From the NCBI RefSeq assembly GCF_002860325.1, contig NZ_PKOJ01000003.1, forward strand, positions 310,001-374,000: a stretch of DNA of 64,000 nucleotides, in the 5' to 3' direction. The notes below the pieces were generated by a model. That model was not told the origin of the DNA. It ran no database searches and saw nothing but the letters and a program-made list of their open reading frames with translations. Below, one piece after another: positions 1 to 64,000 of the stretch. This DNA is from Neptunicoccus cionae (GTDB lineage Bacteria; Pseudomonadota; Alphaproteobacteria; Rhodobacterales; Rhodobacteraceae). Made by a program: the position numbers and the translations under genes. Every line of letters begins with the position of its first letter. The first letter of the stretch is position 1.

Positions 1-64
1 TAGGATATTTTCATTTTTCGCCGGAGCGATACCGGTCGAACCAGCATGATGAGTGGAGTTTGTA

Positions 65-1780
65 ATGAGTGATGTAACGGGCGTAACTAAAGACGACAAA
101 ACTTATTGGGCTGCCGGAACCGGTGGCACAGGTACTGGCGGCACTGGCACAGGCGGCACAGGTACTGGCGGCACCGGCACAGGTGGAACGGGTACTGGCG
201 GAACCGGCACAGGTGGAACGGGTACTGGCGGCACCGGCACAGGTGGCACAGGTACTGGCGGCACCGGCACAGGTGGCACAGGTACTGGCGGCACCGGCAC
301 AGGTGGCACGAAAACGGCCGGCCCGGTAGACGGCACCAGCGGCGATGACATCATGCTGCCCGGTTATGTTGACGACCAATGCGACACAATCGACGGCGCA
401 GACGGCGACAATGACGTGATTTACGCCTATGCAGGCAACGATATCGTTGATGCGGGCAAAGGCGATGACACCGTTTACGGTGGCAATGGCAATGACACCA
501 TTGCCGGCGGCACCGGCAGCAACATGCTCTATGGTGGCAACGGCGACGATGTGTTTGTCGGCGGTTCCGGCAAAGATACCTTTGAAGGTGGCGCAGGTCA
601 GGATAACCTCGACTACTCCAGCAGCGGTTCTGCTGTAACTGTCGATCTTTCTACAGGTTCCCTCTCGGGTGGAGATGCGGATAACGACAGCATTACCAGC
701 GGCATCGACGGTGCCATCGGTTCTGATTTCGACGACACACTCATCGGCTTTGATCAAGAGGGCAACTCTTCCTCTGATACGTTCACGAACGAGTTCTTCG
801 GCGGCAAGGGCGACGACTACATCGAAGGCAAAGGCGGCGACGACCGTCTGTTTGGTGGCGAAGACGACGACGAAATCTTTGGCGGCGGCGGCGCAGACAT
901 CATTGAAGGTGGTGAAGGTGTCGACAATCTCTTCGGCGGTGCCGACAGGGATACGTTCAACTACAGCTCTGCAGAAGAAGCCATCGGTGATCATGTAGAC
1001 GGCGGCAGCGCAGGCGACGATTACGATACGCTCGACCTGTCCAATGTCGGTCACTACAAAATTATCAACGAGACTGTCGATGCGGATGGCAACTCCACAT
1101 CTGGCACGGTCCAGTTCATCGACCATCCGGGTGGTTCTGTCACCGGCGAGATGACCTTTACCGAGATCGAGAATATTCTCGACACGACTCCTCCGCCCTG
1201 TTTCACACCGGGCACGCTGATTGCAACCATGCAAGGCGAGAAGCCGGTAGAGATGCTCAAAGTCGGGGATCGGGTGATCACGCGGGACAACGGCGCTCAG
1301 GAAATCCGCTGGATCGGTGCCAAGCCGATGACAGGGATGGAACTGCAAGCCAACCCCCATCTGCAACCGGTTCTGATCCGCAAGGGCGCGCTTGGGAACG
1401 GTCTGCCGGAACGGGATATGCTGGTCAGCCAGAACCACCGCCTGCTGGTGAACAACGCCGAAGTCGGCCTGCTGTTCAACGAGCCGGAAGTGCTGGTTGC
1501 TGCCAAGCATATGGTGAATGACAACAAGGGCATCTCATTGGTCAGCGCATCGCAAGCCACATATGTGCACTTCATGTTCGACCACCACGAGGTTGTCCTG
1601 TCCGATGGCGCATGGACCGAAAGCTTCCAGCCCGGCGATCAGGCTATGGCCAGCGTAACAGCAGAACAGCGTGACGAGATCACGGAACTCTTCCCTGAAC
1701 TCGCATGCGCACAGGGACGCGAAGCCTATACCTCTTCGCGGCTGTCGCTGAAGGCCTTCGAAGCCAAGATGTTCAAATAA
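65..1780 (+). CDS. RTX calcium-binding repeat protein with C-terminal Hint domain
   Basis: A probably secreted 571-residue protein in three parts. Residues about 19-83 are a low-complexity Gly-Thr tract built from a 5-residue unit (GTGGT). Residues about 100-310 carry many acidic glycine-rich nonapeptides (GGNGNDTI, GGNGDDVF, GGSGKDTF) typical of RTX beta-rolls that bind Ca2+. A Hint domain begins at Cys379 (CFTPGTLIA) and contains SQNHRLLV, which fits the block B histidine, and a later FDHHEVVLSDG segment. This is the Hint_2 arrangement common in roseobacters; it may cleave or splice itself. There is no N-terminal signal peptide, as expected for type I secretion. The ATG at 65 is chosen because GGAG lies 7 bases upstream; an in-frame GTG at 53 is the alternative. 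A terminator follows. Substrate and role are unknown. Confidence 0.9.
   Translation: MSDVTGVTKDDKTYWAAGTGGTGTGGTGTGGTGTGGTGTGGTGTGGTGTGGTGTGGTGTGGTGTGGTGTGGTGTGGTGTGGTKTAGPVDGTSGDDIMLPGYVDDQCDTIDGADGDNDVIYAYAGNDIVDAGKGDDTVYGGNGNDTIAGGTGSNMLYGGNGDDVFVGGSGKDTFEGGAGQDNLDYSSSGSAVTVDLSTGSLSGGDADNDSITSGIDGAIGSDFDDTLIGFDQEGNSSSDTFTNEFFGGKGDDYIEGKGGDDRLFGGEDDDEIFGGGGADIIEGGEGVDNLFGGADRDTFNYSSAEEAIGDHVDGGSAGDDYDTLDLSNVGHYKIINETVDADGNSTSGTVQFIDHPGGSVTGEMTFTEIENILDTTPPPCFTPGTLIATMQGEKPVEMLKVGDRVITRDNGAQEIRWIGAKPMTGMELQANPHLQPVLIRKGALGNGLPERDMLVSQNHRLLVNNAEVGLLFNEPEVLVAAKHMVNDNKGISLVSASQATYVHFMFDHHEVVLSDGAWTESFQPGDQAMASVTAEQRDEITELFPELACAQGREAYTSSRLSLKAFEAKMFK
120..312 (+). repeat. 15-bp tandem repeat (30-bp higher-order) encoding GTGGT units
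   Basis: About 13 copies of a 15-base unit, alternating GGCACAGGTACTGGC-like and GGCACCGGCACAGGT-like versions so that the true period is 30 bases. The copies keep the reading frame and differ only at synonymous or near-synonymous positions. Such an array is prone to slippage and copy-number change between strains, each step adding or removing five residues. Confidence 0.95.
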
Positions 1781-1790
1781 TCCGAGATAG

Positions 1791-1822
1791 CCCGCCCAGT
1801 ATAAAAATGCAGGGCGGGTTTT
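1791..1822 (+). terminator. Intrinsic terminator of the RTX/Hint gene
   Basis: Perfect 7-bp stem CCCGCCC / GGGCGGG with a 14-base A-rich loop, followed by TTTT. It starts 11 bases after the stop codon. Confidence 0.8.
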
Positions 1823-1877
1823 AAGTGACAAGCCGTTCCGGCCTGCCGGAGCGGCATATTTGACTCACTTACGCGTA

Positions 1878-1904
1878 GGCCCGCCCGGTTGATCCGAGCG
1901 GGCC
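1878..1904 (-). terminator. GC-rich hairpin downstream of the crotonase gene
   Basis: Perfect 7-bp inverted repeat GGCCCGC / GCGGGCC with a 13-base loop, lying 30 bases past the crotonase stop on the minus strand. There is no T tract, so it may only protect the mRNA end. Confidence 0.4.
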
Positions 1905-1933
1905 GTCGTCGTCTTCAGACACCGGTTACACGA

Positions 1934-2692
1934 TCAGGAGTAGTTCGGCGTACGTTTTTGCATTATTGCAGCCACTGTTTCGGCAAATTCGGGCGATCTA
2001 AGCTGTTCTACAAAAACCTTGCCCTCTGCTGCCATCTGCGCCGCGACCTGTTCCCGTTGGTTCCGGATCAGGGCTTTGGAGCGTTTCAGCGCCACTGGCG
2101 CGCTTGCTGCGATATGTAGCGCAATCTTGCGGGTTTCCGCCATAAGATCGCTATCCGCGAACACACGGGAGACCAAACCGTAGTCGTGTGCTTCCTGCGC
2201 AGTCAGCTTGCGCCCGGCAAGAAGGATATCATTCGCCACAGCCATGCCAACCGAGGCCGACAACAGCATTGAAGACGCTGCCTCCGGCACCAGTCCCAGC
2301 TTGACGAAAGGCGTCTCGAATGTGGCCGACTCTGCGGCGTAAACCAGATCACAGTGCAACAGCATCGTCAGCCCGACGCCGATGGCCGGTCCGTTCACCG
2401 CAGCAATAACCGGCTTGGGACAGGTGGAAATCCCGTTCAGAAACCGTCCGACTGGCGGGATGTCATCGTCCCGGTCGGACATGGAGAAGTCCTTCAGATC
2501 GTTACCGGCAGTGAAATAATCCTCTGCGCCGGTCAGGACCAGTGCGCGCACTTCTTCCTGTGTCGTATATGTCTCCAGCGCATCGGCCATCTTGCCGTAC
2601 ATGGCCTGCGTGATCGCATTGCGCTTGTCCGGCCGCGCGATGGTCACAGTGGTCACACGATCCTCGGTGTGAACGGTGATATGGTCTGTCAT
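1934..2692 (-). CDS. Enoyl-CoA hydratase/isomerase (crotonase) family protein
   Basis: A 252-residue crotonase-fold protein that should act on a CoA thioester in fatty or organic acid degradation. The oxyanion-hole segments are visible as AGNDLKDF (residues about 62-69) and NGPAIGVGLTM (about 100-110). The later segment GLVPEAASS carries a single glutamate at the position used by delta3-delta2-enoyl-CoA isomerases of the ECI2 type, so isomerase is as likely as hydratase. Length is normal for the family. An AGGA ribosome site lies about 9 bases before the ATG. It is divergent from the HAD gene and monocistronic. The substrate cannot be told from the sequence. Confidence 0.9.
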   Translation of the reverse strand: MTDHITVHTEDRVTTVTIARPDKRNAITQAMYGKMADALETYTTQEEVRALVLTGAEDYFTAGNDLKDFSMSDRDDDIPPVGRFLNGISTCPKPVIAAVNGPAIGVGLTMLLHCDLVYAAESATFETPFVKLGLVPEAASSMLLSASVGMAVANDILLAGRKLTAQEAHDYGLVSRVFADSDLMAETRKIALHIAASAPVALKRSKALIRNQREQVAAQMAAEGKVFVEQLRSPEFAETVAAIMQKRTPNYS

Positions 2693-2748
2693 GGAACTAT
2701 CCTGTCTTTACGCGCCCCGAAGGGGGCGGGAATGGCAACCGGCATACG

Positions 2749-2767
2749 CAGCGGGACAGTCCCGCTG
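2749..2767. promoter_or_regulatory. 19-bp perfect dyad in the crotonase/HAD divergent region
   Basis: CAGCGGGAC and GTCCCGCTG flank a single A. It sits 57-75 bases upstream of the crotonase start, in the 268-base gap between divergent genes. The same gap holds a small CGCCCC-GAAG-GGGGCG hairpin at about 2713-2728, in the crotonase leader. The long dyad could be an operator; no regulator gene is adjacent. Confidence 0.4.
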
Positions 2768-2960
2768 GCATGGGCGCTGAAATCCTAATCCGGTTCATTT
2801 TCGCTCACAACCCGCCTGACTGCACGTCATCCGGCCCCGTTTTAAAGTTTTTTCCCGAATTACTGGCCATTTTCAGGCAAAGCACCAACATCTTAAGGGA
2901 TTTGACCTTGCCAAGACCGGCAATCTCGCAATGATCGCGCGAAACAGCGAAGGGCCTGCC

Positions 2961-3839
2961 ATGACACGTATCATCGAAAATCTGTCCGAAATTTCTGCCA
3001 GCTATGACGCGGTGTTCTGCGATCTCTGGGGCTGCCTTCACAACGGCCAGCGCCCTTTTGCAGAGGCCGTGCGCGCCCTCGAAACCTTCCGCAACGGCGG
3101 CGGTTTTGTCCTGCTGCTGACCAATTCGCCCCGCCCTAAACATTCGGTAGAGACCCAGCTGGACGGGATCGGCGTGGCCCGCGACCTCTATCACGAAGTG
3201 GCCACCAGCGGCGACAGCGCCCGCGCGGCTTTGGCCTCGGGGCATTACGGCACCAATGTTTTCCACATCGGTCCGGAACGGGACCTGCCGTTCTTCGCCC
3301 CCGATCCCGAAATTCCCGGCCTCGAAAATATCAACCGTGTGCCGCTCGATCAGGCAGAAGCGATTGTCTGCACCGGTCTTTATGACGACCAGACCGAAAC
3401 ACCGGACGATTACGCCGCGATCTTTCTTGAGGCAAAAAACAACGGTCTGGATCTGCTTTGCGCCAATCCTGACATTGTGGTAGATCACGGCGACAAGCGG
3501 ATCTACTGCGCCGGCGCGCTGGCAGCAGAATACACGGCACGGGGCGGCACCTCCCATTACTTTGGCAAACCCCACCCGCCGATCTATGATCTGGCCCGCC
3601 GCCGCCTTTCCGATGCCGCAGGGCGCGAGATCGAAAACCGCCGCATCCTTTGCATTGGTGACGGTATCCACACGGATATTCTGGGCGCCATCAACGAGGA
3701 TATGGACAGCCTGTTCATTTCCGGCGGTCTCGCAGCCGAGGAGACAGCCACAGCGCCCCAGCCAGATCCGGAGAAACTGGACGCCTTCCTGACCGCCCAC
3801 AGCCTCAGCCCGACGGCCACCATCGGCCACCTCCGGTAA
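2961..3839 (+). CDS. TIGR01459-type HAD-superfamily class IIA hydrolase
   Basis: A 292-residue haloacid dehalogenase-fold protein related to NagD-type phosphatases. HAD motif I is DLWGCLHNG near residue 22, where the usual DxD is DxW with a Gly-Cys continuation, as in the alphaproteobacterial TIGR01459 group. Motif II is LLLTNSPRP near residue 60. The C-terminal FGKPHPPIYDLA and CIGDGIHTDILGA segments give the conserved lysine and the Mg-binding aspartates. The start at 2961 gives the expected N-terminus (MTRIIENL); an in-frame ATG at 2931 would add ten residues without similarity. The substrate is unknown; small phosphorylated metabolites are typical. Confidence 0.85.
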   Translation: MTRIIENLSEISASYDAVFCDLWGCLHNGQRPFAEAVRALETFRNGGGFVLLLTNSPRPKHSVETQLDGIGVARDLYHEVATSGDSARAALASGHYGTNVFHIGPERDLPFFAPDPEIPGLENINRVPLDQAEAIVCTGLYDDQTETPDDYAAIFLEAKNNGLDLLCANPDIVVDHGDKRIYCAGALAAEYTARGGTSHYFGKPHPPIYDLARRRLSDAAGREIENRRILCIGDGIHTDILGAINEDMDSLFISGGLAAEETATAPQPDPEKLDAFLTAHSLSPTATIGHLR

Positions 3840-3889
3840 TTAAGTTACAAAATACGCGACAAAACCGCACAAAAGTTGCGCAAGCATCT

Positions 3890-3921
3890 TGCCTGAAACC
3901 GGATTTCAATCTAGTCAGGCA
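3890..3921. promoter_or_regulatory. Inverted repeat upstream of the MaoC gene
   Basis: TGCCTGA and TCAGGCA, perfect 7-bp arms 18 bases apart, lie 27-58 bases before the MaoC start. They could be a regulator site overlapping the promoter or a weak hairpin after the HAD gene; no T run follows. Confidence 0.35.
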
Positions 3922-3947
3922 GGATCACAGCGACAGGATGCTTACCC

Positions 3948-4403
3948 ATGCCAGACAGTTTGCCCATCGAACCCCAAGTCGGAACCATCTTTGTAGAAGA
4001 TATGGAAGTGGGCATGTCCCGCGCGATTTCCAAAACCATCGGCGACCGTGAAATCGCGATGTTTGCGGAACTCAGCACAGACCACAATCCGGTTCACCTG
4101 AACGACGCTTATGCAAAAGACACGATGTTCGGTGGCCGGATCGCCCACGGCATGCTCTCCGCCTCGCTGATTTCTGCTGTGATCGGAGAACAACTGCCCG
4201 GACACGGCACAATCTATATGAAGCAGGATCTGAAATTCACGGCCCCCGTGCGCCCGGATGCCAATGTGACCGCTACAGTCACTGTTGCTGCAATTGACGC
4301 TGCAAAACGGCGTGTAACCCTTGAATGTGTCTGCACAGTCGGCGATACGGTTGTTCTGAAAGGTGAAGCGCTGGTTCTCGCGCCGAGCCGCACCCAGACG
4401 TAA
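3948..4403 (+). CDS. MaoC-like (R)-specific enoyl-CoA hydratase
   Basis: A 151-residue single hot-dog protein expected to hydrate trans-2-enoyl-CoA to (R)-3-hydroxyacyl-CoA, linking beta-oxidation to polyhydroxyalkanoate or related pools. The hydratase-2 motif is clear: FAELSTDHNPVHLNDAYA followed by FGGRIAHGML, containing the catalytic Asp and His (residues about 47 and 52). Length matches PhaJ-type enzymes. The gene ends 25 bases before ribF, so co-transcription is likely though the functions are unrelated. MaoC-domain proteins also act on branched or mesaconyl-type CoA esters, so the exact substrate is open. Confidence 0.88.
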   Translation: MPDSLPIEPQVGTIFVEDMEVGMSRAISKTIGDREIAMFAELSTDHNPVHLNDAYAKDTMFGGRIAHGMLSASLISAVIGEQLPGHGTIYMKQDLKFTAPVRPDANVTATVTVAAIDAAKRRVTLECVCTVGDTVVLKGEALVLAPSRTQT

Positions 4404-4428
4404 CGGGCAAAGGCCCGTCCAAGGCCAT

Positions 4429-5373
4429 ATGCAAAGACATCAGACTTTCCGCGATCTGCCCGAAACCGCCAAAGGCGCCTCTGTTGCCATGGGCAACTTC
4501 GACGGGGTTCATCTTGGCCACCAGTCAGTGCTGGCACTCGCCCGTGCCGCGGCTGCCGAAATTGGCGCGCCTCTGGGGGTTGTGACGTTCGAACCCCACC
4601 CCCGCCGCCTGTTCCAGCCCGATGCACCGGCCTTTCGCCTGATGTCCGCACAAACCCGCGCCAACAGGTTTGAAAAACTGGGTCTCGACCACCTGTATGA
4701 GATTCCGTTCAACAAGGAACTGGCCGCCCTCCCCGCCGAAGTCTTCGTGACAGACGTGCTGGTAAAGGGCCTCGGGATCAAACATCTGGTGGTCGGCGCC
4801 GACTTCCGTTTTGGCAAGGGCCGCAGCGGCGATGTGGACCTGCTGGCCGAGATGGGCAAGACCCACGGCTTTGGCACCACAATCGCACCACTGGTGAATG
4901 ATGCACAGGGGGATTATTCCTCCACCGCGATCCGCGCCGCCCTCTCCGAAGGCCGCCCGCAGGATGCAACACGGATGCTGGGCCACTGGCACCGCATCGA
5001 AGGCGTTGTGGAGAAAGGCTTCCAGCGGGGCCGTGACCTCGGCTTCCCGACTGCCAACATCCCGCTCACAGACCTGCATTTACCCAAATACGGCGTCTAT
5101 GCGGTGCTGGTGGATGTGCTCGACGGGCCGCACAAGGGCCACTACCACGGGGCGGCCTCGCTCGGCGATAGACCCACATTTGCCGACAATGACATCCCCA
5201 ATCTCGAAGTCTACCTGTTCGACTTCAAAGGCGATCTTTATGGTGCGACCCTATCGACGGCACTAGTAGAATTCCTGCGCCCCGAACTGAAGTTCGACAG
5301 CCTCGAAGATCTGATCACCGCCATGGAAGCCGACTGCCTAAAAGCCCGCGAAATTCTGGCAGCCCACAGCTGA
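4429..5373 (+). CDS. ribF: Bifunctional riboflavin kinase / FAD synthetase
   Basis: A 314-residue RibF that phosphorylates riboflavin to FMN and adenylates FMN to FAD. The N-terminal nucleotidyltransferase half shows MGNFDGVHLGHQ (the HxGH ATP site), EPHPRRLF and the later GDYSSTAIR (the TxxR-type motif). The kinase half shows RGRDLGFPTANI, the PTAN Mg-ATP motif, and GAASLGDRPTF. An in-frame upstream ATG at 4363 lies inside the MaoC gene. The ATG at 4429 gives the normal N-terminus. A short intergenic repeat follows the stop codon. Confidence 0.96.
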   Translation: MQRHQTFRDLPETAKGASVAMGNFDGVHLGHQSVLALARAAAAEIGAPLGVVTFEPHPRRLFQPDAPAFRLMSAQTRANRFEKLGLDHLYEIPFNKELAALPAEVFVTDVLVKGLGIKHLVVGADFRFGKGRSGDVDLLAEMGKTHGFGTTIAPLVNDAQGDYSSTAIRAALSEGRPQDATRMLGHWHRIEGVVEKGFQRGRDLGFPTANIPLTDLHLPKYGVYAVLVDVLDGPHKGHYHGAASLGDRPTFADNDIPNLEVYLFDFKGDLYGATLSTALVEFLRPELKFDSLEDLITAMEADCLKAREILAAHS

Positions 5374-5378
5374 ACGGC

Positions 5379-5399
5379 TTCAATGTTCCCAAAATACTC
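5379..5399. repeat. Short intergenic repeat, copy 1 of 3
   Basis: TTCAATGTTCC, one C, then AAAATACTC. The same 21-base element, differing at one central base, recurs at 29185-29205 and 42636-42656. Each copy lies directly beyond the 3' end of a minus-strand gene, in the same orientation. Confidence 0.85.
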
Positions 5400-5405
5400 A
5401 AATCC

Positions 5406-6077
5406 CTACGCTTTCAACAAAGCAACCACATCCGCATAAGTCTCCAGAGCCTCCACCCCGTTTGGCCGCAGCGAATAGACACCGCGCTCCACGCGCTCGA
5501 ACCAGCCGTAGTGATCCGATTGCAGGATCGCCGCAGCCTTGACCACGCCCAATTCCTTACGCGCCACCGCCGGTTTGACCGTTCCCGCCACAGACAGATG
5601 CAGCGCCAGACGCAGGGCATCCTGCCGGTAAGCAGTAATGATCTTGCGCTTGCTTTGCCCACCGGTATTGGGGTCCCCCACACGGTTCTGGAATTCCTTC
5701 AGCAGCAGTTCCCGCCGCCGCCTCATCTTGCGCGGCGCATATGGCCCCGGGTCCACATGCACAAGAACCGTCCCGTTGCGAATGCTCATCAACCCCAGTC
5801 CCAGACGCCGGCACAGGCGCACCGCATCTTTCACCTGCCCCCGCCAGCGGGCTGTTTTCCCCGCAGGCACCGCCACATAAACCGCATCGGTGATTGCCTG
5901 CCGGTCCACCCCCTGCATCAACAGGGCAAGGGAAAGCTGTAACTTCAACTCTACCACGACGGGGTCTTCATCGCCGCGCACCGCCACCACATCGCAGTCC
6001 CGCACCTCGGCTTTCACCTCATAGCCCTGCCCTTCCAGAAAGGCTTTGACTGGTTCGTAGAGATCGGTTTCCCGCAT
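5406..6077 (-). CDS. DUF2161 family protein (PD-(D/E)XK-like)
   Basis: A 223-residue soluble protein. Residues about 10-45 show a restriction-nuclease-like core: EGQGYEVKAEV, CDVVAV, then PVVVELKLQ, giving an E...D...ExK arrangement that fits PD-(D/E)XK enzymes. A basic helix (APRKMRRRREL) follows in the middle, and the C-terminus (TVKPAVARKELGV to YSLRPNG) looks like a winged-helix DNA-binding part. The family is annotated as putative phosphodiesterase and is widespread in Rhodobacterales. The ATG at 6077 has GGAG 6 bases upstream. It converges with ribF. The nuclease assignment is inferred from the motif only. Confidence 0.75.
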   Translation of the reverse strand: MRETDLYEPVKAFLEGQGYEVKAEVRDCDVVAVRGDEDPVVVELKLQLSLALLMQGVDRQAITDAVYVAVPAGKTARWRGQVKDAVRLCRRLGLGLMSIRNGTVLVHVDPGPYAPRKMRRRRELLLKEFQNRVGDPNTGGQSKRKIITAYRQDALRLALHLSVAGTVKPAVARKELGVVKAAAILQSDHYGWFERVERGVYSLRPNGVEALETYADVVALLKA

Positions 6078-6139
6078 CAACTGCTCCGTTTTTTCTGTTT
6101 ACCCTAGACAATCCGGCACAACGGCTCAAGAACAGGGCT

Positions 6140-6610
6140 ATGAGCGAACACATCAAACGGGGCCAACTGGCCAAGAATTTCTGGCGCACCACCGATCTTG
6201 CCGACATGAGCAAGGCCGAATGGGAAGCGCTGTGCGACGGCTGTGGCAAATGCTGCCTGCTGAAACTGGAAGACGAAGACAGCGGCGATCTGGCCTATAC
6301 CAACATTGCCTGCCGCCTGTTCGACGACAAAACCTGTTCCTGTGGCAACTACCCCTTGCGCAAACAAATGGTCGCGGGCTGCGTTGTTCTGACCCCCGAA
6401 AACATCGAACGCAACGCCCACTGGATGCCAAGCACCTGCGCCTACCGCCTGCTCCACGAAGGCAAACGCCTGCCCCCGTGGCACCCGCTGCTGACAGGCG
6501 ATCCGGCCAGCACGGCGCAAAGCGGCAATTCGGTTGCAGGCCAAACAGTGCCCGAATATGACGTAGAGGAAGAGGATTACGAAGACTATATCGTGGAAGG
6601 GTTCCAATAA
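6140..6610 (+). CDS. YcgN family cysteine-cluster protein (UPF0260)
   Basis: A 156-residue cytoplasmic protein with the conserved cysteine set CDGCGKCC (residues about 34-41), a Cys in NIACRLF, then KTCSCGNYPLRKQ and AGCVVLTP. The pattern resembles Fe-S or zinc clusters of the CxxCxxCC oxidoreductase-like proteins. The C-terminal tail is very acidic (EEEDYEDY). The stop TAA shares one base with the ATG of the threonine aldolase gene, so the two are translationally coupled. The function is not established for the family. Confidence 0.85.
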   Translation: MSEHIKRGQLAKNFWRTTDLADMSKAEWEALCDGCGKCCLLKLEDEDSGDLAYTNIACRLFDDKTCSCGNYPLRKQMVAGCVVLTPENIERNAHWMPSTCAYRLLHEGKRLPPWHPLLTGDPASTAQSGNSVAGQTVPEYDVEEEDYEDYIVEGFQ

Positions 6611-7662
6611 TGTATTTCGCATCAGACAACGCCGCCCCCGCCGCCCCCGAGGTGATGGAGGCTCTGGCCAAGGCCAATGAAGGTTATGCCAGCTCCTACG
6701 GCAATGACGAAATCATGGACCGCGTCACCACCCGCATCCGCGACATCTTCGAAGCACCGGAAGCCGCAGTCTATCTGGTCTCAACCGGCACCACCGCCAA
6801 CGCCTTGTCCCTGTCGGTTCTGGCCCAGCCCTGGCAGACCGTATTCTGCCACCGCCATTCCCATATCGAAGAAGACGAATGCGGCGCACCGGAGTTTTTT
6901 ACCGGCGGCGCAAAACTGACCCTGCTTGACGGTGCAGATGCCAAAATTGACGCCGCCCAGTTCCGCAGCCGCGCCGAAAGCACTGGCGTGCTTGGCGTGC
7001 ACAACATCCAGCGCGGCGCGCTGTCGATCACCAATGTCACCGAAATGGGTACAGTTTACACGGTGGACGAAATCTCCCGCCTGTGCAGCACCGCTAAGGA
7101 ACTCGGCATCGGCACCCACCTCGACGGGGCCCGCTTTACCAACGCGCTGGTCGCGCTTGGCTGCACCCCTGCGGAAATGACATGGAAGGCCGGAATTGAT
7201 GTGGTCTCCTTTGGCGGCACGAAAAACGGACTGATGGGCGTGGAGGCAGTGATCATCTTTGATCCCGCCAAGGCCTGGGAATTCGAGCTGCGCCGCAAAC
7301 GGGGCGGCCACCTGTTTTCCAAACACCGTTACCTGTCCGCCCAGATGGAGGCTTATCTGACGGATGATCTCTGGCTGAAACTCGCCAGACAAGCCAACGC
7401 TGCCGCTGCACGGCTGGAGGCAGGCCTGACCCGTATCAACAGCTTTGAACTGCTCCACCCCCGTCAGGCCAACATGCTGTTCTGCGGCATGACCCGCGCC
7501 GCCCACGAGCGGGCCCAAGCAGGCGGTGCCATCTACCACCCCTGGCCGGGCAACCACCCCGCCACCGGCCCGTCCGATGAAATCCTGACCTGCCGCCTAG
7601 TTTGTAGCTGGTCCACCACCGATGCAGAAATCGACGAATTTATCTCGCTGGTGCAGGGCTAG
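6610..7662 (+). CDS. ltaE: Low-specificity L-threonine aldolase family protein
   Basis: A 350-residue fold-type I PLP enzyme expected to cleave L-threonine or L-allo-threonine to glycine and acetaldehyde. The N-terminus FASDNAAPAAPEVMEAL, the STGTTANALS phosphate-binding region, HLDGARFTNA with the PLP-pyridine Asp, and FGGTKNG with Schiff-base Lys205 are all in order. Spacing and length fit the aldolase branch of beta-eliminating lyases. It is coupled by one-base overlap to the YcgN gene and ends at a terminator. Substrate stereochemistry cannot be read from sequence. Confidence 0.92.
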   Translation: MYFASDNAAPAAPEVMEALAKANEGYASSYGNDEIMDRVTTRIRDIFEAPEAAVYLVSTGTTANALSLSVLAQPWQTVFCHRHSHIEEDECGAPEFFTGGAKLTLLDGADAKIDAAQFRSRAESTGVLGVHNIQRGALSITNVTEMGTVYTVDEISRLCSTAKELGIGTHLDGARFTNALVALGCTPAEMTWKAGIDVVSFGGTKNGLMGVEAVIIFDPAKAWEFELRRKRGGHLFSKHRYLSAQMEAYLTDDLWLKLARQANAAAARLEAGLTRINSFELLHPRQANMLFCGMTRAAHERAQAGGAIYHPWPGNHPATGPSDEILTCRLVCSWSTTDAEIDEFISLVQG

Positions 7663-7666
7663 ACCG

Positions 7667-7698
7667 GCCCGACCTGACGACTCTTTCGGGCTCTTTTT
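7667..7698 (+). terminator. Intrinsic terminator after the aldolase gene
   Basis: GCCCGA / TCGGGC stem with a 13-base loop, followed by the T-rich run TCTTTTT, starting just after the stop codon. Confidence 0.75.
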
Positions 7699-7701
7699 GG
7701 G

Positions 7702-7722
7702 AAAAATATCCGCGCCGCAGGC
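7702..7722. repeat. Second intergenic repeat family, copy 1 of 2
   Basis: AAAAATATCC, G, CGCCG, C, AGGC. The same element, differing at two positions, occurs at 32605-32625. Both copies abut a GC-rich hairpin. Confidence 0.75.
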
Positions 7723-7744
7723 GTCCCTCCCGTTTGGGAGGGAC
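7723..7744 (-). terminator. Hairpin terminating the alpha/beta hydrolase transcript
   Basis: Perfect 9-bp stem GTCCCTCCC / GGGAGGGAC with a GTTT loop, 8 bases past the hydrolase stop on the minus strand. The T5 run (7706-7702 on that strand) is about 17 bases further on, inside the intergenic repeat, so termination may be weak. Confidence 0.55.
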
Positions 7745-7751
7745 CGATCCG

Positions 7752-8543
7752 TCACATGGCCCAGAATGCGCGCATCCGTTTTGCACAATCCGCTGCGTGG
7801 GTAATCGGTAGCATATGCCCCGACCCTTCCAGCACATCCAATGCACCGTCTGGCAGCGTGTTTGAAATCACCTTGGTTATGGCAGACATAACTTCGGGGC
7901 TGTCACCACCGCGCATCACCAGTGTCGGACAGGCGATGTTTTCCAGTTCCGGCAATCGCATCCGGATGTCGCTGTCGTCAATAATCGCCTGATGCTGGGC
8001 AGGGATCACCCACATCCTCTCGGACATGGCTGTGCGTGCCACTTCGGGCAGACGTTCCCATTCGCCGGGCAGTCCCCAGCGGGTCAGGAACAATTCCGCC
8101 GCCTTCAACATATCACCTTGTTCTACGGCATCGTTAAAGGCACTTTCCTCGGCCTGCATCCTGTCATAAGCCGGATGCCCCGCATCCCGAAGCAGACCGA
8201 AATAAACCGGTTCGAACAATACCAAGGAGCGCACCAGATCCGGACGTAGCGCCGCCAGACGCAGCGCTACTGTCGCACCAAAGGAATGTCCCACCAGATC
8301 CTGCGGTCCACCCGACTGTTCGATCAGCCCGATACAGGCCTCAACGCATTGGGTCTGGTAATCCCGCGTGGTATCGGGCATCGGGGATTTCCCCTGTCCC
8401 GGAAGATCCACTGCCACCATCGTCATCTCTTTGCTGAAATGCTCCATCAACGGGAGCAGGCTTTTGCCCGATGACAGAGAGCAATGGATGAACAGGGATT
8501 TGCGCGGCCCCTGCCCTGCGGTTCTGGTAAAACATTCCGGCAC
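7752..8543 (-). CDS. Alpha/beta-fold hydrolase
   Basis: A 263-residue hydrolase. The oxyanion segment is LFIHCSLSSG, followed by VDLPGQGKS. The nucleophile elbow is GHSFGA (Ser near residue 88), the acid is in RGGDSPEV and the histidine in GSGHMLPITH. It starts at GTG (8543) with AGGA 8 bases upstream, two bases beyond the stop of the HCCA isomerase gene, so the two form an operon. The neighbour suggests degradation of an aromatic or other organic compound. The family is broad and the substrate cannot be named. Confidence 0.85.
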   Translation of the reverse strand: MPECFTRTAGQGPRKSLFIHCSLSSGKSLLPLMEHFSKEMTMVAVDLPGQGKSPMPDTTRDYQTQCVEACIGLIEQSGGPQDLVGHSFGATVALRLAALRPDLVRSLVLFEPVYFGLLRDAGHPAYDRMQAEESAFNDAVEQGDMLKAAELFLTRWGLPGEWERLPEVARTAMSERMWVIPAQHQAIIDDSDIRMRLPELENIACPTLVMRGGDSPEVMSAITKVISNTLPDGALDVLEGSGHMLPITHAADCAKRMRAFWAM

Positions 8544-8545
8544 GA

Positions 8546-9145
8546 TTATTTTCCTAGTTCTGACAGGTAATCGTCCAGATAGCTCAGACGATCTTGACCC
8601 CAGAACACTTGATCGCCCACAACGTAGCTGGGTGCACCAAAGACGTTGCGTTGCAGCGCTTCTTCGGTGTTTTTCTCAAAAGTCTGCGCCCCGCTCAGCA
8701 GGCCGGAGTCTGCCAGTTTCGGGTCAAAGCCAGCTTTCTCCAGACACGCGCGTATCACAGAGTCCTCGGCTACGTCTTTTTCCTCGGCCCAGCAAGCGCG
8801 CAGGAAGCTGTGACACAGGCCGCCCAGATCACCGCCACCCGCATCCTGCGCCGCGATCAACGCATAACAGCTTGGGGCGGGGTTGGTGGGGAAATGGGCC
8901 GGTTTCAGGTTGATCGGCATGTCATTGCGCTTGGCGATCCGTGCCAGTTCCTGCAAGCGGTAGGCCTGCCGCGCGGGGTGACGTTGTGCCGGAGGCGTAC
9001 CGCCGGTCTGCTCGAACACCTGCATCAGATTGAACGGTTTGTAAGTAATCGTCGCGCCATGTTTGCGTGCAACTTCTTCCAGACCGGTGCCAGCGAGATA
9101 GGCAAAGGGGGACAAGGTGATTGTGAAATAGTCGATATGGGCCAT
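8546..9145 (-). CDS. 2-hydroxychromene-2-carboxylate isomerase-like (DsbA-fold, kappa GST family)
   Basis: A 199-residue thioredoxin-fold protein. HCCA isomerase is a glutathione-dependent step of naphthalene breakdown. The catalytic serine-type motif lies at the N-terminus (TLSPFAYLAG) in place of the CxxC of DsbA. The C-terminus has the cis-proline loop NVFGAPSYVVGDQVFWGQDRL (residues about 168-187) typical of this family. It is common in roseobacters without naphthalene pathways, so a general glutathione-linked isomerase role is plausible. It is coupled to the downstream hydrolase and divergent from prs. Confidence 0.85.
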   Translation of the reverse strand: MAHIDYFTITLSPFAYLAGTGLEEVARKHGATITYKPFNLMQVFEQTGGTPPAQRHPARQAYRLQELARIAKRNDMPINLKPAHFPTNPAPSCYALIAAQDAGGGDLGGLCHSFLRACWAEEKDVAEDSVIRACLEKAGFDPKLADSGLLSGAQTFEKNTEEALQRNVFGAPSYVVGDQVFWGQDRLSYLDDYLSELGK

Positions 9146-9240
9146 AATGCTACGTCCTTTGAGTCATTTAACCCTGCTTAGCCCGCCATATTCCCTATGC
9201 AAACCCCTGATGCTTTGCTATGGCCTCGCCTAACAGAACT

Positions 9241-9250
9241 GTTACGTAAC
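9241..9250. promoter_or_regulatory. GTTACGTAAC dyad upstream of prs
   Basis: A perfect 10-bp palindrome 43-52 bases before the prs start codon in the 147-base divergent gap. A partial copy (TGTAACG) follows at 9259-9265. It is placed where an operator or part of a promoter would be. Confidence 0.35.
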
Positions 9251-9292
9251 GCTTGTCTGTAACGTCCAATCCGCTGCTAGGGACCCTCTGCC

Positions 9293-10303
9293 ATGAAATC
9301 CATTATCGAGCCGAAACTGATCGCCGGCAATTCCAACAAAACCCTTTCCGAAGCGATTGCACGGCGTATGTCCATGCACCGCGGCAAAGCGGTCAAGCCG
9401 GTTGATGCCCGTATCGAACGTTTTAACGATCAGGAAATCTTTGTAGAGGTTTATGACAACGTGCGCGGCGAGGATATGTTCATTATCCAGTCCACTTCCA
9501 ATCCGGCCAATGACAACCTGATGGAACTGCTCATCATCTCTGATGCGCTGCGCCGGTCTTCGGCAGACCGGATCACAGCTGTGATTCCCTATTTCGGCTA
9601 TGCCCGTCAGGACCGCCGCACCAAAGCCCGCACACCGATTTCCGCCAAACTGGTCGCAAATCTAATCGCGGAAGCAGGGATTGAACGGGTTTTGACAATG
9701 GACCTGCACGCCACACAGATTCAGGGCTTCTTTGATATTCCGGTGGACAACCTCTATGCAGCCCCCGTCTTTGCACTGGATGTGAAGCATAACTTCGGTG
9801 ACCTGTCCGATGTCATGGTGATTTCACCCGATGTGGGCGGTGTGGCCCGCGCCCGCGAACTGGCGAAACGGATCGGCGCACCGCTGGCGATCGTGGACAA
9901 GCGCCGCAATGCACCGGGCGAAGTAGCAGAAATGACTGTGATCGGGGATGTCACCGACAAAAAATGTATCATCGTGGACGACATCTGCGACACGGCCGGA
10001 ACCCTGTGCAAGGCCGCTGACACATTGATCGAAATGGGCGCGAAAGAGGTCCACTCATACATCACGCACGGTGTTCTTTCCGGTCCGGCGGTAGAGCGGA
10101 TTACCAATTCTTCGATGAAACAACTGGTGATTACAGACAGCATCGAGGCGACACCGGCTGTTGCTGCTTGCGATAAAATCCGCATTGTCCCAACCGCGCC
10201 AATGCTGGCACAGGCGATTATGAACATTTCCAACGGCACCAGCGTTTCCTCCCTGTTCGACGAAGAAACGCTCGGCCCGATCTACGACGGCCACTACAAA
10301 TAG
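9293..10303 (+). CDS. prs: Ribose-phosphate pyrophosphokinase
   Basis: A 336-residue PRPP synthetase making phosphoribosyl pyrophosphate from ribose 5-phosphate and ATP for purine, pyrimidine, His, Trp and NAD synthesis. [10 protein letters not shown], the flexible-loop [18 protein letters not shown], the divalent-cation site [11 protein letters not shown] and the PRPP loop [12 protein letters not shown] are all present. It is 15-20 residues longer than the Escherichia coli enzyme, as is usual in Rhodobacteraceae. It is a single-gene unit with a strong terminator behind it. Confidence 0.97.
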
Positions 10304-10321
10304 AAGAATAGCATCACGTCA

Positions 10322-10368
10322 AAAGGGCCGGCCTGCGGAGGTAAACGCAGTCCGGCCCTTTTTCGTTC
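10322..10368 (+). terminator. Strong intrinsic terminator of prs
   Basis: A 16-bp nearly perfect stem (AAAGGGCCGG-C-CTGCG pairing with CGCAG-T-CCGGCCCTTT), an 8-base loop, and a T run. Confidence 0.9.
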
Positions 10369-10377
10369 AGGGGAGCC

Positions 10378-10611
10378 TTAGCTGCGCCAGAACGGTTTAC
10401 TCGCTTCGAGGTAGACCTGATCAAAATTCAGGCCGATGTCCTCCAGACGGTGACTTTCCATATTTCGCAGAATCGCCCGCGCCTGCTTTCGTTCCTTCCA
10501 GACCAGCACCAGATGTGCCAGCTTCAGGGCGAGCCCTGCTGTGAAAGGGATGGTTGCGCGCGAACAGAGATCCTCTGCCAGCGCGATGTGACTTGCGTGT
10601 GCTTGTGGCAT
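10378..10611 (-). CDS. DUF1127 family small protein
   Basis: A 77-residue basic protein with the DUF1127 (YjiS-like) signature near its C-terminus: ERKQARAILRNMES, HRLEDIGL. DUF1127 proteins are small arginine-rich proteins; some bind RNA or influence phosphate and small-RNA regulation, but most are uncharacterised. The ATG at 10611 is preferred because GGAG lies 6 bases ahead; upstream in-frame ATGs at 10623 and 10671 fall in the operator-like region. It is divergent from the MocR regulator and may be its target. Confidence 0.75.
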   Translation of the reverse strand: MPQAHASHIALAEDLCSRATIPFTAGLALKLAHLVLVWKERKQARAILRNMESHRLEDIGLNFDQVYLEASKPFWRS

Positions 10612-10635
10612 ATCGCGCTCCATAATTTGTGTTGA

Positions 10636-10715
10636 TACAATTTGTACATCTGGTACAATATACCGATACAATCACACGCGAGCTAACGCTAGGGAAACAT
10701 TGTAATGGGTACAAT
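10636..10715. promoter_or_regulatory. TACAAT repeat cluster, probable MocR operator
   Basis: Direct copies of TACAAT at 10636-10641, 10654-10659, 10667-10672 and 10710-10715, an inverted copy (ATTGTA) at 10699-10704, and a TTGTAC at 10642-10647. They fill the space between the divergent DUF1127 and MocR genes and run into the first MocR codons. MocR-type regulators usually bind direct repeats in just such a divergent region. Confidence 0.6.
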
Positions 10716-12096
10716 TTGGCCACCGGACCTTGAAAACACCAACGGCCCCAAATATCTCGCCGTCGTCCACGCCCTGCGCGAAGCCATTGCTGCCGGAGAA
10801 CTGGAACCCGGCTGCAAGTTACCGACGGTTCGGGATCTCGCTTGGGATCTGAAAATCACACCGGGCACTGTCGCCCGTGCCTACCGGCGCGCCACCGATG
10901 ACGGGCTGCTTGATGCTGCTGTCGGGCGGGGCACTTTTGTTGCACAAGCCCGTAACGCGGGTCGCACGCCGCCAAGGGATTCGCTGCATCTTGGATCACC
11001 GGACGAAACCATGGACCTGCGGGGCACCAAATCCCCCGAGCTCGGGCAGGACGGGATCATCCGCGCGGCGCTAAAAAAGATCGCTGCAAAGGGTGTTCAC
11101 GATCTGGCGGATTACCCTGACCCCGAACGTGCTGACGGCGCTGCACAGGCTGTGACCGGCTGGCTGGCCCATGCGGGTGTTCACCCTGATGCTGCGGATG
11201 TAACGATCACCTACGGTGCGCAGAATGCCATGCTGATTGCGCTGCAAACCGTACTTTCCGGCCCCTCCCCCGTGATTGTCTGCGACGAACTGGTTTTTCC
11301 CGGCTTGCGGCACGCAGCCTATATGCTGCGCGCAGGTATCGTTTCAGTCGAACGGGACGCAGAGGGCATCATCCCCGAGGATCTGGAACAGACCTGCCGG
11401 AAGCACGGACCGCAGGTTCTCGTTAGCTCTTTTTCCGTTCACAGCCCGACAACCCAGACCACCAGCCTGAAACGCCGCGTAGCCCTGTCCCGCATCGCCG
11501 CAAAGTACGATATGAAGATCATTGACGACGATGCCTTCGGGATTGCCACCACGGATATTCCAAGCATGTACAGTATTGCCCCCGAACGGGTCTGGCATAT
11601 TGGCGCGCTCTCCAAATCTGTCGCGACGGGGTTGCGGATCGGGTATCTGGTGTCTCCCCCCGGTCAGGGAGAGGCCGCCCGCGCCACGGTGCTATCCAAT
11701 TGCTACGGGGTTTCCCAGATCATCTGCGACCTTGCGGAAGAGCTGATCACCAGCGGACAGGCGGCCCTGATCCGCACGCGGATGTTACAATTTATTGAAC
11801 GCCGTGCACGAATGGCTGCGAATATTCTGGGCCACTGGCATCTGGACTGGAGCCCCACTGTCCCCTTTGTATGGCTGAACATGCCTTCAGGCTGGCGGGC
11901 TTCATCCTTGCAACGGGCTTGCGAGATGAAGAATATCCTGATCCGCCCCGCAGACGAATTTGCCCTGTTTGACGGCAAAGCCCCGAACGCGGCGCGGATT
12001 ACCTTTGGCGCGAAACTGACCGATCAGGAATTCCAAAGTGCGCTGGAGACCATAGATTCGATACTGGAAACGCCGCCATCAATGAATATGGCTTGA
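10705..12096 (+). CDS. MocR-family GntR regulator with aminotransferase domain
   Basis: A 463-residue transcription factor. Residues about 14-80 form a GntR winged helix (KYLAVVHALREAI, LPTVRDLAWDLKITPGTVARAYR). Residues about 110-455 form a fold-type I aminotransferase-like domain with the PLP lysine Lys304 in GALSKSVATGLRIGY and the pyridine Asp in IIDDDAFG. MocR proteins use PLP or an amino-PLP adduct as effector and typically control PLP, GABA, taurine or amino-acid genes. No such gene is adjacent; the only neighbour sharing the promoter region is the DUF1127 gene. Autoregulation through the TACAAT cluster is likely. Confidence 0.92.
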   Translation: MGTIWPPDLENTNGPKYLAVVHALREAIAAGELEPGCKLPTVRDLAWDLKITPGTVARAYRRATDDGLLDAAVGRGTFVAQARNAGRTPPRDSLHLGSPDETMDLRGTKSPELGQDGIIRAALKKIAAKGVHDLADYPDPERADGAAQAVTGWLAHAGVHPDAADVTITYGAQNAMLIALQTVLSGPSPVIVCDELVFPGLRHAAYMLRAGIVSVERDAEGIIPEDLEQTCRKHGPQVLVSSFSVHSPTTQTTSLKRRVALSRIAAKYDMKIIDDDAFGIATTDIPSMYSIAPERVWHIGALSKSVATGLRIGYLVSPPGQGEAARATVLSNCYGVSQIICDLAEELITSGQAALIRTRMLQFIERRARMAANILGHWHLDWSPTVPFVWLNMPSGWRASSLQRACEMKNILIRPADEFALFDGKAPNAARITFGAKLTDQEFQSALETIDSILETPPSMNMA

Positions 12097-12115
12097 AGGC
12101 CGCCAATCTGCCGTC

Positions 12116-12487
12116 CTAACTGCCGTAGTCGATGTCCCAGTCCTCATCGCCCTTGACCTCTCCGATCGCCATCCACGCAGCTGTGGCCCGCGCTATGCGG
12201 GTGTCGCCCCATGTGCGAAGGACGGCATCAAAGCCGGTCTCGGTGATATTCTCGGCCACCGTAACGGTGCGATGGTTGGCACCTGTGTGCAGGTCCAGAA
12301 GTTGAAGCGAAATGAAAACTGCAGGAACGGTTTTGAACGGTTCGGAGAACTCCACCGGCATCCAGCGTTCCCGGTCGCCCTGTCCCGACCACATCTCGCC
12401 GTCGTCTTCAAAATCCGAGAAGAGTTGCACCGAGCCCTGATCTATTCCGGTTACCGACGAATAAAGTTTTTTCATATCGCGCTTCAT
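12116..12487 (-). CDS. H-type lectin domain protein
   Basis: A 123-residue protein. Most of it is one H-type lectin fold: WMPVEFSEPFKTVPAVFISLQLLD, then RTVTVAENITETGFDAVLRTW, ending in the conserved AWMAIG. The pattern resembles the six-stranded sugar-binding domain of discoidin and Helix pomatia agglutinin, which bind GalNAc as trimers. There is no signal peptide. An alternative ATG at 12475 lacks a clear ribosome site advantage. It lies just upstream of the ATP synthase terminator and is not part of that operon. The bacterial function is unknown. Confidence 0.78.
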   Translation of the reverse strand: MKRDMKKLYSSVTGIDQGSVQLFSDFEDDGEMWSGQGDRERWMPVEFSEPFKTVPAVFISLQLLDLHTGANHRTVTVAENITETGFDAVLRTWGDTRIARATAAWMAIGEVKGDEDWDIDYGS

Positions 12488-12504
12488 ACTAATTTCATCG
12501 CGAA

Positions 12505-12542
12505 GCCTAAAACAACAAAACCCCGCGTCAAGGGCGGGGTTT
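12505..12542 (-). terminator. Terminator of the atpHAGDC operon
   Basis: On the minus strand, stem AAACCCCGC / GCGGGGTTT with a 7-base loop, followed by TTTTGTTGTTTT. It begins 33 bases after the atpC stop codon. Confidence 0.88.
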
Positions 12543-12574
12543 AGCTATTGTTTTAGGCGACAGTTTGTCAGGAT

Positions 12575-12964
12575 TTAGATCAAATCCAGCAAAGCCCGTG
12601 TATCAGAGATACGCTTGTTCGCCACGTCCAGATCAGGGCCGGACACGTTTTTCGCAGCTGCTTCGGCATCCGCGATCAGACCGTTTACGAAATCGGCAGA
12701 TGCTTCGGCCTTGGGCACAGCCTGTTCCGCCAACACAGATGTCGCTGTCGGAGAGACTTCGACGAACCCACCGGTCACGATGTATTCGCTGACATCCGAA
12801 CCTGCTTTGACCGTCAAAACACCGGGGCGCAGTGTCGTCAGCACAGGAGAGTGATCGGCCATGGCAGTGAAGTCACCTTCGGAACCAGGGATTTGAACCT
12901 CGGATGCTTCAAGCGAGGCCAGCTTGCGTTCTGGGGAAACCAGATCGAATTGCATGGTAGCCAT
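12575..12964 (-). CDS. atpC: F1F0 ATP synthase epsilon subunit
   Basis: A 129-residue epsilon subunit, which couples gamma rotation and inhibits ATP hydrolysis. The N-terminal beta-sandwich (FDLVSPERKLAS, VQIPGSEGDFTAMADHSPVLTTLRPG) is complete, followed by a shortened C-terminal helical part (RISDTRALLDLI). It is the last gene of the F1 operon, separated from atpD by a strong hairpin. A possible alternative start (MQFDL) lies three codons in. Confidence 0.96.
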   Translation of the reverse strand: MATMQFDLVSPERKLASLEASEVQIPGSEGDFTAMADHSPVLTTLRPGVLTVKAGSDVSEYIVTGGFVEVSPTATSVLAEQAVPKAEASADFVNGLIADAEAAAKNVSGPDLDVANKRISDTRALLDLI

Positions 12965-12988
12965 TTGGAACCAATCCTTTGTTTAAAG

Positions 12989-13017
12989 CGTCTGACCGGA
13001 GCTGTTCCGGTCAGACG
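12989..13017 (-). promoter_or_regulatory. Intra-operon hairpin between atpD and atpC
   Basis: A perfect 12-bp stem CGTCTGACCGGA / TCCGGTCAGACG with a 5-base loop, 15 bases past the atpD stop and 24 bases before atpC. There is no T run on the minus strand, so it probably stabilises the atpD mRNA end or tunes atpC output. Confidence 0.7.
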
Positions 13018-13031
13018 GGTTTCGCATAGCC

Positions 13032-15346
<2,315 letters not shown>

Positions 15347-15378
15347 CAAGCAAACTCCTTGTTCCTAAGGGCCAATGT

Positions 15379-16914
15379 TTAAGCGAAGTCTTTAGCAAAG
15401 GCTTCGACGGCGGCTTTCACTTTTTCTTCTGCGTCGCCTTTGATCTTCGGGTCTTCTTTCGCAATGAAGTCCAGAACATCTTTGGCAGTACCGCGCATGT
15501 GCGCCAGCAGACCGGCTTCAAAACGACCAACATCGCTTACGGCGATTTTGTCGAGATAGCCGTTTGTACCTGCGTACAGAACAACAACCTGCTCGGCGTT
15601 TGTCAGCGGAGAGTACTGAGGCTGCTTCAGCAGTTCGGTCAGGCGGGCACCACGGTTCAGCAGGGCCTGTGTAGACGCGTCCAGATCGGAGCCGAACTGC
15701 GCAAAGGCAGCCATTTCGCGATACTGGGCCAGTTCCAGCTTGATCGAACCCGCAACAGATTTCATCGCGTTTGTTTGTGCGGAGGACCCAACACGGGAAA
15801 CGGACAGACCTGTGTTCAGCGCAGGACGGATGCCTTGGTAGAACAGTTCGGTTTCAAGGAAGATCTGACCGTCGGTGATGGAGATCACGTTAGTCGGAAT
15901 AAACGCAGAAACGTCGCCGCCTTGGGTTTCGATAACAGGCAGAGCTGTCAGGGAGCCGGAACCGTTTTCTTCGTTCATCTTCGCAGAGCGCTCCAGCAGA
16001 CGGGAGTGCAGGTAGAAAACGTCACCCGGGTAAGCTTCACGTCCTGGTGGACGACGCAGAAGCAGGGACATCTGACGATAGGCCACGGCTTGTTTTGTAA
16101 GGTCATCATAGATCATCAGACCGTGCATTCCGTTTTCACGGAAGTATTCACCCATGGACGTCGCAGCATAAGGTGCGAGGAACTGCATAGGCGCAGGGTC
16201 GGACGCAGTCGCAGCAACAACGATGGAGTATTCAATCGCGCCTGTTTCTTCCAGCTTTTTCACCAGCTGGGCAACAGTGGAACGCTTTTGGCCGATCGCA
16301 ACGTAGATACAGAACAGTTTTTCTGAATCGTCTTTTGCAGCGTCGTTGTAGGACTTCTGGTTCAGCATGGTATCCAGCGCGATGGCTGTCTTACCTGTCT
16401 GACGGTCACCAATGATCAGTTCGCGCTGGCCACGGCCAACCGGGATCAGAGCATCAACGGACTTCAGACCTGTGAGCATGGGCTCGTGAACCGATTTACG
16501 CGGGATAATGCCCGGCGCTTTAACTTCGGCTTGTGCACGACGGGTCGCATTGATCGGACCCTTGCCGTCGATCGGGTTGCCCAGACCGTCTACAACGCGG
16601 CCCAGCAGCTCGGGGCCAACCGGAACGTCCACGATAGAGTTCGTCCGTTTAACAACGTCGCCCTCTTTAATGTCGCGGTCGGAACCGAAGATAACAACAC
16701 CAACGTTGTCACTTTCCAGGTTCAGCGCCATCCCGCGGATACCGCCGGGGAATTCAACCATCTCACCAGCCTGAACATTGTCCAGCCCGTGTACACGCGC
16801 GATACCATCACCCACGGACAGAACACGGCCAACTTCGGCCACTTCGGCTTCTTCGCCAAAGCTCTTGATCTGGTCCTTGAGGATCGCAGAGATTTCTGCA
16901 GCTTGGATACCCAT
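15379..16914 (-). CDS. atpA: F1F0 ATP synthase alpha subunit
   Basis: The 511-residue non-catalytic nucleotide-binding subunit. The P-loop is [11 protein letters not shown] (residues about 169-179), with GRGQRELI before it and the conserved [20 protein letters not shown] region following. Its ATG shares one base with the atpH stop (TAATG), showing translational coupling. Confidence 0.99.
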
Positions 16915-17474
16915 TATCCGACCTCTTTCATTGCATTTTGAAGATTGGAGAGCTTGGATTTGATCGACGAGTCAATCATCTTCGAGCCCACTTTAACGAT
17001 CAAACCGCCGATGAGGCTTTCATCAACGGTCACATTCACTTTTACATCCTTGCCCACAGACGCCTTCAGCGTCTTGGTCAGCTTTTCTTCCTGTGCTTTG
17101 GTCAGCTTTTTGGCAGCTGTTACCTCTGCGCTGACTTCGCCTTTCTCTTCGGCGATCATACCTTTTACGGTATCAATCAACGCTGGCAGCACGAACAGGC
17201 GACGCTTTTGCGCCATCAGGCCGAGCGTGTTCGCTACAGTTGAAGTCAGTTTCATTTTCTTGCCAATGGCGGCAACCGCAGCGGCCATCTCGTCACGTGT
17301 ATAGACGGGGTTGGAGATCAGCTCGACAAAATCGGTGCTTTCCTCCAACGCTGCTGTCAACGCATCAAGATCTTTTTCCAAAGCGGGGAGTTCATTGGCC
17401 TCTTTGGCCAGCTCAAAGACAGCAGTGGCATAGCGCACGGCGATCCCTGACGATATCGAACCTTTGTCAGACAC
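16914..17474 (-). CDS. atpH: F1F0 ATP synthase delta subunit
   Basis: A 186-residue peripheral-stalk subunit. The N-terminus [21 protein letters not shown] and the C-terminal [26 protein letters not shown] are typical of the OSCP/delta family. The GTG at 17474 is chosen because GGAAGGG lies 6 bases upstream and it gives the family length; an ATG at 17531 would add 19 unrelated residues. It is the first gene of the F1 operon, so the operon promoter lies between 17475 and about 17700. As in other alphaproteobacteria, the Fo genes are not here. Confidence 0.95.
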
Positions 17475-17531
17475 GAAAACCCTTCCGATTTTGTCTTGCC
17501 ACCGCTCATCGGCGACATCAGATTTGCACAA

Positions 17532-17697
17532 GTCAGAGGCAAGCGAATGCCTGCCTCTTCAAATCAGCGCGGTGATAGCAAAGGTATCCCCGTCGCGCAA
17601 CTAAGCATTACGCAGGGCTTATCAAGGAATATCACTTACTTTCAAACACTTACCAAAAAACGCGACAATCTGCGCCCGTTTAGGCGCATTTTTTTTG
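17532..17697 (+). ncRNA. Candidate small RNA or leader antisense to the atpH upstream region
   Basis: The stretch 17475-17903 has no convincing gene. On the plus strand it contains a textbook terminator at 17672-17697 (TGCGCC-CGTTTA-GGCGCA then T8), but no plus-strand gene lies upstream of it: the sequence before it is the atpH promoter region and atpH itself, both on the other strand. A short plus-strand transcript starting somewhere in 17530-17640 would explain it. No promoter could be picked out, so the 5' end is a guess. Confidence 0.3.
17672..17697 (+). terminator. Orphan intrinsic terminator
   Basis: 6-bp stem TGCGCC / GGCGCA with a 6-base loop and eight T residues (17690-17697). It is oriented away from atpH and has no annotated gene in front of it. 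Confidence 0.7.
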
Positions 17698-17851
17698 GTC
17701 CCGAAATGTCGATTCCGGAGGAAATCAGTCGCAATTTCGTCGAATCCCGATTGTGAATTCCCGTTTCAAGGCCGTCGGCCGCGACAATCGGGACACCGGA
17801 GTTCAGGATATGGGCCTCTTTGCGGCAATGTCAAACCGGCAAAAACACGAA

Positions 17852-17876
17852 GGGCGGCCCGTTTCCGGCACCGCCC
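17852..17876 (-). terminator. Weak terminator after the Bcr/CflA gene
   Basis: Stem GGGCGG / CCGCCC with a 13-base loop; on the minus strand it is followed by TTCGTGTTTTT. It lies 28 bases beyond the efflux-pump stop codon. Confidence 0.5.
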
Positions 17877-17903
17877 CGTCAGATGTGAGTTCAGTCGCCA
17901 TTT

Positions 17904-19088
17904 TCAGGAAGGCGCAGGCATCCGCTGCGGGCGGATCATAGCTGCACTGACGCCCAGCGCCAGCACACCGCAAAGCGCTATCGCCGCGACCATTGGCAGG
18001 GCAGTTCCGTCAAAAAACGGGCCGACAACTGTTACCATCAGACCGCCGATCAGCATTTGCAACATGCCGCCAAGACTGGAGGCCAGACCGGCAATCTCTC
18101 CGTGCTCTTCCAGAGCGAGAACCATCGTTGTCGGAATCACCAACCCAAGGAAGGCATTGGCGCAGAACAGCATCGCAACCAGCACGTAGAGATTCACCAA
18201 ACCGGCCAGCCCGAGCGCAAGCAGGAACAAGGTTGATCCGGCAAATCCCAGAACAGCCATGCGCACCACCCGCACCATGCCAAACTTCTCGCCGATCGGG
18301 GCCGCCATCTGGGAGGCGCCGAAAAAGCCGATAGCATTAACGGCAAAGGCCAGACTGAAACCGATAGGCGACAGGCCGAATTCGCCGGTGTAAACAAAAG
18401 AGCCGCTGGCAATAAAAACAAAAAAGGAAGCCATTCCAAAGGCCCCGACCAGTGTCAGCGCCATGAACCCGCGATCCGTCAGTAGGGTTTTGCATCCACG
18501 GATCAGGTTTGCCCCGTTGACTGCTACGCGGTTGTCAGACGGCAGGGTCTCCGGCAGCGCGAACCGCGCCATCGACAGGCTTGCCAACGCGGCAACCACA
18601 AAGACTGCGAACAAGGCCCGCCAATCGGCGATCAACAACAGTAAGCTGCCTGCCAGAGGCGCCAGCATGGGTGACACGCTGATCACCAGCATGATCATCG
18701 CCATCAGACGCGTGCCGTCATTGCCAGTGTAAAGGTCGCGCACAATCGCGCGGGGCAGCACCATAACAACCGCCGCGCCCAGTCCCTGCACAAAACGAAA
18801 GGCAGTCAGCCATCCGATTGTCGGCGCCCATAGACACCCGAGCGAGCCAAGCACAAAAACCGCCAGCCCGACATAGATCGGCAGCTTGCGGCCAACCTGA
18901 TCGGACCAAGGCCCGTAAACCAGTTGCGACAGGCCGAAAGCAAGAAAGAAGGCTGTAATCGTCCCCTGAACAGAGGCGACCGAAGCATTCAGGTCTGCCG
19001 CAATCTGCGGCAGGGCGGGAAGATACATATCAATTGCAAATGGCCCGACAGCGGACATCAGGCCAAGAATAAGAGCGATACGAAACAT
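17904..19088 (-). CDS. Bcr/CflA family drug efflux MFS transporter
   Basis: A 394-residue 12-helix major facilitator of the drug:H+ antiporter type (DHA1). The first helix carries the GPFAIDMYLPALPQIA signature seen in Bcr and CflA, and the 2-3 loop has motif A-like YGPWSDQVGRKLP. The QGLGAAVVMVLPRAIVRD segment matches the arginine-bearing motif B in helix 4. Bcr/CflA members export bicyclomycin, chloramphenicol, sulfonamides or cysteine. It is monocistronic. The natural substrate is unknown. Confidence 0.9.
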   Translation of the reverse strand: MFRIALILGLMSAVGPFAIDMYLPALPQIAADLNASVASVQGTITAFFLAFGLSQLVYGPWSDQVGRKLPIYVGLAVFVLGSLGCLWAPTIGWLTAFRFVQGLGAAVVMVLPRAIVRDLYTGNDGTRLMAMIMLVISVSPMLAPLAGSLLLLIADWRALFAVFVVAALASLSMARFALPETLPSDNRVAVNGANLIRGCKTLLTDRGFMALTLVGAFGMASFFVFIASGSFVYTGEFGLSPIGFSLAFAVNAIGFFGASQMAAPIGEKFGMVRVVRMAVLGFAGSTLFLLALGLAGLVNLYVLVAMLFCANAFLGLVIPTTMVLALEEHGEIAGLASSLGGMLQMLIGGLMVTVVGPFFDGTALPMVAAIALCGVLALGVSAAMIRPQRMPAPS

Positions 19089-19190
19089 TGAGTTAATCCA
19101 TAAACAGTTTGATTGCCTCCGCCTACAATGGCGGGGACGGCCTTGCCAAGCCGTGTTCGGATCTGCGGATTTGTCTCCTGACTCGTCCTG

Positions 19191-19973
19191 TCAGCAGCGG
19201 CGGCGCGAACTGGCGTTTTCACGGCCCCGCACCGGCTTGCCAACCGGCTTGGCTATACCCTCAAGCGCTTCCAGCGGGCGGCGCACGGCCTCTCCCAGAC
19301 CCGGGCGAGTCGGCGCATGAACCTGCTTGGTGACTTCGATCATCACAGCGCCCGCAGGCAAAAGCCATGACATCTTGGCGCCAAAGCGTTCAAACACCTG
19401 CGCAGAGCGGACCAGCGACGCACGGTGGCTCGGCGGCGGAAATAGCGCCGAAACCTGCCGTCCGGGCACAAACCCGTGCTTGCGCAGTTGCGATTCAAGT
19501 TGGCTGAAGCTGTAAGGCCGACCAAACCCGAAAGGCGTTTTGTCCCGCCGTGCCCAAAGACCGGACCGGTTCGGCACCACAAACAGCGCACGTCCGCCGG
19601 GACCAAGCACACGCCAGATTTCGTCCAGCAAATCCGCCTGCCGCTCGCAGGTTTCCAACCCGTGCAGCACGATCAGCCGGTCGATCACGCCCGTCCCCAT
19701 CGGCCAGCGGGTTTCCTCGATCATCACCGAGTGATTTGGCAATCCGTCCGGCCAGGGCATTACCCCCTGCTGACCGGGCATCAGGTTCAGCACGCGGCGA
19801 CTGTCCGCCAAAAAGGGACGCAGCATCGGCCCGGCAAAGCCGAAGCCCGCCACGGTTTGGCCTTTGGTATTGGGCCAAAGTTCAACAATACGTTCGCGCA
19901 GCGCACGCTGGGCAATCCGCCCCAGTTTGGTGCGGTAATAAAAGGAATGGAGATCAACCACATCCAAGTGCAT
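19191..19973 (-). CDS. Class I SAM-dependent methyltransferase-like protein
   Basis: A 260-residue protein with the methyltransferase 11-like second half: [43 protein letters not shown] (residues about 99-141), which covers motifs II and III. Motif I is unusual, [13 protein letters not shown] in place of the E/DxGxGxG form, so SAM binding should be confirmed. The C-terminus is basic. The ATG at 19973 has GGTGA just upstream and is preferred over 19988. It is divergent from gloB. Substrate unknown. Confidence 0.72.
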
Positions 19974-20038
19974 TGCATCACCCTGCAAGTTCGGCCAGAC
20001 TAAACTGAAAGTTAAAACATATGGAGGAACAAAACACT

Positions 20039-20806
20039 ATGCCCTTAGAGATCATTACAGTTCCTTGCCTGTCAGACAACTATGCCTTTATCCTGCGCGA
20101 AACCGAAAGCGATCAGGTGGCCGTTGTGGACGTTCCCGAAGCCAAACCTATTCTGGATGTCCTTTCGGAAAAGGGCTGGTCACTGGATCATATCCTGCTG
20201 ACCCACCATCACGACGATCACATCATGGGCGTAGAGGAACTGCGCAACGAAACCGGCGCTTCCGTCTCCGGTGGGGCACCGGATGCCTACCGCCTGCCTC
20301 CGCTCGACACCCAACTGTCGGACGGTGACAGCTTCCAGCTCGGCGCGGAAACCTGCCGTGTGATTGATGTCTCGGGCCACACGCTCGGCCATATTGCCTT
20401 TATCTTTGACGAGGCACTGGCTGCCTTTACCGCAGACAGCCTGATGGCTTGGGGATGCGGGCGTGTGTTTGAGGGCACAATGGCACAGCAATGGAACACC
20501 TTGAAGAAGTTCCATACCCTGCCCCGCGCGATGACGATCTATTCCGGCCATGAATACACCACCAGCAATGGCAAATTCGCCATGACCATAGAACCGGAAA
20601 ACGAAAGCTACATCGCCCGCATGAAAGCGACCGAGGAAGCCCGTGCCAAAGGGGAACCGACCGTGCCTTCCAATCTCGGGCTAGAACTGGCCACCAACCC
20701 GTTCCTACGCGCCAACCACCCCAAGGTGAAAGCCGCGCTCGGAATGGAAGATGCCAGCGACGCGGAGGTTTTTGCTGAAATCCGCACCCGTAAAGACAAT
20801 TTCTAA
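20039..20806 (+). CDS. gloB: Hydroxyacylglutathione hydrolase (glyoxalase II)
   Basis: A 255-residue metallo-beta-lactamase-fold enzyme that hydrolyses S-D-lactoylglutathione in methylglyoxal detoxification. The binuclear metal motif THHHDDH is at about residues 55-61, with further ligands in SGHTLGH, FTADSLMAWGCGR and YSGHEYT. The C-terminal LATNPFLRANHP contributes to glutathione binding. GGAGGA lies 10 bases before the ATG at 20039; the ATG at 20021 overlaps that ribosome site and is rejected. Confidence 0.95.
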   Translation: MPLEIITVPCLSDNYAFILRETESDQVAVVDVPEAKPILDVLSEKGWSLDHILLTHHHDDHIMGVEELRNETGASVSGGAPDAYRLPPLDTQLSDGDSFQLGAETCRVIDVSGHTLGHIAFIFDEALAAFTADSLMAWGCGRVFEGTMAQQWNTLKKFHTLPRAMTIYSGHEYTTSNGKFAMTIEPENESYIARMKATEEARAKGEPTVPSNLGLELATNPFLRANHPKVKAALGMEDASDAEVFAEIRTRKDNF

Positions 20807-20835
20807 CGACCACGTGATTTAAAGAGACAGAAGAA

Positions 20836-21612
20836 TTGGCCCTCAAAGACTGGTTTGAACCAAAAGACGCCCACCCCGCCCCGCGCTCCGGTCCGGTGCG
20901 TGTGGGCTGGCTGCTGAACGAGCAGCGCTCCGGCGTGGTCTATTACCCGCCTGAACGCATCCGCTCTGCCGAAGTGAACCGCAACCATGCGAAATCGGCG
21001 TCCCGCTGCCCTGCCATCATCAATATGGAGAGCCGCTACTTTATGATCCGCGTGCCCTATGACCTGCACCTGCGGTTTGTACGCGACGAGAAGGGCAAGC
21101 CGGGTCTTAGAAACATGAACGGCGATGCCAGTCCGGTGCGCGGAAATGTTCTGTCCAAAAAACTGCATCTGACGGCGGAACACGAATGGCGTTATGCGGA
21201 CCGGCCCACGGTGCAGGTGTCCCTGCCCTATACGTTCATCGCGGACGAGCCGGTTTACATGACACAACTCTCTGCCTTCATGCACTATACCAAGACACCG
21301 CTGCCCGGTACGATCTTTGGCGGCCGCTTTGCCATCAACAACTGGCCGCGCCCCCTGATGTGGGCGTTTGAATGGCATGACACGGCGCAGGACCTGATCC
21401 TGAAACGGGGGCAGCCTTGGTTCTATGTCCAGTTTGAAACCAATCCGCAGGATCGCTCTGTCTCTATGGTAGAAGCGCAAATGACACCTGAACTCGAAGG
21501 TTTCATTGACCATACCTCTGCGGCAGTGAATTATGTGAACCAGTCGTTTTCCCTGTTTAAAGATGCTGAACGGGTACGACCGGAAACCTTGCTGGTGCCT
21601 GTCAAACGCTAG
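20836..21612 (+). CDS. Conserved hypothetical protein, probable TTG start
   Basis: A 258-residue soluble protein I do not recognise. It begins ALKDWFEPKDAHPAPRSG, has a central segment rich in aromatic residues (NWPRPLMWAFEWHD, WFYVQFET) and no membrane segments or signal peptide. No catalytic motif is evident. TTG at 20836 is the only reasonable start that keeps the N-terminus; GAGACAGAAGA lies just ahead. It follows gloB by 29 bases and is probably co-transcribed, and is followed by 260 bases before clpA. Confidence 0.7.
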   Translation: MALKDWFEPKDAHPAPRSGPVRVGWLLNEQRSGVVYYPPERIRSAEVNRNHAKSASRCPAIINMESRYFMIRVPYDLHLRFVRDEKGKPGLRNMNGDASPVRGNVLSKKLHLTAEHEWRYADRPTVQVSLPYTFIADEPVYMTQLSAFMHYTKTPLPGTIFGGRFAINNWPRPLMWAFEWHDTAQDLILKRGQPWFYVQFETNPQDRSVSMVEAQMTPELEGFIDHTSAAVNYVNQSFSLFKDAERVRPETLLVPVKR

Positions 21613-21830
21613 GGCGACGCCAGTGCAAGAGTGCGGTAACGGCAGCGTGTAGCCGGACCGCCCTTGAAACCGGACCGGATCGGACACATTTCCGTCTGGT
21701 CCTGTAAAAGTGCCTAGAGCAGAGCCACAACGCGGCGTAAATGACTCTCTTTTTACATTTTTACAGTTAATTTTCGAAAAACCCCTTGAAGCTTTCGCAA
21801 TCTCGCCGAAGTTTAAACTATGGGGTTAAC

Positions 21831-21851
21831 CAGCGTTTTCGGGGAACGCTG
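21831..21851 (+). promoter_or_regulatory. Leader hairpin of clpA
   Basis: CAGCGTT / AACGCTG, 7-bp stem with a 7-base loop, 21 bases before the clpA start, with no T run after it. It probably forms in the clpA 5' leader and may affect ribosome access. The rest of the 260-base gap (21613-21872) shows no gene. Confidence 0.4.
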
Positions 21852-21872
21852 CAAAAATGAAAGTCTAGATCT

Positions 21873-24194
21873 ATGCCATCTTTTTCGAGCAGCCTGGAAA
21901 ATGCAATTCACGCAGCCTTGGGGCATGCCAACGATCGCAAGCACGAGCTTGCCACGCTGGAACACCTTCTGCTGTCCCTGATCGACGAAACCGATGCCGC
22001 GCAGGTGATGCGCGCTTGCGAAGTTGATCTGGAAGGATTGCGGGGCACCCTCATCCAGTTCCTGGATACCGAACTTGACAGTCTGGTGTCTGAAATCGAC
22101 GGGTCCGAAGCCGCACCGACAACCGCCTTCCAGCGGGTGATCCAGCGCGCCGCGATCCATGTTCAATCTTCCGGTCGCAGCGAAGTCACCGGTGCCAATG
22201 TTCTGGTAGCCATCTTTGCCGAACGGGAAAGCCATGCGGCCTATTTCCTGCAGGAACAGGACATGACCCGCTACGATGCGGTGAACTATATTTCTCACGG
22301 CGTTGCCAAAGACCCGAGCTTTACCGACACCCGCCCTGTCAGCGGATCGGAAGACATCGAGGACCTGAACTTCGAGGGCGAGGAAACCAGCAAGGAAGAA
22401 ACCGCGCTGCAAAAATACTGCGTGGACCTGAACGCCAAAGCCGCTGCAGGCGATATTGATCCGCTGATCGGCCGCGACCATGAAGTGGAACGCTGCATTC
22501 AGGTGCTGTGCCGCCGCCGTAAGAACAACCCGATTCTTGTGGGTGATCCCGGTGTTGGTAAAACTGCAATCGCCGAAGGGCTCGCCAATAAGATCATCAA
22601 AGGTGAAACCCCGGAAATTCTGTCCGGTGCCACGATCTATTCTCTTGATATGGGGGCATTGCTGGCCGGAACCCGCTATCGGGGCGACTTTGAAGAACGC
22701 CTGAAAGCAGTGATGACCGAAATGGAAGAACACAAGGATGCGGTTCTGTTCATTGACGAAATCCACACGGTTATCGGTGCTGGTGCCACATCTGGCGGGG
22801 CAATGGATGCGTCCAATCTGCTGAAGCCTGCCCTTCAGGGTGGCAAACTGCGCTGCATGGGCTCCACAACCTATAAGGAATACCGTCAGCACTTTGAAAA
22901 GGACCGCGCCCTGTCACGCCGGTTCCAGAAGATCGACGTGAACGAGCCTTCTGTCGAAGATGCCGTGCAAATTCTGCAAGGTCTGAAACCCCATTTCGAG
23001 GAACACCACCAGATCACCTACACCCCCGAAGCGATCCGCACGGCGGTCGAGCTTTCGGCACGGTATATCCATGATCGCAAACTGCCCGACAAGGCAATTG
23101 ACGTGATCGACGAGGCCGGTGCGCACCAGCACATCATCCCCGAGGATAAACGTACAACCAAGATCGACGTGTCCGAGATCGAGGAAGTCGTGGCAAAAAT
23201 CGCCCGCATCCCGCCGAAAACAGTTTCCAAGGACGACGCCGAAGTGCTGCGGGATCTGGAATCAAGCCTCAAGCGGGTGGTATTCGGCCAAGACCCTGCG
23301 ATCGAGGCGCTGACCTCTGCGATCAAACTGTCCCGTGCCGGTCTGCGTGAGCCTGAAAAACCCATCGGCAACTACCTCTTCGCTGGCCCGACAGGCGTAG
23401 GTAAAACCGAAGTGGCCAAGCAGCTTGCCGACACGCTCGGCGTGGATCTGCTGCGCTTTGATATGTCCGAGTACATGGAGAAACACGCGATCTCCCGCCT
23501 GATCGGCGCACCTCCGGGTTATGTCGGGTTTGATCAGGGCGGCCTGCTTACAGATGGTGTGGACAAGACCCCCCACTGTGTCCTGCTGTTGGACGAGGTG
23601 GAGAAAGCCCACCCCGATGTATTCAACATCCTGTTGCAGGTGATGGACCACGGCAAGCTGACCGACCACAACGGCCGCACAACGGACTTCCGCAATGTCG
23701 TGTTGATCATGACATCGAATGCTGGTGCTGCCGATGCCGCCAAGGAAGCCATCGGCTTTGGCCGCGGTCGCCGCGAAGGTGAAGACACCGCCGCAATCGA
23801 GAAGCTGTTCACGCCGGAATTCCGCAACCGTCTGGATGCGGTGATCTCCTTTGCACCGCTTGGTAAGAAAACCATCTCCAAAGTTGTGGACAAATTCATC
23901 CTGCAACTGGAAGCCCAGCTTATGGACCGCAACGTGGTATTCGAACTCACACCGGCTGCATCTGCATGGCTTGGCGAGAAAGGCTATGACGACAAAATGG
24001 GTGCACGGCCTCTGGCCCGTGTCATTCAGGAACATGTCAAGAAACCGCTGGCCGAAGAACTGCTGTTTGGCAAGCTGACCAAAGGCGGTTTGGTAAAAGT
24101 CTCGGTCAAGGACGGCAAACTGGAACTCAAGATGGAGCCACCGGAAAAGCGGCGCATCCCGAAATCCAAGCCGCCCCTGTTGACGGCGGATTGA
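21873..24194 (+). CDS. clpA: ATP-dependent Clp protease ATP-binding subunit ClpA
   Basis: A 773-residue class I Hsp100 unfoldase that feeds substrates to ClpP. The N-terminal double Clp-N repeat (residues about 1-145) is the ClpS and substrate docking domain. The first AAA+ module has Walker [11 protein letters not shown] and Walker [13 protein letters not shown]. The second has [10 protein letters not shown] and [14 protein letters not shown], with the IGF/L ClpP-binding loop in [10 protein letters not shown]. There is no long middle coiled coil, which separates it from ClpB. clpS, usually just upstream in relatives, is not present in this window. Confidence 0.97.
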
Positions 24195-24273
24195 TCCAGC
24201 GGGAAATTTCCGTGAAAACGCTGTGAATTTCCCACTGTTTGCAGCTTTCTAGCAAAAGTTGCTTGTACACTAA

Positions 24274-24312
24274 CTACCCTTACGTCACCATGACGTGAGG
24301 GTAGTTTTTTTT
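24274..24312 (+). terminator. Strong terminator of clpA
   Basis: A 14-bp stem (CTACCCTTACGTCA with TGACGTGAGGGTAG, one G-T pair), a 3-base loop and eight T residues. Confidence 0.93.
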
Positions 24313-24335
24313 ATTCATAAATTAATGGTGACGAA

Positions 24336-25571
24336 GTGGGCGATGTGCTGAAATCGCGCCTGCTTGGCTGGATCTCTTTTGGCACGGAGAAATTCGAAGG
24401 ACCGGCAAAGCGGCGGATTGTTATGACCAACATTCTTGTAATGTTGATCACCGCTCTGGCCGTGCCCCATGCGATCCTTTTTGCACTTTATGATGCTCAG
24501 GCTTTGTGGATACCGATCTGCCTGACCCTGTTCTGCGCTGTCGCCTTCCAGCTTACACCGCTGCTCCATGCTTCCAACCCCTATGCAGGAGGCCTGTACA
24601 ACCTCTCGCTGTGGCTGATATTCGCCACGACAATTGCGTGGATGTTCTCTGCCCGGTCCGGCGTGCATTTCTATTTGCTGGCTGGTGCCACAACTGCCAT
24701 CGCCATATTCGGCATCCGTCAAAACCCGCTTTCAATCCTTTCGATTTTTCTCGGGCTGGCCTGTTTCATCATCGCGGATCGCAACTTTGAGCAGCCCGCC
24801 CCGTTCATCGTCGTCTCGGACGGATTTATGGACGTGTTCTATTATCTTTCGATCCCCACTGCGATGCTGTTCATCTTCTGTATGGTGTTCTACGGTTTCA
24901 AACAGGCCAGTCTGGCCGAGGAAGCCCTGCAAAAAGAGTATGAATACTCCGAGGCCCTGCTCTCCAACATGTTGCCAGGACCGATTGCAGCGCAACTGAA
25001 GCGCAATCCCGGCCGCACGATTGCCGACAGCCACGAAGAAGCGACAATCCTGTTTGCCGATATTGTCGGGTTCACTCCCCGTGCCAGCCACCAGAGCCCC
25101 GATATGCTGGTCAAATTCCTCAACCAGTTGTTCACCCGTTTTGACGATCTGGCCAACCGGCACGGGCTGGAAAAAATCAAAACGCTGGGGGATGCCTTCA
25201 TGGTGGCAGGCGGAATGCCCGAAGCCCAACCGGACCACGCCGAACGGGTGGCACGTATGGCGCTTGATATGGTGGCAGAAACCAACAAATTTGCGGAAGA
25301 AATGGGCGAGAACATCGAACTGCGCATCGGGATCCACACAGGACCGGTGGTGGCCGGCGTCATCGGCACCAAAAAACCGTTCTATGATGTCTGGGGCGAC
25401 ACAGTAAACACGGCAGCGCGGCTGGAAACCTTCGGAACCAACGGCAAAATACAGGTCACAGCAGAAACCAAAGCGATTCTTGAATCCCAGTTCGACTTTG
25501 AAGAACGGGGAAAAGTCAGTATCAAAGGCAAGGGCGATCTGGATTTGTGGTATCTTGAGGGTATGCGTTAA
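24336..25571 (+). CDS. Membrane-anchored class III adenylate cyclase
   Basis: A 411-residue protein with about six N-terminal transmembrane helices (residues about 28-190), a short helical linker, and a class III cyclase domain (about 225-400). Metal-binding aspartates are in ILFADIVGFTPR and TLGDAFMVAGG. The lysine in LEKIKTLGD and the residues in VWGDTVNTAARLE fit ATP rather than GTP selectivity and give the transition-state Asn and Arg. The best start is GTG at 24336, with GGTGACGAA before it. It lies right after the clpA terminator, so its promoter must be in or near that stem-loop. It should make cAMP in response to a membrane signal, not identifiable here. Confidence 0.9.
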   Translation: MGDVLKSRLLGWISFGTEKFEGPAKRRIVMTNILVMLITALAVPHAILFALYDAQALWIPICLTLFCAVAFQLTPLLHASNPYAGGLYNLSLWLIFATTIAWMFSARSGVHFYLLAGATTAIAIFGIRQNPLSILSIFLGLACFIIADRNFEQPAPFIVVSDGFMDVFYYLSIPTAMLFIFCMVFYGFKQASLAEEALQKEYEYSEALLSNMLPGPIAAQLKRNPGRTIADSHEEATILFADIVGFTPRASHQSPDMLVKFLNQLFTRFDDLANRHGLEKIKTLGDAFMVAGGMPEAQPDHAERVARMALDMVAETNKFAEEMGENIELRIGIHTGPVVAGVIGTKKPFYDVWGDTVNTAARLETFGTNGKIQVTAETKAILESQFDFEERGKVSIKGKGDLDLWYLEGMR

Positions 25572-25598
25572 GCTGCCCTGACAAAGCGCGTTTCACTG

Positions 25599-26459
25599 CT
25601 ATTCCGCCGCCATCTGCATCGGCCAGTTGGTCATCTCGCAAATCTGCGCGGAAACCCTGCTCAAGCTTTTGCGAACATCGTCAAACCGGTCATTCTTTGT
25701 CACCGTTTTCTCATCCAGATAAAGGGCGCGATCGATTTCGATCTGCAGACAATGCTGTCCCGAACTCGGCCGCCCGTAGGCCTGCGCAATATAAGCCCCC
25801 GCGAAAGGCGTATTGCGCGCCACCCGAAACCCTTCCTGTTTCAAGAAACGCTCGATCTCCTCGACAAAGGCATTGTCACAGGACGAACCGAACCGGTCGC
25901 CAAGCACAATATCCGGCGAACGGCCAAACAGGCCCGTGACATTTGCAACGGCCTCATGGGGCATTGAGTGGCAGTCCACCAGCAGAACCTGCCCAAAGGC
26001 CGCACGGGCGGTCCGGAGCAGATCGCCGAGCTGGGCATGATAGGGGGTGTAATACCGCCTCAACCGCTCCTCAGCCTGTTTCAGGCTGATCTTGCCACTG
26101 ATCAGCGCACGGCCTTCTGAAACCACACGGGGAATCACCCCCAGCCCGGAAGCGACGCGGGGGTTTCCCTTGAAAGCGCGGGCACCGTCAATCACGGCAG
26201 AATCCAGTTCGTCTATGCCACGGTTCAGGTCCACATAAGCCCGCGGCGCGGATGCGCTTAACAACGGTGCGCCGAAATTTGTAACCGCGCCGAAAAGCTC
26301 ATCCACAAAGGCATCTTCCGAACTGCGAATCGCCACAGAATCCAGAACTGATTCCTGCAAAAAGGACGCCGGATAGTCCCGCCCGCTGTGCGGAGAGGAA
26401 AAAACCGTCCCGCAGGTAATGGTTTCAGGCAGGTGCAAGTGGTATTCTACAGGGGTCAT
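25599..26459 (-). CDS. N-formylglutamate amidohydrolase family protein
   Basis: A 286-residue zinc amidohydrolase of the FGase family, related to HutG of the histidine-degradation route. Conserved parts are SSPHSGRDYP near the N-terminus, RAYVDLNRGIDELD (residues about 80-93), and LLVDCHSMP, which together supply metal ligands. There are no other hut genes nearby, so the substrate could be another N-formyl amino acid. ATG 26459 is chosen over 26480 because GAGAGA lies before it and the added residues are not conserved. Confidence 0.88.
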   Translation of the reverse strand: MTPVEYHLHLPETITCGTVFSSPHSGRDYPASFLQESVLDSVAIRSSEDAFVDELFGAVTNFGAPLLSASAPRAYVDLNRGIDELDSAVIDGARAFKGNPRVASGLGVIPRVVSEGRALISGKISLKQAEERLRRYYTPYHAQLGDLLRTARAAFGQVLLVDCHSMPHEAVANVTGLFGRSPDIVLGDRFGSSCDNAFVEEIERFLKQEGFRVARNTPFAGAYIAQAYGRPSSGQHCLQIEIDRALYLDEKTVTKNDRFDDVRKSLSRVSAQICEMTNWPMQMAAE

Positions 26460-26588
26460 GGCAGTCTCTCTTGTTATCATCTGATACCATTGCGCGATTA
26501 GAGATGCAAAACCTCTTGAACCCGTCCGCGAACCCGCCTATAGACCGCGAACACGAATTTCTGTCAGCTTCGACAGATGCTTGGATTC

Positions 26589-26663
26589 GGGCGTATAGCT
26601 CAGCGGGAGAGCACTTCGTTGACATCGAAGGGGTCACTGGTTCAATCCCAGTTACGCCCACCA
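26589..26663 (+). tRNA. tRNA-Val (GAC)
   Basis: A complete cloverleaf: acceptor GGGCGTA pairs with TACGCCC, D arm AGCTCAGCGGGAGAGC, anticodon arm CTTCG-TTGACAT-CGAAG with anticodon GAC, T arm CTGG-TTCAATC-CCAG, discriminator A and an encoded CCA at 26661-26663. It reads GUC and GUU valine codons. Confidence 0.96.
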
Positions 26664-26735
26664 TTCCCCCCTCGGGGTCTGGTATAACCGAAACAAAAAG
26701 GCGCCTCCCCGCGCGCCGCGAAAAAGGAGAAGGCC

Positions 26736-26861
26736 ATGAAGGTCAAAAACTCGCTCCGCTCGCTCAAAGCGCGCCACCGGGATTGCCGTGTGGTTCGTCG
26801 TAAGGGCCGCGTATATGTGATCAACAAAACCCAGCGCCGCTTTAAGGCACGTCAGGGTTAA
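26736..26861 (+). CDS. rpmJ: 50S ribosomal protein L36 (type B)
   Basis: A 41-residue, strongly basic protein: it starts [17 protein letters not shown] and ends [10 protein letters not shown]. This matches the zinc-free proteobacterial L36 paralogue, which keeps only one of the usual zinc cysteines (Cys17). AAGGAGAAGG gives an excellent ribosome site 5 bases ahead of the ATG. It is a stand-alone gene 72 bases after tRNA-Val and is closed by a terminator. In other bacteria the zinc-free L36 is expressed in zinc shortage; no second rpmJ is visible here. Confidence 0.95.
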
Positions 26862-26882
26862 GTTCCGACACATTCTATATTC

Positions 26883-26918
26883 AAAAGGCCGCAGCTCCCG
26901 CTGCGGCCTTTTGCTTTT
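26883..26918. terminator. Bidirectional terminator between rpmJ and the thioesterase gene
   Basis: A perfect 12-bp stem AAAAGGCCGCAG / CTGCGGCCTTTT with a 6-base loop. It has T-rich sequence on the plus side (TTTTGCTTTT) and AAAA at its other foot, so it can end both rpmJ and the long minus-strand operon. Confidence 0.9.
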
Positions 26919-26975
26919 GAAGTACAGCTTCTGTTGGCAGGCTGTGGCGGTGTCCCGCCACAAACCGGCAGGGCG

Positions 26976-27791
26976 CTACTGGCGGTACCAGACAAGCTGT
27001 GTGCCCGTGGCCAGCACCTTTCCATCCGAAGACCAAAGCTGCATTTGCTGGTCGTGGAAATTCCCCTGAAACCGCATGGCATCCGCAACCCCCAATACGG
27101 GTGCAGTCCCCTGTGCTTTGATATCTGCCTGATTCGCCAGAAAATGGGTGGTGATAGACACAGAGCCCATCGGCTGCATCGTGCCGCGCACATGCAAGAG
27201 ACGCAAAAAGAAGCAATCCGCCAGTGCCGCCAGCGATAGATAATCCAGCGGACGCGGTGGATTGTCTCCGATCCAGACTTCGGTCCGCGTTTCTCCGAAT
27301 CCCTCTTTCGGTTTTCCTGTCCAGTCCGGCAAGCCCTTCACGAAACCGAAGCGGTACCGTTCCAGCCACTTTAAAGGCCCGCGACCGTCTTGCATCCCAA
27401 CAGCTTCCGCAGCAGGTACGTCCGGCATGGTTACAGGCTGGTAGCCAAAAACATCGCCGCGATGGCCGCAAACCACTGTTGCCGTGGCACAGATCTTCGC
27501 GTCCTGTAGCAGCTCAAGGCTCCAGTGCTGCGTGTATTTTCCGGTACGGCAGAGTTTGGACACAACCTCGAACCCGCCCGTTCCCATAGCGGACAGCAGA
27601 TTGATGGTCATGGACACAGGATCGCCCTGACAACGCGCGTCGCTTAGCACAGCGTTCAGGACCGTCGCCGTAGTAGCGCCACCGAAAGAGCCGACCATAT
27701 TGGCATAATCCGGCGCAGGCGCACCGGTCCACACACCGGTGTCTGTGGCAGTCAAAGCAGTGGCGAGATCAAAGGGGTGGGTATCCGGCAT
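26976..27791 (-). CDS. Acyl-CoA thioesterase-like protein (double hot-dog)
   Basis: A 271-residue protein of the TesB-like thioesterase superfamily, with two hot-dog halves. The first contains YANMVGSFGGATTATVLNAVL and the segment SMTINLLSAMG; the second contains LADCFFLRLLHVRGTMQPMGSVSITTHFL. It should release free acid from a CoA ester. It is the last gene of the ligase-Liv-ligase operon, 124 bases after the PaaK-like gene, which suggests it balances CoA esters formed by the two ligases. ATG 27803 is an alternative start with a poorer ribosome site. Confidence 0.78.
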   Translation of the reverse strand: MPDTHPFDLATALTATDTGVWTGAPAPDYANMVGSFGGATTATVLNAVLSDARCQGDPVSMTINLLSAMGTGGFEVVSKLCRTGKYTQHWSLELLQDAKICATATVVCGHRGDVFGYQPVTMPDVPAAEAVGMQDGRGPLKWLERYRFGFVKGLPDWTGKPKEGFGETRTEVWIGDNPPRPLDYLSLAALADCFFLRLLHVRGTMQPMGSVSITTHFLANQADIKAQGTAPVLGVADAMRFQGNFHDQQMQLWSSDGKVLATGTQLVWYRQ

Positions 27792-27915
27792 GGCAGCGTC
27801 CATCTGTTGGGCAGGCGGGGATGCCCACGGCCTGCAACGTTTCTCCCTCCGCTATAACAACGGCTTGGACAACGGACAATTCGGACACCGCGTCACCGTG
27901 ACGGGACGTCAGCCA

Positions 27916-29142
27916 TTAGTCATAGCTACGCTGGTCGTCGATCACCTTGCCGTCATTTGGCAGGCTGCCGACGGGATACAGTTCCACCCGCCCCCGCAGT
28001 TTGAGCACATCGCGCACCGAGGTCTCGATCTGTCCGGCATCCGCGCCATTCGCCGCTTCACAGAGAACGGTCATGCTGTCGGATTCGCCGTCACGACTTA
28101 CAACCACACGGGCTTTGGATACTTCATCGTGACGCGCGACCAGATCGGCCACCTGTTCGGGGCGCACAAACATTCCCTTGATTTTGGCGGTCTGGTCCGC
28201 ACGCCCCATCCAGCCCTTGATGCGCATATTGGTCCGCCCGCAAGGGGATTGCCCCGCCAGCACCGCGCTCATGTCTCCGGTTGCAAAACGGATCAGCGGA
28301 TAATCGAGGTTGAGCGTGGTCACGACGACCTCGCCCACCTCCCCTTCGGCCACAGGGTTGCCAGTGCCCGGCGTGACGATTTCTACGATCACACCCTCAT
28401 CGACGATCATGCCTTCCATCGCAGGCGTTTCGTACGCGATAGACCCGAGGTCCGCCGTACCGTAGCCCTGCAGACAGGCGATTCCGCGATCCGCATATTC
28501 GGCCCGCAGGCTCGGGAACAGCGCTCCCCCCCCGACCACGGCCTTTCTCAAGTGGTTCAGATCCACCCCCATCTCGGCCGCTTTGTCTAGGATCACTTTC
28601 AGATAATCCGGTGTGCCGGTATAGGCTGTCACCCCCAGCGCCGCTGCCGCCTGAACCTGCAATTCGGTCTGACCTGTGCCAGCAGGCAAAACGGTTGCGC
28701 CAACTGCCGCAGCGCCGTTCTCGAACATCATTCCCGCAGGGGTCAGGTGATAGGAAAAGCAGTTCTGCACCACATCCCCCTTGCCCACACCCGCCGCAAA
28801 CAAGCCGCGCCCCATACGCCACCAGTCGCTTCCGCGCATTCCAGGTTCATAGATCGGCCCTGGAGACTGGAACACATGGTCAAACCCAGCAACGCCGTGC
28901 GCTGCATACCCGCCAAATGGCGGCGTTGATTTCTGCGCTGCTACCAGATCGGATTTACGCAGAACCGGCAGTTTGGCCAGTGCAGCCATATCCACCACCT
29001 GTGCCGCATCTACATCGGCCAGCGCTGTGCCATAACCTTTGGCACTGGTCTGCGCCTGTGCAATCTGGCGCGGCAGGGCCTTGGCCAGATCCGAGGCCCG
29101 CTGGTCTGCGCTGCGTGTTTCCAACTCGTCGTAAAATGCCAT
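27916..29142 (-). CDS. PaaK-like phenylacetate-CoA ligase family protein
   Basis: A 408-residue ANL-superfamily enzyme of the PaaK branch, which activates an aryl or other carboxylic acid to its CoA ester with ATP. The mid-section GTPDYLKVILDKAAEMG, the QGYGTADLGSIAYE adenine-binding block and the hinge YPLIRFATGDMS are conserved, as is KIKGMFVRPEQV near the C-terminus. AGGG lies 7 bases before the ATG at 29142. It is encoded in a Liv-type ABC transporter operon, so the acid is probably imported by that system. Phenylacetate itself is not proven. Confidence 0.85.
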   Translation of the reverse strand: MAFYDELETRSADQRASDLAKALPRQIAQAQTSAKGYGTALADVDAAQVVDMAALAKLPVLRKSDLVAAQKSTPPFGGYAAHGVAGFDHVFQSPGPIYEPGMRGSDWWRMGRGLFAAGVGKGDVVQNCFSYHLTPAGMMFENGAAAVGATVLPAGTGQTELQVQAAAALGVTAYTGTPDYLKVILDKAAEMGVDLNHLRKAVVGGGALFPSLRAEYADRGIACLQGYGTADLGSIAYETPAMEGMIVDEGVIVEIVTPGTGNPVAEGEVGEVVVTTLNLDYPLIRFATGDMSAVLAGQSPCGRTNMRIKGWMGRADQTAKIKGMFVRPEQVADLVARHDEVSKARVVVSRDGESDSMTVLCEAANGADAGQIETSVRDVLKLRGRVELYPVGSLPNDGKVIDDQRSYD

Positions 29143-29184
29143 CAGACTGCCCTCTTTCAAACCGCGACCTTCATGTAATCCGGC

Positions 29185-29205
29185 TTCAATGTTCCTAAAA
29201 TACTC
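29185..29205. repeat. Short intergenic repeat, copy 2 of 3
   Basis: TTCAATGTTCC, one T, then AAAATACTC. It lies 29 bases beyond the livF-like stop, between that gene and the PaaK-like start. Confidence 0.85.
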
Positions 29206-29233
29206 GATCCCCGTCACGCCGCAGCGCGCCCGA

Positions 29234-30055
29234 TCAACTCAGCCAGCGTTTGCGGCGGCGGTAGCTGCGCACATCGCGGAAGGATTTGCGTCCGTCGTCC
29301 GACATGCCGAGATAGAATTCCTTCACATCCGGATTTTCGCGCAATTCGGCGGCAGGTCCGTCCATCACAACGCGCCCGCTTTCCAGAATATAGCCGTAAT
29401 GGGCGAAGCGCAGAGCGACGTTGGTGTTCTGTTCTGCCAACAGGAAAGATACGCCTTCCTTCTCGTTCAGATCCTTCACGATGCCGAAGATTTCCTCCAC
29501 CAGTTGCGGTGCCAACCCCATGGATGGTTCGTCCAGCAGAACCGTTTCCGGCTTGGACATCAGCGCGCGGCCGATGGCAACCATCTGCTGCTCGCCGCCC
29601 GAAGTGTACCCCGCCTGCGACTTGCGCCGCTCTTTCAGGCGCGGAAAATATGTATAGACCAGTTCCAGATCCTGCGCGAGCTGCGCGCGGGAGATGTTGC
29701 GGGTATAGCTGCCGGTCAGAAGGTTTTCCTCAACGGTCAGATGCTCGAAACAATGCCGCCCTTCCATCACCTGAATAACACCGCGCCGCACCAGTTCGGC
29801 GGGGGACAGATCGGCGACAGGGTCATCGCGGTAGAGGATCGAGCCTTTGGTCACCTCGCCCCGCTCCGAATGCAGAAGGTTGGAAATCGCCTTGAGAGTC
29901 GTGGTCTTACCCGCGCCATTCCCGCCAAGCAGCGCTGTAATCCCGCCTTTGGGCACAGAGAGGCTCACCCCCTTCAGGACAAGGATGACGTGATTGTAGA
30001 TCACTTCGATGTTGTTGACCTCTAACAGGGTCTCGGTTTTGCCAGCGTCCAGCAT
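29234..30055 (-). CDS. LivF-type ABC transporter ATP-binding protein
   Basis: A 273-residue ATPase of the hydrophobic amino acid uptake (HAAT) family. Walker A is GGNGAGKTTT, the signature is YTSGGEQQM (a variant of LSGGQQQ), Walker B is TVLLDEPSMGLAP and the H-loop region is LLAEQNTNVAL. The C-terminal tail after GMSDDGRKSF is long and basic, beyond the usual 235-residue LivF. It pairs with the LivG-type ATPase at 33687-34502. Confidence 0.92.
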   Translation of the reverse strand: MLDAGKTETLLEVNNIEVIYNHVILVLKGVSLSVPKGGITALLGGNGAGKTTTLKAISNLLHSERGEVTKGSILYRDDPVADLSPAELVRRGVIQVMEGRHCFEHLTVEENLLTGSYTRNISRAQLAQDLELVYTYFPRLKERRKSQAGYTSGGEQQMVAIGRALMSKPETVLLDEPSMGLAPQLVEEIFGIVKDLNEKEGVSFLLAEQNTNVALRFAHYGYILESGRVVMDGPAAELRENPDVKEFYLGMSDDGRKSFRDVRSYRRRKRWLS

Positions 30056-30085
30056 CGTTCACTTCCAAGCTTTTGCATTTGGGTC

Positions 30086-30111
30086 CACCGGGCGGGACAC
30101 TCCGCCCGGTG
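30086..30111 (-). promoter_or_regulatory. Intra-operon hairpin between the LivK-like and LivF-like genes
   Basis: A perfect 10-bp stem CACCGGGCGG / CCGCCCGGTG with a 6-base loop, 18 bases after the binding-protein stop. No T run follows. Such structures often protect the binding-protein mRNA so that it is made in excess over the membrane components. Confidence 0.7.
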
Positions 30112-30129
30112 ATTGTTTTCCGTCCGGCC

Positions 30130-31416
30130 TTAGTTGCAGCGGGACTCGATGTTGTTTTCCTTGGCGTAAGCTTCGGAATCTTCCTTGATCAGCGCATCAA
30201 TCACTTCGCTGTCTGTCGGTTTGAAGTCCGAAATCAGCGACCATGTTTTCGCTGTCGCATCCCATTGCGCAACACCTACAAGGCCGTCACCGCCGTGGTT
30301 TTCACAGGTCACTTTGAACTCGGGGCCGAAACCGCCCAATCCAAGGCTTTCCATCCGCGCTTCGGTGATTTCCAGACCTTCCATCGCATCGCGCAGATCG
30401 CCCGCTGTGATGTCGGATTTGCCAGTGGCCGCCTGCGCATCCTTGATCGCCTCTACAGCCAGCATCGCTGCATAAAGACCACGGTTGTACAGAACCGAAC
30501 CAACTGTATCGCCGGAACCCGCAGCCTTACCTGCATCAACAACATATTTTTTGATGTCATCATAAACAGGGAAGTCGCTGCCAACACCGTGGAATGTCAC
30601 AGCCTTGTAGCCGTCTGCAGCCGCACCGGCTGGCAGAACGTCATGATCCGCACCGGACCACCAGATGCCGATGAAGTTTTCCATCGGGAACCGCACGTTG
30701 GCCGCTTCCTGAACCGCAACCTGGTTCATCACGCCCCAACCCCACATCAGAACATAGTCGGGCTTCTCGCGGCGGATCTGCAGCCACTGGGATTTCTGCT
30801 CCTGACCGGGGTGGTCGACAGGCAGAAGGGTCAGTTTGAAGCCGTGCTTCTTGCCCAGTTCTTCCAGTGTGCGGATCGGCTCCTTGCCGAAAGCAGAGTT
30901 GTGATAGACCAGCGCGATGGTTTTGCCGCTGATGTCATTGTTGTTGGTTTCCAGCAGGTAGTTCACCATACCGGACGCACCATCCCAGTAGTTCGCAGGA
31001 TAGTTGAACACGTGGCTGAACACATCGCCGTTCTTGGCGGATGTACGACCATAGCCAAGCGTGTGGACCGGAATGTTGTCCGCAGTCGCTTTGGGGATCA
31101 GCTGATAGGTGATACCAGTAGACAGCGGTTCGTAAACCAGCGCGCCGTCGCCTTTTGTGGCCTCGTAGCATTCCACACCTTTTTCGGTGTTATAGCCGGT
31201 TTCACACTCGGTAATCTTGATTTTTTCACCGCCAACGCCGCCATCGCGCTCGTTGATCAGGGTCAGATAATCGGCGTAGCCGTCAGCAAAAGGAATACCA
31301 CCGGCGGCGTAAGGACCGGTGCGGTAGCTCAGCGACGGGACCACCAGATCCGCCATCACCGGCGCCGCAGTAATAACAGCCGCCACGGCTGCTGCTGCGA
31401 GTTTCGTAAACTTCAT
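30130..31416 (-). CDS. LivK-type substrate-binding protein
   Basis: A 428-residue periplasmic binding protein of the branched-chain amino acid type. It has a signal peptide (MKFTKLAAAAVAAVITAAPVMA) cleaved near residue 22. The mature part begins DLVVPSLSYRTGPYAAGGIPFADG, a start typical of the large HAAT receptors for aromatic and aliphatic acids or amides rather than of LivJ/K. GGGAGGA lies 7 bases before the ATG at 31416, favoured over 31455. It lies between the permease and LivF-like genes. Confidence 0.9.
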   Translation of the reverse strand: MKFTKLAAAAVAAVITAAPVMADLVVPSLSYRTGPYAAGGIPFADGYADYLTLINERDGGVGGEKIKITECETGYNTEKGVECYEATKGDGALVYEPLSTGITYQLIPKATADNIPVHTLGYGRTSAKNGDVFSHVFNYPANYWDGASGMVNYLLETNNNDISGKTIALVYHNSAFGKEPIRTLEELGKKHGFKLTLLPVDHPGQEQKSQWLQIRREKPDYVLMWGWGVMNQVAVQEAANVRFPMENFIGIWWSGADHDVLPAGAAADGYKAVTFHGVGSDFPVYDDIKKYVVDAGKAAGSGDTVGSVLYNRGLYAAMLAVEAIKDAQAATGKSDITAGDLRDAMEGLEITEARMESLGLGGFGPEFKVTCENHGGDGLVGVAQWDATAKTWSLISDFKPTDSEVIDALIKEDSEAYAKENNIESRCN

Positions 31417-31480
31417 GTGTTCTATCCTCCCAAGGTTTTGACACAGTAAACACACCCTAAAGGGCGCAATAAATTTGGCC

Positions 31481-32557
31481 CTAATGCGGGAAAGGCCAAA
31501 GTCTCAGTTTCTCTTTGGCCAACCGCCACAGTTGCGCCAGACCATGCGGTTCCAGAATAAGGAACACGATGATCAGCCCGCCCACGATAACAAATTCGAA
31601 ATGCGCTGCCAGATCCGTGGCCCAGCCAAGCTGGCCGACCATGACGTTTTTCAGCAGCACCGGCATCAGCACCATAAAGGCAGCGCCTGCGAAAGACCCG
31701 AAGATGGATCCGAGCCCGCCAATGATGACCATAAACAGGATGATAAAGGATTTACCGATCCCGAAAGCTTCGCCCACTTCCACAGCGCCAAGGTAAAGTA
31801 CGAAGAACATCGCACCGCTGATCCCGACATAGAAGGAACTGATGGCAAAAGCGGACAGTTTCGCAGTCATCGGGTTTACCCCGATGATCTCGGCGGCGAT
31901 GTCCATATCGCGGATCGCCATCCATTTGCGCCCCAATGACCCGCGTGTCAGGTTGCGAGCAACCACCGCCAGTACCACCACAAAGACAAGTGCAACAAGA
32001 TAAACCGCCCAAGCCTGCGTTTCGGCACCCGTCACCGCATAGCCAAAGACCGTCCGCTCCGGCGCGTTGATCTGGCCGGAAGCGGAATAATTGTAGAACC
32101 ACGGCACCTTATTGAACAGCCAGACCAGAAAGAACTGTGCTGCCAGTGTTGCCACCGCCAGATAGAACCCTTTGATCCGCAGGCTTGGCAAACCGAACAG
32201 AATGCCGACCGCCGCCGTCACAAAGCCCGACAGCAGGATAACCGAGAAAATATCCATCCCCGGAAAAGAGGTCATGAACTTGTAGCAGGCATAGGCCCCT
32301 ACTGCCATGAACCCGCCGCTGCCAAGGCTCACCTGTCCGCAATAGCCGGTCAGGATGTTCAGCCCGATGGCCGCAACCGAATAGATCAGGAAGGGCAACA
32401 CCACTGCATTCAGCCAGTAGTCGTTGATGATGAAGGGCACCACCAGAAAGGCAAAGGCCAAAACAGCCCAATAGCGGTAGCGGTCGAACTTGATCGGGAA
32501 CGTCTGGCTGTCGTCCGCATACGTCGTCTTGAAATCACCAGCTTCACGATAAAACAT
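31481..32557 (-). CDS. LivM-type ABC transporter permease
   Basis: A 358-residue inner-membrane permease with about nine hydrophobic helices and the family loop GRKWMAIRDMDIAAEIIGVNPMTAKLSAF (residues about 204-232), which couples to the ATPases. An N-terminal soluble stretch (YREAGDFKTTYADDSQTF) precedes the first helix. It follows the LivH-like gene after 94 bases that hold the second intergenic repeat family. Confidence 0.92.
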   Translation of the reverse strand: MFYREAGDFKTTYADDSQTFPIKFDRYRYWAVLAFAFLVVPFIINDYWLNAVVLPFLIYSVAAIGLNILTGYCGQVSLGSGGFMAVGAYACYKFMTSFPGMDIFSVILLSGFVTAAVGILFGLPSLRIKGFYLAVATLAAQFFLVWLFNKVPWFYNYSASGQINAPERTVFGYAVTGAETQAWAVYLVALVFVVVLAVVARNLTRGSLGRKWMAIRDMDIAAEIIGVNPMTAKLSAFAISSFYVGISGAMFFVLYLGAVEVGEAFGIGKSFIILFMVIIGGLGSIFGSFAGAAFMVLMPVLLKNVMVGQLGWATDLAAHFEFVIVGGLIIVFLILEPHGLAQLWRLAKEKLRLWPFPH

Positions 32558-32604
32558 CAGCGCTGCCCCTTTTGTATTCTCAGACCACCGGTCTTCTTCT
32601 GGTT

Positions 32605-32631
32605 AAAAATATCCCCGCCGGAGGCTCCGGC
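32605..32631. repeat. Second intergenic repeat family, copy 2 of 2
   Basis: AAAAATATCC, C, CGCCG, G, AGGC at 32605-32625, overlapping the dyad GCCGGAGGCTCCGGC at 32617-32631. It lies inside the operon between the two permease genes. Confidence 0.75.
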
Positions 32632-32651
32632 ATCTGCGAAAAGCGGCATCG

Positions 32652-33650
32652 TCAAACCCTTTCGATGATCTTGTCGCCGAACAGGCCCTGCGGCCGGAAC
32701 ACGAGGAAGACGAGGGCGAGCATATAGGCGAACCAGTTCTCGGTGGCGCCGCCAAGGAAGGGTGCGCCAATCAGGAATTCGAACATCTTCTCCCCCACAC
32801 CGATGATCAGGCCACCGACGATTGCTCCGGGAATAGAGGTAAATCCGCCCAGCATCAGCACCGGCAACGCTTTGAGCGCAATCAGCGACAGAGAGAACTG
32901 CACACCTGATTTGGAACCCCACATGATCCCCGCGACCAGCGCGATGAAACCTGCGATGGACCAGACAACGACCCAGATGAACCGCAGTGAAATACCCACA
33001 GACAAAGCCGCCTGATGGTCATCCGCCACAGCCCGCAGCGCGCGGCCTGTCTTGGTGTATTGGGAAAACAGCACCAGCGAGAGCACCAGAAGTCCGGCAA
33101 AAACGGCCGCAACAATATCCAGACTGTCCAGATAGAAGCCGTAGAAATCATCGCCCCCCAGAAAGGCGGTGTTTTCCTCGATCCAGATATTACCGCCCTG
33201 CGGGATTCCTACGTCCAGCTTCTTGATCTCGGAGCCCCACATCAGGTCCCCGAAACCTTCCATGAAATAGGCCAGCCCGATGGTTGCCATGAACAGGATA
33301 ATATCGGGCTGGTTCACAAGATGGCGCAGGATATACCGTTCGACCAATATGGCCAGAACCACCATCACACCCGCTGTCAGGAGGATTGCCAGCAGGGCCG
33401 GCAAATGCCAGCCGAAATGATGGACCTGTGTGCCAAAGATCGAATTGATCAAATGGGCAAAAGGCACCTGCCCATCTTGCAAGCCCACAAGGGTAAGCGC
33501 CGCGAACAGTGCCATAACCCCTTGGGCGTAATTGAAAATTCCGGACGACTTGAAAATCAGAACAAAGCCGAGCGCCACCAGCGAATAGAGCACGCCCGTC
33601 ATCAGCCCGTTGAGGAAAACCTCTGTCCCGTAGTAAAAACCGGCGCTCAT
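32652..33650 (-). CDS. LivH-type ABC transporter permease
   Basis: A 332-residue permease with about eight to nine membrane helices. The coupling region TGRALRAVADDHQAALSVGISLRFIW (residues about 197-222) is the LivH signature. The N-terminus FLNGLMTGVLYSLVALGFVLIFKSSGIFNYAQG is also typical. Its partner is the LivM-type protein downstream. Confidence 0.92.
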   Translation of the reverse strand: MSAGFYYGTEVFLNGLMTGVLYSLVALGFVLIFKSSGIFNYAQGVMALFAALTLVGLQDGQVPFAHLINSIFGTQVHHFGWHLPALLAILLTAGVMVVLAILVERYILRHLVNQPDIILFMATIGLAYFMEGFGDLMWGSEIKKLDVGIPQGGNIWIEENTAFLGGDDFYGFYLDSLDIVAAVFAGLLVLSLVLFSQYTKTGRALRAVADDHQAALSVGISLRFIWVVVWSIAGFIALVAGIMWGSKSGVQFSLSLIALKALPVLMLGGFTSIPGAIVGGLIIGVGEKMFEFLIGAPFLGGATENWFAYMLALVFLVFRPQGLFGDKIIERV

Positions 33651-33686
33651 TGGTTTGTCTCCGCTTTGTCTTCAATTGTCGAGAAA

Positions 33687-34502
33687 TCAGTCATGGGCCA
33701 CCCCCAGATAGGCATCAATCACGTCCTGATTGTTGCGCACTTCATCAGGCGAGCCGTCGCCGATCTTCTTGCCGTAATCCATCACCACCACACGGTCGGC
33801 GATGTCCATCACCACGCCCATATCATGTTCGATCAGCGCGATTGTGGTGCCAAATTCGTCGTTCACATCCAGAATAAAGCGGCTCATGTCCTCTTTTTCC
33901 TCGACGTTCATGCCCGCCATCGGTTCGTCCAGCAGCAGCAGCTTGGGCTCGGCGGCCAGCGCGCGGCCCAGTTCAACCCGCTTTTGCAAACCATAGGGCA
34001 AACGGCCCACCGGCGTTTTACGGATCGACTGAATTTCCAGAAAGTCGATTACCTTCTCAACCACTTCACGGTTCTCGGTTTCTTCCTTCTCTGCCGGTCC
34101 CCACCACATCGCCTGTTTCAGGATGCCGGTTTTCATATGGGTCAAACGTCCGGTCATGATATTGTCGAGCGTGGACATGCCACTGAACAGCGCAATGTTC
34201 TGAAATGTCCGCGCGATGCCTTGCTTGGCGATCTGGTGCGGCTTCATCGGACCGCGTTTCTTGCCGTGGAACCAGACCTCGCCCTCTTGCGGGTGATAGA
34301 AGCCGTTCATCACGTTCAGCATGGAGGATTTTCCCGCCCCGTTCGGGCCGATAATCGCGCGGATTTCTCCCTCGCGAATATCAAAAGAAATATCTGTAAT
34401 TGCCTTCACGCCGCCAAAACGCAGGGTGATATTCTTCATTTCCATGACCTGACCGCCAATGGTGCGGCCGTCGGGTGTTTGGTATGTTTCTGCCATAGTC
34501 AT
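33687..34502 (-). CDS. LivG-type ABC transporter ATP-binding protein
   Basis: A 271-residue ATPase. Walker A is GPNGAGKSSML, followed by the LivG-typical QGIARTFQNIALFSGMS. The signature region reads LPYGLQKRVELGRAL and Walker B is LLLLDEPMAGMN. The signature serine is replaced (YGLQKR), which is common in this HAAT subgroup. Its ATG overlaps the ligase stop by four bases (ATGA). Confidence 0.92.
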   Translation of the reverse strand: MTMAETYQTPDGRTIGGQVMEMKNITLRFGGVKAITDISFDIREGEIRAIIGPNGAGKSSMLNVMNGFYHPQEGEVWFHGKKRGPMKPHQIAKQGIARTFQNIALFSGMSTLDNIMTGRLTHMKTGILKQAMWWGPAEKEETENREVVEKVIDFLEIQSIRKTPVGRLPYGLQKRVELGRALAAEPKLLLLDEPMAGMNVEEKEDMSRFILDVNDEFGTTIALIEHDMGVVMDIADRVVVMDYGKKIGDGSPDEVRNNQDVIDAYLGVAHD

Positions 34503-36532
34503 TCCGCTGCTATCCTTTGCGCAGCCGTCGGGAACACTTTTGCATCCCGCAGTTCCAGCGTTGCCTTGATGGAGCCTTTGCGCCCGTCTTCATATGTCAC
34601 TTCGGTCTCGGTGGAGACCTTCTCCGACCCGTCGTAAAGCGCGTCGATGATGTCCTTGAACTTCTCTTCGATGATCCGGCGGCGCACTTTCTGGGTGCGG
34701 GTCAGCTCTCCGTCATCTGCATCCAGTTGCTTGTGCAGAATACAGAAGCGGTGGACCTGACAGCCCGACAGCATTTCGTCTTCGGCGACGGATTTATTCA
34801 CTGCCTCAACGTGTTCCTGCACCGTGGCAAGAACCTGCGGATGCCCTGCCAGTTCCTGATAGGAGGAATAGGCGATATTGTTCCGCTCTGCCCAGTTGCC
34901 CACCGACGACAGGTCGATGTTGATAAAGGCGCAGCATTTTTCCCGTCCGTTTCCGAACACCACCGCTTCCAGAATATTGGGGTAGAACTTCAGTTTGTTC
35001 TCGACATATTTTGGCGCAAACATCTTGCCGTCGGCCATTTTGCCCACATCCTTGGCGCGGTCGATGATCCGCAGGTGACCGCTGTCTTTTTCGATAAAGC
35101 CCGCGTCCCCCGTGGCCACCCAGCCCTCGGCGTCTTTGGTATCTGCGGTGCTCTCGGGGTTTTTGTAATACTCCACAAAGGCACCGGGAGAGCGGTAGAA
35201 CACCTCTCCGGTTTCGGAAATCTTCAGTTCCACGCCCGGTGCAGGCACACCTACTGTATCGGCGCGCACTTCACCGTCCGGCTGCACAGTGACAAAGACC
35301 GACGCTTCTGTCTGGCCGTAAAGCTGTTTGAGGTTGATCCCGAGCGAACGGTAAAAATCGAAGATCTCCGGCCCGATGGCTTCACCGGCGGTGTAGCCGA
35401 CCCGTGTGCGGCTCAGGCCAAGGGTGTTTTTCAGCGGACCATACACCAGAATATTGCCGATCGCGTATTGCAGACGCTCCCCGAAGGTGACCGGTTTACC
35501 ATCAAGCAGCTTCGGCCCGATCTCCCGCGCTATGTCCATGTATTTTTTGAACATCCGCTGCTTGCCCTTGGACGCATCTTCCATACGGATCATTACATTG
35601 GTCAGCAGGCCTTCAAAGTAGCGGGGCGGTGCGAAAAAGTAGGTTGGCCCGATCTCCCGCAGGTCTGCCTGCATGGTGTCCGGGCTTTCCGGACATGCTA
35701 CGCAAAAACCGGTCCAGTAGCCCTGCCCCACGGTAAAGATGAAATCCCCGACCCATGCCATCGGCAGATAAGCCAGCACACGATCATCCACGTTCAGCTT
35801 GTCAAACTCCGAAGCAGCCTGACCGGATTTCACGATGTTGCGGTTGGACAGAACCACTCCTTTGGGGCGTCCGGTTGTCCCCGACGTGTAAAGCATAACG
35901 CAAGTTGTATCGAAGTTCTGTGTCGCCAGACGGGAGTCCAGCTCTCCTTGCAGACCGCTCGCACGGCCTTTGGCCTGTACTTCCTTGTAGTCGTGCAATT
36001 TGCTACGGTCGTATTTGCGCATTCCGCGCGGATCAAGGTATATGACTTGCTCCAGCATGTTCAGGCCGTCCTGAACTTCCAGTACCTTGTCTACCTGCTC
36101 CTGATCTTCCGCGATCACAAAGCGGGCGGAACAGTGGTCCAGCACGTAGGCCATCTCTTCGGCCACAGCATCGCGGTACAGCGGCACTGGCACAGCGCCA
36201 CAGGACTGGATGGCAACCATGGCCCAATAGAAATAGGGACGGTTGCGCCCGATAATGGCGACGTGATCGCCCTCGGCCAGCCCCATATCCAGCAGGCCCA
36301 GCGCCAGTGCGTTGATTTCTTCGGCCACTTGGCTCCACGTCCAGCTTTGCCAGATGCCGAATTCTTTTTCGCGGTAGGCCGGCTTGTCGCCGTAGACAGA
36401 CGCATTTCGCGCCAGAAGGCGCGGAATCGTGTTGAGCTCACCTGTCGGTGTCGGTCCAGATGTCACAGAATGTCCTCCCAGTTGCCCGTTCCACGGTTTC
36501 CCAAACGTGAAGAGCTTGTGCACAGGGTCCAT
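34499..36532 (-). CDS. Long AMP-dependent acyl-CoA synthetase
   Basis: A 677-residue ANL enzyme related to long-chain FadD15/ACSL proteins, which activates a carboxylic acid with ATP and CoA. The P-loop-like A3 motif is YTSGTTGRPKGV, A5 is LYGQTEASVF, A7 is WVATGDAGFIEKD and A8 is RIIDRAKDVGKMADG. The catalytic lysine near the C-terminus falls in ELTRTQKVRRR. It is the first gene of the Liv operon, coupled to the LivG-type gene. Its promoter faces the hybrid kinase gene. Confidence 0.92.
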   Translation of the reverse strand: MDPVHKLFTFGKPWNGQLGGHSVTSGPTPTGELNTIPRLLARNASVYGDKPAYREKEFGIWQSWTWSQVAEEINALALGLLDMGLAEGDHVAIIGRNRPYFYWAMVAIQSCGAVPVPLYRDAVAEEMAYVLDHCSARFVIAEDQEQVDKVLEVQDGLNMLEQVIYLDPRGMRKYDRSKLHDYKEVQAKGRASGLQGELDSRLATQNFDTTCVMLYTSGTTGRPKGVVLSNRNIVKSGQAASEFDKLNVDDRVLAYLPMAWVGDFIFTVGQGYWTGFCVACPESPDTMQADLREIGPTYFFAPPRYFEGLLTNVMIRMEDASKGKQRMFKKYMDIAREIGPKLLDGKPVTFGERLQYAIGNILVYGPLKNTLGLSRTRVGYTAGEAIGPEIFDFYRSLGINLKQLYGQTEASVFVTVQPDGEVRADTVGVPAPGVELKISETGEVFYRSPGAFVEYYKNPESTADTKDAEGWVATGDAGFIEKDSGHLRIIDRAKDVGKMADGKMFAPKYVENKLKFYPNILEAVVFGNGREKCCAFINIDLSSVGNWAERNNIAYSSYQELAGHPQVLATVQEHVEAVNKSVAEDEMLSGCQVHRFCILHKQLDADDGELTRTQKVRRRIIEEKFKDIIDALYDGSEKVSTETEVTYEDGRKGSIKATLELRDAKVFPTAAQRIAAE

Positions 36533-36620
36533 GATTCCCCGTACATCATCATTGATTGCTCTATGCTTGCGGTCAAAATTATTCTCAAATTTTACGGAAT
36601 TGTATCAAATTGTAACAAGC

Positions 36621-36650
36621 GCATTCTTCGCTGGATTTCAGCGCGAATGC
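36621..36650. promoter_or_regulatory. 30-bp interrupted dyad between the ligase operon and the sensor kinase
   Basis: Outer arms GCATTC / GAATGC (36621-36626, 36645-36650) and inner arms CGCTG / CAGCG (36629-36633, 36639-36643). It lies 17-46 bases before the kinase start in the 134-base divergent gap. Just upstream are two TTGTA(T/A)C-like repeats (36600-36615). It may be an operator for the response regulator. Confidence 0.45.
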
Positions 36651-36666
36651 TCTGTTAGCGATAGTT

Positions 36667-38598
36667 ATGACGGATCAAACAACCACACAGATGATGCGCT
36701 CGGGCCTGAACCTGATCGGACAGGCCCTGACGATTTATGATGCGGATCTCAGGCTGGCCGTGTCAAACCGCCGCTTTCAGGAGATGTTCGGCCTGCCCGA
36801 CCATCTGGTAGAGACCGGCGCCCGTTTTCGCGAAACCATCGAATATCTCGCGTCCCGCGGAGAGTATGGCCGCGTCGATGACGTGGAGCGTTTCGTTCAG
36901 TCGCGGGTGGATCAGGCGCGGGATTTCGAACCCCATTATATGGAACGCCAGCGCGCTAACGGGGACTGGATCTCGGTAGAGGGCAGCCCGTTGCGCACTG
37001 GCGGCTGGGTAACCGTTTACACGGATATTACCCAGATTAAACGGCAAGAGGCGATGTTGCGCTCCGAAGGGGAAAAGCTCTCGGCCGATCTGATCACCCG
37101 TTCCGAAGAACTGACCGAGACCAACCGCAGGCTTGCCGCCACCAACAGCGCACTGGAAGAAGCCAAGCGCGATCTGATCGACGCAGAGGCCCGCGCCCGT
37201 GTCACAGCAGAAATGACCCCTGCCCACATAGCCCACGTGGATCGCAACAAGATTTACACTTATTCCAACCGCAAACTGTTTGAAGTCATCGGCGCGTCAC
37301 CCCGAGATATTATCGGGCTCAGCACGCAGGAAGCTCTTGGCCCCGATGCCCACCGCCTGATCGACCCGATGTTCGACAAGGCTCTGGCCGGCGAGGCCAG
37401 TGTTGGCGAGTTTGACCTGCACGAAGGCACCCGCCGTGTCCGCGCCGCCTTTACCCCTGACATAGACCCGAGTGGTGAAATCACCGGAGCCTATGTTCTG
37501 TCGATGGACATCACTGCCGAGGCACAGGCCCGCGCCGCCCTGCAACAAACCCGCAAGCGGGAACTGGCGGCGCAGCTAACCAGCGGGCTGGCCCATGATT
37601 TTGCCAATCTCCTGACCGTAATCCTCGGACTACAAGGTCAACTTGAACGTATGGCGGGCCTGCCCCCTGAAGCCGCCGAAGCCATCGCCACGACGAAGGC
37701 TGCGGCCCTTCGGGGCGGGGCATTGCTCGACAAACTTTCCGATGTTTCGGGACGCCGCGCCCTGTCGGTCTCTGCGGTACGTATAGATGCCCTGTTTGAT
37801 GACATTTCCGCGCTGGCCAAGGCTGCCCTGCCGGAAACCATTACACTGACACTGCAAAACGAAGGCATTGAACGCCCCGTCATGCTGGATCGCGGGTTCA
37901 TGCAGGACGGGTTGCTCAATCTGGTACTGAACGCGCGGGATGCGATTATTGGCAACGGGCAGCACAGCGGTACAATCTCCATCACCGCCCGCCTGCGCGG
38001 CACCACATGGGTGGAATTTCAGGTGCGTGACAGCGGCCCCGGCTTCTCGGAAGAGGGCTTGTCCAGCGCACTTGATCCTTTCTTCACCTCCAAAGCTTCC
38101 GAAGGCTCGGGACTGGGTCTGACGATGGTCTACGACTTCGCCCAGCTTTCAGGCGGACGGGTCCGGATCAACAACCGCGCAAGGGGCGGCGCCGAGGTTA
38201 CGGTGCAACTGCCGCTGCGCTACGGCTCTCTCACCTCCGGTCTGGGTATGGTGCTGCTGGTCGAGGACAAGGACGATCTGCGGGTTCAGACCCGCGAAAT
38301 GCTGCGGGCGATGGGCCATGTGGTGTTGGAAACGGACAATGCCGAAGAAGCGCTGGTTCTTTCGCAGGTCCCCGGAATCAGCCATGTCCTCTCCGACATC
38401 ATGCTGGGGGACGGGATGACAGGGCTCGACATGGCCCGTGCGCTACTGGATACAGGGGTAAACGTTCCGGTGATTATGATGACGGGCCTGCCCGCCGATG
38501 ATCCGGTCCGACAGCAGGCCGAAGCGCAGTTCCCCCTTGTGAACAAACCCTTTGCCGAGGCCCAACTGGCCGAGAAATTTGACGAGGTTCAGGCATGA
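36667..38598 (+). CDS. Soluble hybrid PAS sensor histidine kinase
   Basis: A 643-residue cytoplasmic kinase without membrane helices. A PAS_7-like domain comes first (residues about 12-120), then a coiled coil (about 125-175), a second PAS (about 178-285), a HisKA-type dimerisation helix with phospho-accepting His310 in SGLAHDFANLLTV, a HATPase domain (NLVLNARDAI, DSGPGF, GSGLGLTMV; about 400-510) and a C-terminal receiver with Asp577 in LSDIMLGDG. The stop overlaps the next gene by four bases. Orthologous kinases sit beside Liv/PaaK operons in many roseobacters, so it probably senses the transported acid or its CoA ester. Confidence 0.92.
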   Translation: MTDQTTTQMMRSGLNLIGQALTIYDADLRLAVSNRRFQEMFGLPDHLVETGARFRETIEYLASRGEYGRVDDVERFVQSRVDQARDFEPHYMERQRANGDWISVEGSPLRTGGWVTVYTDITQIKRQEAMLRSEGEKLSADLITRSEELTETNRRLAATNSALEEAKRDLIDAEARARVTAEMTPAHIAHVDRNKIYTYSNRKLFEVIGASPRDIIGLSTQEALGPDAHRLIDPMFDKALAGEASVGEFDLHEGTRRVRAAFTPDIDPSGEITGAYVLSMDITAEAQARAALQQTRKRELAAQLTSGLAHDFANLLTVILGLQGQLERMAGLPPEAAEAIATTKAAALRGGALLDKLSDVSGRRALSVSAVRIDALFDDISALAKAALPETITLTLQNEGIERPVMLDRGFMQDGLLNLVLNARDAIIGNGQHSGTISITARLRGTTWVEFQVRDSGPGFSEEGLSSALDPFFTSKASEGSGLGLTMVYDFAQLSGGRVRINNRARGGAEVTVQLPLRYGSLTSGLGMVLLVEDKDDLRVQTREMLRAMGHVVLETDNAEEALVLSQVPGISHVLSDIMLGDGMTGLDMARALLDTGVNVPVIMMTGLPADDPVRQQAEAQFPLVNKPFAEAQLAEKFDEVQA

Positions 38599-39311
38599 GT
38601 ACCCCACAATCCGCCCCGCTGGTCACAATTCTGGACGACGAGCCGCAAATCCGCCTGATGCTGGCCGAAGCCCTTGAAGCCGCCGGATTTCGCACGGCGG
38701 GTTTTGGCCGCGCTACGGAATTCGAAGCGGCAATGGCCAGCATGAATCCGGACATCTGCCTTGTAGATCTCGGCCTGCCGGACAAGGACGGGCTGGCGCT
38801 GGTGCACCGGCTGGCTACAAATCTGGGTGCTGCGATCATTATCATTTCGGGGCGCAATCAGGTACAGGACAAGATCACGGGGTTGGAACTGGGCGCGGAC
38901 GATTATATTATCAAGCCTTTCGATCCTGCCGAAGTGGTCGCCCGCGCCCGCGCCCTGTTACGCCGTGGCCGCACCACCGCCACAACCAAATCACGTATCG
39001 CCCGTTTCGCCGGATGGTCCGCCGATTTCGATCAGTTCCTGCTGCAGTCCGAGCAGGGTGATCCGACCCCGTTCAGCCATGCCGAAGGCGAAGTCCTGCG
39101 GCTGTTTCTGGAGGCCCCGAACCGTTTGATCACCCGCGCGCAGATGCAGGAACTTCTGGGTGGAGAGGCCGGAGACAGTTTTGACCGCGCGATGGATGTC
39201 CGCGTTTCGCGCCTGCGCACCAAGCTGCGGGACGATCCGAAAAAACCAAAGCTGATCAAAACAATCTACGGCGCCGGTTATATTTTTCTCGGCGATGTGC
39301 AGTGGCAATGA
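38595..39311 (+). CDS. OmpR/PhoB-type response regulator
   Basis: A 238-residue regulator. The receiver has acidic residues DDE near position 13, phospho-acceptor Asp58 in LVDLGLPDKDG, and Lys in YIIKPFDPAE. The winged-helix output (about 135-235) shows FSHAEGEVLRLFLEAPNRLITR and RVSRLRTKLRDDPKKPKLIKTIYGAGYIF. It is coupled to the kinase and is expected to control the divergent ligase-Liv operon. Confidence 0.93.
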   Translation: MSTPQSAPLVTILDDEPQIRLMLAEALEAAGFRTAGFGRATEFEAAMASMNPDICLVDLGLPDKDGLALVHRLATNLGAAIIIISGRNQVQDKITGLELGADDYIIKPFDPAEVVARARALLRRGRTTATTKSRIARFAGWSADFDQFLLQSEQGDPTPFSHAEGEVLRLFLEAPNRLITRAQMQELLGGEAGDSFDRAMDVRVSRLRTKLRDDPKKPKLIKTIYGAGYIFLGDVQWQ

Positions 39312-40208
39312 TCAGCCCCGCATGGCCAATTCTCTGATCCGCGACACCAGTTGTTCCAACAGCGCAGAGTCCGCCAGCACCGGACTGCGCCAGAGGGTCA
39401 GGTTCAGTTCAAGAGGCACCTTAACCGGCAGAACCGGAACCAGATCGCCCCGCGCCAGCAATGGCGCTACCAGCGTCTCATGCCCCATCAAAACCCCGCC
39501 ACCGTTCACCGCCTCGCGCACCGCAACGCTGTAAAGGGAATAGCTCGGCCCCGTGCCGGAGTAGTTCTGCTCCGGAAAAGCCGCCTTCGCCCAGCGCGCC
39601 CAGTCGTCTGGCCAGAACTGGTCCGAGATATGGGGCAGTGCCATAAGATCCTCAAAACCGCCCACACCCTGCGCCAGATCGGGCGCGCAAACCGGCAGCA
39701 GGTGATCCGGCCCCGCCAGCAGGATAGCCCCCGCATCATCCGCAGCAGCGCCGAAAAAAATACTTAAATCAAAAGGCTCGCGTGACAGGTTTGGTGGTGT
39801 TTCCATCGCCGTGACAGAAATCCGCGTTTCAGGCAGCGCGCGGCGCAGGTCGGGCAACCATTCTGCCAGCAGTAATTGCGCGACGCTTGGCAGTGTTGCG
39901 ATGTTGAGGCTTCGGGGTGCTGCCAGACTGCGCAGCTTCTGGCTCGCCACGCTGATTGCATCAAAGGCGTCGATAAATTCCGGCAGCACCTGCTGGCCCA
40001 AAGGCGACAGGCTAACCCCTTGAGCATGGCGCATAAAAAGTGCCCCGCCGCACCAGCCCTCCAGTGTTTTGACATGCTGCGCCACCGCCCCGGCGGAAAC
40101 GTTCAGCTCTGCAGCCGCCTGCTTGAAACCGCCAAGGCGCGCAGCAGATTCAAACGCCCGCATCGCGTTAAGCGAAGGCAGCGAGGGACGGGGAGGATTG
40201 ACAGCCAT
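39312..40208 (-). CDS. LysR-family (GcvA-like) transcriptional regulator
   Basis: A 298-residue regulator. The HTH (residues about 10-70) reads LNAMRAFESAARLGGFKQAAAELNVSAGAVAQHVKTLE, the GcvA-like form, followed by an effector-binding domain. Its stop touches the response regulator stop (convergent). It is divergent from the SHMT-fold enzyme gene with 101 bases between starts, the usual arrangement for a LysR regulator and its target. Confidence 0.9.
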   Translation of the reverse strand: MAVNPPRPSLPSLNAMRAFESAARLGGFKQAAAELNVSAGAVAQHVKTLEGWCGGALFMRHAQGVSLSPLGQQVLPEFIDAFDAISVASQKLRSLAAPRSLNIATLPSVAQLLLAEWLPDLRRALPETRISVTAMETPPNLSREPFDLSIFFGAAADDAGAILLAGPDHLLPVCAPDLAQGVGGFEDLMALPHISDQFWPDDWARWAKAAFPEQNYSGTGPSYSLYSVAVREAVNGGGVLMGHETLVAPLLARGDLVPVLPVKVPLELNLTLWRSPVLADSALLEQLVSRIRELAMRG

Positions 40209-40212
40209 AACG

Positions 40213-40236
40213 TAGACCTATTTTTTCTAGGCCTAG
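40213..40236. promoter_or_regulatory. Candidate LysR operator (TAGRCCTA repeats)
   Basis: TAGACCTA at 40213-40220 and TAGGCCTA at 40228-40235 are direct repeats 15 bases apart, and the second is the core of the perfect dyad CTAGGCCTAG (40227-40236). They abut the LysR start codon. Confidence 0.5.
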
Positions 40237-40309
40237 TCCATAGCAATTCTGATTTGCAAAGAAAAGCAGCGACTTCCATTCTGGCACAAACTCAAGACAG
40301 GATAGCGTA

Positions 40310-41632
40310 ATGACCGCATTGACCAACAGGCACTGGGTGCCCGCCCACTCCGAAAAGCTGGTACAAAAGATTGCTGCCGGAACCGCCAAAGCCGCATCGG
40401 GTGATATTGCCACACAGCTCGAAACGCTGGCGCAAAACAATCGCACCATCCACGAGCAGGAATGTTTCAACCTCAATCCCGCAACCAATGTAATCAATCC
40501 CCGCGCAGCCGCCCTGTTAAGCAGCGGGATCGGCGAACGGCCTTCGCTCGGCTATCCGGGCGACAAGTACGAAATGGGGCTTGAAGCGATTGAGGAGATC
40601 GAGGTGATCTGCGCCGAACTCGCCGCCGAGATATTCCGCGCGAGCTTCGCTGAAATCCGCGTACCATCGGGGGCTATTGCCAACCTTTACGCTTTCATGG
40701 CCACCTGTAAACCCGGCGACACGATCATCGCCCCGCCCGCCAGCATTGGCGGTCACGTCACCCACCACAGCGCGGGCTGCGCAGGCCTCTACGGGCTGAA
40801 CGTGATCCACGCTCCGGTAGATACAGACGGCTACACTGTGGATTTGGACGGTCTACGCAAGCTGGCGCGGGAGTCCCGCCCCAAGCTTATCACCATCGGC
40901 TGCTCGCTCAACCTCTTCCCCCATCCGGTTGCAGAAATCCGCGCCATTGCGGATGAGGTCGGCGCAAAGCTGTTGTTTGATGCGGCCCATCAATGCGGCA
41001 TCATCGCCGGTCAAGCATGGCCCGATCCGCTGGAACAAGGCGCGCATCTGATGACGATGAGCACCTATAAATCGCTCGGCGGGCCCGCTGGCGGGCTAAT
41101 TGTCAGTAACGACCCCGACCTTGCCGAACGGCTCGACGCCATCGCCTTCCCCGGTATGACAGCCAACTTTGATGCTTCAAAATCTGCTGCGCTCGCCATG
41201 TCACTGCTGGACTGGCGCGACCACGGCAAAGTCTATGCTGCTGAAATGGTAGCTGTGTCTCAGGCGCTGGCAGCCGCCCTGAGCGACCGCGACGTTCCGG
41301 TATTCCAAGCAGCAAAAGGCGCGACCCTTTCCCATCAGTTCGCTATAGAAGCCGCAGGCTTTGGCGGCGGCCAGACCGCAGCAAAAAAACTGCGCAAGGC
41401 CGGCTTCCTGACCTGTGGCATCGGACTGCCGATTGCAGAACTGGAAGGAGACCTCAACGGCCTGCGGATCGGCACCCCCGAGATCGTCCGCTGGGGTGTC
41501 ACGCCGCAGGACACGCCCGAACTGGCCGACCTGCTCGCCCGCGCACTCCGCTCAAACGCACCGGACACACTCGCCGCAGAAACCAAAGCCCTGCGCGCCC
41601 GGTTCAACAAACTGCATTATGTGAACGGATAG
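40310..41632 (+). CDS. SHMT-fold PLP enzyme (serine hydroxymethyltransferase-like)
   Basis: A 440-residue fold-type I PLP enzyme. The region FNLNPATNVINPRAAALLSSG and LGYPGDKYEMGLEAIEEIE parallels the SHMT N-terminus; LLFDAAHQCGIIAG carries the pyridine Asp and its His. The PLP lysine is Lys254 in MSTYKSLGGPAGG, compared with TTTHKTLRGPRGG in true SHMT: the His before Lys is Tyr and the Arg after it is missing. It may be a folate-independent aldolase or an alpha-methylserine-type enzyme. The LysR regulator is divergent. The housekeeping glyA should lie elsewhere. Confidence 0.82.
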   Translation: MTALTNRHWVPAHSEKLVQKIAAGTAKAASGDIATQLETLAQNNRTIHEQECFNLNPATNVINPRAAALLSSGIGERPSLGYPGDKYEMGLEAIEEIEVICAELAAEIFRASFAEIRVPSGAIANLYAFMATCKPGDTIIAPPASIGGHVTHHSAGCAGLYGLNVIHAPVDTDGYTVDLDGLRKLARESRPKLITIGCSLNLFPHPVAEIRAIADEVGAKLLFDAAHQCGIIAGQAWPDPLEQGAHLMTMSTYKSLGGPAGGLIVSNDPDLAERLDAIAFPGMTANFDASKSAALAMSLLDWRDHGKVYAAEMVAVSQALAAALSDRDVPVFQAAKGATLSHQFAIEAAGFGGGQTAAKKLRKAGFLTCGIGLPIAELEGDLNGLRIGTPEIVRWGVTPQDTPELADLLARALRSNAPDTLAAETKALRARFNKLHYVNG

Positions 41633-41637
41633 AGGGG

Positions 41638-42561
41638 TTACATTGTCTCCCCTTGCCCAAAAGTGTTCTCTCTGTGGAATTTCAGATAATCCGGATGGGA
41701 GTGATCCCGTGCGTTGTCTGGCAGTAACAACTTCTGCCCGGGGGTTATCAGCCGTGCTGCAACATCCCCGGGAACTTTATTATGCGATATTAATATGCTA
41801 AGATCATCTGCTACAGATATCAGACCGCGATCGAACATCCAGTGTAGCGTACCCGACAGGGCCAATCCGTTCTGCACGACATCCGGCCCGTCATCCGCCA
41901 CAGCGCGGATGTGCGCTGCCTGAACTTCCGGCCGCCCACCCCCGTTACGTAATTGCAAACCTGAAATGGCGCAGCGGCCCTTATAAGCCGCTTTCACTAA
42001 ACGCTGGAAAGAAGCGTCCCGCGCAGGACGCGAGGTTAGGATCTTCGACCGGTCTTCCACCGGCTGCAAGCCAAGAAATGGGGCGTGATTTTCAGCAAGC
42101 CCAGACATCGGCGATTGCAAATCTACCCGGGGTATCACGTCGGCTCCTTCAAGCTCGGTCAAACCGGCATCCAAAATACTAGCAAACTCCGATGGAGACA
42201 GTTTACGCACAGCAGAAACTGAAGCGCCTCCAGACATGGGCGACCCATCGCTCTTACGCAATGATTTTTCATATGCGATACCGTTTGGATCGGCACGGCG
42301 CACAACCCGTTCAAATTGCCAGCGCGACCCACGATCAAGCAAAGCGTAGTAATGCCCTTCGTTCTTCGGATCTGGCACAACATCCTTTACCTTTTGGACT
42401 GATACGTAACCAAAAGCCCCGCGACGACTCTCATAGAAAATCACCCAATCCCCAATGGTCTGCTGAACCGTCCCGAGATACTGTCTGGGAAAATGGTAGG
42501 CTTCACCGGGCTGGTCATCGTAAATTGACTGCGGGTTTTGTATAAAAATTGCATTAACCAT
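41638..42561 (-). CDS. HNH endonuclease with N-terminal PUA-like domain
   Basis: A 307-residue protein in two parts. Residues about 1-130 (HFPRQYLGTVQQTIGDWVIFYE, YVSVQKVKDVVPD, YYALLDRG) look like a PUA/EVE-type beta-barrel, a fold used to read modified bases. Residues about 190-265 form an HNH_2 nuclease: GRCAISGLQL, VQAAHIRAVADDG, VQNGLALSGTLHWMFDRGLISV, giving the catalytic His, Asn and His. Base composition looks lower in G+C than the flanks, and the start has no clear ribosome site, which suggests transfer. A modification-dependent restriction role is inferred. No methylase or partner gene is adjacent. Confidence 0.8.
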   Translation of the reverse strand: MVNAIFIQNPQSIYDDQPGEAYHFPRQYLGTVQQTIGDWVIFYESRRGAFGYVSVQKVKDVVPDPKNEGHYYALLDRGSRWQFERVVRRADPNGIAYEKSLRKSDGSPMSGGASVSAVRKLSPSEFASILDAGLTELEGADVIPRVDLQSPMSGLAENHAPFLGLQPVEDRSKILTSRPARDASFQRLVKAAYKGRCAISGLQLRNGGGRPEVQAAHIRAVADDGPDVVQNGLALSGTLHWMFDRGLISVADDLSILISHNKVPGDVAARLITPGQKLLLPDNARDHSHPDYLKFHRENTFGQGETM

Positions 42562-42602
42562 ATTCGTTACAGAAAACCCAGCTTAAACAAATTCTGCAAC
42601 AT

Positions 42603-42636
42603 AAAAAACGGGGGCCGCACTACTGCCGCCCCCGTT
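42603..42636 (-). terminator. Terminator of the formate dehydrogenase gene
   Basis: On the minus strand, stem AACGGGGGC / GCCCCCGTT with a 12-base loop, then TTTT. The repeat copy at 42636-42656 lies between the gene and this stem. Confidence 0.88.
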
Positions 42637-42656
42637 TCAATGTTCCAAAAATACTC
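42636..42656. repeat. Short intergenic repeat, copy 3 of 3
   Basis: TTCAATGTTCC, one A, then AAAATACTC, 20 bases beyond the formate dehydrogenase stop and fused to the terminator stem. Confidence 0.85.
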
Positions 42657-42675
42657 GGCCTGGCCGCGCAGCAGT

Positions 42676-45456
42676 TTATTCCGCTGCGATGGCGTCTTCC
42701 GCTTTTTCCACCCGCACAGCCGAGAATTTGAATTCGGGAATTTTGCCATAAGGATCAAGCGCGGAGTTGGTCAGGATATTCGCCGCTGCTTCCACATAGG
42801 CAAAGGGCAGAAACACCATATCCTCGGCCACAGCGCGGTCTGCGCGGGCCATCGTGACAATCGTGCCCCGTTTGGTGGTCAGACGGATCATGCCACCCGG
42901 CTCCACCCCCATTTTGCGCAGGGTTTTGGGATGCAGGGAGCAGTTCGCTTCCGGCTCAACCGCATCCAGAACCGATGCACGGCGGGTCATGGAACCGGTG
43001 TGCCAGTGTTCCAACTGCCGTCCGGTTGTCAGGATCATCGGATATTCCGCATCCGGCACATCATCGGGCGGAATGATGCTGGCAGGGGTAAATCGCGCGC
43101 GACCTTCGGGGCGCGGGAAACCGTCCCCAAAAACAATCGCCTGCCCGGGATCGGTGGGGGAGAGGGACGGATAGGTCACCGCCTCGTTTTCCAGACGTTC
43201 CCATGTGATATTGTCGAGCGAGGGCATACCCATTTTCATCTCGGCAAAAATCTCGCGCGGGTGGGTGTAGGTCCAGTCCAGCCCCAGCCGTTGCGCCAGT
43301 TCCGTGGTAATCGCCCAATCCTCGCGCGCATCGCCCGGAGGCGGCACAGCGGGCCGTCCCATCTGCACCTGACGGTTGGTGTTGGTCACAGTGCCGGTCT
43401 TTTCCGCAAAGGCGCTTGCTGGCAGGATCACATCTGCATAATTCGCGGTTTCTGTCAGGAAAATATCCTGCACCACCAGATGTTCCAGTTTGGCGAGCGC
43501 GTCGCGGGCGTGTTCCACATCTGGATCGGACATGGCTGGGTTTTCGCCCAGAATATACATGCCGTGAATGTCACCGGCATGGATCGCATCCATGATCTCT
43601 ACCACGGTCAGGCCTTTTTCGGCGCCGAAATCCACGTCAGAGTTCCAGATCTCGTTGAAGGCGGAACGCACGCCGTCCTCGCCAACGGGCTGGTAATCCG
43701 GCAGGAACATCGGGATCATCCCCGCGTCGGATGCCCCTTGCACGTTGTTCTGCCCGCGCAGCGGATGCAGGCCCGCCCCCGGACGCCCGACCTGCCCTGT
43801 CATCAACGCAAGCGAGATCAGGCAGCGGGAATTGTCCGTACCGTGAATGTGCTGGGAAATCCCCATTCCCCAGAAAATCATCCCCGCTTTGGCACCGGCA
43901 AACAGCCGCGCCACTTCTTTCAGTTCCTCGGCCTCTACGCCGCAGAGTTCTGCCATCTTCTCTGGCGGAAAATCCTTCAGATGGGCCTTTTGCGCCTCCC
44001 AGTTCTCGGTATAGGCGGCGATATACTGTTTATCGTAAAGCTCTTCCTCTACGATGGTGTGCATGATCGCGTTCAGCATGGCCACATCGGTTCCGGGCCG
44101 GAATTTCAGCCGGTGGGTCGCATATTTGCCGAGGCCCACACCGCGCGGATCCATGACAATCAGCTTGCCGCCCCGTTTGGTGAATTGTTTGAAATAAGTG
44201 GCCGCAACGGGGTGGTTTTCAATCGGGTTGGCCCCGATCACAATCGCCACATCCGCGTTCTCGATCTCGTTGAAGGTGGCCGATACCGCGCCCGAGCCGA
44301 CGTTTTCCATCAGTGCTGCCACACTCGAGGCATGGCACAGCCGCGTGCAGTGGTCCACGTTGTTGTGACCGAAGCCCTGACGGATCAGTTTCTGGAACAG
44401 ATAGGCTTCCTCGTTAGAGCATTTTGCCGATCCGAAACCGGCAATGGATTTGCCGCCTTTTTCGTCCCGCAGCTTGGCCAGCCCGCCCGCAGCGGCAGTC
44501 ATGGCTTCTTCCCATGTGGCCTCGCGGAAGAAATCCAGCACGGAATCGGGATGCACGTTCAACCCTTTCGGCGGCGCATCCTCGCGCCGGATCAGCGGCT
44601 TGGTCAGGCGGTGTTCGTGGTGGATATAGTCAAACCCGAAGCGCCCCTTCACGCACAGCCGCCCTTCGTTGGCTGGGCCGTCGATACCATCTACCCAAGC
44701 GACTTTTTCATCCTTGATTTTCAGGCTGATCTGGCATCCGACACCGCAGAAGGGGCAGACTGATTTCACTTCGCGGTCATAGTCCTGACTGTCCCCGACC
44801 TGCTGCGCATCCAGCGCTGTGGCGGGCATCAGCGCGCCTGTCGGGCAGGCTTGCACGCATTCCCCGCAGGCAACACAGGTGCTACCACCCATCGGGTCGT
44901 TCATATCAAAAACGATCTGACTATCGTGACCGCGCCCTGCCATACCGATCACATCGTTTACCTGCACTTCGCGGCAGGCCCGTACACACAGGTTGCACTG
45001 GATGCAGGCGTCCAGATTGACCCGCATCGCAACATGGCTGTCATCCAGCAGCGGAATCCGGTCCGGTTCGAGTGCGGGAAAACGGCTCTCGCTGACGTTC
45101 TGCAGTTCGGCCATATCCCAGAAATGAGAGGATTTATCGTGGGCTTTCTCGCGCTCCGGCTGGTCTGCCATCAGCATCTCGATCACCATCTTGCGGGCGG
45201 AACTGGCCCGCGCGGATTGGGATTTGACCACCATGCCTTCAGCGGGTTTGCGGATGCAAGAGGCCACCAGCGTGCGTTCGCCGTCCACTTCCACCATACA
45301 GGCGCGGCAGTTTCCGTCCGAACGATAGCCTTTCTCGCCGGAGTGACACAAATGGGGAATCGTCGTGCCTTCCCGTTTTGCCACCTCCCAGATTGTTTCA
45401 TCCGGTGCGGCCAGAACCACCTGACCGTCAAGGGTGAACTCGATTGCATCTGCCAT
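42676..45456 (-). CDS. Formate dehydrogenase alpha subunit (FdsA/NuoG-like)
   Basis: A 926-residue molybdenum or tungsten bis-MGD enzyme. Residues about 1-80 are a [2Fe-2S] ferredoxin domain (CHSGEKGYRSDGNCRACMVEV), then NuoG-like and 2x[4Fe-4S] clusters (CIQCNLCVRACREV, CVACGECVQACPTGA, about 145-205), then the catalytic part starting CPFCGVGCQISL. The metal ligand is Cys374 in DHCTRLCHASSV, where E. coli FdhF has selenocysteine; the following His and the GANPIENHP loop are conserved. Length matches the NAD-linked FdsA type. The diaphorase genes fdsB and fdsG and the maturation genes fdsC/fdhD are not next to it. Confidence 0.9.
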   Translation of the reverse strand: MADAIEFTLDGQVVLAAPDETIWEVAKREGTTIPHLCHSGEKGYRSDGNCRACMVEVDGERTLVASCIRKPAEGMVVKSQSARASSARKMVIEMLMADQPEREKAHDKSSHFWDMAELQNVSESRFPALEPDRIPLLDDSHVAMRVNLDACIQCNLCVRACREVQVNDVIGMAGRGHDSQIVFDMNDPMGGSTCVACGECVQACPTGALMPATALDAQQVGDSQDYDREVKSVCPFCGVGCQISLKIKDEKVAWVDGIDGPANEGRLCVKGRFGFDYIHHEHRLTKPLIRREDAPPKGLNVHPDSVLDFFREATWEEAMTAAAGGLAKLRDEKGGKSIAGFGSAKCSNEEAYLFQKLIRQGFGHNNVDHCTRLCHASSVAALMENVGSGAVSATFNEIENADVAIVIGANPIENHPVAATYFKQFTKRGGKLIVMDPRGVGLGKYATHRLKFRPGTDVAMLNAIMHTIVEEELYDKQYIAAYTENWEAQKAHLKDFPPEKMAELCGVEAEELKEVARLFAGAKAGMIFWGMGISQHIHGTDNSRCLISLALMTGQVGRPGAGLHPLRGQNNVQGASDAGMIPMFLPDYQPVGEDGVRSAFNEIWNSDVDFGAEKGLTVVEIMDAIHAGDIHGMYILGENPAMSDPDVEHARDALAKLEHLVVQDIFLTETANYADVILPASAFAEKTGTVTNTNRQVQMGRPAVPPPGDAREDWAITTELAQRLGLDWTYTHPREIFAEMKMGMPSLDNITWERLENEAVTYPSLSPTDPGQAIVFGDGFPRPEGRARFTPASIIPPDDVPDAEYPMILTTGRQLEHWHTGSMTRRASVLDAVEPEANCSLHPKTLRKMGVEPGGMIRLTTKRGTIVTMARADRAVAEDMVFLPFAYVEAAANILTNSALDPYGKIPEFKFSAVRVEKAEDAIAAE

Positions 45457-45509
45457 GGCAAGGCCTCCCGCGTATTCCTTCAGTTGCTGATGTTAGAGCA
45501 TACCGGACC

Positions 45510-45590
45510 GGTTTCGCAAAGCGAAGAACCGACCAATAAGCACCTGTTTACGCGCTACGGCGTCTTGGACCTCCCGACCGCAAGTGCGGT
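45510..45590. promoter_or_regulatory. Two dyads in the fdh/saccharopine dehydrogenase divergent region
   Basis: An imperfect hairpin GGTT-TCGC-AAA-GCGA-AG-AACC at 45510-45530 and a 14-bp palindrome ACCGCA-AG-TGCGGT at 45577-45590. The 205-base gap between starts holds no gene that I can support. Confidence 0.4.
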
Positions 45591-45661
45591 TCCTGCTGGA
45601 AGCGACACAGGAAATGCGCCAGAGTTTGCAGCAGAAGCCAGAAATCAAGGAGTGGCATTTC

Positions 45662-46735
45662 ATGGTACATCTCTGGGTCCGCGCAGAACAGCGCCCCGCC
45701 GAACAGCGCGTTGGCATCACACCGGAAGGCGTAAGCGCCCTACTGGCCGCAGGCTTCAAAGTCACGGTCGAGGACTCCGCCGCGCGCGCCATTCCGATCA
45801 GCGCATACCAAACCACAGGCTGTGATATTGCAGCGGCTGGTGACTGGCAGGAAGCACCCGACGATGTAATCGTTTTCGGACTGAAGGAACTGGATCCGAA
45901 CGGCCCGAACCTGCGCCACCGGCATATCATGTTCGGCCACGCCTATAAGGGGCAGGCGGACGGGCCGGACCTGCTGCGCCGGTTCAAGAACGGCGGCGGG
46001 GCGCTTTACGATCTGGAATACCTGACCGAACCGTCGGGGCGCCGCGTTGCGGCTTTCGGGTATTGGGCCGGTTTTGCAGGCGCTGCGGTCGGGATGAAAG
46101 TCTGGGCGGCGCAGCAGGCTGGCCCTATTCCCGGTCCGGAACGTATCGGGGTCTATCCGGGGCGCGATGCCCTGGTGTCAGAATTACAAAGCGAACTGGA
46201 TCATGCCGTGTCCGGCGGGGCCAGTCAGCCCGATGTGATCGTTATCGGCGCGCTCGGACGGGTGGGCAGCGGCGCATGTGATCTGGCGGCAGCCCTTGGC
46301 CTGACGGTTACGAAATGGGATATGGCGGAAACGGCACATGGTGGCCCTTTCCCCGAGATCCTGAACCATACGCTGTTTGTGAATTGCATACTTGCCAGTC
46401 CGGGTGTTCCGGTATTCGTTCCTGAAACTACCCCTGACGCGCCTCGCAAGCTGACCGTGATTGCCGATGTCAGTTGCGATCCGAATTCGCCATACAACCC
46501 GATCCCGATCTACGAAGAATCCTCCACCTTTGACGCGCCGGTCACACGGGTGACTCAAGGCCCGCCGCCACTGGATGTGACCGCAATCGACAACCTGCCT
46601 TCCATGCTTCCAGTAGAAAGCTCGCAAGATTACGCTGCCCAGCTCTTACCGTCGCTTTTGACGCTGAACAGAATGGACAGTGGCGTCTGGGCCCGCGCAC
46701 GGCAGCTGTTCGACACCCACGTCGCACAGGTCTAG
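45662..46735 (+). CDS. Saccharopine dehydrogenase (L-lysine-forming type, LYS1-like)
   Basis: A 357-residue NAD-dependent dehydrogenase of the alanine dehydrogenase/LYS1 fold, related to the fungal enzyme that interconverts saccharopine and lysine plus 2-oxoglutarate. The N-terminus WVRAEQRPAEQRVGITPEGVSALLAAGF has the conserved Arg and Glu, GHAYKGQ carries the catalytic Lys-His region, and VIVIGALGRVGSGACDLA is the Rossmann loop. AGGAG lies 11 bases before the ATG at 45662. It converges with the SDR gene, stops overlapping by four bases. Whether it works in lysine breakdown is inferred. Confidence 0.85.
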   Translation: MVHLWVRAEQRPAEQRVGITPEGVSALLAAGFKVTVEDSAARAIPISAYQTTGCDIAAAGDWQEAPDDVIVFGLKELDPNGPNLRHRHIMFGHAYKGQADGPDLLRRFKNGGGALYDLEYLTEPSGRRVAAFGYWAGFAGAAVGMKVWAAQQAGPIPGPERIGVYPGRDALVSELQSELDHAVSGGASQPDVIVIGALGRVGSGACDLAAALGLTVTKWDMAETAHGGPFPEILNHTLFVNCILASPGVPVFVPETTPDAPRKLTVIADVSCDPNSPYNPIPIYEESSTFDAPVTRVTQGPPPLDVTAIDNLPSMLPVESSQDYAAQLLPSLLTLNRMDSGVWARARQLFDTHVAQV

Positions 46736-47463
46736 CCCTTGCCGAACAGCCGGTAATATAGCGGCGCAGGCAGAAAGTTTGCGCCGCGAAACAACCATGA
46801 AAACACCCTTGGGAAATTGGTCTGGAACCGGCGCGATTGCATGGCGGCAACCACGTGGTCAGCGGCCTGTTCCGGCCCCATTACAAAGGGCATCTCAAAG
46901 TCGTTCTTGTCGGTCAGACGGGTCTTGATAAAGCCCGGATTAACCAGTTGCACCTTAACATTCGTTCTGACGGTCTCGGCGTGCAGGTTCTCTGCCAGAT
47001 GCATTACGGCGGCCTTGCTGGCCCCGTAGCCGATGGCACCGGGAAGGCCGCGAAATCCTGACAGACTGCCGATCAGCACCACATGGCCGCGGTCCTGTGC
47101 AATCATCTGTGGCACGACAGCCCCGATCACCCGCGCAGCCCCCGTGAAGTTAATGTCACACATGGCCTCAACCGCTTCACCGTCCCAGTCTGCCGCGCCC
47201 ATCGGCCAGTACACGCCGGCCAGAAACACCAACCCGTCTATCGGGCCAATTTCACTCGCGACACGACGCACCTCTTCCAGATTGCGCACATCGAGCGGAT
47301 GAACCGAGGAGGCGGACGGCAGGCTGTCAGACAATTCATTCAGCCGTTCCTTGCTACGGGCGCTCAATACCAGCTCCACGCCCAGTGCTGAAAGTTTTTC
47401 TGCCACAGCGCGGCCCAATCCTTCGGAGGCACCAACCAGCCAGTATTTCTGCCCCGCCTGCAT
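46732..47463 (-). CDS. Short-chain dehydrogenase/reductase
   Basis: A 243-residue classical SDR. The cofactor loop is VGASEGLGRAVAEKL, and the active site is Ser in IGSLSGFRG, Tyr in GYGASKAAV and Lys four residues later. Its ATG shares one base with the DUF3833 stop (TGATG). It is the last gene of the six-gene RpoE-linked operon. In conserved versions of this cluster the SDR accompanies FAD oxidoreductase and DUF1365 genes tied to membrane-lipid modification. Substrate unknown. Confidence 0.88.
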   Translation of the reverse strand: MQAGQKYWLVGASEGLGRAVAEKLSALGVELVLSARSKERLNELSDSLPSASSVHPLDVRNLEEVRRVASEIGPIDGLVFLAGVYWPMGAADWDGEAVEAMCDINFTGAARVIGAVVPQMIAQDRGHVVLIGSLSGFRGLPGAIGYGASKAAVMHLAENLHAETVRTNVKVQLVNPGFIKTRLTDKNDFEMPFVMGPEQAADHVVAAMQSRRFQTNFPRVFSWLFRGANFLPAPLYYRLFGKG

Positions 47464-48023
47464 CAGACAGGCTCCGGTCGGATGGTTGCAACCAGTTCTG
47501 CAACCTTCACCCCGAACTTGCGCATCTGGCTGCGGTTCACCAGTGATCCGTTGTCCAGAAGATAGATCCAATCGGTGACATCAAGCTCGTGGCCACCGGC
47601 GCTTTCAGTCAATTTGATACGGTATTGCAACCGAATAGCCGATCCCATCTGCACCCCCTCCCCCGTGCCAATGACATCGGGCGCTGTTGCCTTGAAAGTG
47701 CCGTCATTTGCGCTGGTTAAATGCCACTCGCGCCGCTGCTCAGTACCGCTGTCATAGCGAAAATCCTCAACCAGCGTGCCGGTGTTCCCCTGCCAGCTGC
47801 CATGCATCCGTGCAGTAAAACGGGAGGACACGCGGCCGAAGGGGCCATATAGCACGCCATCGCACGACATAGGGCCGTTCAGGTGACGGCGGATGTCAAA
47901 CACGGGTCCGTCTTTCGCATAATCCTGCGGGCGTTGCGCTTGAAAACCGGTGAACCGTTCCTTCAGCCAGCACAAAAGTAAAATCAGGCCAGCACCCAGT
48001 ATGAACAGGATCAGATCAGGCAT
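47463..48023 (-). CDS. DUF3833 family protein
   Basis: A 186-residue protein with one N-terminal membrane helix (LILFILGAGLILLLCWL). The rest is a lipocalin-like beta-rich domain: HLNGPMSCDGVLYGPFGRVSSRF, SGTEQRREWHLT and VTDWIYLLDNGSLVNRSQMRKFGVKVAEL (about residues 149-177). It overlaps the MFS stop by eight bases. DUF3833 proteins are usually encoded in this same oxidoreductase-DUF1365 cluster; the function is unknown but lipid handling at the membrane is plausible. Confidence 0.85.
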   Translation of the reverse strand: MPDLILFILGAGLILLLCWLKERFTGFQAQRPQDYAKDGPVFDIRRHLNGPMSCDGVLYGPFGRVSSRFTARMHGSWQGNTGTLVEDFRYDSGTEQRREWHLTSANDGTFKATAPDVIGTGEGVQMGSAIRLQYRIKLTESAGGHELDVTDWIYLLDNGSLVNRSQMRKFGVKVAELVATIRPEPV

Positions 48024-49263
48024 GACAACTCTCCTCTATCGGGGTCCAGTACAGGACGGCCAGAGCAATGGATTTCAATACAGACGGGACTGCCGCATAG
48101 GTCAGGGTCAACATCCAGAGCACCTGCGGCGGATTCGGCTGGACAGTGGAAAAACCGGAGTGATCCAGCAACGGAAGTACAGTTGCAGCAGCAATCGCAA
48201 GGGTCAGCTTGGCACAGAAATTCCACAGACCAAAGGCTTGGCCTCCGGCGCCGTGAACCCGCTCCACCCGTGCGGAAAACAGAGCCGGTAGCAGAGTCAT
48301 ATCCGCGCCCAGCGCCGCGCCGGAGGCCAGACACACCAAAGCAAACGGCCAGACATCCCCTTGCCCCAGTGTGATTGCAAAGCTGAAGGCAACGATCGAC
48401 AGCCCCATGCCGGCAAGCAGCGTCCAGCGCACCCCGCGCCGTGCTGCAATCCGCGCCCAGAAGGGAACGGAAACGGCCGCAGCGACAAAAAATACAAGAA
48501 GAAGCGGTCCGGCCGCGGTTTCATGGCCAAGGCGGTATTCCACAAAGAACAGGAACAGACTGGCGCTAACCGCTGCGGGAGCAGCATTCAACAGGCCCAC
48601 CAGCAGCAACCGGCGTAGGACGGGATCTGCCAGCAAGGCAGCAATACTGCCGCGTTCCGGCCGCCGTGCCTGGACCTGCCATTCGCTGCGCATCAAGGCA
48701 GCACCCGCCGCCGCCGCGATTGAAAAAACAAACGCAAACAAGGCCAACGGGGCGCTAAAACCCGCGTAGAGGAATAGGGTCGGCAGGATGGCTGCAAGAC
48801 AAATCCCCGCCAGACTGCCGCTTTCACGCCAGCCCGCCAGTCGCAAATGCCCTTCCGGCCCGAGCGTATTACCTTTTGTAATTCCGCGCGCGTAAAACAG
48901 AACCGACAGGGCGCTGAAAGCAGTGAAAAGCACCGCCAGACACATGACGAACCAGAGCAGCGGGTCAATCGGTGCGGTCACAGCGAACAAGCCGACCATC
49001 GCCAACGCCAGCAACGCAGTCATTCCTCCCGCAAACAGGCCACGCCAAGCCCCCAGATGGTCAACCACCCATCCCAAAACGGGATCCTGTGCGAAATCCA
49101 GCACCCGCAGCCCCAAAAGCGCAACACCGATCGCTGACAGGCTAAGGTCATAGCGGTCCACATAGAATTTCGGCGCATGGATATAAAGCGGCAGTCCCGC
49201 CGCAGCGAGAACGCTTGCAAAGGCAGTATAGCGGTGCAGACCAAGACGGATGCCACGCTCCAT
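48016..49263 (-). CDS. MFS transporter (MelB/GPH-like)
   Basis: A 415-residue 12-helix transporter of the MFS_2 type. The first segment YTAFASVLAAAGLPLYIHAPKFY and the loop LRVLDFAQDPVLGWVVDHLGAWRG contain the acidic residues of the cation-binding site of MelB relatives. Within a lipid-modification cluster it may move a lipid or lipid precursor (as the lysophosphatidylcholine carrier MFSD2A does) rather than a sugar. It is coupled at both ends to its neighbours. Confidence 0.85.
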   Translation of the reverse strand: MERGIRLGLHRYTAFASVLAAAGLPLYIHAPKFYVDRYDLSLSAIGVALLGLRVLDFAQDPVLGWVVDHLGAWRGLFAGGMTALLALAMVGLFAVTAPIDPLLWFVMCLAVLFTAFSALSVLFYARGITKGNTLGPEGHLRLAGWRESGSLAGICLAAILPTLFLYAGFSAPLALFAFVFSIAAAAGAALMRSEWQVQARRPERGSIAALLADPVLRRLLLVGLLNAAPAAVSASLFLFFVEYRLGHETAAGPLLLVFFVAAAVSVPFWARIAARRGVRWTLLAGMGLSIVAFSFAITLGQGDVWPFALVCLASGAALGADMTLLPALFSARVERVHGAGGQAFGLWNFCAKLTLAIAAATVLPLLDHSGFSTVQPNPPQVLWMLTLTYAAVPSVLKSIALAVLYWTPIEESCHA

Positions 49264-49812
49264 TCAGCTTTGCCCCTTCAATCTGGAGGCCGCCCGCGCA
49301 TCCCGCGAGGTCGGCGCAAGCCAGATACCAAAAAACCGGTCCCGCAGGCGCGGATAGGCCAGCGTGCAGGTCTTGCGCCCGTTGACGAACAGGCTGGCGC
49401 GATCCGGACCATGAGAGACCCCCGTAACCCGCACGCCCGTGTCCACATCCACAAGGCAGTTGCGGAGCCGCTGTTCAAATGCGCCGTGATCAGAAACGCG
49501 GCCCCCTTCTACCCTGACGATTTCCTTGATCGTCGTTCGTGCCAGCAGTTCGGCGCTGAACGGATAGGCATAGCGCAGGCTCAGTGCGAAAGGCTCCCGC
49601 TGGTCGAATGTCCCTGCAGATGCCGTCCAAAGTTCTGCATCATAGAGTTTCCTCCCCCATAGGCGCGCGCTGGCCATTCCTTTCAGCGACGCAGCACCTA
49701 GCGATCGGGCGACCTCCCCCGGTGCAGATTGCGCCACCGCCTGCCCCGTGTTCAGCGAACCAAGAACAACGGCAATCAGAAAGGATGCAACAGCAATGCT
49801 TGGAAAGCTCAT
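49264..49812 (-). CDS. Chalcone isomerase-like protein, exported
   Basis: A 182-residue protein with a signal peptide (SIAVASFLIAVVLGSLNTGQAVAQ). The mature part fits the bacterial chalcone-isomerase-like family: GMASARLWGRKLYDAELWT, then ALSLRYAYPFSAELLARTTIKEI. In plants the same fold includes fatty-acid-binding proteins, so periplasmic fatty-acid binding is an attractive inferred role. ATG 49812 overlaps the DUF1365 stop by four bases (ATGA). Confidence 0.82.
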   Translation of the reverse strand: MSFPSIAVASFLIAVVLGSLNTGQAVAQSAPGEVARSLGAASLKGMASARLWGRKLYDAELWTASAGTFDQREPFALSLRYAYPFSAELLARTTIKEIVRVEGGRVSDHGAFEQRLRNCLVDVDTGVRVTGVSHGPDRASLFVNGRKTCTLAYPRLRDRFFGIWLAPTSRDARAASRLKGQS

Positions 49813-50573
49813 GACGAAACCTCCTGCTCCGGCGGTTCCGGCCTGTTGCGAAAACCCGCCCCCTTCCACCAGAGCCGCAGTGCCTGCCAATATATCAGGC
49901 CTAGCACCCGTAAGGAGCCAAAGGGACGCGCCACCGCCATGCCAAGGATAGAGCGGTTGGAAAGAGGCCGCCGCTTGCCGTGGAAAGTGGCGATCACCCC
50001 GCTTTCCTTGCTGCGGAAATCAATCACGATACCGATATGCCGGTCTGTCACATCAAAGCGGAAACTGTATTCACCGCTAACCGGCTGGAATGGCGACACA
50101 TGAAATATCTTGCGGGCTGTCAGCCGGTCCGTGGGCAGGATCGGCGCCAGATCACTGTGATGGCACAGATAGGAATGACGGTCCCCGTAGGTGTTGTTTA
50201 CCTCGGCAATTACAACACGCAGGGTATCTTGGGCATCAAACACCAGCCAGAAACTGACCGGATTGAAGACATGACCGAAAATACGCGGCTGGGCCAGCAA
50301 CAGGATTTTCCCGTTACACCGCGCGTCCATGCCCTGTGCGACAAGTATCCCGCGCACCCATTCAACACCCTGCCCCGCACCGCGCGCGCCGCCGTGATCT
50401 ATATCGTGGATGGCCGTCAGGTTGGCGCGGTTGCGCGAAAACAGAAACGGTTTGGGGGCATCCCCGGACAGATCCGACAACACATAATCCACACGGTAGC
50501 GGAAGGCGTTTTTCACCGCCCCGTGCCGCCCGTGATAGGTGGTTGCGCAGATATGTTCGGGGGTTACGCCCAT
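49809..50573 (-). CDS. DUF1365 family protein
   Basis: A 254-residue protein. The conserved core is FGHVFNPVSFWLVFD (residues about 99-113), then VIAEVNNTYGDRHSY and KIFHVSPFQPVSGEYSF. DUF1365 proteins accompany cyclopropane fatty-acid synthase-like methyltransferases and FAD oxidoreductases; from memory, related genes in Rhodobacter sphaeroides are RpoE targets that affect unsaturated fatty-acid chemistry. It overlaps the FAD oxidoreductase stop by ten bases. Confidence 0.88.
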   Translation of the reverse strand: MGVTPEHICATTYHGRHGAVKNAFRYRVDYVLSDLSGDAPKPFLFSRNRANLTAIHDIDHGGARGAGQGVEWVRGILVAQGMDARCNGKILLLAQPRIFGHVFNPVSFWLVFDAQDTLRVVIAEVNNTYGDRHSYLCHHSDLAPILPTDRLTARKIFHVSPFQPVSGEYSFRFDVTDRHIGIVIDFRSKESGVIATFHGKRRPLSNRSILGMAVARPFGSLRVLGLIYWQALRLWWKGAGFRNRPEPPEQEVSS

Positions 50574-51850
50574 TGCGGGATCAGTTTCATATGATCGGCT
50601 ACATCCACTGCGCTGGAATACCCGTCTTCATGAAAGCCGTTGCGCAAATAGGCACCGCAGAACCAAGTATTGTTCAATCCTTGCAACGCCTTAATCCTGC
50701 TTTGCGCCGCCAGCGCCGCGCGGTCGAACACCGGATGCATGAAGCTGGTCTCCTCATAGATCAATTCTTCACGGATCGTGCTGGTCGGGTTCAGAGAACT
50801 GAGCAGCAGATCGTCATGGGGAATGGATTGCAGGGTGTTCATCCAGTAGGTGATACCCACGGGATCAGAGGTGTTCTGCCGCGCTGTCGTATAGGTCCAA
50901 CTGGCCCAGCAGGATTTGCGCTTGGGCATGATTGACGGATCCGCGTGCAGCACCGCACGGTTGCGCTGGTAGCCGATCGCGCCCAGTGTAGAGGTTTCTT
51001 CCGGCGTGGGATCGGCGAGCATCGCCAGCGCCTGATCCGAATGGCAGGCAAAAACCACACGGTCGAATTGCTCCCATGTGCCACCTTCAAGACGAACCTC
51101 TGCGCCGGCACTATTGCGCCGCACTGCCACAACATTGGCACCGGTGCGAATTTCGCAGCCATGCCTGCGCATCGCCAGTTCAAGCCTGCGAACGTATTCA
51201 ACAGAGCCGCCGTTCACTGTATACCACTGATGCTGGCCATAGATATTCAGCAGGTTGTGGTTCTGGAAAAATCGCGTCAGCGCCTGTGCCGGAAAGGATA
51301 ACATCTGTTCCAGCGGGGTTGACCAAATCGCGCCCGAAAACGGTAGCAGATAATACTTCTGGAACCACTCGCCCATCCGCAACCGGCGCATCAGCTCTCC
51401 CAGTGTCAGATCGGGATCTGCGGCCATATCAACGGCCTTGGCATTGAACCTCAGGATATCCACCAGCATTCCCAGAAACAGGGGATTCACGATATTCCGC
51501 TTTTGCGCAAACAGAGCAGCAAGATCGTTCAGGGCGTATTCGATCCGACCATCATCCGCAGACACGCCAAAGCTCATATCGCTTTTGATAACGGGTACAT
51601 CCAATTCGTCGAACAGGCCGGTCAACCGCGGATAATTCGCATAATTAAACACGATAAATCCTGTATCTACTGGCTGGTCCCCGTTCTTACCCGCTGTCAC
51701 TGTGCGGGCATGCCCGCCAAGCCGCTTTTCCGTTTCCATCAAGGTCACGTTATTGGTCTTGGACAACAGGTGCGCCGCACCCATTCCGGAAATACCCGCA
51801 CCTATAACAGCGATCTTGGCCGGAGCAGCGGGGGCAAATTCAAATGGCAT
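50564..51850 (-). CDS. FAD-dependent amine-oxidase-like oxidoreductase
   Basis: A 428-residue flavoprotein. The N-terminal dinucleotide loop is IAVIGAGISGMGAAHLL, with ETEKRLGGHARTV as the second FAD contact. The middle resembles phytoene-desaturase/amine-oxidase proteins (LPFSGAIWSTPLEQML), and the C-terminus closes the FAD site (TWFCGAYLRNGFHEDG). It is the first gene of the six-gene operon. AAGGAA lies 6 bases before the ATG, and an RpoE-type promoter lies 27-56 bases upstream. A role in desaturating or oxidising membrane acyl chains is inferred from the cluster. Confidence 0.9.
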   Translation of the reverse strand: MPFEFAPAAPAKIAVIGAGISGMGAAHLLSKTNNVTLMETEKRLGGHARTVTAGKNGDQPVDTGFIVFNYANYPRLTGLFDELDVPVIKSDMSFGVSADDGRIEYALNDLAALFAQKRNIVNPLFLGMLVDILRFNAKAVDMAADPDLTLGELMRRLRMGEWFQKYYLLPFSGAIWSTPLEQMLSFPAQALTRFFQNHNLLNIYGQHQWYTVNGGSVEYVRRLELAMRRHGCEIRTGANVVAVRRNSAGAEVRLEGGTWEQFDRVVFACHSDQALAMLADPTPEETSTLGAIGYQRNRAVLHADPSIMPKRKSCWASWTYTTARQNTSDPVGITYWMNTLQSIPHDDLLLSSLNPTSTIREELIYEETSFMHPVFDRAALAAQSRIKALQGLNNTWFCGAYLRNGFHEDGYSSAVDVADHMKLIPQWA

Positions 51851-51876
51851 TGGAATTCCTTACTTGAGGTGTACAG

Positions 51877-51906
51877 TCCATACGCCACGCCAATCCGATT
51901 GGATCA
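51877..51906 (-). promoter_or_regulatory. RpoE-type promoter of the FAD oxidoreductase operon
   Basis: On the minus strand, -35 TGATCC (51906-51901), an 18-base spacer and -10 TATGGA (51882-51877). The form matches the TGATC(C)-N18-TA consensus known for Rhodobacter RpoE. It implies a leader of about 20 bases. Confidence 0.8.
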
Positions 51907-51939
51907 CATTAACCACGCTCTAATTTATTTTTTCTACCA

Positions 51940-51969
51940 TGATCCAACTGTATTTGGCGCGCGTATAGA
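51940..51969 (+). promoter_or_regulatory. RpoE-type promoter of rpoE-chrR
   Basis: -35 TGATCC (51940-51945), an 18-base spacer and -10 TATAGA (51964-51969), the same architecture as the divergent promoter. It indicates autoregulation and a leader of about 95 bases. Confidence 0.8.
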
Positions 51970-52069
51970 GTTCATGATAGATGCTGTACCACTGTTGAAA
52001 GAAAACGACCTGTCTCGAAAGTATAGTCCAAGGGCTATTTCGGGTAGTTTGTCGAAGCGAAGGTTGAAG

Positions 52070-52639
52070 ATGGGCCCTACTGAGCAGCCGCGCAGTCAAG
52101 GTAAAGATTGGAATGCGCAGATATTGCGCGTTCGCAATCACCGTGACGAAGCCGCTTTTGCTGCCCTGTTCAGCCATTTCGCGCCCCGCATCAAAGGGTT
52201 CCTGATCAAATCGGGGGCCAGTGGTACGATGGCCGAAGAATGTGCACAGGAGACCATGATCACCCTGTGGCACAAAGCCCATTTGTTTGATCCCTCCCGC
52301 GCGTCGGCGGCCACGTGGATTTTTACAATTGCGCGGAACAAGAAAATCGACGCCTTCCGCCGGGCGGCACGGCCCGAACCCGAAGACCTTCCCTGGGGAC
52401 CGGAACCCGAACCCGAAGCAGCGGATGCGCTGGCGCTCAGTCAGGAAACCGAACATCTGGCAACAGCACTAAATGCCTTGCCCGAAAAACAAAGAGATAT
52501 TGTGAAACGTGCCTATTACGGCGATTTGACCCATTCGGAACTGGCAGAAGAAACCGGCCTTCCGCTTGGCACGATCAAGTCCCGCATTAGGCTGGCGCTG
52601 GATCGCCTGCGCCAGACACTGAACGAGCCTGTGAAATGA
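52070..52639 (+). CDS. rpoE: ECF RNA polymerase sigma factor RpoE (ECF11-like)
   Basis: A 189-residue ECF sigma. Region 2 spans about residues 25-90 (FAALFSHFAPRIKGFL, EECAQETMITLWHKA, ATWIFTIARNKKIDAFRR) and region 4 about 125-185 (ALNALPEKQRDIVKRAYYGDLTHSELAEETGLPLGTIKSRIRLALDRLR). The frame stays open far upstream, but the ATG at 52070 follows an AAGG site and lies downstream of the RpoE promoter; the first upstream ATG (51974) is at the expected transcription start. It is coupled to chrR by a four-base overlap. In relatives it is the singlet-oxygen sigma factor. Confidence 0.94.
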   Translation: MGPTEQPRSQGKDWNAQILRVRNHRDEAAFAALFSHFAPRIKGFLIKSGASGTMAEECAQETMITLWHKAHLFDPSRASAATWIFTIARNKKIDAFRRAARPEPEDLPWGPEPEPEAADALALSQETEHLATALNALPEKQRDIVKRAYYGDLTHSELAEETGLPLGTIKSRIRLALDRLRQTLNEPVK

Positions 52640-53286
52640 CTGTAAAACACCTTTTAAACGAACAACTGCTTATGGGATATGCCGCCGGCATCCTCCCCGA
52701 AGCGTTTGACCTTGTTGTCGCTTCCCATCTGAGCCTATCAGATGAGAGCCGCGCTATGCTGGGCGGTTACGAGGCCGTAGGCGGCGTGGTGATGGAAGAA
52801 ACAGAATCTGTCGAGATGGGCGCTCATGCGCTGGAGTCCGTAATGGCGCGGATCAAGTCTGGCAAAGAAATCACCGAGAAACCCGCTGTAAGAGCCACCA
52901 GACCCGGTGTCTTGCCCGAACCCTTGCAGGAATATGTGGGCGGCGACGTAGATAAAATCAAATGGCGCCCGCTGGGTGGCGGCGTAAAGCAGGCGATCCT
53001 GCCAACTTCTGGCAAGGCGCAGGCCCGCCTTCTGCTGATCCCTGCGGGCGTGGCCGTGCCCGATCACGGGCATCGCGGCACCGAACTGACGCTGGTGCTG
53101 CAAGGGTCTTTTTCTGACGAAGTGGATCGTTTTTCCCGTGGCGACATTGAAATCGCGGATGAGGATCTGAACCACCAGCCCGTTGCCGGCCCTGAAGCGG
53201 ATTGCATCTGCCTTGCTGCCACTGACGCGCCTTTGCGGTTTAACAGCCTGATCCCGCGCCTGCTCCAGCCGATCTTTCGTATTTAA
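52636..53286 (+). CDS. chrR: ChrR-family anti-sigma factor lacking the zinc-binding CxxC
   Basis: A 216-residue two-domain anti-sigma factor. The N-terminal anti-sigma domain (residues about 1-85) aligns with R. sphaeroides ChrR but reads SHLSLSDESRAM: His31 is kept while Cys35 and Cys38 are both Ser (codons TCA and AGC). The C-terminal cupin domain (about 105-200) keeps its metal ligands His144, His146 and Glu150 (DHGHRGTE) and His180 (DLNHQP), and the cysteines Cys190 and Cys192 (DCICLAAT). It should hold RpoE inactive until singlet oxygen appears, but perhaps without the structural zinc. It overlaps rpoE, and its stop overlaps the convergent DUF3422 gene. Confidence 0.93.
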   Translation: MTVKHLLNEQLLMGYAAGILPEAFDLVVASHLSLSDESRAMLGGYEAVGGVVMEETESVEMGAHALESVMARIKSGKEITEKPAVRATRPGVLPEPLQEYVGGDVDKIKWRPLGGGVKQAILPTSGKAQARLLLIPAGVAVPDHGHRGTELTLVLQGSFSDEVDRFSRGDIEIADEDLNHQPVAGPEADCICLAATDAPLRFNSLIPRLLQPIFRI

Positions 53287-54599
53287 GGACCGGTCGGCGC
53301 GCTCGTCGCACGCTTTTCGGCCTGTTTGCGAATTCTGCGCACGCCCAGCCACACCAATAGCACCACCGGCAGCACCAGTCCGGCGCCGAACCATTTTTGC
53401 GAAATCCCAAGCTGGTCCGCAATCGGCGCCAGCAGTTTGGCCAGCAGGTTCACCCCGTAGTAGCTGATCGCCACCACCGACAGGCCCTCAACCGTTTCCT
53501 GCAACCGCAGTTGCAGGGCCGCGCGGGTGTCCATCTGTTTTAGGATCTGCCGGTTGCGCTCATCCGCATCAACGCTGACCCTTGTGGCCAGCAGGTCCGA
53601 TGCCCGCGCTGCGCGGCCCGAAATATCCGCCAGCCTGCGGGATGCCGAGCGGCAGGTGCGCATGGCCGGTTCAAACCGGCGCATCATGAATTCGGAAAAC
53701 AACTGATAGCCCGCCAGCCGCTCTTCGCGCAGGACATTGACCCGTTCATGCACCAAGGCCGAATAGGCTTCGGCTGCGGTAAAGCGAAAGGCCGTATCGG
53801 CAGAAAAATTTTCCACCCGACCGGAGATATGCAGCAGGCGATCCAGCTCATCCTTGGAATTTTCATGGGCATCGGTCATTTCCCGCACCACCTGCGCCAG
53901 ATCGCGGTCCAGATCGGACAGGCGCGAAAACACATCCCGCGCAATCGGCAGGGTCAACATGGCCATCGTCTTGTAGGTCTCGATCTCGATCAACCGCTGG
54001 ACAATCCGTCCCATACGGTTCGCGCCGGTCTCGCCCACCTGAAACACCGCAAAGCGGATGTGTTCATGGGCGTCGAGCCGGAAATCCCCCACAATCGCTG
54101 CATCCCGTTCCAGCACGAAAGACGCCGCGACGGCCTCGGTGTGGAGCCATTCGCTGCCCACTTCGGAAACCCGCGCGATCACCGCCTCTTGCGACACGGC
54201 ATGTTCAAGACGCACAAGGATGGAGGACAGCAACCGTCCCGGCGCATCGGCCAGCCAGCTATCCGGGAAATAATCGAACAACCCGCCGTCAAAAGGCACT
54301 TCGGACACGCCATCGGCAAACAGGGTAAAGGTGCAGAATTCCGAATGCCGTTCCCACTTCAGATGCACCATCCCGAGATCGGCACTATGGTGGGCCGCAT
54401 CCGGTGCCGGATGGGCCGCGCCGTAACGGTCAAGCAAGGCCAGCAGATGATCCCGATAGGCGTCTGATCCGTTTGTGTCCCGCTCTATCGCGATAGAGGC
54501 CGCGCGGCTCGGGGCGCGCAACACGGGAAACGGGCGGGCGTGTAATTCATTGCTCAGCGCAACGCGGTCGGGGTGGTGGGCTATGGCAGAAAGCGGCAT
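53283..54599 (-). CDS. DUF3422 family membrane protein
   Basis: A 438-residue protein. The N-terminus HPDRVALSNELHARPFPVLRAPSRA is the family signature. A long helical middle (about residues 215-340) precedes two C-terminal membrane segments (SVVAISYYGVNLLAKLLAPIAD and FGAGLVLPVVLLVWLGV), a layout that recalls CorA-like channels. The function is unknown. It lies back to back with chrR but on the opposite strand and shows no RpoE-type promoter. Confidence 0.85.
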   Translation of the reverse strand: MPLSAIAHHPDRVALSNELHARPFPVLRAPSRAASIAIERDTNGSDAYRDHLLALLDRYGAAHPAPDAAHHSADLGMVHLKWERHSEFCTFTLFADGVSEVPFDGGLFDYFPDSWLADAPGRLLSSILVRLEHAVSQEAVIARVSEVGSEWLHTEAVAASFVLERDAAIVGDFRLDAHEHIRFAVFQVGETGANRMGRIVQRLIEIETYKTMAMLTLPIARDVFSRLSDLDRDLAQVVREMTDAHENSKDELDRLLHISGRVENFSADTAFRFTAAEAYSALVHERVNVLREERLAGYQLFSEFMMRRFEPAMRTCRSASRRLADISGRAARASDLLATRVSVDADERNRQILKQMDTRAALQLRLQETVEGLSVVAISYYGVNLLAKLLAPIADQLGISQKWFGAGLVLPVVLLVWLGVRRIRKQAEKRATSAPTGP

Positions 54600-54677
54600 G
54601 GAAATCCTGACTTCTCAAACGGGTTTTGCCATGAAACCGCGGATTGCCGTTCGTGCAAGACGCAAACTGACGCAGCG

Positions 54678-55895
54678 TCACTCTCCGGCGTCCGCCAGAG
54701 AAGTCAGCGGATCGTCTCGTTCCTGTTCTACCGGATCGAAATCAAAGGCTTCCAGCCGCCGCGCCCGTCCTCCGGCTTTGGTGGCAGAAATCTTGATTTC
54801 CTCAATGTCCTTGCTCGCCTGACCGAAGTGCCGGTCCAGATTGCCCACACGGGTTTCAAGCCGTTCTACATCCTTGTGCAACAGGCCCAGTTCCGCGCGG
54901 ATCGCACCCGCCTGTTCCTTCATCCGCGCGTCTTTCAGCACGGCCCGCATGGTGTTGAGCGTGGCCATACAGGTGGTCGGGGACACGATCCAGACGCGGG
55001 CGGCAAAACCCTCGCGCACGACTTCGGGAAAATTTGCGTGCAACTCCGCGTAAACTGCCTCGGAGGGCAAGAACAGCAACGCACCCTCGGCGGTTTCGCC
55101 TTCGATGATGTATTTCTCTGCGATGGCTTTGATATGGGCCCGCAGCGCCGTGCGCATGTTCCGCGCCGCCACCTGTGCCGCCGCAGGATTGTCAGCCGCG
55201 CGGATCGCTTCATAGGCTTCCAGCGGGAACTTGCTGTCGATCACAATCGGCCCGGGCGGTTTTGGCAGATGGATCAGGCAATCCGCCCGCTTTCCGTTGC
55301 TCAGCGTCTGCTGAAAGGAAAACGCATCCGGCGGCATCGCCTTGCGCACGATGTCATTAAGCTGGATTTCCCCGAAGGCACCGCGCGTCTGTTTGTTGGA
55401 CAGAATATCCTGCAAGGACAGCACGTCACCGGAGAGCTTTTCGATATTGGTCTGGGCCTTATCAATTGTGGCCAGACGCTCTTGCAACTGGGTCAGGGAT
55501 TTGGTGGTCTTCTCCGAATTGCCCTGTAGCGTGTCCCGCATCTGCCCCTGCAACTCTGCCATTGTCCGGGCCGAGCGCATTGCGTTTTCATGCAGCTTTT
55601 CCTGCATTTGCTGGTTCACCTGCGACAACCGCACCTCTACTGTTTGCATGGTCTGCGCTTGGGACTGGGACAGACTATCAAGCCCGCCTTTCAGAACATG
55701 CTGGCTCTCGTTCAGAATACGCAGCCCCTCCCCCATAGCCAGCATCTGACTGGCGAGCGGTTCTGTCGCCCGCGCCGCACGCCCCGCAGCACGCATGGCC
55801 ACAAACAGCAGGATAACAACAAGGAACAGGGCGATGCCGCCAGCCACGAGGGACAGCAGCAGGGGATCACCCGTCAGGCTTTGCAAATCAATCAT
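54678..55895 (-). CDS. rmuC: RmuC-family DNA recombination protein
   Basis: A 405-residue protein with an N-terminal membrane helix (LLSLVAGGIALFLVVILLFVAM), a long coiled coil (residues about 45-170) and a PD-(D/E)XK-like nuclease region (PGPIVIDSKFPLEAYEAI). RmuC proteins limit recombination between inverted repeats. It overlaps mutL by four bases (ATGA), so the two repair genes are coupled. Confidence 0.92.
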   Translation of the reverse strand: MIDLQSLTGDPLLLSLVAGGIALFLVVILLFVAMRAAGRAARATEPLASQMLAMGEGLRILNESQHVLKGGLDSLSQSQAQTMQTVEVRLSQVNQQMQEKLHENAMRSARTMAELQGQMRDTLQGNSEKTTKSLTQLQERLATIDKAQTNIEKLSGDVLSLQDILSNKQTRGAFGEIQLNDIVRKAMPPDAFSFQQTLSNGKRADCLIHLPKPPGPIVIDSKFPLEAYEAIRAADNPAAAQVAARNMRTALRAHIKAIAEKYIIEGETAEGALLFLPSEAVYAELHANFPEVVREGFAARVWIVSPTTCMATLNTMRAVLKDARMKEQAGAIRAELGLLHKDVERLETRVGNLDRHFGQASKDIEEIKISATKAGGRARRLEAFDFDPVEQERDDPLTSLADAGE

Positions 55896-57775
55896 CGCCG
55901 CCCGAAGAGTTTTTCAATGTCGGTAAGTTTCAGCTCCACATAGGTGGGCCGCCCGTGGTTGCACTGGCCCGAATGGGGCGTCGCCTCCATCTCGCGCAGG
56001 AGGGCGTTCATCTCTTCCGCCCGCATCATCCGGCCCGAGCGGATTGATCCGTGACAGGCCACACGGCTTAGGATTGCTTCAATCCGGTCCTTCACCGTTT
56101 GCGTCTGGTCCAGATCAGCCAGTTCATCCGCAATATCGCGGATCATTGCCTGCGCGTTCACTTCCCCCAATAGGGCGGGTGTTTCGCGCACGCACACTGC
56201 ATTGCCGCCAAAATCCTCAACCACCAGCCCGAATTGCGCCAGTTCATCAGCTGCGGCCAGCACGCTGGCTTGCGCACCTGCCTCCAGTTCGACGATCTCG
56301 GGAATCAGCAGCGCCTGCGCCGCGACACCATTCTGCAACATCTGTTTCTTCAGCCGTTCATAGACCAGCCGTTCATGGGCGGCGTGTTGATCGACAATCA
56401 CAATCCCGTCCGGTGTCTGGGCAATCACATAGTTCTCATGCACTTGCGCCCGCGCCGCACCAAGCGGTTGATCCGCCGAAACAGGCGTATCGGACACAGG
56501 TTCCATCCGTGCGGAATAGGCGGGGGCGGTTTCCGCAAATCCGCCCTGCGCGGGTTCGACCGGCGTATAGCTTTGCGGCGGCGCGTAGCTTTGCGGTGTT
56601 GCCTGCGGGATGAAACTGCTGCGCGGTTGCATCTGGTAGACCGGCGCTTCAACGCGGTTTTCAGGGCGAAACGCCCCCAGCGTTGCATCCGCCACGGTGG
56701 TTGACGCCCGATGCCCTGCCTCTGCCAGTCCGTGACGCAGGGCGCTGACGATCAGACCTCGGGCCAGACCGGGATCGCGAAAGCGGACTTCGGATTTGGC
56801 GGGATGCACGTTCACATCCACCAGTGTGGGATCACACTCCAGAAACAGCGCCAGCGCGGGATGGCGTTCGCGGTGCAGGAAGTCCGAATAGGCGCCACGG
56901 ATCGCGCCATAAAACACCTTGTCGCGCACAGGGCGTCCGTTCACAAACATATACTGCGCCGTGGCAGAGCCGCGCGAATAGGTCGGCAAGCTGGCAAATC
57001 CGGTGATGGCGATGCCTTCCCGTTCCGCATCAATCCGCAGGGCATTAGCGGCAAAATCAGACCCCAGAATTTTCCCCAGCCGCGCGTGCAGCGCATCAAA
57101 CAGATCGCCGCTCTGGGCTTCGGCCTGAAACACAACGCGGCCTTCGCCCCCGCCGGACACATCGCGCAGGGTGAAGCCAATCATCGGTTCGGCCATCGCC
57201 AGCCGCTTGATCACATCTATGATGGCACCGCTTTCCGCGCGGTCGGTGCGCAGGAACTTCAACCGCGCCGGTGTGGCATGGAACAGGTCACGCAATTCGA
57301 CCACGGTTCCCCGCGACAGGGCCGCCGGACGCACGGCGGACATATCCCCGCCGTGGACAGTGATCTGCGCCGCAGACTCCGCGCCGTCAGCCCGCGATGT
57401 GATCGACAACCGCCCCACCGCGCCAAGCGATGGCAGCGCCTCTCCGCGAAAGCCGAAGGTATGGATGTTCAACAGGTCCGATCCGTCGATTTTTGATGTG
57501 GCATGACGGGACAGCGCCAGCGGCAACTGGTCTTCGGGAATGCCGTGGCCGTCGTCGCTGACCCGCAGCAAAGTCTTGCCACCATCGGCGTAGGCGATTT
57601 CAATCCGGCGGGCGCCCGCATCAATTGCGTTCTCCACCAGCTCTTTCACGGCGCTGGCGGGACGTTCCACCACCTCTCCGGCGGCAATACGGTTAGCGGC
57701 GGCGTCATCCAACTGGCGGATGGGACGGCGGATCGGGGCTGTTTCAGCCTGTATTTTGGGGTCTGCTACACTCAT
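55892..57775 (-). CDS. mutL: DNA mismatch repair endonuclease MutL
   Basis: A 627-residue MutL. The N-terminal GHKL ATPase has VKELVENAIDAGA, RVSDDGHGIPEDQL and FGFRGEALPSLGAVGRL. A long variable linker (about residues 360-435) leads to the dimerisation and nuclease domain with the metal motif DQHAAHERLVYE, expected since alphaproteobacteria lack MutH. The last conserved element reads QCNHGRPTY, with Asn where most endonuclease MutLs have Pro (CPHGRP). ATG 57775 is preferred over 57811. Confidence 0.95.
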   Translation of the reverse strand: MSVADPKIQAETAPIRRPIRQLDDAAANRIAAGEVVERPASAVKELVENAIDAGARRIEIAYADGGKTLLRVSDDGHGIPEDQLPLALSRHATSKIDGSDLLNIHTFGFRGEALPSLGAVGRLSITSRADGAESAAQITVHGGDMSAVRPAALSRGTVVELRDLFHATPARLKFLRTDRAESGAIIDVIKRLAMAEPMIGFTLRDVSGGGEGRVVFQAEAQSGDLFDALHARLGKILGSDFAANALRIDAEREGIAITGFASLPTYSRGSATAQYMFVNGRPVRDKVFYGAIRGAYSDFLHRERHPALALFLECDPTLVDVNVHPAKSEVRFRDPGLARGLIVSALRHGLAEAGHRASTTVADATLGAFRPENRVEAPVYQMQPRSSFIPQATPQSYAPPQSYTPVEPAQGGFAETAPAYSARMEPVSDTPVSADQPLGAARAQVHENYVIAQTPDGIVIVDQHAAHERLVYERLKKQMLQNGVAAQALLIPEIVELEAGAQASVLAAADELAQFGLVVEDFGGNAVCVRETPALLGEVNAQAMIRDIADELADLDQTQTVKDRIEAILSRVACHGSIRSGRMMRAEEMNALLREMEATPHSGQCNHGRPTYVELKLTDIEKLFGRR

Positions 57776-57842
57776 ACCACTACAAATAGCAGTAATCCCC
57801 GCGATTCGCACACGGGGATTTGGTTAATGAGGCGGTTGGTTT

Positions 57843-57870
57843 GCGGTCCGGCGCACAAGCGCCGAACCGT
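57843..57870 (-). terminator. Hairpin after the M16 peptidase operon
   Basis: Stem GCGGTCCGGCGC / GCGCCGAACCGT with one mismatch pair and an ACAA loop, directly after the M16 stop codon. There is no T run, so it may be a 3'-end stabiliser. Confidence 0.45.
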
Positions 57871-57871
57871 T

Positions 57872-59188
57872 TTACTGGGTGCTTTCCACGCCCTCGGGCT
57901 GCCCCACCACAACGAAATGCAACGCATCAGGGTTCAGGTTTTCTTTAGCAACGCGGGCAATGTCATCTACCGTTACCGCGTTTACCCTGTCGTTTCGGGT
58001 GTTGGCATAATCGATCGGGAAGTAATCAAGCTGGCTGCTGACGAGAATCCGCGCGATCCGGCTGTTACCATCAAAACGCAGCGCGTAACTGCCCGTAAGA
58101 TACTTCTTCGCCTTCTCAAGCTCTTCCTCGGTGACACCCTCTTGCGCCATCCGCGCCCATTCGGTGCGGATCACATCTATTGCCTCGCCCACTGTGCCAT
58201 TGGCCGAAGCCACCGACCCGCCGTAATATTGCGTCGCCTCCATCCAGTTCAGGTAAGAATAAACGCCATAGGTCAGGCCGCGCTTTTCACGCACTTCCTC
58301 TGTCAGACGAGAGCCAAAACCGCCACCGCCAAGGATATGGTTCATCACATAGACCGGCATGAAATCGGGGTGCTGCATGTTGATGTCAGAATCCTGCGCC
58401 CAGATCGCCACCGATTGCGGCGTCGGGAAATCAACCACGGTCACACCGCCGGGGGCCGCAAATTCCACCTTTTCAGGGAGTGGCGCACCGGTGGCAGGCA
58501 GATCGCCCAGCAATCTGTCCAGCATCGGGCCAAGTTCTGCGGCTGTTACGTCCCCGACCACGCCAATCACCACATGGTCCTGACTGAGTGCTGCCTTATG
58601 GGCCGCAACCAGATCCTCCCGTGTCAGGGCAGACACAGATTCAATCGTCCCGTCAGACGGTCGCCCGTAGGGGTGATCCCCGAAAGCAATCTCGGACATG
58701 GTTTTTTCTGCAATCGCCTGCGGGTCTTTCAACGCGCTTTGCAGACCGGAAATCACCTGCCCGCGCACCCGTTCGATGGCAACCGGATTAAAGGCCGGTT
58801 CGACAAGCGCTTTGCGCAGCAGGTCGAGTGCTTCATCCGCGTTGGACTTCAGCACCTGCGCACTGATCCGCACGGAATCCCGCCCCGTGTCAAAACCGAA
58901 GTTCGCCGCCAACGATTCCGTGGCCCGACGATAAGCCGCCGCGTCCATATCGCCAGTGCCTTCTTCCAACAGCCCGACCATCAGGTTCGTTGCCCCCAGA
59001 TTATCCGGCGTATCCAGCGATGTTCCCCCACGAAAGGCGATTTGCAACGCAATAAAGGGGATCGAGGGTTCATTTACCAGCCATGCCTTGATCCCGCCTG
59101 CGCTGGTGACTTCTTCGATCTTGATCTGCGCAGCAGCAGGCAGCGCGATCATGACCATACAAATAACGGCAGCTAACTTGCGTATCAT
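57872..59188 (-). CDS. M16 peptidase-like protein, non-catalytic partner
   Basis: A 438-residue exported protein (signal peptide about residues 1-20, ending in ALPAAAQ) with the M16 fold. The place of the HxxEH zinc motif reads GATNLMVGLLEEGTGDMD, which has no zinc histidines. The second half keeps the GGGFGSRLTEEVREKRGLTYGVYSY substrate-binding arm (about residues 285-309). It overlaps the active M16 gene by four bases, so the pair most likely forms a heterodimer like mitochondrial processing peptidase. Confidence 0.9.
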   Translation of the reverse strand: MIRKLAAVICMVMIALPAAAQIKIEEVTSAGGIKAWLVNEPSIPFIALQIAFRGGTSLDTPDNLGATNLMVGLLEEGTGDMDAAAYRRATESLAANFGFDTGRDSVRISAQVLKSNADEALDLLRKALVEPAFNPVAIERVRGQVISGLQSALKDPQAIAEKTMSEIAFGDHPYGRPSDGTIESVSALTREDLVAAHKAALSQDHVVIGVVGDVTAAELGPMLDRLLGDLPATGAPLPEKVEFAAPGGVTVVDFPTPQSVAIWAQDSDINMQHPDFMPVYVMNHILGGGGFGSRLTEEVREKRGLTYGVYSYLNWMEATQYYGGSVASANGTVGEAIDVIRTEWARMAQEGVTEEELEKAKKYLTGSYALRFDGNSRIARILVSSQLDYFPIDYANTRNDRVNAVTVDDIARVAKENLNPDALHFVVVGQPEGVESTQ

Positions 59189-60531
59189 TGGGCAGGCTCC
59201 TCTGTCGGGGCCAGCATCAGACCCGTTACCGATTTTCGCATATCAAGCACCTTGGCCGCAGCCTCCATTATCTGTTCCGGCGTGACCGATTGCAGGGTTT
59301 TCGACCAGCTTTGCACGTCTTCAACTGTCAACCCCGCAGTAATGGCCCGACCATAAGTGCGCGCCACTTCAGACTGGTTGTCCAGCTCGTAAATGTCTTC
59401 GGCGGCGATCTGGGTTTTCAAACGCTCCAGATGTTCCAGATCCACGCCGTCTTTCAGAAAGTCTGCCAGAACCGTGTCCATCGCAGCCTCCAATTGCTCC
59501 AACGAGACACCGGGACGGGGCATGGCGTAGATGCCAAAGGTCTCGGGGTCATAGGAGGTCGAGTCATACCATGCGTCGGTATAAACAGCGATCTGCTGGT
59601 CCAGTTGCAGCTTCTGCCCCAGAACCGAAGAAAGCCCCGAACCGCCTAACAGGTAAGACAGGATCGTCAGCGCTGCCGCTTCCTCCTGATTGCCGGACTG
59701 GCGTTTGGGGGCAAGGTAGCTGCGCACCAGATAAGGTTGCGACTGGCGGGGATCACTGAAGCTGAGCCGCACCGCCGCGAGATGTGGCGGTTCCTGCGGC
59801 CGCACGCGCGGCGGAATGTTGTCCGAGGGTTCCAACGGGCCAAAATGTTCTTTCGCCAGTGCTTCAACCTCTTCGGGGGTCACATCACCGGCCACCACCA
59901 GCGTTGCATTGTTGGGAGCATAGTAAGTCCGGTAGAACGCAATCGCATCCTCCAGATTAAGCTCTTCAATCTCATGCCGCCATCCGATCACCGGGTTCCG
60001 GTAGGGATGGTTCATAAAGGTCATGGCGCGACGTTGCTCCATGAACAGGCTTCCCGGATCATTCTCGATACGGGAGTTTCTCTCTTCCAGCACCACGCTA
60101 CGTTCTGTGGCGACCTCGTCTTCGGTCAGCACCAGATTACGCATCCGGTCTGCCTCAAGCTGCATCATCAGGGGCAGACGGTCTACTGCTACCCGCTGGA
60201 AATAACCTGTGTAATCATAAGAGGTAAACGCGTTGTCCACCCCGCCGTTTTCCTTAACGGTCTGGCTGAATTCACCCGGTTTCAGGGTTTTGGTACCCTT
60301 GAACATCAGGTGTTCAAGAAAATGCGCCACACCGGTCATCCCAGGAGGCTCGTCAGCGGAGCCAACGTTGTACCAGACCATATTGGTAACGACCGGCGCA
60401 CGGTGATCTTCAATCACAATGCCTTTCAACCCGTTGTCCAATTCGAAAGTGGAAACTTTGCCTGTCTCGGCCAGTGCTGTAACGGGCGCAATGGCCACTG
60501 AGCACACGATAGCTAAAGCCCGAAAAATCAT
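59185..60531 (-). CDS. M16 zinc metallopeptidase, catalytic
   Basis: A 448-residue periplasmic peptidase with a signal peptide (IFRALAIVCSVAIAPVTALAE). The inverted zinc motif is HFLEH in TGVAHFLEHLMFKGT, with the third ligand Glu in EEVATERSVVLEERNSRIEN. It is the first gene of the two-gene unit, followed by its non-catalytic partner. It probably degrades peptides or cleaves presequence-like substrates in the periplasm. Confidence 0.93.
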   Translation of the reverse strand: MIFRALAIVCSVAIAPVTALAETGKVSTFELDNGLKGIVIEDHRAPVVTNMVWYNVGSADEPPGMTGVAHFLEHLMFKGTKTLKPGEFSQTVKENGGVDNAFTSYDYTGYFQRVAVDRLPLMMQLEADRMRNLVLTEDEVATERSVVLEERNSRIENDPGSLFMEQRRAMTFMNHPYRNPVIGWRHEIEELNLEDAIAFYRTYYAPNNATLVVAGDVTPEEVEALAKEHFGPLEPSDNIPPRVRPQEPPHLAAVRLSFSDPRQSQPYLVRSYLAPKRQSGNQEEAAALTILSYLLGGSGLSSVLGQKLQLDQQIAVYTDAWYDSTSYDPETFGIYAMPRPGVSLEQLEAAMDTVLADFLKDGVDLEHLERLKTQIAAEDIYELDNQSEVARTYGRAITAGLTVEDVQSWSKTLQSVTPEQIMEAAAKVLDMRKSVTGLMLAPTEEPAQ

Positions 60532-60636
60532 GGGGCCCCCGTTCTGAATGAAAGTTAGGTTAACCTTAGGTATTAAAACGCTGTATTCAACGGCAGAGCC
60601 GATGAATATTCGGTAAACATCCTGTGCGTTCAGACT

Positions 60637-61182
60637 TTAGCGATCACTTTGCGGTGAAACAGTGGGTGTCTTGATGTTACTGCGGCGCAGCAACTCGTTC
60701 GTTTGGCGCGCCTTGAGGGTCTGATCCTCGTAGTCTTGCAGGTAAGTGTCCACTTTGAACAACCGTTGCAGGAACAACGGCCCGTTCTCTTCACGGAATT
60801 GTGCGTCTTCTTTGGCCAGAACCTCACGGATTTCAGGCGCAGTTCCATTGCGGGTCGCCGCTGCCAGAAGCGGGCCTTCACCGCTCCCCACAACCGTACT
60901 GTCCAGACGGGAAGGTTGCCCACCAAGAGCAGCCACTGCGTCATGTTCGGGCAGCAGATCCGTCCGGTTCCGCGCCCCCGGCTGGGGTTCGGGCAGACTG
61001 GCAAGATCATCGGGCAATGTCAGCGGTTTGTTGGGAACAATACCGAATTCATCCGGTCCGGCCTCTGTTGCAGAACCGGCAAAGAACCGCCCGATGCCCT
61101 TTGACGTGTCACATCCGGCCACGGCTGTCACCAAGGCAAGCGCGCCCACCCATTTCAAACCGGACTTTTTAAAGGCCATCAT
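60637..61182 (-). CDS. DUF3035 lipoprotein (BamF-like)
   Basis: A 181-residue lipoprotein. The signal peptide has a basic start (MMAFKKSG), a hydrophobic core and lipobox VAGC, so Cys about 24 is lipidated. The conserved core is GPDEFGIVPNKPLTLPDDL and LPEPQPGARNRTDLLPEHDAVAALGG (about residues 41-84). DUF3035 is listed as BamF, an alphaproteobacterial subunit of the outer-membrane assembly complex. It follows lspA, whose product processes such lipoproteins. Confidence 0.85.
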   Translation of the reverse strand: MMAFKKSGLKWVGALALVTAVAGCDTSKGIGRFFAGSATEAGPDEFGIVPNKPLTLPDDLASLPEPQPGARNRTDLLPEHDAVAALGGQPSRLDSTVVGSGEGPLLAAATRNGTAPEIREVLAKEDAQFREENGPLFLQRLFKVDTYLQDYEDQTLKARQTNELLRRSNIKTPTVSPQSDR

Positions 61183-61231
61183 ATCGTCACCCAAGGAATT
61201 TTCGTCGTTTTATCGCAGATTTCATCCGCCG

Positions 61232-61705
61232 TCACGCCCTTCTGTTGAGACGCTCTGAAAACAGTACCAGACCAAAGGCCCCGATGAAAATAGCGATGTC
61301 GGCCACATTGAAGGAAAACGGGTTTCTGAAGCCGCAACAGGACATGTTCAGAAAATCCGCCACCGCCCCGTATATGTAGCGGTCCACGGAGTTGCCCAAC
61401 GCACCGCCAACGATACATCCTATCAGGAAAGCCGCAAACCAGCCGGTAAAGTTGCGCCCCCACCAGAGCACCCAGCCAGAGATCACAACCGAAACTGCAA
61501 TCAATATCCATCGCATGGCGTCGACCTGCAAGCCGGACATCAAGCCAAAATTGATGCCCTCGTTCCACGCCATGCGGAAATTGATCAGGGGCGGCAGCAC
61601 ATCAATCGCAAGCCTTGTTTTCAGATCCAGCATTTCGACCACAAAGTATTTCGTGATCTGGTCCAGAGCAAAAATTCCAAGGCTCATTGCCAATATGCGC
61701 CGCAT
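61232..61705 (-). CDS. lspA: Lipoprotein signal peptidase II
   Basis: A 157-residue inner-membrane aspartyl protease with four helices. The catalytic aspartates are in GNSVDRYIYGAVADFL and FNVADIAIFIGA, and the N-terminal LDQITKYFVVE is also conserved. It removes signal peptides from prolipoproteins such as the DUF3035 protein just downstream. The gap to purH is 15 bases, so they are probably co-transcribed. Confidence 0.95.
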   Translation of the reverse strand: MRRILAMSLGIFALDQITKYFVVEMLDLKTRLAIDVLPPLINFRMAWNEGINFGLMSGLQVDAMRWILIAVSVVISGWVLWWGRNFTGWFAAFLIGCIVGGALGNSVDRYIYGAVADFLNMSCCGFRNPFSFNVADIAIFIGAFGLVLFSERLNRRA

Positions 61706-61720
61706 GTCCTGATCCTTTGC

Positions 61721-63313
61721 TTAGTGGCGGAAGTGGCGCATGCCGGTAAAGACCATGGCCAGTCCGGCCTCGTCTGCGGCGGCGATCACTTCGTCATCGC
61801 GCATGGAGCCACCGGGCTGGATCACAGCCGTCGCGCCCGCTTCGGCTGCGGTCAGCAAGCCATCAGAGAAGGGGAAGAACGCATCCGATGCCACAACCGA
61901 CCCTTTGGTCAGCGGCGCATCCAGTCCCAATACGTCAGCCATGTCCTGCGACTTGCGCGCGGCAATCCGGGTGCTGTCAACGCGGCTCATCTGGCCGGCG
62001 CCAACACCGACAGTCGCCCCGTCCTTCACATAGACAATCGCGTTGGATTTGACGTGTTTGGCGATTTTCCACGCCAACAGCAGATCGGCCATTTCCTGCG
62101 CATCCGGTGCGCGTTTGGTTACGACCTTCAGATCGGATTGCGTGATAAACCCGTTGTCGCGGTCCTGAATCAAGTATCCGCCCGACACCTGTTTCCACAT
62201 CTGACCCGCACTGCGCACATCTGGCAGGCCGCCGGTTGTCAGCAATCGCAGGTTCTTTTTCGCCGCAAAAACCTCTTTGGCTTCATCCGTCACGTCAGGG
62301 GCGATAACCACTTCTGTGAAGATCTCCACGATCTGTTTCGCGGTTGCGCCGTCCAGCGTCTGGTTCAGCGCGATAATGCCGCCAAATGCCGAAGTGCGGT
62401 CGCAGTCAAACGCCGCCTGATAGGCTTCGGCCAAAGTTGCGCCACGGGCCACGCCGCAGGGGTTGGCATGTTTGATGATGGCACAGGCCGGACCATCTGC
62501 GGGATCGAACTCTGCCACCAGTTCAAACGCGGCATCCGTGTCGTTGATATTGTTGTAGGACAGTTCCTTGCCCTGATGCTGCTGTGCTGTGGCCACACCG
62601 GGACGGGTACTGCCATCGGTATAGAAGGCAGCAGACTGGTGCGGGTTTTCGCCATAGCGCAGGGTCTGCGCCAGCGTACCGGCAATCGCCTTGCGCCGTG
62701 GCGCGTCCTGTTTGATCGCGCCTGCCATCCATGTGGAAACCGCAGCATCATAGGCCGCAGTGCGGGCATAGGCGGTTTGGGCCAGTGTCTGCCGGAAGGC
62801 AATGCCGGTTTGCCCGTCGTTGGCGTCAAGTTCTGCCAGCAGGGCGTCATAATCCTCGACGTCGACAACAACCGACACAAAACCGTGGTTCTTGGCCGCT
62901 GCGCGGATCATGGCCGGGCCGCCGATGTCGATGTTTTCGATGCAGGTATCGTAATCGCCGCCCGCCGCGACAGTTTGTTCAAACGGGTAAAGGTTCACTA
63001 CCAGCAGGTCGATCGCGCCAATGCCATGTTCTTCCATCGCCGCTTTGTGATCGGCATTGTCCCGCAACGCCAGCAGGCCGCCATGTACCATCGGGTGCAG
63101 GGTTTTGACACGGCCATCCATCATTTCTGGAAATTTGGTTACGTCGGACACATCCTTGACCGGAATACCCGCCTCGCGGATCGCTTTGGCGGTGCCGCCG
63201 GTGGACAGCAGTTCCACACCTTTGGCGTCCAGAGCCGTAGCCAGTTCAATCAATCCGGTTTTGTCGGAAACAGACAGCAGCGCGCGGCGCAGGGGTTGCA
63301 GGTTTTGTGACAT
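61721..63313 (-). CDS. purH: Bifunctional AICAR transformylase / IMP cyclohydrolase
   Basis: A 530-residue enzyme for the last two steps of IMP synthesis. The N-terminal methylglyoxal synthase-like cyclohydrolase domain has [14 protein letters not shown] and [16 protein letters not shown]; the C-terminal transformylase has the catalytic KHANPCGVA and AFGGIIALN, plus [10 protein letters not shown]. Length is standard. It is followed by lspA and preceded by a heparinase-like gene. Confidence 0.98.
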
Positions 63314-63383
63314 GAGAGCAGATCATTCCTTGTGTCAAAGGCCGCCGCCCTTATGAAATCTTCCCCTGAAACAGGGTTTTCAA

Positions 63384-64000
63384 TCAGGCCGGGCGCGACA
63401 GGGTCCAGCGTATGACGCCCTCATACTCAACAACGGCGGAAGTGACCACAACCTCTTTTGTCGCGCGGGGACCTAATCTGCCCTGCTCGAAATAGAGCGT
63501 ATCGTGAAGCGTCAGTTTCAACCCGCCAGCCCGTAGCAGCCAGACCTCTCCGTTCAGAAGCGTTATCGAGGCAGCGGTATCTCCCATATCAAGGTCAACC
63601 CGCGCATCAGGGTGCAGACGGAAGTGGGCTTCGAACGGCAATTCGCGGTTTTGCCCTTTATCCGCCGCTACCGTTTCGAAACGGGATCTGTCCGCTGCGC
63701 TCTGGGCGAAGATGCGGTCGTGCCCCTGCACTTCGGCGCCCGAGTGCAGTACCGCAATTTCGCGGCTGTGGGTCAAACCGAATGATGGGACATAGCCGTC
63801 ATGGCTGCACAAGACCGCCTGTCCATATTGGTTGCTGTCCCGTTCGAGCATGATTTTTCTCGGGGCATCAATAAGTTGCTGCCCATAAATCCGGCGCACG
63901 AAACCTGAACCTGCGAAACGCGCAAGCGACGTCCCTGCCACTGTCACAGCACTATGGGCGGCTGTGGCGCGGGCCGCACAGTGCAGATTGGCCGAAAAGC
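63384..64000 (-). CDS. Heparinase II/III family protein, C-terminal part (runs off the window)
   Basis: Only the last 205 residues or so are in the window; the frame is open to the right edge, and the GTG at 63947 is internal. The readable start, about HCAARATAAHSAVTVAG, matches the AxSHxTL-like segment of heparinase II/III family proteins, followed by the beta-sandwich (VLCSHDGYVPSFGLTHSREI, FRLHPDARVDLDMGD). In relatives this gene lies next to purH and an rRNA cytosine methyltransferase. Polysaccharide substrate unknown. Confidence 0.8.
   Translation of the reverse strand, partial: FSANLHCAARATAAHSAVTVAGTSLARFAGSGFVRRIYGQQLIDAPRKIMLERDSNQYGQAVLCSHDGYVPSFGLTHSREIAVLHSGAEVQGHDRIFAQSAADRSRFETVAADKGQNRELPFEAHFRLHPDARVDLDMGDTAASITLLNGEVWLLRAGGLKLTLHDTLYFEQGRLGPRATKEVVVTSAVVEYEGVIRWTLSRPA

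Follow-up and report, generated by a model that had tools for sequence, protein, structure and literature searches.

The window, i.e., the whole stretch of 64,000 nucleotides of Neptunicoccus cionae DNA that was analysed, carries an rpoE-chrR gene pair and a divergent operon resembling RSP1091-1087 of R. sphaeroides. The chrR gene comes directly after the ECF sigma factor gene, with its start lying inside the rpoE stop. At its other end, chrR is convergent with a DUF3422 gene, the two sharing 4 bp. The order of the divergent operon is that expected of RSP1091-1087, with one additional Pfam-less ORF inside. For the gene assignments we took RSP_1090 to be a DUF1365 protein, the MFS gene to be the RSP_1089 equivalent by gene order, and the DUF3833 gene to be the RSP_1088 equivalent (Table 1). 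RSP_1088 is given as a lipoprotein and RSP_1087 as a short-chain dehydrogenase in PMC5507510.

Table 1. Features of the rpoE-chrR region (positions within the window)
Feature	Positions	Strand	Basis
rpoE, ECF sigma factor, 189 aa, 4-bp overlap with chrR	52070..52639	+	Sigma70_r2, Sigma70_r4
chrR, ChrR-family anti-sigma factor, 216 aa, L/H/S/S at ASD ligand positions 6/31/35/38	52636..53286	+	
DUF3422 gene	53283..54599	-	
Putative sigma-E-type promoter TGATCC-N16-CGTA, upstream of rpoE-chrR	51940..51965	+	Motif search
Putative sigma-E-type promoter TGATCC-N16-CGTA, divergent, 5' of the ufaD-like operon	51881..51906	-	Motif search
ufaD (RSP_1091)-like FAD amine oxidoreductase	50564..51850	-	PF01593 and position; name from PMC7380195
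ufaO (RSP_1090)-like, DUF1365	49809..50573	-	PF07103, 234.9 bits; name from PMC7380195
Pfam-less ORF separating the ufaO-like gene from the MFS gene	49264..49890	-	
RSP_1089-like MFS transporter	48016..49263	-	PF13347
RSP_1088-like DUF3833 protein	47463..48023	-	PF12915
RSP_1087-like short-chain dehydrogenase	46732..47571	-	PF00106

The chrR product scored 220.4 bits against TIGR02451 (anti_sig_ChrR), above the curated cut-off of 124.5, and 156.1 bits against the narrower NCBIfam ChrR equivalog NF051881, below its cut-off of 300. Residues 1-205 matched R. sphaeroides ChrR (PDB 2z2s; E=5.5e-72), and a Cupin_7 domain (PF12973, 53.6 bits) with H/H/E/H ligands was present in the C-terminal part. 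The anti-sigma domain (ASD) aligned to that of 2z2s without gaps, the four-helix fold being compared by sequence only. In the genome harboring the window, the protein search found one ChrR and the TIGR02451 match count was two.

R. sphaeroides ChrR binds two zinc ions, one in the ASD through H6, H31, C35 and C38 and one in the cupin through H141, H143, E147 and H177 (PMC6852236). Translation of the window ChrR and its alignment to 2z2s revealed L6, H31, S35 (TCA) and S38 (AGC), meaning that three of the four ASD zinc ligands are gone. The sequence-only reading had rightly described this gene as a ChrR with serines at positions 35 and 38, with H31 kept and, in the window's own numbering, with the cupin ligands H144, H146, E150 and H180 as well as C190/C192 intact. 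Its account of the ligand loss held for both cysteines and had overlooked the replacement of His6 by Leu. C190 and C192, which match C187/C189 of R. sphaeroides ChrR (PMC6852236), are the only cysteines of the whole protein, and the ASD contains none. Positions 5-6 read H5-L6 where R. sphaeroides has His-His, of which the second His alone binds zinc (PMC6432622). The window ChrR lacks the ZAS motif H/C-X24/25-H-X3-C-X2-C as given in PMC6432622.

Among the nearest named relatives (best 80 of 550 confirmed candidates), the ChrR of the MAG P03SST1bin.12 (96% protein identity) and that of the isolate Neptunicoccus sediminis CY02 (90% identity) both have L/H/S/S. An erroneous read or assembly of codons 35 and 38, which the sequence-only reading had named as a finding that would refute it, is itself refuted by this shared state and keeps a negligible probability: the identical four residues occur in other assemblies, an isolate included, with graded variants around them.

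Within the genus (33 genomes), a strong ChrR match was found in 23 genomes and a weak one in a 24th. The 23 strong ChrRs comprised 15 lacking zinc ligands in the ASD (hereafter zinc-less), 7 with all four (HHCC) and 1 fragment without an ASD. Besides HHCC, the states at positions 6/31/35/38 were LHSS, VHSS, VHSA, IHSS, THCS, HQSA (including HTCC2255, L080), HHSA and HHSS. A Rhodobacteraceae family sample (330 of 394 genomes matched) provided 30 loci that were read and then 60 further listed places, ranked by an alignment that itself contains zinc-less rows. The class sample consisted of 30 loci plus 100 chosen regions from 199 matching genomes (135 above the cut-off), with some second copies left out and L291, L292 and L293 lying below the cut-off. 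The genus, family, class and named sets together gave 253 distinct rows, and 248 rows with a full ASD once the partial L018 and the weak matches L160-L163, limited to the cupin, had been dropped before counting. All samples were ranked, non-random and alphaproteobacterial, and their row counts are not counts of independent events. Both cysteines were kept in 203 of the 248 rows and not in the other 45.

The 60 further Rhodobacteraceae loci, two of which were already in the set, comprised 54 HHCC and 6 other ChrRs, which rules out a loss confined to one genus. With these the set reached 306 distinct ChrRs, in which a gap at position 6 in three rows was scored as lost and L027 was assigned HHCC by hand from its sequence. 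All four ASD ligands were present in 255, at least two were lacking in 51, and exactly one was lacking in none. Two ligands were gone in 12 of the zinc-less rows, three in 23 and four in 16, the double losses being limited to positions 6+38 (5 rows) and 35+38 (7 rows). The ligand most often missing from the 51 rows was C38 (50), followed by C35 (46), H6 (40, three of them gaps) and H31 (21). This all-or-none distribution agrees with a site that is of no use unless complete. Zinc-less forms occurred in 30 of the 131 class-sample rows and in 20 of its 66 family codes. The cupin HHEH set was intact in 245 of the 248 full-length rows (42/45 zinc-less, 203/203 zinc-type) and in 60/60 of the later Rhodobacteraceae rows, the three exceptions all being zinc-less genus members. 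Across the ChrR family, loss of the zinc ligands is a recurrent event and not a local oddity. Plasmid records were also searched, with all matches falling below 60% identity.

We have traced ASD ligand loss on ChrR trees, a check of the kind that the sequence-only reading had proposed, and found it to be recurrent. A 174-row Rhodobacteraceae ChrR tree (two outgroup rows; quick search, simple model) required four changes at the fewest, the 15 zinc-less genus rows forming one clade (SH-aLRT 92) adjoining two HHCC members and three further changes falling elsewhere in the family. A class-wide FastTree tree of 248 rows required at the fewest 15 changes. A third tree, with 41 rows, was built from the RpoE+ChrR concatenation with the ligand columns removed. 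It placed 17 genus rows on one side of a branch (100/99); the best tree split the zinc-less genus rows, and uniting all 15 of them was not rejected (p-AU 0.37). The 41-row and 174-row trees were constructed without L020, L021, L023, L024 and L026, which are HHCC genus rows with long branches. S35 was encoded by TCN codons in the window's and related lineages, whereas the HTCC2255 lineage used AGY; C35 was still present in L007, together with S38. Since these two serine codon families are each one step from Cys and two from each other, the simplest account is at least two losses of C35 within the genus.

Selective constraint was estimated as dN/dS in a trio formed by the window, the MAG P03SST1bin.12 and N. 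sediminis CY02. The whole-gene chrR values were 0.039, 0.066 and 0.060, compared with 0.035, 0.094 and 0.068 in three HHCC control pairs. For ASD residues 1-60 they were 0.040, 0.008 and 0.054 in the trio and 0.028, 0.078 and 0.050 in the zinc-binding control pairs. We have also applied a filter that retains positions where one residue occurs in at least 11 of the 15 zinc-less genus members and in at most 12% of 95 zinc-binding Rhodobacteraceae. Among ChrR residues 1-99 it retained three positions, 8, 35 and 95; position 38 missed it because it is divided between Ser and Ala. The low dN/dS of the ASD and the few other ASD positions that differ consistently supported the earlier view of a targeted change rather than decay, and suggest that the window chrR is under constraint and unlikely to be decaying. 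Phototrophy was considered as a driver of the ligand loss; reaction-centre genes were found in 3 of the 33 genus genomes and were absent from that of the window.

The motif TGATCC-N16-CGTA was published for Shewanella rpoE2 and likened there to that of R. sphaeroides (PMC4336711). In the genome of the window it also occurs just 5' of a photolyase gene (PF00875/PF03441), which is followed directly by a CMAS (ufaM-like) gene. By regulon content, the motif at rpoE-chrR, at the RSP1091-1087-like operon and at the photolyase gene with CMAS corresponds to the ECF11 RpoE-ChrR core regulon. The exact-spacing motif had 26 matches in the genome, of which the 3 inspected lie at core-regulon genes, versus 1 for the reversed pattern, and a looser first pattern had given 30 matches, all overlapping stop-to-stop frames of at least 100 codons. 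Taken alone, the motif would be weak evidence; the weight of the promoters comes from position and conservation. TGATCY-N16-CGTA was found 121-133 bp 5' of rpoE (start as chosen here) in 15/15 zinc-less genus loci, and in all 15 rpoE and chrR were overlapping or at most 8 bp apart.

Of the 45 zinc-less rows, 35 had S, D, N or T at position 35, versus a frequency of 0.19 for these residues in class-level zinc-less proteins, with S, D or N being the commonest; 38 had A, S, N or G at position 38, versus 0.28. S/D/N/T was absent from position 35 in 10/45 rows, and across the 20 zinc-less family codes of the class sample it was found there in any member in 15 and in all members in 11. Asp, Asn and Ala are more than one base change from Cys, and thus mutational access alone does not account for them. 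These preferences point to a putative helix cap at position 35 and to ordinary packing at positions 38 and 6. The first Cys of the RsiW CxxC sits in the loop that leads into helix 3, and the second belongs to the helix itself (PMC5358783). Concerning the metal itself, a 46-residue ASD model peptide was mostly random coil without zinc, which folded it into three helices, and it bound zinc at least three orders of magnitude more weakly when its first His was replaced (PMC6432622).

We consider that the window most probably encodes a working ChrR with a zinc-free ASD that still sequesters RpoE and releases it under stress via the cupin domain, with a probability of about two in three. In the ancestor, zinc on H6, H31, C35 and C38 would have stapled three short helices into a clamp on RpoE. 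In the window ChrR this staple would be gone, with position 6 hydrophobic, the Ser at position 35 (often Asp or Asn in other lineages) able to cap helix 3 at its start, and position 38 small (Ser here, often Ala elsewhere). Ordinary packing would then keep the helix bundle together, as it does in RseA, with RpoE still sequestered. As the ASD has no thiolates, release of a bound RpoE would have to use the cupin domain, whose H/H/E/H site is nearly invariant, plus ChrR turnover, rather than ASD thiolate oxidation. The furan-fatty-acid genes may take part in release together with that turnover, as proposed for R. sphaeroides, where the singlet-oxygen response needs the ChrR cupin domain (PMC6852236).

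Sigma binding without zinc appears to be the best-supported reading when weighed against a ChrR that no longer holds RpoE, the sigma factor being constitutive or otherwise controlled and ChrR being kept for its cupin. Zinc binding is stated as required for inhibition in R. sphaeroides (PMC6852236, crediting Newman 2001), and H6 and both cysteines are gone here, as a loss of RpoE binding would predict. This stated requirement and the largely unfolded state of the zinc-free model peptide speak against a zinc-free ASD that works. Such a loss is nevertheless unlikely, given that the constraint on the ASD equals that of zinc-binding pairs, that few other ASD positions have changed and that the tight rpoE-chrR arrangement is kept in all 15 zinc-less genus loci. 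A metal could also be held in the ASD by other residues, e.g., by H5 and H31, both present in the window ChrR, with nearby acidic residues or Ser. This is very improbable, with H31 being lost in 21/51 zinc-less rows, H5 occurring in only 20/45, and the HTCC2255 lineage having H6 but Q31, S35 and A38.

The remaining alternative is that zinc-less chrR genes are decaying toward loss. Ten of the 33 genus genomes gave no strong ChrR match, some of these assemblies being incomplete, and the cupin ligands are damaged too in three genus members, L016 (HLEH), L017 (HRES) and L025 (FQQE). Pairs among L015, L017 and L025 had dN/dS of 0.17-0.20, indicative of weaker constraint. Decay is therefore possible in that sub-lineage. 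As an account of the zinc-less genes in general it is quite improbable, however, since dN/dS is low in the window trio, the promoter is kept in 15/15 zinc-less genus loci, and all cupin ligands are kept in the window's six-member group and in four HTCC2255-like members.

The window locus shares with the ECF11 RpoE-ChrR system of R. sphaeroides (2z2s, 2q1z) near full-length ChrR homology, the cupin ligands, the rpoE-chrR order, the divergent RSP1091-1087-like operon and the promoter motif, and differs from it in the ASD ligands. E. coli RseA is membrane-bound and, to our knowledge, carries no cupin, whereas the loss in the window ChrR arose within a soluble zinc family. RseA is a non-zinc class I ASD that established the zinc-free ASD fold, which is common to RseA without zinc and to ChrR with it (PMC6852236). 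The structure of the SigW-RsiW complex of B. subtilis is likewise kept independently of zinc (PMC5358783), but RsiW retains its cysteines and is membrane-bound. AS19-1 and AS27 each combine zinc and non-zinc ASDs within one anti-sigma group (PMC7406223). Such mixing within groups and an ASD fold without zinc are thus already known. The accessible text of PMC7406223 does not contain the term "ECF11" and does not describe a zinc-less ChrR. The possibility raised by the sequence-only reading that SxxS is a well-described zinc-free ChrR subgroup found no counterpart in the literature searched, in which subscription journals were mostly outside the scope. We regard as evenly poised the broader proposal that these proteins form a convergent zinc-free ChrR class, in which the ASD metal would have been given up repeatedly and as a unit, with the cupin site staying nearly invariant.

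If this is true, the ASD zinc of ChrR would be an optional structural staple, and the sensing of singlet oxygen or peroxide would be carried out by the cupin alone. According to PMC6852236, what the ASD zinc contributes to the ChrR response is unknown; one proposal has the ASD thiolates reacting with singlet oxygen (PMC6432622), and another places sensing in the cupin (PMC4960319). Natural ChrRs without ASD thiolates, with the cupin and the core regulon intact, would provide ready-made tests of this dispute and turn the open sensing question into a comparison between existing proteins.

On the sigma factor side, six RpoE positions passed the same simple filter. Four of them were common to both zinc-binding genus members and two, 131 and 144, were not. 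Position 144 is Ile in 15/15 zinc-less genus members, whereas 90/95 other Rhodobacteraceae and the two zinc-binding genus rows have Leu there; it could be a candidate compensatory change. As to other members of the genus, L016, L017 and L025 have several cysteines in or near the ASD, e.g., at positions 43 and 56, and the ChrR open frame of L016 is shorter (202 aa). In the genomes of L020, L021, L023, L024 and L026, both the HHCC ChrR and its RpoE are distant and sit on long branches, and they are possibly a replacement of the native pair.
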